Shown here one piece after another: positions 1-31,636 of a stretch of 31,636 nt of DNA. How positions within the stretch are numbered: the first letter of the stretch is position 1; the number at the start of each line of letters is the position of its first letter. This stretch comes from a virus: IMG/VR virus record IMGVR_UViG_3300043436_002497, positions 1 through 31,636 of that record; one strand, given 5' to 3'. Position numbers and translations under genes: made by a program. The notes beneath the pieces were generated by a model, which searched no databases, was not told the origin of the DNA, and saw only the letters and a list, made by a program, of their open reading frames with translations.

Positions 1-127
1 CTTCCGCCTCAGATACCGCTTGACCCCGGAGAGGTCTTGAAGCTGGTCTATTTTATAGGAGTCGGCCATGTAGGCCGCCCCGTGTCAAACAAGCCCGTGG
101 GAACGGGCGCGTAAGAGTAAATCAGGA
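1..127. repeat. Terminal direct repeat (circular contig overlap), left copy
   Basis: Bases 1-127 are identical to 31510-31636. The repeat covers the start of the gpW-like gene and the first part of the structured element. A length of exactly 127 equals a common maximum assembly k-mer, so this most likely marks a closed circle rather than a biological terminal repeat. Features in the overlap are described once, at the right end or here. Confidence 0.93.
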
Positions 128-187
128 GATTTTCGACTGATTTAGCCCGGCAGGGCGGCACTGGTCGTCGGGAGACGACTGCCGTCA
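82..187. ncRNA. Three-hairpin structured element, copy 1 (terL/gpW junction)
   Basis: It lies between the terL stop and the gpW-like start. Read on the plus strand it holds three hairpins: 93-98/103-108 with loop GGGA, 118-125/137-144 with an 11-base loop, and 164-169/174-179 with loop GGGA, the last extended by GGCA/TGCC (157-160/180-183) across a 3-base bulge. The linker GCGTAAGA follows hairpin 1. Copy 2 at 30985-31080 has different stem bases that still pair. GNRA-type loops on the plus strand suggest that strand is the RNA, although the neighbouring genes are on minus. The edge at 82-89 is GTGTCAAA, the TTTGACAC start-associated motif. Confidence 0.6.
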
Positions 188-192
188 AAGGG

Positions 193-1968
193 TCACTGGC
201 TATCCACGGAGGCGGGCGCGGATGGGGTGGCGCGGCCGAAGTTGTTCCTCATGACGGCCCATGCCACGCAGTGGAGCTTGGTGCAGTCGCCGAAGTGGTC
301 ATTCGCGACCTTCTTCCAGTAGAAGGGGGAGACTCGGGAGTTCTTGTTCTCTAGTAACTGCTGGCCGGTGTGCCCCTCGATGAAGTCACGACCGACATCG
401 CTCGGGAGATGAAGCTGTGGCGGCAGCCGCTTCTTGATCCTCTCCAGATAGAGGTGGGTCTTCCAGATCGTGTCGCCGTAGGTGTAGAGCAGGATATTCA
501 GCCCCTTGATGGTGGTGACGGCGTAGTTCCCGAAGGTGCTCTCCGATCCCTTACTCGGGTAGTAGAGGCCGACGCTCTTCGCGCATACGGAATAGACCCT
601 CTCCGTCAGGAAGCCGGAGTCGATCAGCCCGGCCACCGGCGCGACGATCTCGTCGCTCCCTGGCAACTGGTAGCGGCGAGCGGCAAGGAACTCAGGCGAG
701 ATGAGATCCTCGACGGATAGCACGGTGCCGTAGTCGATCACCCATGACTCGCCCTGGTCATTCCGAGCCTCGACCGACCAATGAGTCTGCTTCTCGCCCG
801 GATCGGCGCAGAGTGTGAGGATCGCCGGTGAGCCTCCAGAGGTGACCTCATCGGGGATCTCGCGCAGCCGGTAGCCGCCGCGCAGCTCGAGGATGGCATC
901 CTCCTTCACGGAGGCAGTGCGGTTCTCGAAGGGGAGCCCTTCGTAGGTATTACGAAAATCATGGAGACCGCCGGGGGTGGAGGACTTCTGAAGGAAGAGC
1001 TTGGCAAGTTCCCCCCAAGTCATCTGGGGGGAGTAGAGGGCGGAGATGTGGCAGGAGATATGGTCGCGGGGTGCGAGGGGATTCCCCACGATCCACCGGC
1101 CCTCGGCGACTAGCTTTCTCTGCATCTCCTGTGGCCAGAGTTCGCCGCACTCGCGGCACTGGTAGCAGGCGGTATCGGCCACGCCGTCCAGATCCCACGC
1201 CCCTTCTGGACCACGAAGCTCATCCGACCACTTGACCTGCTCGAACTCGAGGTGCTGCTCGGCTCCGCAGTCCGGGCAGGCGACATGGTAGCGGTGCTGG
1301 CTCCCAGCCATGAACTGAGACCAGATCGCGCCGGTCTCGACGGTGGGTGTCGATGCAAGCACCCGCTTGCAGATGGTCCGGTAGAAGTTCGTCCTAGCCA
1401 TGGCAAGCTCGAGGGAGGGAGCCTCGGTCGCGGAGGCGTCGGGCCACTTGTCCACCTCGTCACAGAAAAGGTAGCGGGTGGGACGGGAGGCGAGGTTCGC
1501 CTCGCTGTTCGAGCCGACCAGCTTTAGGGTGCAGGACTTGAACTGCATCTCGGTCTTTTTGAAGAGATCGGGGTCGTCAGGCATGACCGGCTTGATGGCC
1601 GCGCAGGAGCGCAGCCGGGGGATGAGTTCACGCTCGCTCCATGACTTCGCATTCTCAGCGGTCGAGGTGACGTAGAGGATCGGGCCGGGATCCTGTGCGA
1701 CGGCGTACTGGATGAGGTTCGCCAGCAGGGTGGTGCCGCCAATCTGGGCACTCTTCACGAAGGTGATCTGCCGGATCTTCCTGTCGCCGAACCAGAGGTG
1801 AAGCTGTTTCAGATAGGGTGTGAAGTCACAGGAGAACCGCCCGGGGCGCGGAGAGAAGCGCGGATCGAGGACGATCTCCCTCTCTGCCCATGTCAGGGGA
1901 TCCGGTCGCTCCCGAGGCTCCCACATGGAAGCCAGATCGGCCTCAAGCTTCTGAAGGGCCGGTGACAT
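193..1968 (-). CDS. terL: Phage terminase large subunit, lambda gpA family
   Basis: Packaging ATPase/nuclease of about 591 aa. The N-terminal ATPase has a variant Walker A (KSAQIGGTT), a Walker B-like CDEVDKW segment and a following ASTPT motif. Then come two CxxC pairs (CPDCG and CRECG), as in GpA-type terminases, and a nuclease half with an acidic DPGEKQTHW segment and GLIDSG. I chose the ATG at 1968 (MSPALQKLEAD), which overlaps terS by 26 bases; upstream in-frame ATGs would give a Pro/Ser-rich extension that is the shadow of terS. It partners TerS and the portal. The GpA family usually makes cos ends, so a cos-type site is expected near terS. Confidence 0.95.
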   Translation of the reverse strand: MSPALQKLEADLASMWEPRERPDPLTWAEREIVLDPRFSPRPGRFSCDFTPYLKQLHLWFGDRKIRQITFVKSAQIGGTTLLANLIQYAVAQDPGPILYVTSTAENAKSWSERELIPRLRSCAAIKPVMPDDPDLFKKTEMQFKSCTLKLVGSNSEANLASRPTRYLFCDEVDKWPDASATEAPSLELAMARTNFYRTICKRVLASTPTVETGAIWSQFMAGSQHRYHVACPDCGAEQHLEFEQVKWSDELRGPEGAWDLDGVADTACYQCRECGELWPQEMQRKLVAEGRWIVGNPLAPRDHISCHISALYSPQMTWGELAKLFLQKSSTPGGLHDFRNTYEGLPFENRTASVKEDAILELRGGYRLREIPDEVTSGGSPAILTLCADPGEKQTHWSVEARNDQGESWVIDYGTVLSVEDLISPEFLAARRYQLPGSDEIVAPVAGLIDSGFLTERVYSVCAKSVGLYYPSKGSESTFGNYAVTTIKGLNILLYTYGDTIWKTHLYLERIKKRLPPQLHLPSDVGRDFIEGHTGQQLLENKNSRVSPFYWKKVANDHFGDCTKLHCVAWAVMRNNFGRATPSAPASVDSQ

Positions 1969-2548
1969 CGGAGGCTGTGGCCTTGGCATTCCAAGGCGCG
2001 GAAGCGGAGGCGGCGGCGAGCTCGCGGAGGATGGCGACCACCTCGTCGCGGACGATCCCGGCGACATCGGACTGAGACTCGATCCGAGCGGCCAGCACGT
2101 CTGGAAGGTTCTCCATCAGGCCCTTCGCCATGGCCATATTCCCCAGGATGAACTCCGATACCTTCGAGACCTCGACCAGCCGCCCGGCAGAGGTGCCCAG
2201 CTTCAGGTTGTTTTCAGCAACTTGAAGCCAGAGCTTGTGAGCTTCCGAGGCCGCCTTCAGAAGGGCACCGAGGGAGTTGAAGTTCCCAGCCTCTTCCGTC
2301 TTGTCACAGAGGATAGAGAGCCGGGCATGGCGCACGGCGGCTGCCAACTCTGTCTGCTCAGGGGTCATCGGCTTGGCTGCGGCCTCGGGCCGGGCGAATG
2401 CGAAGGTCGAGTCCTGGGCGCGTGACCGAATGAACTCCCGCCACCTGGGGTCATCCTTGACCCGCCAGTTCCTGACTGCCCGGACGGAGACGGAGTGAGC
2501 GGAGGCGCACTCTTCGATGAGCGCGGACTCGTGACGGGAATTCCTCAT
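1943..2548 (-). CDS. Phage terminase small subunit (putative)
   Basis: A 201-aa protein directly upstream of terL and overlapping it. The N-terminus reads as a helix-turn-helix (ALIEECASAHSVSVRAVRNW), as expected for terminase small subunits that recognise the packaging site. The rest is helical (AELAAAVRHARL, LGALLKAASEAHKLWLQ), compatible with an oligomerisation domain. Assignment rests on position and the HTH, not on a strong family match. The ATG has no Shine-Dalgarno site. It sits 12 bases after TTTGACAC, which here is displayed in the 8-base loop of a 9-bp hairpin (2552-2560/2569-2577). Confidence 0.75.
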   Translation of the reverse strand: MRNSRHESALIEECASAHSVSVRAVRNWRVKDDPRWREFIRSRAQDSTFAFARPEAAAKPMTPEQTELAAAVRHARLSILCDKTEEAGNFNSLGALLKAASEAHKLWLQVAENNLKLGTSAGRLVEVSKVSEFILGNMAMAKGLMENLPDVLAARIESQSDVAGIVRDEVVAILRELAAASASAPWNAKATASDVTGPSEA

Positions 2549-2894
2549 GGCTTCCGTTCCGTGTCAAAGGAACGGAACGGAATGGTCGGGGAAGGTCGGG
2601 AACTAATCGGCTTCCCTAACGTCCCAAGCTAATTCACGCAAAAACAACGCCAGTGCGCTCAACCGCTTAGATTGTGAAGCGTGAAGAGATTCCTTACTAG
2701 GGGGGGATGGGTAGGCGGGGCAGGGACGATCCGACGTTCGACGCCGTTTTCCACCAGTTTCTACTCAATCGACCGACAGAATAACTGACTGGGATATCAG
2801 AATATCATCCTTATCTCCTTAAGAGATTATATAAAAGATTGTTGGTAAGCGGTTTCAACCCCAAGAAGATGGTGCGGAAGCATCGTCCAGAGTA

Positions 2895-2983
2895 GGACGT
2901 TGATCGTCCCGAATTGCAGCACAAAACAAAACCCCGCTCCCTTTTAGCAAGATCCATGGCTCCTTCAGGACGTTCATCGTCCT
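2895..2983. repeat. Paired hairpins GGACG-TTSAT-CGTCC
   Basis: Two perfect small palindromes, 2895-2909 (5-bp arms, loop TTGAT) and 2967-2983 (6-bp arms, loop TTCAT), differ by one loop base. Their ATCGTCC half also occurs at 2882-2888, and inverted at 2724-2730. They could be protein-binding iterons. Confidence 0.5.
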
Positions 2984-3121
2984 CGTTTCTTCGGCAATCC
3001 AAGGGTCAGGGAGTGACGGGGAGATGTAGGCGGATCGGCCTGATCCATCTCCCTAATTGCATCCTGTGCATGGCCGCAACCTTGCACAGGGTTAATTGTT
3101 CCGCCAGTTCCGTTAGCTCAC

Positions 3122-3200
3122 CCGATTGCTAAGAAGACCCCCCCCGCCATGATTTTTTTCATACTCTGACAGAGAGACCCACTGGGGGGGGATATTCCTT
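3122..3200. mobile_element. Small C8/G8-ended element with 9-bp flanking duplication
   Basis: The core 3138-3191 begins with eight C and ends with eight G, with GATTTTTTTC and a CTG/GAGAG segment inside. A second copy lies at 5408-5460. This copy is flanked by TTAGCTCAC at 3113-3121 and 3201-3209. The right flank contains the helicase stop codon, so the repeat looks like a duplicated target made on insertion at the gene's end. The C8 and G8 runs can pair. No protein is encoded, so any movement would need a partner in trans. Confidence 0.5.
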
Positions 3201-4304
3201 TTAGCTCACACGCCACTTCCTGTCATTCTTCCCTCCCACACGCTCGAGCTTCACCGTCCCCAGCTCCTCACCGAACCGGAAGACCCGCCCATTGTAGCGA
3301 GCAAACAGTCGCGACATCTTTGTCCTGGCTGAAGTGTAGATCTCGAACTCCTTGGTCTCCCTGTCCACCTTCCCCTTGATCTGCTCCTCGAAGAGGCCAC
3401 GGTTCCGGCAGATCCAGATCACCTCATCGAAAGTCACGCCCTCACGGCAGCGGAGCTCAAGGCCATCTTGGAAGATACCCTCGGCCATCGCCTGCACCAG
3501 ATCGCGCATGTCGGCGGCGTCGGGATCGCCGAAGTCCTCGCTCTCAGGCTTGCGCAGCGGATCGCCGAATCCCGCATTCTCCACGATCCCCCCGATCACC
3601 CGTGACCAGTCCTCGAAGCCAACGAGCCGCGACGAGCAGGCAGGACGCCCAGCCTTGTCCCATGCCACGATGAGCGACCAGAGAGCCGAGAGAATGGCGA
3701 ATCTTACCTCCGGCCTCGCCAGATACTCGGCACCCATCGGACGCTCGATCTTACGCGCCTGAGGGTCGGCCTCCTTCTGGAAGAGATCGATGAAGATCGA
3801 CCGACGCGCGATGTCAGAGGAGACCTCGGCCTGATTGCTCGTGAACATCAGCATCGTCTGCTTGGCCACCTCATACTTCGCCGACGAGCCGAGTCGACGC
3901 ACCGAGACCACCGATGAAGTCGCGAACTGCTCCAGATAGGCCGAATCGATCTTGTCCTTCACATTGTCGAAGATCACCGAGTCCGACCCAGCCAGCACCT
4001 CCGAGTCGAGCACCTTCTGAAGCTCCTCTCGTTCCTCCGGCAGAGCGCGCATCGCGGCGAAGCCCCTCACCGGCACCTCCACCACCATGGCGAGGAGCGA
4101 CTTCCCGGCGGCTGGGCCGTTGGCATTCCAGATGACGAGCGGCACCTGAGCCTGCTCAGGCAGGAGCGAGACCGCGAAGCGCGTCATCATCGCCGCGATC
4201 TGGCAGGATAGAGATCGCCCCCCGTCATCGGCGAATGGGAACTCGTGGAGGAGATCCGTCAGGTAATCGACGGCAGCCTCCTTGGGCATCAGGTCATAGG
4301 TCAT
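3201..4304 (-). CDS. Phage replication helicase-like ATPase (AAA/SF3 type)
   Basis: A 367-aa P-loop ATPase likely to unwind the phage origin. Walker A is NGPAAGKSLL (about residues 61-70), Walker B-like SVIFDNVKD about 110, and a sensor-like segment follows (TMLMFTSNQAEVSSDIARRS). The order resembles the C-terminal ATPase of large phage/plasmid primase-helicase proteins. It is the last gene of the early unit, after the primase and a domain that is often N-terminal in the same chain. A proper ribosome site (AGGAGG) precedes the ATG, which overlaps the upstream gene by four bases. Its stop codon lies in the flanking duplication of a small repeat element. Confidence 0.75.
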   Translation of the reverse strand: MTYDLMPKEAAVDYLTDLLHEFPFADDGGRSLSCQIAAMMTRFAVSLLPEQAQVPLVIWNANGPAAGKSLLAMVVEVPVRGFAAMRALPEEREELQKVLDSEVLAGSDSVIFDNVKDKIDSAYLEQFATSSVVSVRRLGSSAKYEVAKQTMLMFTSNQAEVSSDIARRSIFIDLFQKEADPQARKIERPMGAEYLARPEVRFAILSALWSLIVAWDKAGRPACSSRLVGFEDWSRVIGGIVENAGFGDPLRKPESEDFGDPDAADMRDLVQAMAEGIFQDGLELRCREGVTFDEVIWICRNRGLFEEQIKGKVDRETKEFEIYTSARTKMSRLFARYNGRVFRFGEELGTVKLERVGGKNDRKWRVS

Positions 4305-4921
4305 TTGGCCTCCTTTTCTGTAAAATCTGCTAATTCAAGAATCCCTTCTGCTGGTCCATAAATTGACTCAATTTTATCCCATAAATTAATATCGTCTAAA
4401 TCTAACGGATGAGGCTCCGTGAACCATAGAAGTGTCTTTATAACAGCGCGAAGGTGCGCGTTTTCTTGTGTCAAGAAATCGTCACGCTCAACTGATTTTA
4501 GGTAAGCATGGCGGATCTTTCTGACCTCTTCTGCTTTTTCGGGAGACATCTTTTCGCGGATGACTTGGATTTTGGGAGGGGCCTCCTCTGGCGAGGGGGC
4601 GAGTCGGGCTAGTTCTTCACGGATCACCTCGTTGCGAGCATATCGACCGCAATCGCAGTAGGAAGCAAAGTGGGACGAGCATTTCGGCTCACACTCGCAG
4701 TTATCAATCGCTCGGTTCAGAAGCTCCCTGAGCCTTGCGACCTCGTTGTTTGTTTCCTCATATTCGTTTAGGATTCGGCAAAGCGATCCCAAGTCATAGT
4801 TGTCATACTTGCGGTTATCCCAGAGGTAGGGAATCCCGTCCTCTTCGCTTATTTTGATCTCCCATCGGAGCCTTGCGACCTCGTTGTTGGTGTCGTTGGT
4901 TGCATTTATTTCTTCATTCAT
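4301..4921 (-). CDS. AT-rich coiled-coil protein, probable inserted gene
   Basis: A 206-aa protein of unknown function. It is clearly more AT-rich than its neighbours and is rich in Glu, Asn and Lys. It has two coil segments beginning NNEVARLR/TNNEVARLR, whose DNA is a direct repeat (about 4730-4756 and 4866-4892), and a Cys cluster (CECEPKCSSHFASYCDCGRY) that may bind metal. It lies between two genes whose products look like parts of one replication protein, and just upstream is a 14-bp-period AT repeat (4922-4947). Base use and position suggest a recently gained cargo gene. It overlaps the helicase start by ATGA. Confidence 0.75.
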   Translation of the reverse strand: MNEEINATNDTNNEVARLRWEIKISEEDGIPYLWDNRKYDNYDLGSLCRILNEYEETNNEVARLRELLNRAIDNCECEPKCSSHFASYCDCGRYARNEVIREELARLAPSPEEAPPKIQVIREKMSPEKAEEVRKIRHAYLKSVERDDFLTQENAHLRAVIKTLLWFTEPHPLDLDDINLWDKIESIYGPAEGILELADFTEKEAK

Positions 4922-4947
4922 AATTTTTCATTTTTAATTTTTCATTT
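4922..4947. repeat. AT-rich tandem repeat, 14-base unit
   Basis: Two units of AATTTTTCATTTTT in tandem (4922-4935 and 4936-4947) just before the start of the AT-rich inserted gene. Its position at the gene edge matches the other short-period repeat families in this genome. Confidence 0.7.
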
Positions 4948-4956
4948 GCCTTCCCC

Positions 4957-5484
4957 CTACGCCTCCTTGACGAGGATCTTGGTCTCCGCGTCATAGCCCG
5001 CCGTCTGCAGAGTGAGTTCACCACCTCGCAGGATCGGGACAGGGATGCGCGAGATCCGGCGCAGAGGCCTCTGGAGCGTGAGAAACTGGTGCGAGGTCAG
5101 GCAAGCCTCGGCCTGCATCTTGTTCATGGAATCGGGGCGCGCCTCATAGGCGTCCGATCCGTCCTCCTTCTTCCATGGCATCTTCACCAGCTTCACCGTG
5201 CGGAGATTCTTCTCAGCATAGGTGCGGAAGCAGGCCGGGGTCAGGGGCTGCATCCGGTCGGTCTTCGGCTCCAGCACCACGGGCAGCCCGTCTTGGAGGA
5301 AGACCCCATTCCTGCTCATCACCTCGCCGATGTCATTGGCGAAGTCCGAGAGGATCCTCCCCACCCGTGGCAGCTCGATATGCGGAAGCTCGTTTTGAGA
5401 GGCATCGCCCCCCCCTTGATTTTTTTCAGCCCCTGCCGGAGAGCCACCGGGGGGGGTATTGTTCGTTGGATTATTTTCAGTCAT
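4957..5484 (-). CDS. Replication protein domain paired with the helicase (split primase-helicase part)
   Basis: About 175 aa. After a low-complexity N-terminus comes a folded region with LPHIELPRVGRILSDFA, GVFLQDGLPVVLEP and GYDAETKILV. To me this resembles the segment preceding the ATPase in large phage primase-helicase proteins, so it may work with the helicase as a separate subunit. Residues about 10-27 (PPGGSPAGAEKNQGGG) are encoded by the second copy of the C8/G8 element, read in frame. I chose the ATG at 5484; a TTG at 5511 is an alternative and would make TTTGACTG part of the start. A heptamer array lies just upstream. Confidence 0.6.
   Translation of the reverse strand: MTENNPTNNTPPGGSPAGAEKNQGGGDASQNELPHIELPRVGRILSDFANDIGEVMSRNGVFLQDGLPVVLEPKTDRMQPLTPACFRTYAEKNLRTVKLVKMPWKKEDGSDAYEARPDSMNKMQAEACLTSHQFLTLQRPLRRISRIPVPILRGGELTLQTAGYDAETKILVKEA
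5408..5460. repeat. C8/G8-ended element, second copy, in frame inside a gene
   Basis: Eight C (5408-5415), then TTGATTTTTTTC, CCCCTGCC, GAGAGCC, and eight G (5449-5456), followed by TATT. The inner sequence is clearly related to the copy at 3138-3195. It supplies the Gly/Pro linker of the overlapping gene without breaking its frame. Confidence 0.7.
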
Positions 5485-5522
5485 GTGCGTGTGATTCGTC
5501 GAGTCAGTCAAATGATTGGTTT

Positions 5523-5550
5523 CTTCAGCCTTCAGCCTTCAGTCTTCAGC
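5523..5550. repeat. CTTCAGC heptamer array 1 (4 units)
   Basis: Four tandem 7-base units (CTTCAGC x2, CTTCAGT, CTTCAGC) between the primase stop and the start of the next gene. Confidence 0.85.
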
Positions 5551-5563
5551 CCTGCTCCTACCC

Positions 5564-6763
5564 CTATCGGTGGTGGAGATCGGCCAGAGCCCCCGCATCC
5601 CGTCGTAGCTCCTCCGCCATCGGGGAGAATTTCGGATTGCAGGGAGCGTAAAACTCCAGCCTCTCCGCGCAGGCCAGCATCAGATCGGCATCCTCACCCC
5701 ACGCCGCAGCGCGAGCCGCCTCCACCGCATCGCGGAGCGCATCGCGGACGGGTGGCCGGTCGATGATCCTCTCACCGAAGGGAGGCCACGGATTCACATA
5801 GAGCAGCTTCTGGAGCGCACCCTTCTCAGGGCGGTATTGCTGGGGCAGACGAGTCAGCCTCACCGCAGTGAGAGCCTTCGGATCAGCCCCGATCCGGGCG
5901 AGAGTAGCCTTCTGAGCGCGAGCCCAGGCGTCCCACTCCGCCTTCGAGGTCGGGCCGGAGAGAGCCGACATCCCCGTGCCACTGCCCGGCACACGGATCA
6001 GCGCATGGACAGACCGACCCCCAGAGGAATAGATCGCACTGACAGGGAGTGTCGTCTTGGCCAGAGCCCCCAGCCAGATGCGAGGATCAGCCTCATCGGA
6101 TTCCAGCAGGGCGAACTTCCAGCGCGTCACCGACTCCTCCGAGCGGCGTGATGTCTTCCCCGTGCGAGGGTTCGGGTATTCGAGGCCAGAGACCGGATTG
6201 GCCAGATACCACATCCCCCGGGAGCCGCAGGCCGGGATCGGCTCGGCAGGCCAGAGAGCTTGCCCCTGCGACTTATCATCTGAGAAGATTAAGACCTTCT
6301 CGCCCGCATAGAGGAGAGAGAGGAATCCTGCCGAGTCCAGCAGGGAGGGATCGGCATAGGATCGGGCCGCGAACCAATCCAATCGGGGGCGGAACTCCCC
6401 AGCGAGAGCCGCGAGGGCCGCAGGGTCGAACTCCACCGGCTCCGGCTTAGGAAGCGGCTTGTAGTCTTCAGCCTTCAGACTTCTGCCTTCAGCCTTCCCT
6501 TGCAGCAGATATCCGCTCCCCTTAGAGGAGTGAGAGTTCGCGGCGGATCGCAGCTTATAGGCCAGATCGCGTTCAGACCATGGAGGGGCGCATCGCGAAT
6601 TGTATTCCTGCATGAGCGACATCGCCTCCGACTCGCCCAGGGCGAACCCATGCACGAGAGCGCAGGCCACCGCGAAGGTCGCATCATGGCCACCGCCGCC
6701 AGAGACCGCCGCATCCATCCGCGCGATATAACGGGAAGCCCGTTCGAGAATAGAGACGCTCAT
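5564..6763 (-). CDS. Primase, archaeo-eukaryotic (AEP/PrimPol-like)
   Basis: A 399-aa protein that would prime phage DNA synthesis. Residues 1-85 form an N-terminal helical domain (AVSGGGGHDATFAVACALV, then CAPPWSERDLAYKL). A linker of about residues 90-105 follows, and then the catalytic part with an acidic ESDEAD (221-226), SSGGRSVHALIR (about 246-257) and TRLPQQYRPEK with LLYVNP (304-325), the order seen in AEP-type primases. Residues 91-99 of the linker are encoded by a CTTCAGC heptamer array in frame. The start overlaps the methyltransferase stop by ATGA and has a weak GAGG site 10 bases upstream. Confidence 0.8.
   Translation of the reverse strand: MSVSILERASRYIARMDAAVSGGGGHDATFAVACALVHGFALGESEAMSLMQEYNSRCAPPWSERDLAYKLRSAANSHSSKGSGYLLQGKAEGRSLKAEDYKPLPKPEPVEFDPAALAALAGEFRPRLDWFAARSYADPSLLDSAGFLSLLYAGEKVLIFSDDKSQGQALWPAEPIPACGSRGMWYLANPVSGLEYPNPRTGKTSRRSEESVTRWKFALLESDEADPRIWLGALAKTTLPVSAIYSSGGRSVHALIRVPGSGTGMSALSGPTSKAEWDAWARAQKATLARIGADPKALTAVRLTRLPQQYRPEKGALQKLLYVNPWPPFGERIIDRPPVRDALRDAVEAARAAAWGEDADLMLACAERLEFYAPCNPKFSPMAEELRRDAGALADLHHR
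6466..6493. repeat. CTTCAGC heptamer array 2, inside the primase gene
   Basis: Four degenerate units (CTTCAGC, CTTCAGA, CTTCTGC, CTTCAGC), read on minus as the interdomain linker of the primase. Twenty-eight bases is not a multiple of three, but the frame stays open. Confidence 0.8.
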
Positions 6764-8097
6764 TTTGATAAATCCTCAAACTGCTGGATGCGTTCGCCGA
6801 TCCAGCGCATGACAGGCACTGCCATGGAGTTGCCTAGGGCCTTGTAACGAGGGCCATCGGGACACTCGTTGGCAGGCTTGTTCCGCCAGGGGATGCGAGT
6901 GAAGTTGTCGGGGAATCCTTGGAGCCGTTCGCACTCGACCGGGGTGAGTCGGCGGACGGCCATGCTAACCTTCGGCACGATCACTGCTCCCTGATGGGAC
7001 GCATCGGTGGCCGAGGATGAAAGCGTCTGATTAGTGTCAGACACGCTTTGATTATACAGATCGACAGCAATGGCCTGACCTTGGGTTCTGTCCAAGGTGT
7101 AGGCGGTCTCATCGGAGAATCCGTGGCCGTTGGATGAGGTGTTGGCTGTCCGGATGGCGATGGGCTCCGCGATGACATTACGAAGCTGGAAGACGCTTCC
7201 CTCATTGGTGTAGGTCTTGGCTTCGTTCGCGCAGATGGTGGCCGATGGGTCGTTGGAGAAACATGGAACCAAAGCCCCCTCCTCGACATCTCGAGGTCCT
7301 AATGCGTTGAACATTCTCGCAGTGATCGTTCCGATCACATGTCCGTTGCTAATGGATTGATGAGTTAACTTACCGCCGCCACACTCTGTATCCAAAGCCC
7401 CAGCTATAGATGGAATGATGTGGCCTTGGTCGCAATCTTGAACCGAACGACTTAATCCTGTTCTGGCGCACAAGCTACCTGGGATAGAGCCATCTGTAAC
7501 ATGGGGGGAAGTTCCTTTCCTCGCTTTTCGGCTCGGCGCAGGATTCCCGTGCAGGCTGTCGCGCTCAAATAGTACCGCTGCTGGAGGTCTCCAGTCTCCA
7601 AGGTATCCGACAACGAACACACGACGGCGTCTTTGGGCCACTCCGAACCATTGAGCGTCAAGTACGCGGTAGGCGAACCCATACCCCACTTCCCCCAACC
7701 CTCCGAGGAAGGTTCCAAAAGTCCTTCCTCCGTCAATCGACAGGACGCCGGGGACATTCTCCCAGACCACCCAACGGGGCCGCAGGCGGTCAATAAGGCC
7801 AAGGAATGCGAGCGTGAGGTTGCCACGAGGGTCATCCAGTCCCTTTCGGAGTCCGGCGACGCTGAATGCCTGGCATGGGGTTCCTCCGACCAGAAGGTCG
7901 ATTGGCTGGTATTGTCCAGCAGTGATAGTTGTGAAGTCTCCATGAAGTGGTGTGGTTGGGTAGTGGTGGGTGAGAACTGCGCGGGGAAAGGGTTCGATCT
8001 CGGAGAAGAAGGATGGCTTCCACCCGAGGTGATGCCACCCGGCGGTGGCGGCTTCGATGCCGGAGCAGACAGATCCGTAAATCATCTGATTATTCAT
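6760..8097 (-). CDS. DNA cytosine-5 methyltransferase
   Basis: A 445-aa AdoMet-dependent C5 methylase. Motif I is SVCSGIEAATAGW (9-21), the catalytic Cys is in GGTPCQAFS (Cys75), motif VI is ENVPGV (113-118), motif VIII is QRRRRVFVV (155-163), and motifs IX-X are RRLTPVECERLQGFPDN and ALGNSMAVPVM near the end. The region between VIII and IX (about 165-380) is long and Ser/Thr/Asn-rich, as for a target-recognition domain. No restriction enzyme is adjacent, so it is probably an orphan protecting phage DNA from host enzymes. Target specificity cannot be read from the sequence. Confidence 0.93.
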   Translation of the reverse strand: MNNQMIYGSVCSGIEAATAGWHHLGWKPSFFSEIEPFPRAVLTHHYPTTPLHGDFTTITAGQYQPIDLLVGGTPCQAFSVAGLRKGLDDPRGNLTLAFLGLIDRLRPRWVVWENVPGVLSIDGGRTFGTFLGGLGEVGYGFAYRVLDAQWFGVAQRRRRVFVVGYLGDWRPPAAVLFERDSLHGNPAPSRKARKGTSPHVTDGSIPGSLCARTGLSRSVQDCDQGHIIPSIAGALDTECGGGKLTHQSISNGHVIGTITARMFNALGPRDVEEGALVPCFSNDPSATICANEAKTYTNEGSVFQLRNVIAEPIAIRTANTSSNGHGFSDETAYTLDRTQGQAIAVDLYNQSVSDTNQTLSSSATDASHQGAVIVPKVSMAVRRLTPVECERLQGFPDNFTRIPWRNKPANECPDGPRYKALGNSMAVPVMRWIGERIQQFEDLSK

Positions 8098-8100
8098 ATT

Positions 8101-8304
8101 TCAGATATTCAAAGTTGAGTTCTTAATGCTTTTCCCAAGGCTCTCAGCACGGCGTTGGGCGCGTGCCCTTTCGATATGAAGAGCCTTCCTATTTTGCCCC
8201 CTGGCACCAGTGCATGGAGAGAATGGGGGCGCACCGCATTGAGGGCAGAATCCCTCGTCAACTTCTTCCTCACTTCCTGATTTCCTGATTTCCTGATTAT
8301 TCAT
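8101..8304 (-). CDS. Small zinc-finger-like protein
   Basis: A 67-aa protein with CPQCGAPPFSPC, then a spaced His and Arg (ALHIERARAQRR), a pattern common in small phage proteins with one metal site. Residues about 4-10 (QEIRKSG) are the translation of an 8-base tandem repeat (8276-8298). The leader and first codons (ATGAATAATCAG) duplicate those of the methyltransferase. It overlaps the next gene upstream by four bases. Function unknown. Confidence 0.75.
   Translation of the reverse strand: MNNQEIRKSGSEEEVDEGFCPQCGAPPFSPCTGARGQNRKALHIERARAQRRAESLGKSIKNSTLNI
8276..8298. repeat. CCTGATTT octamer repeat
   Basis: Three tandem units of CCTGATTT inside the 5' end of the zinc-finger gene. The coding strand reads them as the N-terminal residues after MNN. 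Confidence 0.7.
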
Positions 8305-8489
8305 AGTGAGAGAGTTGAGTTCGTTGACCGCAGGCCGGGCACCTCGAGGGCATCCAGCTTCACCCAGATCCCCACACCGGCGGTGGAGTCGGCAGGGATC
8401 ACGCAGACCTCACGGGTCTTCGCGTGGGTCTGGACCACCTTCATCACCCGACCGGAGGACTTCAGCGTCACCAGATCTCCCACTTTCAA
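8301..8489 (-). CDS. Small DUF2158/YodC-like protein
   Basis: A 62-aa protein beginning KVGDLVTLKSSGRVMKVV, the pattern of the small beta-barrel YodC/DUF2158 proteins, with IWVKLDALEV near the end. The start is TTG at 8489, chosen because AAAGGAGG lies six bases upstream and the start overlaps the previous gene's stop. Its C-terminus (TNSTLSL) parallels that of the next gene (KNSTLNI), because the junction sequence is duplicated. Role unknown. Confidence 0.6.
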   Translation of the reverse strand: MKVGDLVTLKSSGRVMKVVQTHAKTREVCVIPADSTAGVGIWVKLDALEVPGLRSTNSTLSL

Positions 8490-8758
8490 AGCGCACCTCC
8501 TTTGGGTAATTTAATTTCTTCTCCCCAAACATCGTAATAGCTCTCCACTTCCTCAGGAATGCCCTCCCATTGGGTCCCACATTTGTCACAAACAAGCCTG
8601 ATCCCTTCAAATACAAATGGGCCGCGATCATACCTAGTCGCATGCCAACGAATACTTGTTTTATGACGGCACCACCTGTCTGAAGACCAAGGAATGGACA
8701 CCATGCGGAGCTCAGTTTTCTCAGTTGCTTTAAACGGGAGCTTCTTTCCTTTTTTCAC
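8486..8758 (-). CDS. Hypothetical protein with CxxC knuckle
   Basis: A 90-aa basic protein with a late CDKCGTQW motif and an upstream CRHKTSIRWH that together could form a zinc ribbon (Cys/His pairs). It is more AT-rich than the primase or terminase genes. The GTG start at 8758 has GGAGG nearby and overlaps the upstream stop by GTGA. Function not recognised. Confidence 0.75.
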   Translation of the reverse strand: MKKGKKLPFKATEKTELRMVSIPWSSDRWCRHKTSIRWHATRYDRGPFVFEGIRLVCDKCGTQWEGIPEEVESYYDVWGEEIKLPKGGAL

Positions 8759-9168
8759 AGGACACCTCCTTCAGCACAGACCTCCGTCCTTGCCCGTTCC
8801 CACCGGCGGAAGAGTGCTAAGCTGTTGTGGAACTTCTGGATCTCAGCCATCGTCAGCGGCGCGACCGTGCTGGGGATCAGCCCGATCCGCTGCCGGATCC
8901 GGCAGGCGTGGTGATTCGTCAGCTTGCAGAGGTATTCCAGCCCGTGACCGGCCAGCCACCCGATCAGCTCGAGGACAGACGAGGCCGACTCATATCCGAT
9001 GGGCTTGCAGTAGCCCCGAGTGCCACCGCGCCGAGCCCATGCCGAGACATCGACCTCGCGGCCTCGGATCACCTTCTTCTCCGAGAGATTCACATAGTCC
9101 TCCACAGCTTGCAGGATGATCGCCTCGGCGAGCTCGATCAGCGCGTCATCCACCTCGACCTGCCTCAT
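8755..9168 (-). CDS. Hypothetical early protein
   Basis: A 137-aa protein starting MRQVEVDDALIELAEAI. It is helical and contains SAWARRGGTRGYCKP and a short aromatic C-terminal half. The ATG at 9168 follows GAGGAGG and overlaps the previous stop by ATGA; the frame stays open upstream, but that part is the shadow of the preceding gene. No domain recognised. Confidence 0.75.
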   Translation of the reverse strand: MRQVEVDDALIELAEAIILQAVEDYVNLSEKKVIRGREVDVSAWARRGGTRGYCKPIGYESASSVLELIGWLAGHGLEYLCKLTNHHACRIRQRIGLIPSTVAPLTMAEIQKFHNSLALFRRWERARTEVCAEGGVL

Positions 9169-9386
9169 GGCTTCCTCCTCTTCTTCGGAGCATCCATCGC
9201 CATCGACGGGGCGAATCGGTCCAGTTCGATCTGTAGCTTCCGCACGGCCTTCCCGAGTTCGGCAAGCTCCTCCTGATTGGAGAAGGAAGACTTGTCCACC
9301 ACATGAGAGGCAGCCGCCCGGATGCGACGGCACTCGGCCTTCAGAGCTTGGATCTCATCGCAGAGATCGAGAACGCCTGAGTCCAT
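9165..9386 (-). CDS. Hypothetical helical protein
   Basis: A 73-aa protein, almost entirely predicted helix/coiled coil (LCDEIQALKAECRRIRAAA, then ELAELGKAVRKLQIELD) with a basic tail (KKRRKP). The ATG at 9386 is seven bases after AGGAGG and shares one base with the upstream stop (TGATG). A GTG three bases earlier is possible. Function unknown. Confidence 0.75.
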   Translation of the reverse strand: MDSGVLDLCDEIQALKAECRRIRAAASHVVDKSSFSNQEELAELGKAVRKLQIELDRFAPSMAMDAPKKRRKP

Positions 9387-9850
9387 CACTTGGCCTCCTG
9401 ATGGAGCAGATAGTCGTAGAACTCCACCATTGGCCTCAGAAGTTCACAGGCTTTCTTACGCTCAACTGTGCCCCACTTTTCAACCTCGGCCTTGCGCCTC
9501 CACATATCAAACTCCTGCCGAATCCCTTCGATTGAAATGATTGCACTTCCTTTGCCCAACCCGATGTTAAGGTTCGGTTTTTCCTCAGGCCATTTCACCC
9601 CGAGGTTAAACTCGAACTGAACAACCTTGTCGGCGACCACCTGAATCGCCTGTTCAAAATCTAACTCAAGTTGATTCTGTGCAATTTCGATGCACCTATC
9701 TTTGACATAATTGAACAGCTTGGTTCCAAGATGCCTTGCGGCATTTGCGCTTTCTAGTATCTCCCAAGCTCTTTCGATCTTGATGTCTCTTGAATCAATC
9801 TCACTGATGATCCCGAGAATGAATGCGTTTTTTGTTTCTGTTAGTTGCAT
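9386..9850 (-). CDS. Hypothetical early protein, AT-rich
   Basis: A 154-aa protein, helical, Glu/Lys/Ile-rich, with no motif I recognise (ISEIDSRDIKIERAWEIL, then FEFNLGVKWPEEKPN). Base composition is lower in GC than the primase or terminase genes, suggesting a separate origin. It overlaps the HTH gene upstream by ten bases and touches the next gene by TGATG. Confidence 0.7.
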   Translation of the reverse strand: MQLTETKNAFILGIISEIDSRDIKIERAWEILESANAARHLGTKLFNYVKDRCIEIAQNQLELDFEQAIQVVADKVVQFEFNLGVKWPEEKPNLNIGLGKGSAIISIEGIRQEFDMWRRKAEVEKWGTVERKKACELLRPMVEFYDYLLHQEAK

Positions 9851-10356
9851 GTGTTTTTCAATCTGTTGATGGCTTGTTTTTTTGCTGAGGTGAATGGGTC
9901 AGTAGCTAGTTCCTTGAAAATCTTTCTGGTTTTTGGTGCTTTCCTGAACTTTGTGACGACCCCGTTGCACAAGTCCGTGAATGCGATGACGTAATGACTA
10001 AAAAGGGATCTGGTAACCCCTAACTCCCTTGCTATCTGGGCTTGAGACTTCTTTTCACCGACCTGATCCAGCCCCCATGAGCAAGCTAGAGCCGGGAGCA
10101 TCACCCTCAGATTGTCGCATCGAAGCAAGAACCCGATCACACGCCCAAATGACTCCCTGTGCTCTCCAGCCAGTTTTTTCTTTTCTTCTGAATGCCATTC
10201 GAGAACGCGAAGAGCTTGCTTCGGTGTAATGCCAAGCAAATCGGCGAGAATATCCTCTTCTTTGTCGATCTCGGCGGCATAGTCTGGCGTGTAGGCCGAC
10301 TCAGCCGTGTCATTGCTGTAGGCGCGAAACGCCTCCTGGGGAGATGAGGAGATCAT
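9841..10356 (-). CDS. HTH DNA-binding protein
   Basis: About 171 aa. The C-terminal third contains a helix-turn-helix (KSQAQIARELGVTRSLFSHY), followed by a basic stretch (KFRKAPKTRKIFKEL). The N-terminal part has an acidic segment (EIDKEEDILADLLGIT). It probably regulates early transcription or binds the phage origin. I chose the ATG at 10356 (MISSSPQEAF), which overlaps the previous stop by ATGA. The HTH is visible; the role is inferred. Confidence 0.75.
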   Translation of the reverse strand: MISSSPQEAFRAYSNDTAESAYTPDYAAEIDKEEDILADLLGITPKQALRVLEWHSEEKKKLAGEHRESFGRVIGFLLRCDNLRVMLPALACSWGLDQVGEKKSQAQIARELGVTRSLFSHYVIAFTDLCNGVVTKFRKAPKTRKIFKELATDPFTSAKKQAINRLKNTCN

Positions 10357-10619
10357 GCCTTTTTCTGAGCCTCCACTTTGAGCATCCGCTGACGACGAGC
10401 GCGGGCCGCCTCGATGCACCACTGCACCTCATCAGGGAAGTCGATCCCGGCAATGGCCAGCACCCGATCCGCCGCCACCACCGACTCGTGGCAGCAGTCG
10501 CAGAGTTCCCATGGGAAGACCTGATCGCCACCGTCCTCCTCGAGGGGAGTCCCGTGAACCCACTGAGCCTGCGTCAGGCACCCTGGCATCGTGCAGATGC
10601 CGAGATTGGTGGCATTCAT
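10353..10619 (-). CDS. Small Cys-rich hypothetical protein
   Basis: An 88-aa protein with several cysteines (GICTMPGCLTQAQW, then ELCDCCHES) that could hold a metal, and a basic C-terminus (ARARRQRMLKVEAQKKA). The ATG at 10619 has GGGAGGTGG upstream and overlaps the preceding micro-gene by ATGA. Function unknown. Confidence 0.7.
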   Translation of the reverse strand: MNATNLGICTMPGCLTQAQWVHGTPLEEDGGDQVFPWELCDCCHESVVAADRVLAIAGIDFPDEVQWCIEAARARRQRMLKVEAQKKA

Positions 10620-10708
10620 CGTCCACCTCCCGACTTCCAGAGATTCCAGAGCAGGGCCGAGGCCGTGACCGCCAGCAGCACTTGGTAGAAGGGAGTGCAG
10701 TCTTTCAT
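10616..10708 (-). CDS. Micro-protein with one membrane segment
   Basis: 30 aa: a short polar start (MKDCTPFYQ), a hydrophobic helix (VLLAVTASALLWNLW) and a basic end (KSGGGR), as in single-pass membrane peptides. GGGGAGGG precedes the ATG, and both ends are joined to neighbours by ATGA overlaps, which supports translation despite the length. Role unknown; an early membrane-acting peptide is possible. Confidence 0.65.
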   Translation of the reverse strand: MKDCTPFYQVLLAVTASALLWNLWKSGGGR

Positions 10709-10818
10709 TTTGCCCTCCCCTTGATGCGGAACTTCGGAGCCAGATGGAGCAACTGCTCCACAAAGGCCGAGACGAACTCCTCACGGGTCGCGTAGAAGTC
10801 GAAGTGAAGCTGGTTCAT
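10705..10818 (-). CDS. Micro-protein, 37 aa
   Basis: Starts MNQLHFDFYATREEFVSAF, then an amphipathic helix and a basic tail (KFRIKGRAK). AGGGGGG lies upstream of the ATG, and four-base overlaps tie it to both neighbours. No family recognised. Confidence 0.65.
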   Translation of the reverse strand: MNQLHFDFYATREEFVSAFVEQLLHLAPKFRIKGRAK

Positions 10819-10994
10819 TTGCCCCCCTTTAGGTTCTTTTCCACGCGCATGTATTCGCGCCAGAGGGTTGCCTTCACCGCCGCCTCATACCCAGTGATGC
10901 GCTTATACCAAGCCCAGATCCGAGCCCAGAACCCGACCGGCTGCTGGAACTGCCGAGCATAGGCGAGAGCCGCCTCGAGAGTGGGATCGCTCAT
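10815..10994 (-). CDS. Small Trp-rich hypothetical protein, 59 aa
   Basis: MSDPTLEAALAYARQ, followed by an aromatic segment (VGFWARIWAWYKRITGYE) and a basic C-terminus. The ATG at 10994 is preceded by GGGAGG at good spacing and overlaps the upstream stop. Trp residues near basic ones suggest membrane-surface association, but this is a guess. Confidence 0.7.
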   Translation of the reverse strand: MSDPTLEAALAYARQFQQPVGFWARIWAWYKRITGYEAAVKATLWREYMRVEKNLKGGK

Positions 10995-11101
10995 CGTGAA
11001 CCTCCCGTGAAACGGGCAATCAGCCCGGCAAGAACCTCAGCCAACTCCCGACGGCCAATAAACAGGACGACCGTCCCCGCCGCGAAAAGCAGGGCGATCA
11101 C
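10991..11101 (-). CDS. Micro-protein with membrane segment, 36 aa
   Basis: Starts with a hydrophobic stretch (MIALLFAAGTVVLFIG), then RRELAEVLAGLIARF, so probably a single-pass inner-membrane peptide. The GTG start at 11101 has AGGAGG five bases upstream and overlaps the previous stop (GTGA). Function unknown. Confidence 0.65.
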   Translation of the reverse strand: MIALLFAAGTVVLFIGRRELAEVLAGLIARFTGGSR

Positions 11102-11271
11102 AGGGCACCTCCTTCAGCTTGCAAGAGAAGTGTGATTCCTGCACACTGCCCCCTGAAATCGACGGACTGAACACTACGAATTGTGGAACTCGTGTGGAAC
11201 TGGCCGCGATTTACAGAGTAAATCACTGCCCTGTGGTGTAACGGTAATTTGGATTTGGGTGGTTTTTTCAT
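11098..11271 (-). CDS. First gene of the early unit, hypothetical 57 aa
   Basis: MKKPPKSKLPLHHRAVIYS and on, basic and unrecognised. I chose the ATG at 11271; an earlier in-frame ATG at 11322 would extend it into the integrase start region. It is the furthest upstream minus-strand gene of the early unit, so the early promoter should lie just above it. One pair of GTGGAACT repeats lies inside it. Confidence 0.5.
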   Translation of the reverse strand: MKKPPKSKLPLHHRAVIYSVNRGQFHTSSTIRSVQSVDFRGQCAGITLLLQAEGGAL

Positions 11272-11340
11272 GGTTTCTACTCTGTTAGGGTTGGACTGAA
11301 ATGGAAATATTCCTTCCTTCATGTGGAACTATGTGGAACT
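11183..11340. promoter_or_regulatory. Paired GTGGAACT sites flanking the integrase/early start
   Basis: The octamer GTGGAACT occurs at 11183-11190 and 11194-11201 (11-base period) and at 11323-11330 and 11333-11340 (10-base period). About one helical turn within each pair fits side-by-side protein binding. Candidates are integrase arm sites or operators controlling the divergent early and int transcripts. A small palindrome GGAAATATTCC lies between the pairs (about 11302). Confidence 0.5.
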
Positions 11341-11349
11341 GGTTATGGC

Positions 11350-12450
11350 ATGGCCTACCTCGTGAAACATGCCCGGTCTCCGTTCTGGTTTCTGCGATTC
11401 CGTGACTTGGAAAGGCAACGCTGGCGTGAGGAGAACCTCAAGCTGCGCGTCGATTGCCCGAAGGAGTCGGCCAAGGCCGTGAAGGAGGCGGCGCGGCGAA
11501 CCTCTCAGGAGGCCATCGTCAGACCGAACAGGGGAGGGGATTTCGTCGAGTGGGTTCCCGACTACATCACCGCCCACTACAAGAACCCGCGCACTCTCCT
11601 GCGATCCCGATACTTCTGGAGCACGGTGCATGTCTTCCTGCACGAGCAGGGGATCCGCATGCCGAGCGAGGTCACCTACAAGCACGCCCAAGCCTATCTC
11701 GACTGGAGGAAGGGGGCCGGAGGTGAGCATGCCAGCCACAACACCGCCCGTGCCGAGTTGAAATTCCTCAGCTTCCTCATGAGCGAGGCGATCCGTAGAG
11801 GGCTTGCCGAGTCGAACGGCCTCGCCCTGGCACGAGTCCCCACCACCCCGCCCAAGGAAAAGCGAGAGATCACCCTCACCGAGATCACTGCGGTGAGGCA
11901 GGCCCTGCGCGACCAGCCCGGATGGATGGCTACCGCCTTCGAGCTTCAGCTTCACCTCGGATGCCGCTTCTCCGAGACCCGCATTCCCATGGGTAGGATC
12001 GACCTGAAGAGCAAGACCATCCAGATCCGCGATGCCAAGCGGCAGGAGGGAGACGCTAGGAAGTGGTTCAGCGCACCGATCAATGACCAGCTTGCCAGCT
12101 TCCTGAAGGGCATCACCCCCCACGACGGCCACACCCTGCCCGAGATCGCGCGGACGATGAACCGAGACTTCAACCGGGTGCTGGGCCGTGCTGCTAATGG
12201 ATTGACGAGTCATTGTCTGAGGGTCTCCTTTATTTCACGACTCCATCGAGCCGGGCTCTCCGAGAACGAAGCGATGCGACTGGTGAATCACTCGACGAGG
12301 ATGGTCCACCGTCTCTACTCGAAGCTGAACGTCGAGGACGCACGGCGCGCGATGAAGCGGGTGCCGCTGCCCCCGCCTCCGCCGCCAAAAAAGCGCGCAC
12401 CCAGCGCAGGGTCGTCTTCTTCCCGAAAAAAGGGCACCCGCGCCGCTTGA
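11350..12450 (+). CDS. int: Tyrosine recombinase / integrase
   Basis: About 366 aa; integrates and excises the phage genome. A core-binding domain (TVHVFLHEQG, SHNTARAELKFLSFLMSEA) precedes the catalytic domain. Visible active residues are Arg in LGCRFSE (about 206), HCLR (His288, Arg291), His314 in VNHST and Tyr323 in HRLYSKL. The C-terminus is an unusual Pro then Ser/Lys/Arg tail (PLPPPPPPKKRAP), encoded where another gene runs on the opposite strand. I chose the ATG at 11350 (MAYLVKHARSPFW); the GTG at 11323 would start inside a GTGGAACT repeat. It shows the phage is temperate. Confidence 0.93.
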   Translation: MAYLVKHARSPFWFLRFRDLERQRWREENLKLRVDCPKESAKAVKEAARRTSQEAIVRPNRGGDFVEWVPDYITAHYKNPRTLLRSRYFWSTVHVFLHEQGIRMPSEVTYKHAQAYLDWRKGAGGEHASHNTARAELKFLSFLMSEAIRRGLAESNGLALARVPTTPPKEKREITLTEITAVRQALRDQPGWMATAFELQLHLGCRFSETRIPMGRIDLKSKTIQIRDAKRQEGDARKWFSAPINDQLASFLKGITPHDGHTLPEIARTMNRDFNRVLGRAANGLTSHCLRVSFISRLHRAGLSENEAMRLVNHSTRMVHRLYSKLNVEDARRAMKRVPLPPPPPPKKRAPSAGSSSSRKKGTRAA

Positions 12451-12544
12451 GGGAGGAGAGTTCCGTCGGGCTCATCCCGACGAGCGGAGCGAGGGCCTTG
12501 GGGAACTCCAGCCGGTCGATGTCGATTGTGGAGATGGTTGCCAT
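12230..12544 (-). CDS. Excisionase-like HTH protein, antisense to int 3' end
   Basis: A 104-aa protein. Residues about 15-55 read as a winged/MerR-like HTH (ALAPLVGMSPTELSSLKRRG, then CPFFGKKTTLRWVRAFL), as in small excisionase or Nu1-like proteins. The rest is Ala/Arg/Ser-rich and may be only the shadow of the integrase. The start is five bases after the stop of the RHH gene, suggesting one unit. About 221 bases overlap int tail to tail. I trust the HTH half more than the tail. Confidence 0.5.
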   Translation of the reverse strand: MATISTIDIDRLEFPKALAPLVGMSPTELSSLKRRGCPFFGKKTTLRWVRAFLAAEAGAAAPASSRAVRPRRSASSRDGGPSSSSDSPVASLRSRRARLDGVVK

Positions 12545-12549
12545 GGGGC

Positions 12550-12708
12550 TCAGGAAACTTTCTTGGGGGTGCCGTAGGTTTTTCGGATCGCCTTGCGGAT
12601 CAGGTCGGCGACTTTCAGGTCTTCGGAGGCAGCCAGCTTGCGGAGGTGCATGAAGACTGGCTCCGCGACCCGCACGTTCACCTGCTTAGTGAGTGTCATT
12701 TCGTTCAT
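12550..12708 (-). CDS. Ribbon-helix-helix regulator (minus-strand partner)
   Basis: A 52-aa protein with an RHH fold pattern: strand KQVNVRVAEPVF, then helices HLRKLAASEDLKVADLIRKA and IRKTYG. It is a clear paralogue of the divergent gene at 12810, sharing the alternating strand and the ending LIRxAIxKTY. The ATG at 12708 is five bases from a 13-bp repeat covering the likely -10 (TTGCAA, 16 bases, TATACC on minus). Probably a repressor of one arm of a genetic switch. Confidence 0.8.
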   Translation of the reverse strand: MNEMTLTKQVNVRVAEPVFMHLRKLAASEDLKVADLIRKAIRKTYGTPKKVS

Positions 12709-12809
12709 TGGATGTATTGGTATACAAAAGGTAGTAATGCTTGCAATCTAATTCTTTTGCTTACCGAAAAAAAAGTTTTGCGCGGGTCGTATTGGTATAC
12801 ATTGCACCT
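12709..12809. promoter_or_regulatory. Divergent promoter/operator between the two RHH genes
   Basis: GTATTGGTATACA occurs in the same orientation at 12714-12726 and 12789-12801, each next to one of the two start codons, with the palindrome GTATAC at its heart. On minus, TTGCAA, a 16-base spacer and TATACC form a fair promoter whose -10 overlaps the first copy. Binding by one or both RHH proteins would give cross or auto control. Confidence 0.7.
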
Positions 12810-13070
12810 ATGAAGATGAATAAAGCAGTCCAGATCAGGATGCCTATGGCGGTCTGGGATCACCTTGCCAAGTTGGCTGAACAACGCGCCCCAGGGACAA
12901 AGGTCACCGCTTTGATCCGTGAAGCCATTCACAAGACCTACTTCGGAGACGATCCCAATGGAGGGACAGTGGTTCCATCCGATCCCACTATCCCGTCGAG
13001 CCCTTATCGCCTTCAGGAAATCACCGCACTCCGGGCGGCTGAGGAACCGAAAAAATCACGAACCCAGTGA
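12810..13070 (+). CDS. Ribbon-helix-helix regulator (plus-strand partner)
   Basis: An 86-aa protein. Residues 4-45 are RHH-like (KAVQIRMPMAVWDHLAKLAE, then VTALIREAIHKTYFG) and match the 12550 gene position for position. A Pro/Ser-rich linker and short helix extend the C-terminus. The ATG at 12810 is chosen because it gives the compact RHH and places the 13-bp repeat eight bases upstream. It is likely made in the lysogen with the downstream membrane protein, but that is inference. Confidence 0.8.
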   Translation: MKMNKAVQIRMPMAVWDHLAKLAEQRAPGTKVTALIREAIHKTYFGDDPNGGTVVPSDPTIPSSPYRLQEITALRAAEEPKKSRTQ

Positions 13071-13117
13071 TTTTATCCTTTCCCGACGGGCTACCTTTGT
13101 AGAACAAATGCACTCTT

Positions 13118-13384
13118 ATGAATAGCGTATTCTTTCTAGCCGATGCCGGTGGGGCCTTTGCGGCTTTCGGGGTCTTTGGGATCCTTGCCGGAGTGGTGGT
13201 GGGTTTGCTCTATGCCCTCTTCCCCCTGATCGTCATGTGGCAGATTGGCGGGGTGAAGCAGCGGATCGACCGGCAGCGCACTGAGGAATTGAAGGCCATT
13301 GCCTCAGCCACCGAGGAACTTCAGAGGCAGAATGCCCTCACCCGCCAGCTTCTCAGGGCCTACGGCCACGAGCCGGAAGCCTAG
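13118..13384 (+). CDS. Small membrane protein
   Basis: An 88-aa protein. Residues about 10-46 are strongly hydrophobic (GVFGILAGVVVGLLYALFPL and on), enough for one long or two short membrane spans. A charged helical tail follows (RIDRQRTEELKAIASATEEL). It follows an RHH regulator on the same strand, so it may be expressed in the prophage state, for example in superinfection exclusion; nothing in the sequence proves this. It overlaps the convergent next gene by four bases. Confidence 0.7.
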   Translation: MNSVFFLADAGGAFAAFGVFGILAGVVVGLLYALFPLIVMWQIGGVKQRIDRQRTEELKAIASATEELQRQNALTRQLLRAYGHEPEA

Positions 13385-13632
13385 AACTCGACGCGACGGT
13401 AGCCGTCCTTCCAGAGGAAGTCTGTCAGGCGGGAGGCGTAGGCCCTCACCATCATCTCACTGGCCTCGGGAATCAAGAGATGCAGGGCCTCATGGATTTT
13501 AGTGTCCAGGGCTTCTTTCGCAGAGGGATGCTTGGGATCCACCACCACCACGTCGGGAGAGATCGCCAGACCGTGAGCCCCTTCGCGACCGAGGCTGCGG
13601 TAGGTGAGCTTCAGTCGGCGGGGCAGTTTCAT
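13381..13632 (-). CDS. Zincin-like small protein (HExxH)
   Basis: An 83-aa protein with DTKIHEALHLLIPEASE. HEALH is a zinc-metallopeptidase HExxH motif, followed by a downstream Glu in the helix. Similar small phage and prophage proteins are annotated as putative metallopeptidases, but substrates are unknown. A heptamer array (13642-13667) forms the leader directly before the ATG; there is no Shine-Dalgarno site. Confidence 0.65.
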   Translation of the reverse strand: MKLPRRLKLTYRSLGREGAHGLAISPDVVVVDPKHPSAKEALDTKIHEALHLLIPEASEMMVRAYASRLTDFLWKDGYRRVEF

Positions 13633-13641
13633 GGATGGGCA

Positions 13642-13667
13642 GGCTGAAGGCTGAAGACTGAAGGCTG
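13642..13667. repeat. CTTCAGC heptamer array 3 (as GGCTGAA)
   Basis: GGCTGAA x2, GACTGAA, GGCTG, followed by TTAG. It lies between the 13668 gene's stop and the zincin-like gene's start. Confidence 0.85.
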
Positions 13668-13862
13668 TTAGTCGGGAAGCTGCTGGATCTTGTCCATGAG
13701 CATGGCGTGAAAGTCGGCGAGGGCCTCGAGCATGTCCTCGTGGTCGTCTGTAGCGAAGCGGAGTCTGAATGGCAATTCAATGCCCGTGATGGAGACATCG
13801 AGCGAGAGCACCCAGCGGATCTTGCCCTCGGGGAGTTGCTCGCTCTCGGTCACGACGCTCAC
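13668..13862 (-). CDS. Hypothetical protein, 64 aa
   Basis: Small acidic protein (RWVLSLDVSITGIELPFRLR, then ATDDHEDMLEALADFHAMLM) with an alternating strand region and a terminal helix. The GTG start at 13862 overlaps the previous micro-gene stop (GTGA) and lies in a TTCATCCCC repeat that also starts the gene at 18393. Function unknown. Confidence 0.7.
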   Translation of the reverse strand: MSVVTESEQLPEGKIRWVLSLDVSITGIELPFRLRFATDDHEDMLEALADFHAMLMDKIQQLPD

Positions 13863-13945
13863 AGGGATGAAGGGGATGAAAGGGATAGTTGCGCCTTCAG
13901 CCTCTCGACTTCGGCCTCTGATGCGGCGAGTTCTTGCTCAATCAT
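13859..13945 (-). CDS. Micro-gene, coiled-coil fragment (28 aa)
   Basis: MIEQELAASEAEVERLKAQL plus a Ser-rich end. It matches the ELAASKAEVERLRAF coil of the gene at 14007-14675. It overlaps the micro-gene before it by ATGA and the gene after it by GTGA, so the coupling chain is intact although the peptide is only a fragment. Confidence 0.5.
   Translation of the reverse strand: MIEQELAASEAEVERLKAQLSLSSPSSL
13860..13886. repeat. GGGATGAAG 9-base repeat, copy 1
   Basis: The 21 bases from 13860 (CACAGGGATGAAGGGGATGA and the next base) recur at 18391-18411. On minus each is TTCATCCCC repeats ending in the GTG start of a different gene. Confidence 0.8.
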
Positions 13946-14010
13946 TCGGCAGATTGTGTAATGTAGTATCGCTCACGAGCGGCATCGGTGCGTGGTGTGT
14001 CGGTTGTCAT
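13942..14010 (-). CDS. Micro-gene, TPRTDA N-terminal fragment (22 aa)
   Basis: MTTDTPRTDAARERYYITQS and two more residues. The DTPRTDA start is shared with the 14675 gene (MSDTPRTDAKS). It is joined by four-base overlaps to the genes on both sides. With the next micro-gene it looks like a shrunken, frame-broken duplicate of the larger coil gene. Confidence 0.5.
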   Translation of the reverse strand: MTTDTPRTDAARERYYITQSAE

Positions 14011-14675
14011 TTCTGGTTTTTTTTGAGTGCTTCGATCTCGTCGCGGAGGTAGCGGAGGGCATCTGCTAGGGCATGGTAAATCGTGACTTCAGAGTAATTC
14101 TGGTACCATTCGATTCTTTTTAGCTCATCCTCCAGCGGCATCTCCTGCACAGGCAACGGGCGGCGGGTGCGGTATCTGAACGCCTCATGGTCTATAGGCA
14201 TTGCACCCACCTCGTATGGGAAAACATCAAGCCATACTCCGTGAATCCTGTCGTGGTGCTTTGCTTGGACTTGATCCCCTGTGTGGATTTCCTCGTCAGG
14301 GCCAAGCTCTCGCCATTCGGGGGCGGTTTCGGCTAGTAGCTTTTCAGCGTATTTCCATTCAGGTTCCAGTTCTCCGTAAGGAGGCGGGGGCAGTTTGCTT
14401 TTGATAAACGCACGAAGCCTCTCGACCTCGGCCTTTGATGCGGCGAGTTCTTGGTCTAGGAGGTTCCTGTCTTCAATCATGGTGTCCTTAGACATTCTGG
14501 TATTCTCCAAGATGTTGTTGAGCCTTGCGACCTCGGCTTGTGCCTTGCATTGGTTCTCTAGTGATACGGCAAGCTCGCGTTCCAGTTGCCGCGCAAAGTC
14601 GGATGTAACTGTGGCGCATGAGTAAAAGCCAATATGGTCAACGGACTTTGCATCTGTGCGTGGTGTGTCGCTCAT
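14007..14675 (-). CDS. TPRTDA-type coiled-coil protein
   Basis: A 222-aa protein starting MSDTPRTDAKS, a start I recall from many small phage and bacterial hypothetical proteins. Residues about 25-85 form a coiled coil (ARQLERELAVSLENQCKAQA, EVARLNNIL, ELAASKAEVERLRAF). The second half is globular, with a basic-aromatic stretch and a helical end. The ATG at 14675 overlaps the HTH gene's stop (ATGA) and is preferred over the long upstream extension. It shares coil-coding DNA with the inserted gene at 4301-4921. Function unknown. Confidence 0.7.
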   Translation of the reverse strand: MSDTPRTDAKSVDHIGFYSCATVTSDFARQLERELAVSLENQCKAQAEVARLNNILENTRMSKDTMIEDRNLLDQELAASKAEVERLRAFIKSKLPPPPYGELEPEWKYAEKLLAETAPEWRELGPDEEIHTGDQVQAKHHDRIHGVWLDVFPYEVGAMPIDHEAFRYRTRRPLPVQEMPLEDELKRIEWYQNYSEVTIYHALADALRYLRDEIEALKKNQK

Positions 14676-14929
14676 TTTGCTGGGTGATAGTGCCAGACTG
14701 CCGAGACACGGGAGGTGAGCTGGATGCTGAACCTTTTGCGCTCGAGCCGCCCCTCCCGCACCAGCTTCTCCACCCGGTGCTGCATGGTCTGGCGGCAGAC
14801 TCCCGAGAGTTCGCACATCTGCTCGAGGGAGAGCCACCCCTCGGGGACGGGCTCGCATGTCGCCCCGGTGGTCTCTTTCATGATTGCGGCAAGCCAGTCG
14901 TTGGCGGTCTTTGCTGGGGTCTTTTTCAT
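14672..14929 (-). CDS. Winged-HTH regulator
   Basis: An 85-aa protein. Residues about 30-70 form an HTH with wing (WLSLEQMCELSGVCRQTMQH, then RVEKLVREGRLERKRF), as in small ArsR/MarR-like or phage regulators. The ATG at 14929 is chosen; a TTG six bases earlier would also work. It sits between the phosphoesterase and the TPRTDA gene in the same unit. Confidence 0.75.
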   Translation of the reverse strand: MKKTPAKTANDWLAAIMKETTGATCEPVPEGWLSLEQMCELSGVCRQTMQHRVEKLVREGRLERKRFSIQLTSRVSAVWHYHPAK

Positions 14930-14949
14930 ATTCAAAATAAGGGCAGAGC

Positions 14950-15705
14950 CTAAAACGGCAGACGCCAGCCGTGGTCTTCACCCTCGCTTGGCCCGGTGAA
15001 GAGCCAGACTTGGGAAGCAGGCTTCTTTCCCTCACGGATCTCTGCGGCGACAAGGCCCATGCCCCATCCCATCGTGGCCCGACGGCAGGAGGCATAGGTC
15101 ATTTCGCGTTTCCGAGTCAGTGTGCCGACGCAGTAGCCGTGCGATGGTTTCATCGTGCGTCCTGGGGCCTGCATGGCGCGGTGGGTGTGGGCAAAAACCA
15201 CCTTCCCCCCGTAAGCCTCGGCCATGTCACGCGCGGCCATCTCATTGTAGAAGGTGCCGTGGGTGAAGAGGACATCCCCGATCATCAGCTTCTGATAGAT
15301 GCCATCGTAGGGGATGACGCGGGTTCCCATCTTCCGACACTCCTCTTCGATGTGGTAGAGAGCGCGTGAAGCGGCATACGCGATGACGGCATTCGGTGAA
15401 TTGGAGAGGGAAGTAAGCCGCGCCTCATGGTTGCCAAAAAGGTAGGTGTCTGCCTTTAGCTCCCGCAGAAACATCAGGCCCCCGTCGATGTCCGGGGCGA
15501 CGGGCTCGGCAGAGTCAGCGTCGATGCCGCGCGCCCCACTGCGAAACGCGGAGGTGTCCATTGCATCCCCGAGGTGCAGTAGGCGGTCAGGCTTAAACTT
15601 GGCCTTTGCCTCCAGCACGGCGGCTTTGGCAGCAGGGCAGATGTGCTTTCCATGACTGCATCCAATGGCAAGCACCTTTGTCCAACGGGAGACGACGTTC
15701 GCCAT
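14950..15705 (-). CDS. Calcineurin-like metallophosphoesterase
   Basis: A 251-aa protein with the metal-binding series HLGDAMD, GNHE, FTHGTFYN and AHTHR in order, typical of two-metal phosphoesterases. The first motif is odd: GCSHGKH stands where most members have DxH, so Cys may replace the first metal Asp. The substrate could be nucleotides, DNA ends or phosphoprotein and cannot be told here. It lies next to the endolysin. The start codon is 13 bases after TTTGACAC. Confidence 0.85.
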   Translation of the reverse strand: MANVVSRWTKVLAIGCSHGKHICPAAKAAVLEAKAKFKPDRLLHLGDAMDTSAFRSGARGIDADSAEPVAPDIDGGLMFLRELKADTYLFGNHEARLTSLSNSPNAVIAYAASRALYHIEEECRKMGTRVIPYDGIYQKLMIGDVLFTHGTFYNEMAARDMAEAYGGKVVFAHTHRAMQAPGRTMKPSHGYCVGTLTRKREMTYASCRRATMGWGMGLVAAEIREGKKPASQVWLFTGPSEGEDHGWRLPF

Positions 15706-15855
15706 GACCTTGAGGCCCGTGTCAAAACGTGGTCGGTGGTGACCGACCCGGTTAGACTGAGAGCTTTAGCGAACAGCCCCGAGCGTCAGCGAGTGGGTGA
15801 GCCGAGCGGGCGCGAGCGAATCAAACAAGCCGTCAGCAGACGGCGCAGCGGTGGT
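15706..15855. other. Hairpin-rich intergenic, with relative of the structured element
   Basis: From left to right on plus: GTGTCAAA (15719), a 7-bp stem GGTCGGT/ACCGACC, a GAGCG-rich stretch (about 15777-15820), then TCAAACAAG plus a 6-bp hairpin (15829-15834/15839-15844) and GC. The last part matches the start of the three-hairpin elements at 82 and 30985. A further stem, 15850-15855/15860-15865, places the endolysin stop codon in its loop. Confidence 0.5.
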
Positions 15856-16431
15856 TCAGACCACCAACTCTTTCTTGATCGCCTCGAGGCGGTTCATCCA
15901 CCCCCGGCGGAATCGCTCGAGCTTGGGATTGCCAGCGATGATCGCCTCGTAGCGACGGCGGGATTTTTGCAGGAAGGCCATTGCGAGGCCCGTGGAGTCT
16001 GGCACGGACATGGCGGCGCGGCGGCTCTTCTCGCCGAGGATGCCGTCCACGGAGAGCTGGAAGCCGTAATCGTTTGTCGCGTTCTGGAGCATCCTGATCG
16101 CGGTGCGTGTCCCTTGGTTCACTCCCTGGACAAAGGCCACCTCCTGCACGGGTGAAGGAAGCCCGGCGAAGGGCATCCAGTCGCTTTCGTAGTAGTGCGC
16201 GGCGATGGCACGGGCGGTCGGCTCGGCAGGAGGCGGGGCGATGCGGTCGTGGAGGACAGTTAGCCCGGCGAAGGTCGCGCCACCCGGATCTGCGGGGTCG
16301 TTCTCCCAGCGGATCGTCTCGCCGTCGGGGAGGTAGACGCATTCCCAGCGGAGGACGAGGCCGAGGGATTTGCGGAATCGTGCAGGGAGGCCTGCGTCTT
16401 CAGCGGCGGCGAGGATGTCGGAGCGTTTCAT
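15856..16431 (-). CDS. Endolysin, GH108 muramidase with C-terminal peptidoglycan-binding part
   Basis: A 191-aa protein that cuts the host cell wall. The N-terminal catalytic part has RWE (Glu30 the likely acid) and ENDPADPGGATFAGLT, the hallmark of glycoside hydrolase family 108. Residues about 110-190 carry DGILGEKSRRAA and resemble the PG_binding_3 domain usual in this family. Full length for the family. No signal peptide is evident, so release would need the holin nearby. The leader has no Shine-Dalgarno site (CACCTCCTACC before the ATG). Confidence 0.93.
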   Translation of the reverse strand: MKRSDILAAAEDAGLPARFRKSLGLVLRWECVYLPDGETIRWENDPADPGGATFAGLTVLHDRIAPPPAEPTARAIAAHYYESDWMPFAGLPSPVQEVAFVQGVNQGTRTAIRMLQNATNDYGFQLSVDGILGEKSRRAAMSVPDSTGLAMAFLQKSRRRYEAIIAGNPKLERFRRGWMNRLEAIKKELVV

Positions 16432-16457
16432 GGTAGGAGGTGGAGAGAGTGATGATT

Positions 16458-16536
16458 CACCATGGAGAGCATGAAGATCATGAAGTTGTTAAAGATTGGC
16501 GGTCACCCTTCATGCCCCTTCATGTGCTTCATGGTG
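16458..16536. repeat. CATGAAG 9-base repeat forming an inverted pair
   Basis: GCATGAAGATCATGAAG on the left and CTTCATGCCCCTTCATGTGC on the right, bounded by CACCATG (16458) and CATGGTG (16530). They can pair over the gap between endolysin and holin and include the holin stop codon. Confidence 0.6.
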
Positions 16537-16753
16537 AGTTCTTCCCCTCGGCGAATTTCTGCACGACCTTGGCCCCGGCTGTGGTGGCGAGCGTGATCTC
16601 GAGGAGGCTTCCGACGCCGTGCGGGATGTCCTGCCCGGTAATGAGCCAGCGGAAGATCACGAGGACGACGAGCGAGAGGACGACCGCCAGCGAGAATCGG
16701 GTCATCGAGGGCGAACCGGGGGCGTCGGAGAGCAGGCCGCGAAGGAAGGTCAT
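16529..16753 (-). CDS. Putative holin
   Basis: A 74-aa protein with a strong membrane helix (FSLAVVLSLVVLVIFRWLI), a short loop, a second weaker hydrophobic segment (GVGSLLEITLATTAGAKVV) and a charged C-terminus (QKFAEGKNSP). Size, topology and position just before the endolysin fit a holin that lets the enzyme out. No family signature is certain. A heptamer array (16761-16786) lies directly upstream of the ATG. Confidence 0.6.
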   Translation of the reverse strand: MTFLRGLLSDAPGSPSMTRFSLAVVLSLVVLVIFRWLITGQDIPHGVGSLLEITLATTAGAKVVQKFAEGKNSP

Positions 16754-16760
16754 GGGGGAA

Positions 16761-16786
16761 GACTGAAGGCTGAAGGCTGAAGGCTG
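16761..16786. repeat. CTTCAGC heptamer array 4 (as GGCTGAA)
   Basis: GACTGAA, GGCTGAA x2, GGCTG, then TTAGG. On minus it is the leader of the putative holin gene. Confidence 0.85.
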
Positions 16787-16809
16787 TTAGGTATGAGAAC
16801 TGATGCGGA

Positions 16810-16914
16810 TCACCGCTTAAATCGTGAAAGGAAGTCACCGATCTCGGGGGAGAATGCGATCAGGATGAACATGGCCAGAACACCGAGTGCGCCTGATAGG
16901 AAGCAGAGGAGCAT
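16810..16914 (-). CDS. Micro membrane peptide in the lysis cassette (34 aa)
   Basis: MLLCFLSGALGVLAMFILIA, followed by FSPEIGDFLSRFKR: one membrane helix with a basic end. It starts two bases after the u-spanin stop. It could be a second holin, an antiholin or a pinholin-like peptide. Confidence 0.6.
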   Translation of the reverse strand: MLLCFLSGALGVLAMFILIAFSPEIGDFLSRFKR

Positions 16915-16916
16915 GG

Positions 16917-17327
16917 TCACAGGGCGAGCTTGAGGCCGGAGCGCAGCGCAAACCACGCTGCGACGCTTCCGAGCATGAGGGCGGCGAGTCCTCGCCACAT
17001 CCAGAGTTCCTTTAGGGCCTTGGCCTGCTTGGCCTGCCAGTAAGCCACATCATTCTGAGCCTGATGGAGGGCGGTAGATTGATCGGTGACGGCCTGCTCG
17101 TAGCTGGTCACGGCCTGCTCGAGGGCGGCGATGGCTGGCACTCCTGCCGGGGTGACATGGGGGCGAAGCTTCTCGAGGCCTGTCTTGACGGCTACCACGC
17201 TCGGGGCGGCGTAAGATGGCTGGGGCTTTGCCGCGCAGCCTGTGATCCCGAACAGGGCAATCGTGGCGGCGAGCATGGCCGCGCAGAGAAGAAGGAGCAG
17301 CTCGATGGGGTCTGAAAATCGCCTCAT
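16917..17327 (-). CDS. Putative unimolecular spanin (lipoprotein plus C-terminal membrane helix)
   Basis: 136 aa. A hydrophobic signal ends in a lipobox, LFGITGC (Cys31), predicting an outer-membrane lipoprotein. A helical, coil-prone middle follows (AIAALEQAVTSYEQAVT, then DVAYWQAKQAKALKEL). The C-terminus has a second membrane helix (GLAALMLGSVAAWFAL). Lipid anchor at one end and inner-membrane anchor at the other is the topology of u-spanins such as T1 gp11, which fuse the two membranes in the last step of lysis of a diderm host. The neighbours are holin and endolysin. The start lies 12 bases after TTTGACTC. Confidence 0.7.
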   Translation of the reverse strand: MRRFSDPIELLLLLCAAMLAATIALFGITGCAAKPQPSYAAPSVVAVKTGLEKLRPHVTPAGVPAIAALEQAVTSYEQAVTDQSTALHQAQNDVAYWQAKQAKALKELWMWRGLAALMLGSVAAWFALRSGLKLAL

Positions 17328-17453
17328 GCAGGAGGCGCGGAGTCAAAGAGGCAGAAAAATAATCAGGATGCAACGGAGGCGAAGCAACGGCCATGCAAGC
17401 CAATCATGAACTCAGGAAGGGAACGGAAAAAGGATGTTGTTTTCCCGTCTGAC

Positions 17454-17474
17454 CTTCAGCCTTCAGCCTTCAGT
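17454..17474. repeat. CTTCAGC heptamer array 5
   Basis: CTTCAGC x2 and CTTCAGT, upstream of the u-spanin gene on the opposite reading to arrays 3, 4, 6 and 7. Confidence 0.85.
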
Positions 17475-17850
17475 CTAATAGCCTATCCAGAAAAGGTGGT
17501 CGGACAGGGTCCAGGTCGCTACTACTCCCGACTAGGCCAGCACAAAGCTACCCGCCAGTTTCGCCCCTCGATGCCCCGCCCGATTAAGCTGGAACTTGTA
17601 AGGATTGCTTACCAGTTCCGCAGTGGTTCACCGAAGATCCCCACGAGAAAATGTTCTGGCTACTCTTTTCGAGCAGAATTCGTGCGCCAGAGGCACTAGT
17701 GGTTAGGCCACCCCGACCATCCAACCTACTCTTTCGAGAAAGCCCGTGGGCTTTTGTCAATCAGATGGAACCTTTGAAAGAACACATGGGGTGAGATAGC
17801 TGGTCTGCGGGAAGCCCCCCATGTCTACTGCCAAGAACCTCATGTCAAAA

Positions 17851-17877
17851 CCTTTGCGGCCTTTGCGACCTTCGCGT
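17851..17877. repeat. CCTTTGCGG 9-base repeat
   Basis: CCTTTGCGG, CCTTTGCGA, CCTTCGCGT in tandem, just after the stop of the gene at 17888. Confidence 0.8.
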
Positions 17878-17887
17878 GAAACTCTGC

Positions 17888-18130
17888 TTAGCGTTTCTCC
17901 AGCGTCCGCAGCCGGGCCTCGTGGTCGGCGAGGAGGATGTCGTGCCGCTTGTCTGTCTCTGCATTGGCCTCCATGCGGATCAGGACGGCCTCGATCTTCT
18001 CGATCCGGGTATTGGCCGCCGTGAACTCCTCCTTGGTCACGAACTTCGTCCCGAGCAGGGCGACTCCTAGCAGGGCGGCGGTCGTGGCGACCTTGAGTGC
18101 CAGGTCGAAGTATCGGGCCACTTCGCTCAT
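17888..18130 (-). CDS. Membrane-anchored coiled-coil protein
   Basis: 80 aa: an N-terminal membrane helix (ALKVATTAALLGVALLGTKF), then a coiled coil to the end (TRIEKIEAVLIRMEANAETD, then HEARLRTLEKR). It is close to the lysis genes, so an accessory holin or an inner spanin-like part is possible. It starts two bases after the upstream stop. Confidence 0.65.
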   Translation of the reverse strand: MSEVARYFDLALKVATTAALLGVALLGTKFVTKEEFTAANTRIEKIEAVLIRMEANAETDKRHDILLADHEARLRTLEKR

Positions 18131-18132
18131 GA

Positions 18133-18393
18133 CTATGAGCCAGCGAGTTGCTGGACAAGTGCCTTGAGTTGCTCCTGCTTGTCGCTGGGGAGCGTTGCGG
18201 CAAGTTCAAAGAAAGCGGCGTTCTCGGCCTTCACACGATCCACTTCCTGCTGGGTGTAGCTGTCCAGTATCTCGTTCACACGAGCGAGGAGGTAGGCTTC
18301 GGGCGTGGTCTGCTCTGCACCCTCGACGGAGTTGAGTCGGGCGACGATGGCGTTGAGGCCGCTGAGTTTGGAGGGGTCGATGGTAAGATTCAC
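18133..18393 (-). CDS. Hypothetical protein downstream of the fibre genes
   Basis: An 86-aa helical protein (LSGLNAIVARLNSVEG, then EVDRVKAENAAFFELAATLP). The GTG start at 18393 lies within the TTCATCCCC repeat shared with 13862. It could be a fibre-associated or assembly protein by position only. Confidence 0.65.
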   Translation of the reverse strand: MNLTIDPSKLSGLNAIVARLNSVEGAEQTTPEAYLLARVNEILDSYTQQEVDRVKAENAAFFELAATLPSDKQEQLKALVQQLAGS

Positions 18394-18417
18394 AGGGATG
18401 AAGGGGATGAAGGCGAT
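18391..18417. repeat. GGGATGAAG 9-base repeat, copy 2
   Basis: First 21 bases identical to 13860-13880; includes the GTG start of the 86-aa gene. Confidence 0.8.
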
Positions 18418-18438
18418 GGGGTGAGTGGTAGCTGGGAT

Positions 18439-18639
18439 CTAGGAGCTGGGAGTTGGGGTTTCTGCGCTCGACTCTCGACCCTCGACGCTCGACTCGGCAT
18501 TTGGCTTGATCGCGGAGGCGAGGACTTCGATTGCGGTTTGGATGGAGCAGAAGCCGCTTCGCGAAATTTGGTTTAGGTTGCGTGGCTCAAGAGCTTCACT
18601 AATCAGTTGCAGGGCTTGGGCGGGTGTCATGTTGTTCAT
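18439..18639 (-). CDS. Hypothetical protein with repeat-encoded tail
   Basis: 66 aa: MNNMTPAQALQLISEALEP, then a short helical domain. The C-terminal tail (SSVEGRESSAE) is encoded by a CTCGAC heptamer array. It starts four bases after the fibre gene stop. Function unknown. Confidence 0.65.
   Translation of the reverse strand: MNNMTPAQALQLISEALEPRNLNQISRSGFCSIQTAIEVLASAIKPNAESSVEGRESSAETPTPSS
18467..18494. repeat. CTCGACN heptamer array
   Basis: Four units CTCGACT, CTCGACC, CTCGACG, CTCGACT, inside the 3' end of the 66-aa gene. A heptamer family unrelated to CTTCAGC. Confidence 0.85.
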
Positions 18640-18642
18640 AGA

Positions 18643-20046
18643 TTATGAGAGGGTCAGGGAGGCAGAGCGGGTCGTTCCGTCTGTGCCGCGATAGCGGATG
18701 GTGAGGGAGGTGTTCGATGTCGCTTCAAAGGCGAGATCGCCATTCGTCGCCAGAGTCACCGAGGCGGCGGGAATGAGGACGGGGGCGGTGAGCTTGAGGA
18801 TATTGCCACTTGCTCCCGTACCGTTGCCTGTTGCGGTCAGGGTAAAGATGCCGCCTGTGGTGCTTGTAATGTCGAGTCGGCGCCCGTTGCTGGCATCGGT
18901 GAAAGTGCCGTAGAGACGGAATGTCTGGGCATTCGTGCCATTGCGCAGGGCAAGCGTGTTGGCTGCGTCTCGGGCGAGAATGGTATCGGGATTGACTGCC
19001 GGATTGCTCGACAACGTAAACCCAAGAGTGGAATTTAAGGCAATCCTCACCCCTGCTGTAAGAGCTACGGAGTTAGTGTATAGGTCACTCGGAGTGCTAA
19101 ACTGTCCCGATTTCAGAACGGTAAACCGACTCGTACCTCCAACCTGCAAATCGAGGAGGCGACTCGTAGAAGCACTCGCCGTGTCGGTGATGTTGAGCCT
19201 GATTCCGTTGGCAGCACCCGTGATGTTCCAAGTTCCGCTGAGATCGAGAAGCGGGGTGGTGTTCGCTCCCGTGACGCTATAGGAAGCCGTCAGGGCACTC
19301 GTGTTAGCCGCCGCCGTGATCGTCTGGCCTGCGGTGAAGGAGTTGTTGAGTGAAGCAAACGCAAGTTTGTTCCAAGAAGATCCAGCTGCATTTCCAAAAT
19401 AAAGATCCTGCCCATCGCGCATGATCCTGTTTCTACGCTGGATATCGTTCAGCCCGCCGATACCCGTTGATTCAAGCAACAAGCCCGTTGCATTCAACTC
19501 TACAGATGTTCCGGCGTAGTATGTGCCAGCAATGAAGAGATCCTCAAAGAAGGGGGATGAGGTGTCGTTGACGGGCTGGTTCGGGAGATTAGCGAGATCG
19601 GGCTTGTTGAGGATCTGCGCGAGGCCGCTGGTCGCGTTCCAGTCGGAGTTGACTTGGGCGGCTGGGATTGTCGGGAAGTCGGTGATCGCTGAAACCGTAT
19701 GCGTGTGCGCGGATGGGGCGAAGGTCGTCGGCTTGCCGCTAATCGCCTCCCAGGTGGAGGCTCCATCAGCTCCTGCTGGCCCTTGGGGGCCTGTTGCACC
19801 AGTGGCTCCAGCAGGCCCCTGCGGTCCGGTATCCCCCGTGTCGCCCTTCAATCCTTGGGGGCCTTGGGGGCCGGTGGCTCCTTGGGGACCTTGCGGCCCT
19901 TGGGGGCCTGTTGCTCCGGTTGCTCCCGTCGCCCCCGTGGCACCCGTCGCACCCGTAGCACCTTGGAGGCCCGGTGCGCCCGTGGTCAACTCCACCTCGA
20001 GGACGGCGGGGGCGGTTACGATTTCGATCTCGATTTCGGCGGACAT
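18643..20046 (-). CDS. Collagen-like tail fibre protein
   Basis: A 467-aa probable receptor-binding fibre. Residues about 23-96 are Gly-X-Y repeats ([33 protein letters not shown]) that form a collagen-like triple helix. Then comes an HTHTVSAI motif of the kind found in tail-fibre shafts that bind ions. A long beta-rich, Ser/Thr/Asn-rich part follows, ending in [17 protein letters not shown]. The repeat DNA is prone to slippage, so length variation between relatives is likely. It is preceded by a heptamer array leader. Confidence 0.85.
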
Positions 20047-20061
20047 GGGGGAAGGGGATTA

Positions 20062-20084
20062 GGCTGAAGGCTGAAGACTGAAGG
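20062..20084. repeat. CTTCAGC heptamer array 6 (as GGCTGAA)
   Basis: GGCTGAA x2, GACTGAA, GG. On minus it lies about 16 bases before the fibre start, followed by CTAATCCCCTTCCCCC. Confidence 0.85.
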
Positions 20085-20090
20085 TAGGAA

Positions 20091-20465
20091 TCAAGCAGGG
20101 ATGGTGATGCGGTCGTCCACTTCGACGAGTCCCTGATGGAGGACGATCCTCGTGCCGTCGGCGCGGGTGAGCAGGAGGTCATGCTGGAGGAATGCCTCGG
20201 AACTCGTGCCGGGGAGGGTTGCGGTCACCGATGCAGGAAGTGCAAGGGTCGCCTGACCATTCGCCGCATTGGTGATCGTCACGGTGAACTCAGCCAGGAC
20301 AGGTGCCCCACTCTTCTTGCGGATCTGGCTCTTGAGCGTGGCACCGACCAGCGAGAGGGCGACCTTCGGAGTGACAGAGCGATTCCAGAGCTTCACGCCG
20401 TAGGAGAAGTCGGCACCCTGCATGATGCGGTTATCGGAAGTCAGGTCAAACGTCGCGGCGGCCAT
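20091..20465 (-). CDS. Baseplate/upper fibre-type structural protein
   Basis: A 124-aa beta-rich protein (MQGADFSYGVKLWN, LVGATLKSQIRKKSGAP, GLVEVDDRIT). It resembles small phage structural proteins found just before fibre genes, such as BppU-like N-terminal domains. A role as adaptor between tail tip and fibre fits its place. The direct leader is heptamer array 7. Confidence 0.55.
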   Translation of the reverse strand: MAAATFDLTSDNRIMQGADFSYGVKLWNRSVTPKVALSLVGATLKSQIRKKSGAPVLAEFTVTITNAANGQATLALPASVTATLPGTSSEAFLQHDLLLTRADGTRIVLHQGLVEVDDRITIPA

Positions 20466-20471
20466 GAGATT

Positions 20472-20514
20472 AGGGGATTAGGCTGAAGGCTGAAGGCTGA
20501 AGGCGGGAACCCAT
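20472..20514 (-). other. Leader mini-ORF after TTTGACAC, made of heptamer repeat
   Basis: TTTGACAC (20527-20534), exactly 12 bases, then ATG at 20514 opening a 14-codon frame (MGSRLQPSAFSLIP) read through the heptamer array and stopping seven bases before the next gene's ATG. It may be a translated leader peptide or chance. Confidence 0.35.
20481..20504. repeat. CTTCAGC heptamer array 7 (as GGCTGAA)
   Basis: Three GGCTGAA units then GGC, between the 20091-20465 gene and the mini-ORF start. Confidence 0.85.
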
Positions 20515-20550
20515 ACGGAGGCCCTAGTGTCAAACCTCTGACCTAACAGT

Positions 20551-20571
20551 CTTCAGCCTTCAGCCTTCAGC
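20551..20571. repeat. CTTCAGC heptamer array 8
   Basis: Three perfect CTTCAGC units, followed by CTG, between the Cys-rich tail protein stop and the TTTGACAC site. Its flank (GTTAGGTCAG on minus) resembles that of array 4. Confidence 0.85.
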
Positions 20572-20579
20572 CTGTTTTC

Positions 20580-20972
20580 TCACCACTTCCCCTCGGGGCA
20601 TTTGCTTGTCGCCATGCGGAGCTTCGCCTGTGTGCTACAGCCGCACTTCTGACAGCGGCCCGTGCCGACGAAACCGGAAGCGTCCCAAAACTCGCAACCT
20701 TTGCAGGTGTCGAGTCGGCTTGCCAAGGTCGCTTCGTCAACTAGCTTGAAGCCGTTAATGGCCCAAGGTGCTATGCTATGGGCTAGGAGAGAAGCCTTGT
20801 GGAGTAGGGAGTGCTCTGTTGGTGGAGTAGCATCTGTCTTGGTGTGTCTTTCAAAGAGACAACGGCTGCAATCCCTTGCCTGAGGATGAGATTCGTAAAA
20901 CCCTAGCGAACAAAAGATCGGGCCTCTCTCAACAACCTGAGAAGCGTGTTGGCAATGCGGCATGGCTATCAT
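20580..20972 (-). CDS. Cys-rich minor tail protein
   Basis: About 130 aa with many Cys (ARDCSRCLFE; DTCKGCEFW; RCQKCGCSTQAK; TSKCPEGKW). The C-terminal CxxC pairs with a final CPxGKW are a pattern I associate with small metal-binding proteins encoded in siphovirus tail-tip regions. I chose the ATG at 20972 (MIAMPHCQH), which shares a base with the upstream stop (TGATG). More AT-rich than the capsid genes. Confidence 0.6.
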   Translation of the reverse strand: MIAMPHCQHASQVVERGPIFCSLGFYESHPQARDCSRCLFERHTKTDATPPTEHSLLHKASLLAHSIAPWAINGFKLVDEATLASRLDTCKGCEFWDASGFVGTGRCQKCGCSTQAKLRMATSKCPEGKW

Positions 20973-21352
20973 CACGCAAAGGATGGATAGGTATAACTGT
21001 AATATGGACAACCAACAAATACTGTGGAGAAAACCCCATTAACGCAATCTGCGTAGCTTATATCAATGGTATGAGAACGTGCGTTTTTATACGAAACGAC
21101 AACTCCGCTTGAATTTACTCCAGCCACCTCCACGCTGTTATATGTATTTACTGGCCCACAAGTCACAGTAAGCGAAGACCCTGCTCCCGTTGGTGCAGTG
21201 AGGTATCCGATAAACACAGGATCACAGCCTATGCACGTAGTTCCTAGAGACCCAAAGCCAAGTCCTCCAACCTTATAGACAGCAAAACGAGTCGAGGGCG
21301 GACACACCGAATCGGTGCAATCGCTACAGGTTGACTTGATAAAAGTCGCCAC
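20972..21352 (-). CDS. Cys-rich hypothetical tail-region protein
   Basis: 126 aa with a Cys-rich start (STCSDCTDSVCPPSTRF) and a beta-rich body (GLGFGSLGTTCIGCDPVF and on) with several Tyr and Ser. The GTG start at 21352 follows the previous stop by seven bases. It sits between tape measure and fibre, so it is probably a tail-tip component. Confidence 0.6.
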   Translation of the reverse strand: MATFIKSTCSDCTDSVCPPSTRFAVYKVGGLGFGSLGTTCIGCDPVFIGYLTAPTGAGSSLTVTCGPVNTYNSVEVAGVNSSGVVVSYKNARSHTIDISYADCVNGVFSTVFVGCPYYSYTYPSFA

Positions 21353-21359
21353 GGCTCGG

Positions 21360-21665
21360 TCAGTAAGGCTCCGTACCCAGCACCATCATCTTCTTAGCCA
21401 CCCCGCCAACGCAGATGTCGATTTCCCTCCAGTAGGCATACCTTCCATTAGGGGCGAAAATCAACTCGGTCCCTTCGGCGGTGTAGAGCACGTCATAGAC
21501 TGCCCCAGTAGAGAATGCCGCGCCAATCTGAGACTTATTGACAGTGCATCTCTTGAAGTTCCCGTCGAGGTCGTCGGCCTTGATTGTCCTGGGAGGCGAG
21601 GAGCTTCCCTTCGGCGGTCGCGCCGTCAGGTAGTCGCGGAACTTGATGAGCGAGGGGTTGGGCAT
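21360..21665 (-). CDS. Hypothetical tail-region protein
   Basis: 101 aa: SLIKFRDYLTARPPKGSSSP, then a small beta domain with KADDLDGNFKRCTV and YWREIDICVGGVAKKMMVLG. No family recognised. By place between the distal tail genes and fibre it is likely structural. Confidence 0.6.
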   Translation of the reverse strand: MPNPSLIKFRDYLTARPPKGSSSPPRTIKADDLDGNFKRCTVNKSQIGAAFSTGAVYDVLYTAEGTELIFAPNGRYAYWREIDICVGGVAKKMMVLGTEPY

Positions 21666-21675
21666 GGCCTCGGGA

Positions 21676-22263
21676 CTAGCCGTAGATCGTGGAGATCGAG
21701 AAGGTGGCGGTGACTTCGGTCACCGATCCGTAGTCCACTTCCGAGACGTTCTGAACGGTCACACTGATCGTCCCGAGGCTCGACTCGGTGGCCGTTCCGC
21801 CCGTGACATTGAAGATGAGCAGCCCGGAGGGCTTGACCGTGGAGAGAGAGGGCATGGTAAGAGTGAATGCCGCCGAGGAGGAGCGCACGAATCTCTGGCT
21901 GTAGGTCGGCGCGATGTATTTTCCCGAGATGGCCGGGGTGCCGGTAATGGTGAATGATCTGACCTCGCTGCCGCGCGTGATCTGCGGCGTGTTGTAATCG
22001 CCCGATGCCATCACGCCGTAGTAGTTGCAGGCGAACTTGGTGATGCCGCCGTCCATGGAACTCTCGGTCGGCTTGGAAAAGAGGCTCATGTTTGCATAGC
22101 CGCTAGGCACATGGCCGGGGACTAGCACACCTCGAGCCGTGGAGACATACCCAGCGGCGCAGGCGTAGGTGCGCTGAAGGATGGCCAGCCTCGAGGGCTG
22201 GATGCTGAGTGAATCCTCAGAGAGGAGGATCAGTTCGGTCGTGGGGCCGTGAAAGGTTGCCAT
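21676..22263 (-). CDS. Putative distal tail protein
   Basis: 195 aa, beta-rich and Ser/Thr-rich (FTITGTPAISGKYIAPTYSQ, TVKPSGLLIFNVTGGTA). It directly follows the tape measure gene, where the distal tail or tail-tip protein normally sits. Function is assigned by gene order; sequence motifs are not diagnostic. The leader AACCTAAAGAAAACACT is A-rich with no Shine-Dalgarno site. Confidence 0.5.
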   Translation of the reverse strand: MATFHGPTTELILLSEDSLSIQPSRLAILQRTYACAAGYVSTARGVLVPGHVPSGYANMSLFSKPTESSMDGGITKFACNYYGVMASGDYNTPQITRGSEVRSFTITGTPAISGKYIAPTYSQRFVRSSSAAFTLTMPSLSTVKPSGLLIFNVTGGTATESSLGTISVTVQNVSEVDYGSVTEVTATFSISTIYG

Positions 22264-22278
22264 AGTGTTTTCTTTAGG

Positions 22279-24024
22279 TTAGCTCATCACCTGAATCGGC
22301 AGTGCCGGGGCGATGTCACCCTTCAGGCATTTCAGGATCTCTTTGAGCGTTGAGGAGATGTCGGATTTTCCACCGCCGCCACTGCCAGATCCACCACCGG
22401 AACCGCCGCCAGAGCCGCCGCCGCCCCCTTGATTGGTAATCGGATTTTGATTCCACTCTTGATTAGTCAGCTGGTTTTGATTCCACCAATCGGGGGCCAT
22501 CATGTCGGAAAAGAGATTCGGGGAACCGCCTTGGTTGGTAATCGGATTTTGATTCCAATCTTGATTGGTAAGCTGATTTTCATTCCACCAGTCAGGGGCC
22601 ATCATGTCGGTGAACAGGTCTGTAGGAGGCCCCTGCTCCCACCATTCTGGTGCCTCTGGATACATCCACTCCTCCAGATTGTCTCCGATCTCGTCAGTCA
22701 ACCCGGAGAGGGCCTTGTGATCAGCGACGATCTTCTCGCTCATGGTCTGCACTTTCCCCTGCTGAGCGGCCACGTCGAAGAAGCCGCCGGCGGTGTTGTA
22801 GACTTCCTTGCCTGCATCCATGGCGTTCGAGGCGATCTCGCCCCATGTCTTTGCAGTCTTCTTGGAGGTCTCGCCAAACTGATGGTGAACTTCCTTGAGT
22901 TCTGCAAATCCTGCAATCACTCCGGGCAGATCCATCCTCATCGCTGCCAGCGCGATATTTAGCCAGGCATGAGCGGCAGAGCCTGCTTCCATGAAAGCGG
23001 CCTTGAATACATCGCCAATGAACTTTCCTGCATCCAAGAACCCGTTGAAGATCGAAACAAGGAGAGGGCCGTCCGATGAGAACGTCCCCTCGGCAAACTT
23101 CGCCACCACAGTGAACGCGGTCTGAAGGATTTTCACCACCTCATTGCCTATCTTCATCGCCCCCACCAAGATCAGCTCATAGGCCATATTGAGGGCCTGC
23201 TTAAAGTTCCCGTCAACGAGGCTGTCGGCGATGGCCTCAAGAGGGCCGGAGATGTCCTTGGTGATCTTCTCGCCGAATCCGGCAGCATCGAAGTTCTTGA
23301 TCATGTCGACGAATACTTTCAGCGGGGCTTGGAAATTCACCAAGGCCCCAGCCGCGAACTCCATCAGCTTCTCGCCGATGGCCTTAATGCCGTCGCCAAG
23401 GTAGTCAAAAGATTTAGCATGCTTCTCCATGATAGATGCAAACCCTCCAACCTCCCCCTTGGCTTGTGATAGGCTTCCGTCGAAATCGTTAAATAATGTT
23501 AACAGTTTCCCGCCTGACTTGCCGAAGATATCCATGGCCGTGGCGGCCTTTTCTCCGGGATCTTTAATTGCGGCAATCGCCTTGGCAATCGTCTCAAACT
23601 GTTGGTCAGGTGTCATGGCCTTCAGATCGGAAAACTTGATGCCAAGCTTCGCAAGTTTCTCGGCTGACTTGGAACCTTCCTCACCAGTCGCCTGTAAGAA
23701 CTTCTGCATCTTGTTTACCATCTTCCCAAGATCCTCGGCTTGTATGCCGTTGTTCTCAAAGGCTCGACCAAGGATCACCAGCTTGCCCACGGCAATGCCT
23801 GTCTGCTCTGAGAAGTCGGCAAGCTGGCCTCCCTTGTCCATTGCTTTATTGAACGCACCAACGACAGTCGAGATGGTGACATACCCAGCGGCCAGCCCGG
23901 CGAGCTTCCCTGCGATGGAGCCGAAGGTCTCGCCCATCTTCCGGCCTGCGTTCTCGACGGACTTCAGGTCGCCGACGACCTGATCCTTGCCCGAAGTTGC
24001 GAGTGATACGGTTACGTCTGCCAT
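22279..24024 (-). CDS. Tail tape measure protein
   Basis: 581 aa. The N-terminus is typical (KDQVVGDLKSVENAGRKMG, LAGLAAGYVTISTVVGAFNK), followed by long helices and hydrophobic segments such as GNEVVKILQTAFTVVAKFA. It sets tail length and is ejected with DNA. The C-terminal quarter is unusual: two copies of a roughly 33-residue unit containing DMMAPDWWN, NQLTNQ, WNQNPITNQGG, then a Gly/Ser run and a short helix. The start lies exactly 12 bases after TTTGACAT. Confidence 0.9.
   Translation of the reverse strand: MADVTVSLATSGKDQVVGDLKSVENAGRKMGETFGSIAGKLAGLAAGYVTISTVVGAFNKAMDKGGQLADFSEQTGIAVGKLVILGRAFENNGIQAEDLGKMVNKMQKFLQATGEEGSKSAEKLAKLGIKFSDLKAMTPDQQFETIAKAIAAIKDPGEKAATAMDIFGKSGGKLLTLFNDFDGSLSQAKGEVGGFASIMEKHAKSFDYLGDGIKAIGEKLMEFAAGALVNFQAPLKVFVDMIKNFDAAGFGEKITKDISGPLEAIADSLVDGNFKQALNMAYELILVGAMKIGNEVVKILQTAFTVVAKFAEGTFSSDGPLLVSIFNGFLDAGKFIGDVFKAAFMEAGSAAHAWLNIALAAMRMDLPGVIAGFAELKEVHHQFGETSKKTAKTWGEIASNAMDAGKEVYNTAGGFFDVAAQQGKVQTMSEKIVADHKALSGLTDEIGDNLEEWMYPEAPEWWEQGPPTDLFTDMMAPDWWNENQLTNQDWNQNPITNQGGSPNLFSDMMAPDWWNQNQLTNQEWNQNPITNQGGGGGSGGGSGGGSGSGGGGKSDISSTLKEILKCLKGDIAPALPIQVMS
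22429..22630 (-). repeat. Tandem repeat coding the Asn/Trp-rich part of the tape measure
   Basis: Two roughly 100-base direct repeats (about 22430-22530 and 22533-22630) with high identity, each containing two shorter related parts coding for NQLTNQ and NPITNQ. Confidence 0.8.
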
Positions 24025-24039
24025 ACCGAGACACCTATG

Positions 24040-24969
24040 TCAAAGGCCGGGATCATCCAAATCACCCATGCTCGCCACGACTTTCTGCTGCTTGATCGCC
24101 TCGCGGATCTCTTTTTTCATCGAGTTGAAAAACTTCTGCCTGCTGATCCTGATGGCCTCGGCGTGTTCATTCTTCCGTAGGGCCTTGGAAGCCCATGGCA
24201 GTTTGCTGACTAGCTTGATGTCAGGGGAACTGGCATCGGCCTTGTCGATCACGGATGCCGCAACCCGGTCCACATGCCGCTTCACCCACAACGGGATGCC
24301 TCGAAGGGCATTCTGGACATCGGCCTTCACCTGTATGGCGCATAACGCCCAGGCGGCCTTGGTAAGCCCGACCAGCTTCTGCTTCTCCTTGATGTATTTC
24401 TCCAGATCCTTGGACTTGTAGACGACGTTTCTTGTCTTCCACCCTTTCCTGACCCTGCCGTAGTTGTTCCGGGTCTGCTTGTGGATGGATGTGTCAACGG
24501 TCTCGTCAACCTTCAGTTTTCTGAATCCCTCGGCTTGTTGCAGAAGCACTCGCAGATCCGCAATGCCAAGGGTGCGAGACTTCTTGGTGATCCGTTTCTG
24601 TGGCGTCCTTTTGTTGGGCATACGGTTGCCCATGTCGATGGCAGCGAGAATGGCATCTCGTAGCTTGAAATCCCGAACAACTACCCTCTTCACGACATCA
24701 CGTAGCGATTGTTTTTCTCGAGGGTGCTTCGTGGCAATCGGCGCGGCGGGCATGTAGGCCCGGAGGATGTCATTCTGAACGGCAATCTCTCCCTGCTTCT
24801 GAGCCTCTGAATTCTTCCCAAATGGAGGGGTAGAATAGGACAAATTTACTGCCAAGAGCCGCGCACCTCTCCTCATCGTGGCCGCGACCTGTTTCCCCGT
24901 GACCTCCTGATAGAGAGACATCTTCTTCATGAGCTTCTGGTTATCAATCTGAACTTTTGGCGTGGCCAT
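24040..24969 (-). CDS. Basic minor tail / assembly protein
   Basis: 309 aa, very Lys/Arg-rich and helical (RRGARLLAVNLSYSTPPFGK, NKRTPQKRITKKSRT, EYIKEKQKL-like segments). It lies between the tail-assembly chaperones and the tape measure. It might be a minor tail protein; the pattern at the start loosely recalls HK97 gp10-type proteins, but that family usually sits nearer the connectors. The stop codon is part of the TTTGACAT motif of the next gene. Confidence 0.5.
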   Translation of the reverse strand: MATPKVQIDNQKLMKKMSLYQEVTGKQVAATMRRGARLLAVNLSYSTPPFGKNSEAQKQGEIAVQNDILRAYMPAAPIATKHPREKQSLRDVVKRVVVRDFKLRDAILAAIDMGNRMPNKRTPQKRITKKSRTLGIADLRVLLQQAEGFRKLKVDETVDTSIHKQTRNNYGRVRKGWKTRNVVYKSKDLEKYIKEKQKLVGLTKAAWALCAIQVKADVQNALRGIPLWVKRHVDRVAASVIDKADASSPDIKLVSKLPWASKALRKNEHAEAIRISRQKFFNSMKKEIREAIKQQKVVASMGDLDDPGL

Positions 24970-24976
24970 ACCTCTT

Positions 24977-25195
24977 TCAACCCCCTGTCAATTCACTAGC
25001 CACATCCCAAACGTCGTCTGCCCAGCGGAAATCAATGCCGTCTCTCGGCTGGCTACCAATCCATGCGTAGTAGTCGATCAGGCGCAGGCCCTCGCTAAAG
25101 GGAAGTTCCCACAGGATGAAGTCATGCGACCATGAGGTGCGCGCGGCCAGCGTCCCGACGTATCCGATCAACCACCCCGGTGACCATTTTTTTTT
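24977..25195 (-). CDS. Frameshift extension of the tail-assembly chaperone (gpT-like part)
   Basis: This frame is open from the A9 run to 24977 and lacks its own good start (TTG at 25171). A -1 shift at the run would join 142 residues of the upstream chaperone to 70 residues (KWSPGWLIGYVG, then YYAWIGSQPRDGIDFRW, ending SELTGG), giving about 212 aa. This is the lambda G/GT scheme, in which the long form recruits tail tube to the tape measure. Confidence 0.8.
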   Translation of the reverse strand, partial: KKKWSPGWLIGYVGTLAARTSWSHDFILWELPFSEGLRLIDYYAWIGSQPRDGIDFRWADDVWDVASELTGG

Positions 25196-25614
25196 GACCC
25201 CGCCGCACCCGATGTCCCAGCAGTTCCCTTCTGCGCGGCGCGACCCTTGCCCATGTGCTCCACCAGCTCCATGATCCGGGGAGTGGCCTCGGTGAAGACT
25301 CCCGGCTCGTATTCGTCCAAGAATGCAAAGACCCTAGCGCGGAACGCATCCTTGTCGGCACTCAGGCGGCGAACCTCTTCCCTCGGGGTGGACTGAGCAA
25401 AGAGAATCGAGCCGACATCCATGGCAATGGAGTCGGTGCGTCCAAAGACAAGGCCGACCCCGGCATCCATCAGGACGGCAAGGTCGCCTGCCGAGAAGTG
25501 GCGAAGCTTCAGCCCAGCGATCTCGATGCCGGGGCGCAGGATGTCGCGGTCGAGGTCTCGATTGCGCTCGGTGGTGTCGATCTCGTTCGGGTCAGGGGTT
25601 AGGTCGTTGTCCAT
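25168..25614 (-). CDS. Tail-assembly chaperone (gpG-like)
   Basis: 148 aa, acidic at the start and helical (IAGLKLRHFSAGDLAVLMDA, EEVRRLSADKDAFRARVFAF), with a Lys/Gly-rich end (GSKKNGHRGG). It is placed before the tape measure, where phages make two chaperone forms by frameshifting. The A9 run near its end and the overlapping -1 frame support that role. Confidence 0.8.
   Translation of the reverse strand: MDNDLTPDPNEIDTTERNRDLDRDILRPGIEIAGLKLRHFSAGDLAVLMDAGVGLVFGRTDSIAMDVGSILFAQSTPREEVRRLSADKDAFRARVFAFLDEYEPGVFTEATPRIMELVEHMGKGRAAQKGTAGTSGAAGSKKNGHRGG
25187..25195 (-). promoter_or_regulatory. Programmed -1 frameshift slippery site
   Basis: Nine consecutive A on the coding strand, read TCA AAA AAA AAT in frame 0. 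Slipping back one base gives AAA TGG and enters the downstream frame. The frame-0 stop is about 17-19 bases beyond. Confidence 0.8.
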
Positions 25615-25638
25615 GGTGCTAGGTGTTTAGAGGTGAAA

Positions 25639-26055
25639 CTAGGAGGCCATCTTGGCGAGGGATTCGCGCTCGGTGCGGCCAAGGCGCGGGGTGACAAGCA
25701 ACCGCTTGTCGCCGCGCTGGAGCAGCATGTGCTGGGGAACCTTGTGACTCTCGCTGATGACATGCGTCCGGGTGAACATGGCCTCCCGCGCCAGCAGGAA
25801 GCAGACCATCGGCTCGGGTCGCTCGATGCCCTCGGCCTCGGGATTCTCCCATGCGCGCATGAAGTCGGCGATCTTGCCTCCCTCGCGATTCACAGGCTCA
25901 AAGTGCCAGGTGAAGCTCTCGCCGCCATCGCGGACGATCCGTGTGCATTCCCCGTCCTGCTTGAACGGGAAGCCTGCCGCATGAAGGGAGACGGCGAGCT
26001 TCAGGTCAGTCGTGGAGAACCAACTGCCTTGATTGGAGTCATCGGGTGTATTCAT
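25639..26055 (-). CDS. Hypothetical tail-region protein
   Basis: 138 aa (STTDLKLAVSLHAAGFPFKQ, GESFTWHFEPVNREGGKIAD, QRGDKRLLVTPRLG). It lies between the tube and chaperone genes. No motif recognised; it may be a tail accessory protein. A GC-rich hairpin lies between it and the tube gene. Confidence 0.6.
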   Translation of the reverse strand: MNTPDDSNQGSWFSTTDLKLAVSLHAAGFPFKQDGECTRIVRDGGESFTWHFEPVNREGGKIADFMRAWENPEAEGIERPEPMVCFLLAREAMFTRTHVISESHKVPQHMLLQRGDKRLLVTPRLGRTERESLAKMAS

Positions 26056-26067
26056 GTTATTAAGGGT

Positions 26068-26090
26068 GCCCCCCTACTTAGCCGGGGGGC
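26068..26090 (-). terminator. GC-rich hairpin after the tail tube gene
   Basis: Perfect 7-bp stem GCCCCCC/GGGGGGC with a 9-base loop, between the tube stop and the next ATG. On minus it is followed by ACCCTTAATAAC, not a T run, so it may stabilise tube mRNA or only partly stop transcription. Confidence 0.45.
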
Positions 26091-26110
26091 GAGGCTGTGG
26101 GTGGAGGAGA

Positions 26111-26485
26111 TTAGGCCCCGGCGGTGATGTTCTTGTAACGGGTCGCGCTGATGTTGATGTCCTTGAAGCCATCGGGCTTCTTGGAGACCGAGACGCTGTT
26201 GACTGCGACCACTCCGGTGCTGACTCCGCCGACGCTCTCGATGTTCGCAAGGGTCAGGGCCGCGCCAACGACTGCGGCGGTCACCCCTGTCGTCCCGGCA
26301 ACGGTGCCAGCGACCGAGACCTCGGCGCGCTCGTTGTAGTAGCTGACCAGCACCACGTCGCCGTCGGCGTCGCGGACTTCAGCCTTGTCGGAAGTCGCGT
26401 TGATGGAAAAGGAGTTGATGAGGATGCCAGTTTCGGCGGTGCAGCCGAAGGTTGTGCCAGTAGAAGTGCCGAGGAGGGTTGCCAT
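26111..26485 (-). CDS. Putative major tail tube protein
   Basis: 124 aa, small and beta-rich with Thr/Val/Ala strands (INSFSINATSDKAEVRDADG, EVSVAGTVAGTTGVTAAVVG, DINISATRYKNITAG), the look of a tail tube subunit. Gene order (connectors, tube, chaperones, tape measure) agrees. Its leader is A/C-rich (CTTAACTCCCAACCCACC) like that of the capsid gene, and TTTGACAC lies 32 bases upstream of the ATG. Confidence 0.7.
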   Translation of the reverse strand: MATLLGTSTGTTFGCTAETGILINSFSINATSDKAEVRDADGDVVLVSYYNERAEVSVAGTVAGTTGVTAAVVGAALTLANIESVGGVSTGVVAVNSVSVSKKPDGFKDINISATRYKNITAGA

Positions 26486-26533
26486 AGTAAGGTGGGTTGG
26501 GAGTTAAGAGTTGCGAGGTGTCAAATGGGTTGT

Positions 26534-26935
26534 TCAGTCCATGACGCCGAGGGTCATGGTGAGATCGGCCTGCCATGCGTTGCCGCTGTTGCTGGTCGAA
26601 ATGCTTGAAAGCCACGCACCGCAGAGATTCGGGGCGTCGTTAGTCGGCCACTTGGTCAGGAGAGATGCCTGCGTGGTCACGTTCTTCAGATCATCGAGTG
26701 CGTCTGAGAAGTCATCGTAGGATTCAGCACCAAGCAATGCCGGGGACATCAGCCGGATCATGGCCGTCGCGGTGTAGAGTCCGAGGCCGACGGTGGACAG
26801 ATTCTCAACCGAGATGACAAGGGTGACAGTCTCCGGGGGGATCTCTTCGTAGCTTGTCCCGGTATGGATCACAGCCGTCGGGAAGGAGACGGCGAGGGCC
26901 GTCTTAAAAGCGGATTCGATGGCTAGGGGATTCAT
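26534..26935 (-). CDS. Putative tail terminator/completion protein
   Basis: 133 aa: AIESAFKTALAVSFPTAVIH, a strand-helix pattern, and DDFSDALDDLKNVTTQ near the middle. Located between a connector-like gene and the tube, the usual place of the tail terminator. I chose the ATG at 26935, five bases after the upstream stop; an earlier GTG at 26947 is possible. Function by order and size. Confidence 0.55.
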   Translation of the reverse strand: MNPLAIESAFKTALAVSFPTAVIHTGTSYEEIPPETVTLVISVENLSTVGLGLYTATAMIRLMSPALLGAESYDDFSDALDDLKNVTTQASLLTKWPTNDAPNLCGAWLSSISTSNSGNAWQADLTMTLGVMD

Positions 26936-26939
26936 GTGA

Positions 26940-27266
26940 TTAGTCACGGAGTGCCTGGACGGTGATCGACGGATTCACCGGGTCGCCGATGTTGCTGACG
27001 GAATGTTCGATCCTGAATGTGACGTTCTCATCCTCGAGCTTCAGGACGGCACCCTTGACGGGCTTCGCCGCGCGGCCAATAGGCCAGACTGCGGTCAGGG
27101 AGGTGGCGATGTTGAACCCGCCAGTTTCCAAGCTGTCAGAGATCGAGGGGAAGCTGACCGAGGCAAAGAAGGGCTTGCCCCCGGCAATGGAGATCCGTGT
27201 TCCAGTCGTGTCGGAGACGTAGCCGATGCGCTTGCGGGATGCCCGGAGGATGTTGCTGCGCTTCAC
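26940..27266 (-). CDS. Putative head-tail joining/stopper protein
   Basis: 108 aa, beta-rich (KPFFASVSFPSISDSL, KLEDENVTFRIEHSVSN). It follows the capsid gene, as head-completion proteins do. The GTG start at 27266 is exactly 12 bases after TTTGACAC, and a terminator and heptamer array separate it from the capsid gene. Confidence 0.5.
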   Translation of the reverse strand: MKRSNILRASRKRIGYVSDTTGTRISIAGGKPFFASVSFPSISDSLETGGFNIATSLTAVWPIGRAAKPVKGAVLKLEDENVTFRIEHSVSNIGDPVNPSITVQALRD

Positions 27267-27291
27267 ACCAGATCGTAGGTGTCAAAACAGC

Positions 27292-27312
27292 CTTCAGCCT
27301 TCAGTCTTCAGT
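27292..27312. repeat. CTTCAGC heptamer array 9
   Basis: CTTCAGC, CTTCAGT x2, between the capsid terminator and the TTTGACAC site of the next gene. Confidence 0.85.
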
Positions 27313-27330
27313 CTATCCACCTTTCTCCAC

Positions 27331-27371
27331 AAAAAGCAGAAGGCCGTCCCCCACGCACGAGGGACGGCCTT
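27331..27371 (-). terminator. Rho-independent terminator after the capsid gene
   Basis: Perfect 11-bp stem (27340-27350/27361-27371) with a 10-base loop. On minus the stem is followed by CTGC then TTTTT. It would end or thin capsid transcripts before the connector genes. Confidence 0.85.
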
Positions 27372-27400
27372 GCTTGGTTTGCCTAGTCCTAGTGGGAGAC

Positions 27401-28258
27401 TTAGGCGGCGGCGACGATGAGGCCCATCGTTCCGGAAGTGATGCCCTTGGCGGCACCAAGCATGAGCTCGGCACTCGCGATGAGGGCGCGGCTGACTGGA
27501 TCGGCCCAAACGTTGTAGTAAACGTTCAGTCCGAGCTGCTCGAGCATCACCACGTCGCTGACGAGCATCTGGCCCCGGATGTGGTCCAGGGTCGGCGATG
27601 CGGCGGCGATACCAACCGCAGAGCGGTCGCAGGCAAATCCGACCAGGCGGGTCTGACCTGCGAACTGATTGGCATAGTAGATGCCCTGGTCGAAGCCGTA
27701 GGAACCGGCCTCAAGCTTGAGCGAGGTGGTGCTGGTCGGGATGAGGTTGGAGTAGATGGTCGAGGAGACCACCAGACCCTTGCGGGTGCTCTTGCTGACC
27801 GATGCCCAGAGCTTGGCGAGATCGCCGTCGGCGAGCTTGGTCGTGGTCGTGGCCGGAGTAAGGACCGCCGCGCCGAAGTTGGCGACGGTGATCGGGGCGG
27901 TCACGGTCTTCCAGATCTCGTCAGCTAGCGCATCGAGGTTGGTGTCGATGAGGTCCTCGAGCTTGTGACCGTTCTGGAGGTCGGAAAGCTCCACGCCGAA
28001 AGGCTGGTAAATGTGGTCAAGTGCGACCTCAGTTTTCCCCACGGTGCTGCCACCGATGGAGTTGAATGTGGTCGGGTTTTTCTGGGTGGTGGATCCGGCC
28101 GTGACGAGACGGACGCTGACGGTCTCCCTGGCCTTCTTGACGGCGTCAGAGAAGTCGGTGGAGAAGAGGCTCAGAGGAGCGAGGCGGTTAGCCAAGGTTT
28201 TCTGAGCGCGATCGCTGATGGCATTGGCCACCAGTCCTGCATCGATGCTGTTGGGCAT
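27401..28258 (-). CDS. Major capsid protein, HK97-fold type
   Basis: 285 aa. The start is helical (AISDRAQKTLANRLAPLSLF), followed by a phage-capsid pattern with VALDHIYQPFGVELSDLQNG, LVVSSTIYSNLIPTSTTSLK, GFACDRSAVGIAAASPTLD. Position after the protease-scaffold gene fits. I chose the ATG at 28258 (MPNSIDAGLV), because the long frame above it is the shadow of the protease-scaffold gene. The leader is C/A-rich, with no Shine-Dalgarno site, and its opposite strand is a G-run array. Confidence 0.8.
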   Translation of the reverse strand: MPNSIDAGLVANAISDRAQKTLANRLAPLSLFSTDFSDAVKKARETVSVRLVTAGSTTQKNPTTFNSIGGSTVGKTEVALDHIYQPFGVELSDLQNGHKLEDLIDTNLDALADEIWKTVTAPITVANFGAAVLTPATTTTKLADGDLAKLWASVSKSTRKGLVVSSTIYSNLIPTSTTSLKLEAGSYGFDQGIYYANQFAGQTRLVGFACDRSAVGIAAASPTLDHIRGQMLVSDVVMLEQLGLNVYYNVWADPVSRALIASAELMLGAAKGITSGTMGLIVAAA

Positions 28259-28264
28259 GGTAGT

Positions 28265-28289
28265 GGGTTGGGTTGGGGTTGGGTTGGGG
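28265..28289 (+). promoter_or_regulatory. G-quadruplex motif in the capsid leader
   Basis: GGGTTGGGTTGGGGTTGGG and on: five runs of 3-4 G separated by TT on the plus (template) strand, eight bases from the capsid ATG. It strongly fits the quadruplex rule; a regulatory effect is inferred. Confidence 0.65.
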
Positions 28290-28325
28290 TGCTTGGCTTT
28301 CCTGAAGCTGGATTGCTCTTGGAAA

Positions 28326-29459
28326 TTATTTGCGGACGGCGAGGGCCGCGAAGATGGCGCTCTTGTGCTCGGCGTAGATGCGCTGTGCCTCCTTCTTGTC
28401 GCCTGCCTCGACGGCGGCGGCATAAGCCTCGACGGGATTGAAGGGGGCGGCCTGTGCGTCGATCTCAAGCTCCACATCGGAGGGGAGGAGGCCGACTGCC
28501 CGGAGTGCAGTGCGCTTGATCTCCTCAAGCTTGGCGATGGTGAGATCACGCTTCTCGACTTCAGCCTTCAGCGCGGAGAGGTTGCGATGGGCGGTCTCGA
28601 TATCGGCGCGGAGGTTGATGACCTCGGCCTTGGTGTTCTCGAAATTGAGAACGACATCAGAGAGCTTGCTCGAGAGCTTTTCCTCGGGGAGGTCTTCCAC
28701 GGGAGCAGGGGCGGCGACGACTTCCTCGACCTTCTCCTCTGCGACCGGCTCGGACTTCACTTCCTCGACCTTCTCGACAGGGGCCTCGGCAGGGGCGGCT
28801 TCCTCGGGGAGGTTCTGAGTCCCCTCGGGGCCTTTCACTTCGAGTTCGGCGGTGACTTCCTCGACCTTCACTTCCTCGACGGGAGCGACAGGGGGAACCT
28901 CTTCGGGTTTGATGTCTTCTGGCATAGCTTGAAAAAGGCCGGATGGATTCGCCGCTGGCTGATCCACGATGTCTGCGGAGTAGATCTCCATGCACCGGGC
29001 GGCACGGACGATCTCGACGCCACCCTCGGGGAGTTCGCCGCTGTTCGGATCAACCTCTTCGCTGTCATCGGAGGGAACCTCGACATCCTCACTTTCTCCC
29101 GAGAAGGAGATGGAAAGACCAAAAGAGCCAGGCATGGTCTCGGCCATCTCGAGGATCTTCTCGAAATCGTCGTGGCTCTTAATCAGGTGCAGATCGGCGC
29201 GGAGCTGGAGGCCGTCGATCTGGAAGTCACGGAGGACTCCGACCATGGCGTCGATTCCCGTGTAGTGATCCATCTTAACCCGGAGGCCGTCGACGTAGGT
29301 CTCGGCACAAGCCTTGACTTGCTCGAGCGTCACGCCGTCCACGATCATGCCGTGGCCCTTGGCCTCTCCCTCGGTGATGACCGAGACGCCGCGAAGGACG
29401 CCAGCTTCACGGTCTACCCGTGAGCCAGTGGCGGCGGCGAAGAAAGTCAGCTTCTGCAT
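28326..29459 (-). CDS. Prohead protease fused to scaffold
   Basis: 377 aa. Residues 1-150 look like a capsid-maturation serine protease (GHGMIVDGVTLEQV; candidate His in VKMDHYTG; candidate Ser in GSFGLSISFSG). Then comes a Glu/Val/Pro/Ala-rich region (about 185-280) and a long coiled coil (VVLNFENTKAEVINLRADIE and on), as in scaffolds. One chain thus could both guide and mature the shell. Catalytic residues are assigned by pattern. The start is 16 bases after TTTGACAC, which includes the portal stop. Confidence 0.7.
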   Translation of the reverse strand: MQKLTFFAAATGSRVDREAGVLRGVSVITEGEAKGHGMIVDGVTLEQVKACAETYVDGLRVKMDHYTGIDAMVGVLRDFQIDGLQLRADLHLIKSHDDFEKILEMAETMPGSFGLSISFSGESEDVEVPSDDSEEVDPNSGELPEGGVEIVRAARCMEIYSADIVDQPAANPSGLFQAMPEDIKPEEVPPVAPVEEVKVEEVTAELEVKGPEGTQNLPEEAAPAEAPVEKVEEVKSEPVAEEKVEEVVAAPAPVEDLPEEKLSSKLSDVVLNFENTKAEVINLRADIETAHRNLSALKAEVEKRDLTIAKLEEIKRTALRAVGLLPSDVELEIDAQAAPFNPVEAYAAAVEAGDKKEAQRIYAEHKSAIFAALAVRK

Positions 29460-29478
29460 ATTGAGGAAATGCGGAGTG

Positions 29479-30972
29479 TCAAACGGCGGGGTCAGTCACC
29501 GGGTCTGGTGCCGGAGGTGGAACGGGTGAACCGGGCGCAGGAGGGAAGACTTCCTGAACGCTGATCTCGACGCCTTCCTCGGCGGCGATCTCGGCAACCC
29601 GCTTCTTGCGCCGAACGGCTGCGCGGATGGTGTCATCCAGCACCTTGTCGTGATCCTTCCCCTGCATGTTGTAGTAGTCCTGCGGGGAGATCTGACCACG
29701 GAGCAGCATGTCGCTGTAGAGGCGACCGTCTCTGCCTATATCGACACTCACTTTCATGGGGGCCGTAGCCTCCATGCGCCACCAATCAGTCCCATCGTTC
29801 GGCATGGGCAAGCGTCCGGCCTCGATCTCCTGCCAGATCCAGAACCTCCAGAACGGAGCAACGAATGACTGGATGATGATCTCCTGAATCCGTGAAATGG
29901 TCTTGGCGGCATCCTCCATGGCGAAACGCATGGTCGCGCCCCCGGCCTCCTCGGGATCGAATAGCACCGAGGCAGGCATGTTGAACCCATGCGCGATGTC
30001 GCGTCGGAGATACTTCAGAAAGGTGTCGAGGTTCGCGGAGGGGTGGGCGTTGTTGAAACTTTCGATGCGCTCTCCCGGCTTCAACTGCGGGATGATGGAA
30101 CCCTCGGTGAGAATGTCCTTGGTGATGCTGCCGCCTGCGGCCTGCACCTTCTGAAGTGAGGAGCCAAGGCCGATCTGCCCGGCCTCGGGCGAGGTGATGA
30201 CGAAGGCCAGCGAGGAGCCGAGCTTCGCGCTCATCTTTTCGTAGCCCAAAATCTCGGTGATGTCTTGGAGGTGATCGGCGGCGCGGTGGAGCCACGGGCG
30301 GGATCTCACCTGACCGATGCGGTCAACCTTCCCGACGCGGGTGAGGTCGTCGGCAGAGAGCTCGTTATACTCGGCATAGTTGCCGGGAGCCTTCAGAACG
30401 CGGTAGCGGGTCGGCGCACCCAGCTTGCTGACCTTCACGCCGTCCACCCACCCGTCCTTCACATCCCCATGGGCCGATCCGACATTCTCGCCCGGCACGA
30501 TACGGAACATGGCGCGGCCAGAGTTGCTGGTCTGCTTCTGCCAGAAGCAATCGCCAGCGAGGGCCATCTGCTTCACCAAGATTTCCTGTGCGTCGTAGAA
30601 GTTGACTTGCTTGGAGACATCCACTCCGAAAGCGGAATTGCCACAGGCATCCTCGAAAGCCCGCTCTGCCATGCGGTTCCAGTTCTCATCGGCGGTCTTG
30701 GCCTGCGGAATGAGAGGCCCGACAAACTTGGCAACGCCGTCCACCGCACGGGCGGCTAGGCCGATATTCTCATACAGGAAAAACGACTTCTTGGTCTGCT
30801 CGATCCGGGCTGAAGGGGTGAGAGACTTGCTCGCGTCAAGCGTCGGCGTATAGATCCACATCCGCTGCGGCGATGCGATGCCGTCGGCAGAGGAGAAGTT
30901 GGTTGCCTTCTTAGGACGACCCGCTCCGGGTCGCGCACCACCACGGGTTGAAAGATTTGATTTCTTAGGCAT
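29479..30972 (-). CDS. Portal protein, lambda type
   Basis: About 497 aa; forms the DNA-entry dodecamer. Recognised by FLYENIGLAARAVDGVAKF, QMALAGDCFWQKQ, RSRPWLHRAADHLQDI, HGFNMPASVLFDPEEAGGAT and the following helical FAPFWRFW-like region, and by its place after gpW. The N-terminus has a basic GGARPGAGRPKK. The ATG at 30972 (MPKKSNLSTRGG) is preferred over a GTG nine bases upstream because it lies exactly 12 bases after TTTGACAG. Confidence 0.9.
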   Translation of the reverse strand: MPKKSNLSTRGGARPGAGRPKKATNFSSADGIASPQRMWIYTPTLDASKSLTPSARIEQTKKSFFLYENIGLAARAVDGVAKFVGPLIPQAKTADENWNRMAERAFEDACGNSAFGVDVSKQVNFYDAQEILVKQMALAGDCFWQKQTSNSGRAMFRIVPGENVGSAHGDVKDGWVDGVKVSKLGAPTRYRVLKAPGNYAEYNELSADDLTRVGKVDRIGQVRSRPWLHRAADHLQDITEILGYEKMSAKLGSSLAFVITSPEAGQIGLGSSLQKVQAAGGSITKDILTEGSIIPQLKPGERIESFNNAHPSANLDTFLKYLRRDIAHGFNMPASVLFDPEEAGGATMRFAMEDAAKTISRIQEIIIQSFVAPFWRFWIWQEIEAGRLPMPNDGTDWWRMEATAPMKVSVDIGRDGRLYSDMLLRGQISPQDYYNMQGKDHDKVLDDTIRAAVRRKKRVAEIAAEEGVEISVQEVFPPAPGSPVPPPAPDPVTDPAV

Positions 30973-30984
30973 TTCAAACACGCC

Positions 30985-31080
30985 CTGTCAAACAAGCCGG
31001 TGGGAACCGGCGCGTAAGATCACGCGAAAGCGTGACCCGGAGGGCGGCACCGCTCGCCGGGAGGCGAGTGCCGTCCCAAA
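30985..31080. ncRNA. Three-hairpin structured element, copy 2 (upstream of portal)
   Basis: On plus: stem 30996-31001/31006-31011 with loop GGGA, stem 31020-31025/31030-31035 with loop GAAA, stem 31053-31058/31063-31068 with loop GGGA plus GGCA/TGCC outside (31046-31049/31069-31072). Same order, linker GCGTAAGA and bulge as copy 1, with changed bases that keep pairing. It begins at the TTTGACAG motif of the portal gene. The strand of the RNA is uncertain. Confidence 0.65.
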
Positions 31081-31097
31081 ATCAAACAGAAATCAAA

Positions 31098-31173
31098 TGG
31101 CACAGCCCCTTGGAATCGAACCAAGCCAGATGGTTTTGGAGACCTTCTCGCCAGCCTTGGAACATTGGACTGC
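31098..31173 (-). tRNA. tRNA-Trp(CCA)-like gene, divergent D-arm
   Basis: On minus, 76 bases starting GCAGTCC and ending GGGCTGT-G-CCA, which pair over seven positions with two G-U pairs. The T-arm CTTGG-TTCGATT-CCAAG is perfect. The anticodon loop CTCCAAA (T33, anticodon CCA, A37) has a 5-bp stem with one mismatch. The D-arm does not form a normal stem and position 8 is A, so it may be decayed or unusual. CCA is encoded. It lies between gpW and portal. Confidence 0.6.
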
Positions 31174-31287
31174 TAAAATGGTTCCCTGATCCACGGCGTC
31201 CCGTGGCCTTCACCAGTCAGGGGCTGGTGCCTGGGCTCCTTCACGTCCATTGGCCGGAGAGGGGGCTTGCAGGGATTCAATCGGAAA
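31174..31287. other. Structured gap between gpW stop and tRNA-like gene
   Basis: Contains stem CCACGG/CCGTGG (about 31188-31203) and stem CACCAG/CTGGTG, with CCCTGA and TCAGGG able to enclose the first. No gene seen. Confidence 0.4.
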
Positions 31288-31578
31288 TCAAACTGACCAA
31301 CGCACTGCGCTGAAGTCGGGAGAGGTGCCAAGCTGACGGCCACTGGGGCCTTCCGCGATGATCGCCTCGATGGCGGCGAGAAGGAGATTCGCAGGGACGC
31401 TCATCTGTCCCGTCACGCCGCCGCCCTGACCATAGGACGAGATGACGACGCTCTCGTCGATCTTCCCAAATGCCTCGTCTGCCAAGGCATCAAGCTCCTC
31501 TGCGCTGAACTTCCGCCTCAGATACCGCTTGACCCCGGAGAGGTCTTGAAGCTGGTCTATTTTATAGGAGTCGGCCAT
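31288..31578 (-). CDS. Head-tail joining protein, gpW-like
   Basis: 96 aa: SYKIDQLQDLSGVKRYLRRK, then a short beta/helix part (ESVVISSYGQGGGVTGQM, LLLAAIEAIIAEGP). Size and place between terL and portal match lambda gpW, which plugs the portal after packaging. It is slightly longer than gpW. The ATG lies exactly 12 bases after TTTGACAC of the structured element. The first 69 bases of the window repeat its 5' end. Confidence 0.65.
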   Translation of the reverse strand: MADSYKIDQLQDLSGVKRYLRRKFSAEELDALADEAFGKIDESVVISSYGQGGGVTGQMSVPANLLLAAIEAIIAEGPSGRQLGTSPDFSAVRWSV

Positions 31579-31636
31579 GTAGGCCGCCCCGTGTCAAACA
31601 AGCCCGTGGGAACGGGCGCGTAAGAGTAAATCAGGA
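31510..31636. repeat. Terminal direct repeat, right copy
   Basis: Identical to bases 1-127; see the left copy. Joining the two gives a circle in which gpW follows terL. Confidence 0.93.

Follow-up and report, generated by a model that had tools for sequence, protein, structure and literature searches.

A non-coding element of about 90-105 bp that folds into four small hairpins, A, B, D and C (type I), has inserted repeatedly at one seven-letter signal before genes in uncultured bacterial viruses. We are highly confident that this element is mobile and that its fold, rather than its exact sequence, is under selection. Judged by its features and its likeness to known systems, it would at about even odds (a probability of roughly 0.5) be a non-autonomous, site-specific hairpin element that is moved in trans as single-stranded DNA by a Y1-type enzyme. 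Two copies, e1 and e2, lie in the stretch of DNA analysed here, the 31,636 bases of IMG/VR record IMGVR_UViG_3300043436_002497 (the window; Table 1).

The two ends of the window (1-127 and 31510-31636) overlap by exactly 127 bp. Exact end overlaps usually indicate that an assembler has closed a circle through a k-mer; the 127 bp probably reflect such a k-mer and not a terminal repeat of biological origin, and the overlap led us to treat the window as a circle of 31,509 bp. The window codes for a GpA-type terminase, a lambda-type portal, a tape measure, an endolysin and an integrase. The nearest isolate is the Akkermansia phage Moulinsart (terminase 33%, portal 24%), a likeness that gives a weak hint that the hosts of this clade may be Verrucomicrobiota; host prophages, sought by portal alignment in genome contigs, were not found. 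Copy e1 has the terminase gene on one side and a small ORF on the other; e2 is flanked by a tRNA-Trp gene and the portal gene. The first-pass annotation had described the copies as framing a gpW gene on both sides. The framing stands, with ORF 31288-31578 and the tRNA-Trp gene between e2 and e1 on the circular map; the sequence of the ORF does not confirm it as gpW, as no Pfam or PHROGs family matched. The tRNA gene lies among head genes, many relatives have similar sequence at this place, and a tRNA-Sec match was rejected as the same locus.

Table 1. Positions of the elements, their parts and target motifs in the window
Feature	Position	Strand	Remarks
Target heptamer TGTCAAA (coding strand TTTGACA), 5' of e1	83-89	+	ATG 13 nt away, coding strand
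Type I copy e1	90-189	+	Empty site in L074/L006/L007; covariance-model match E 6e-28
e1 stem A	93-98/103-108
e1 linker GCGTAAGA	109-116
e1 stem-loop B	117-145
e1 hairpin D	146-155
e1 stem C	157-160+164-169/174-183
e1 right end GTCAAA	184-189
Target TGTCAAA, 5' of type III element	15720-15726	+
Type III element, ending in GCGAATCAAA	15727-15825	+	Other copies in L088, L104, L023
Truncated type I element (TCAAA target-like, CAAG, stem A, GGCGC)	15821-15846	+	Directly behind type III right end
TGTCAAA without type I-III element	26519-26525	+	Probably the site holding type II in some relatives (homology inferred from gene order)
Unoccupied TGTCAAA overlapping portal stop codon (e3 site)	29477-29483	+	e3 fills the site in L064, L024, L063, L005
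Target TGTCAAA, 5' of e2, upstream of portal gene	30986-30992	+
Type I copy e2	about 30993-31081	+	Empty sites in L051-L057 and others; covariance-model match E 2e-34
e2 stem A	30996-31001/31006-31011
e2 linker	31012-31019
e2 stem B	31020-31035
e2 hairpin D	31036-31044
e2 stem C	31046-31049+31053-31058/31063-31072
e2 right end GTCCCAAA			Mutated GTCAAA
tRNA-Trp (CCA)	31098-31173	-	Context, not element; between ORF 31288-31578 and e2
TTTGACA, examples	89, 2568, 15726, 20534, 24044, 29483, 30992	-

Type I copies, their target and their empty sites

Read on the + strand, the type I element consists of TGTCAAACAA, stem A with a GGGA loop, the linker GCGTAAGA, stem B and a short CCC/GGG hairpin D, followed by GGCA, a 3-nt bulge, stem C with a GGGA loop, TGCC and the right end GTCAAA. 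Counted from TGTCAAA through the last right-end base, the two window copies span 83-189 and 30986-31078, the places where the first-pass annotation had put them, and they share the order of parts, TGTCAAACAA, the linker GCGTAAGA, a GGGA loop on stem A and on stem C, and a lower stem GGCA/TGCC that carries a 3-nt bulge. The base differences between their stems are likewise exactly as it had given them. Its three stems are all present, but its count of three hairpins is one short, as the small hairpin D (CCC..GGG) between B and C had been overlooked. The folding energies of e1 and e2 beat those of 200 shuffles on both strands (z -3.4 to -4.9).

Pattern scans of IMG/VR together with a covariance model gathered a type I family of at least 25 distinct copies from about 22 phage records, at about 14 insertion sites; the covariance-model search, which the first-pass annotation had proposed as a check, contributed to this set. 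The terminase and portal of the element-bearing phages are often just 25-30% identical to those of the window. Pattern matches in L095, L111 and L113-L116 were judged to be chance after inspection. The class had not been recognised from the sequence, and comparison with the Rfam covariance models at their curated cut-off gave no match either. A single narrow pattern, the 20-base type I left end, found 0 copies in 84,980 bacterial and archaeal genomes, and blastn of the element against 50,697 phage GenBank records and 72,556 plasmids returned chance-level matches only. A literature search on the TTTGACA motif or the element found no paper.

Clean empty and filled alleles were obtained at three type I sites (e1, e2 and e3) by comparison with relatives found via their terminase and portal proteins. 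At the e1 site, the window has TGTCAAA-element-GTCAAAGGGTCACTGG and the sequence in L074, L006 and L007 is GCCCCGTGTCAAAGGGTCACTGG; short decayed type I remnants occupy the site in L005 (3051-3114) and L082 (4581-4642). At the e2 site, many relatives read CTGTCAAAAATCAAACGG and have no element. The third site, which overlaps the portal stop codon, is empty in the window and in most other relatives; where e3 fills it, the portal keeps the same TGA because target and element end both supply TTTGA on the coding strand. Every type I copy begins directly 3' of TGTCAAA and has ..TCAAA as its last letters, and the empty alleles retain TGTCAAA. The 5' end of the portal gene differs between phages with and without e2, which suggests that a recombination block adjoins e2.

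On the coding strand the target reads TTTGACA, which is a gene-start motif of this clade. In 237 kb of sequence from the window and its relatives, it occurs 94 times on the coding strand versus 2 times on the other. No 7-mer is more frequent in the 30 nt before ORF starts, and the distance from the motif to the ATG is most often exactly 13 nt and mostly 13-17 nt. The motif also precedes portal genes without any element; Moulinsart has no TTTGACA at its gene starts. A reading as a -35 box was rejected, the start codon being too close. As the target is the gene-start motif, the copies sit before genes, the small ORF called gpW included, and no special tie to gpW is needed, the motif standing before many genes. 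The element exploits this clade-wide motif as a safe harbour. Simple CCTTCAG repeats also lie directly behind TGTCAAA in the window, at about 20483-20564 and at 27280-27330; the latter repeat is absent in L008, so that TGTCAAA evidently takes other inserts too.

Compensatory change and the folded strand

In an alignment of 18 type I copies, 17 of the 26 pairs have changed on both sides and 96.6% of the cells are paired, where cells do not count as independent events because the copies are related by descent. None of 500 shuffles reaches these values, and when partners are slid by 1-3 columns the pairing falls to 36-46% and the double-changed pairs to near zero. The covariation is present in all three stems A, B and C, for which different lineages use different sequences at unrelated sites. 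The hairpins have stayed intact while their letters changed, which argues that selection acts on the fold itself. The compensatory change and selected single-strand fold proposed from the two window copies are thereby strongly supported, and the covariation, whose significance had been flagged for checking, lies far above both shuffled and slid controls.

Several observations bear on which strand folds. Among 25 type I copies, wobble cells comprise 6 G·T and 0 A·C, which favours the + strand as the folded one, and one lineage can be followed from G-C (most e2 copies) through G·T (L005) to A-T (L006). Type I folding energy alone does not choose between the strands. In the sister family termed type II, the + fold is better by 5-11 kcal/mol in 7 of 7 copies and contains stacked tandem G·A mismatches, which can form on the + strand only. 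Together these data point to the + strand, antisense to the genes, as the folded strand.

A fold kept over the whole length of the element, with GNRA-like loops on the + strand, would also suit a mobile regulatory cassette, in which a structured RNA (or its complement in a 5' leader) controls the next gene and which spreads between TTTGACA starts by phage recombination; all copies do lie directly upstream of a start codon, usually by 13-17 nt. We regard this as unlikely. The target, which marks gene starts whether or not an element is present, already accounts for the position; close relatives have one and the same site filled or empty with no other visible change; the folded strand is opposite to the gene; and recombination over 6-7 bp would leave the element-specific right ends (see below) unexplained. 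A related precedent is PeSL, the mobile promoter/stem-loop regulatory cassettes of T4-type phages. These are likewise small, mobile, structured cassettes at phage gene borders, whereas type I itself combines a conserved fold of several hairpins with a defined target for insertion.

Sister families at the same target

Two sister families have the same hairpin plan and target as type I. Type II, found through weak matches of the model, comprises TGTCAAA, a stem A whose loop contains GGG, TAGTCAT, the tandem-G·A hairpins B and D, a TGCC/GGCA stem C with a GGGA loop, and the right end GACAAA. It also has a clean empty site, as L161 is filled where L053 and L054 are empty, with flanks that are 93% identical. 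Type III is represented in the window itself. Type I ends occur directly behind type II or type III right ends, and one such case accounts for the one-hairpin relative that had been noted at 15821-15846: the hairpin is real, but it is no separate relative, being the 5' end of a type I element butted onto the type III element. The hairpin sequence CCGTAACGGATGCGTAGCAACGG was observed within or behind type II/III elements in L152 and L155, and similar sequences in L100 and L089.

The right ends are set by type, GTCAAA in type I, GACAAA in all type II and ATCAAA in type III. They differ from type to type but not from site to site and so are part of the element, and CAAA alone could be duplicated target; the ends agree equally well with an IS605-style cleavage site and with a target duplication of 4 bp, CAAA. 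The short direct repeats that flank each copy would be expected if a DDE transposase moved the element as a MITE and duplicated 4-6 bp of target, an explanation that we consider extremely improbable, given that terminal inverted repeats are absent (the type I termini, left CAAG.. and right ..GTGCCGTCAAA, have no inverted match), that there is a single fixed target and strand-specific folding, and that the type II and III right ends depart from the target beyond CAAA. It is very improbable, too, that a tyrosine recombinase with a short core moves the element as a folded, integron-like recombination site. A phage integrase is present in the window and many relatives and an identical short core lies at both ends, but integrases are equally common in phages with the element (8 of 12) and without it (7 of 10), the element lacks the one long, imperfect hairpin in which core boxes pair, and the right ends differ between types.

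A proposed mode of movement

IS200/IS605 elements, and REP sequences that Y1 enzymes move, are characterised by traits seen here: empty sites that are clean, a fixed target on the 5' side, a hairpin at each end, a target-like right end, the lack of inverted repeats and a fold specific to one strand (PMC6006769, PMC8266576, PMC5934647). The elements described here resemble IS200/IS605 and its end-only derivatives in forming one-strand hairpins near both ends, subterminally placed, without terminal inverted repeats, and in inserting 3' of a fixed short sequence that is kept in the left flank, with a right end resembling the target. Unlike IS200/IS605, they are accompanied by no transposase in the phages, are found only in phages, use a 7-nt target and conserve four hairpins along all of their 90-105 nt, which exceeds the needs of a minimal IS605 derivative. 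REP/REPIN sequences, moved by TnpA-REP (RAYT) and probably mobilised in trans (PMC8266576), are comparable in being short, intergenic and hairpin-forming, with several families per genome. They differ in that our elements lack a GT[AG]G foot (the type I 5' foot is (C/T)AA), form no chromosomal repeat (0 in 84,980 genomes with the pattern used), have no Y1 gene in the phages, and show a precise left target, TGTCAAA, and one fixed orientation to genes.

In the Y1-type mechanism that we favour, the + single strand would fold into the four hairpins A, B, D and C, which would be bound in single-stranded DNA, presumably during replication, by a trans-acting enzyme encoded by the host, most likely of the HUH/Y1 class (IS200/IS605 or REP transposase). 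The enzyme would then excise the element and rejoin it 3' of another TGTCAAA, and as the right end of the element resembles the target, the target and the surrounding stop and start signals would stay intact. Neither a Y1 transposase (PF01797) nor TnpB (PF07282) or a reverse transcriptase (PF00078) was detected in 21 element-bearing records, and a comparison of gene content found no gene present in all element-bearing phages yet missing from the others. In the absence of such enzymes and of a shared mobiliser gene from the phages, the enzyme would be the host's.

The linker GTAAGA(C), which directly follows hairpin A on its 3' side, may aid the choice of target by pairing with TGTCAAA(C), as we hypothesize from the following covariation. 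In the putative target-linker helix, T3-A34, C4-G33 and A7-T30 are invariant, and C8-G29 becomes T8-A29 in the e3 copies (one compensatory event). The same register places GACAAA with TTAGTC in type II and GTCAAA with TTAGAC in type III. The complementarity is short and weakly above that of shuffled linkers in each family (p 0.04-0.35). This possible pairing and its one compensatory change, as well as the conserved unpaired linkers and the strand-specific fold, would also agree with an RNA-mediated element, whose + strand would be transcribed, folded and copied into DNA at a base-paired target (a small retroelement or a bridge/guide-RNA type). With no reverse transcriptase or TnpB in the element-bearing phages and no promoter evidence for the + strand, such a route appears distinctly unlikely.

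To our knowledge, little is known of small non-coding mobile elements that are restricted to phages and selected for their fold. The empty sites, the fixed target, the three sister families and the strong covariation make both the movement and the folded strand directly testable. If the guide pairing were true, base pairing would decide the target, as in IS608, whose target is selected by forming base pairs with the element itself (PMC5934647, PMC6006769). Our candidate guide follows hairpin A on the 3' side, in contrast to the IS608 guide, which lies 5' of its hairpin. More tentatively, the element might represent a new class of phage-borne, nucleic-acid-guided mobile elements, in which a linker guide would steer insertion to a harmless gene-start heptamer.
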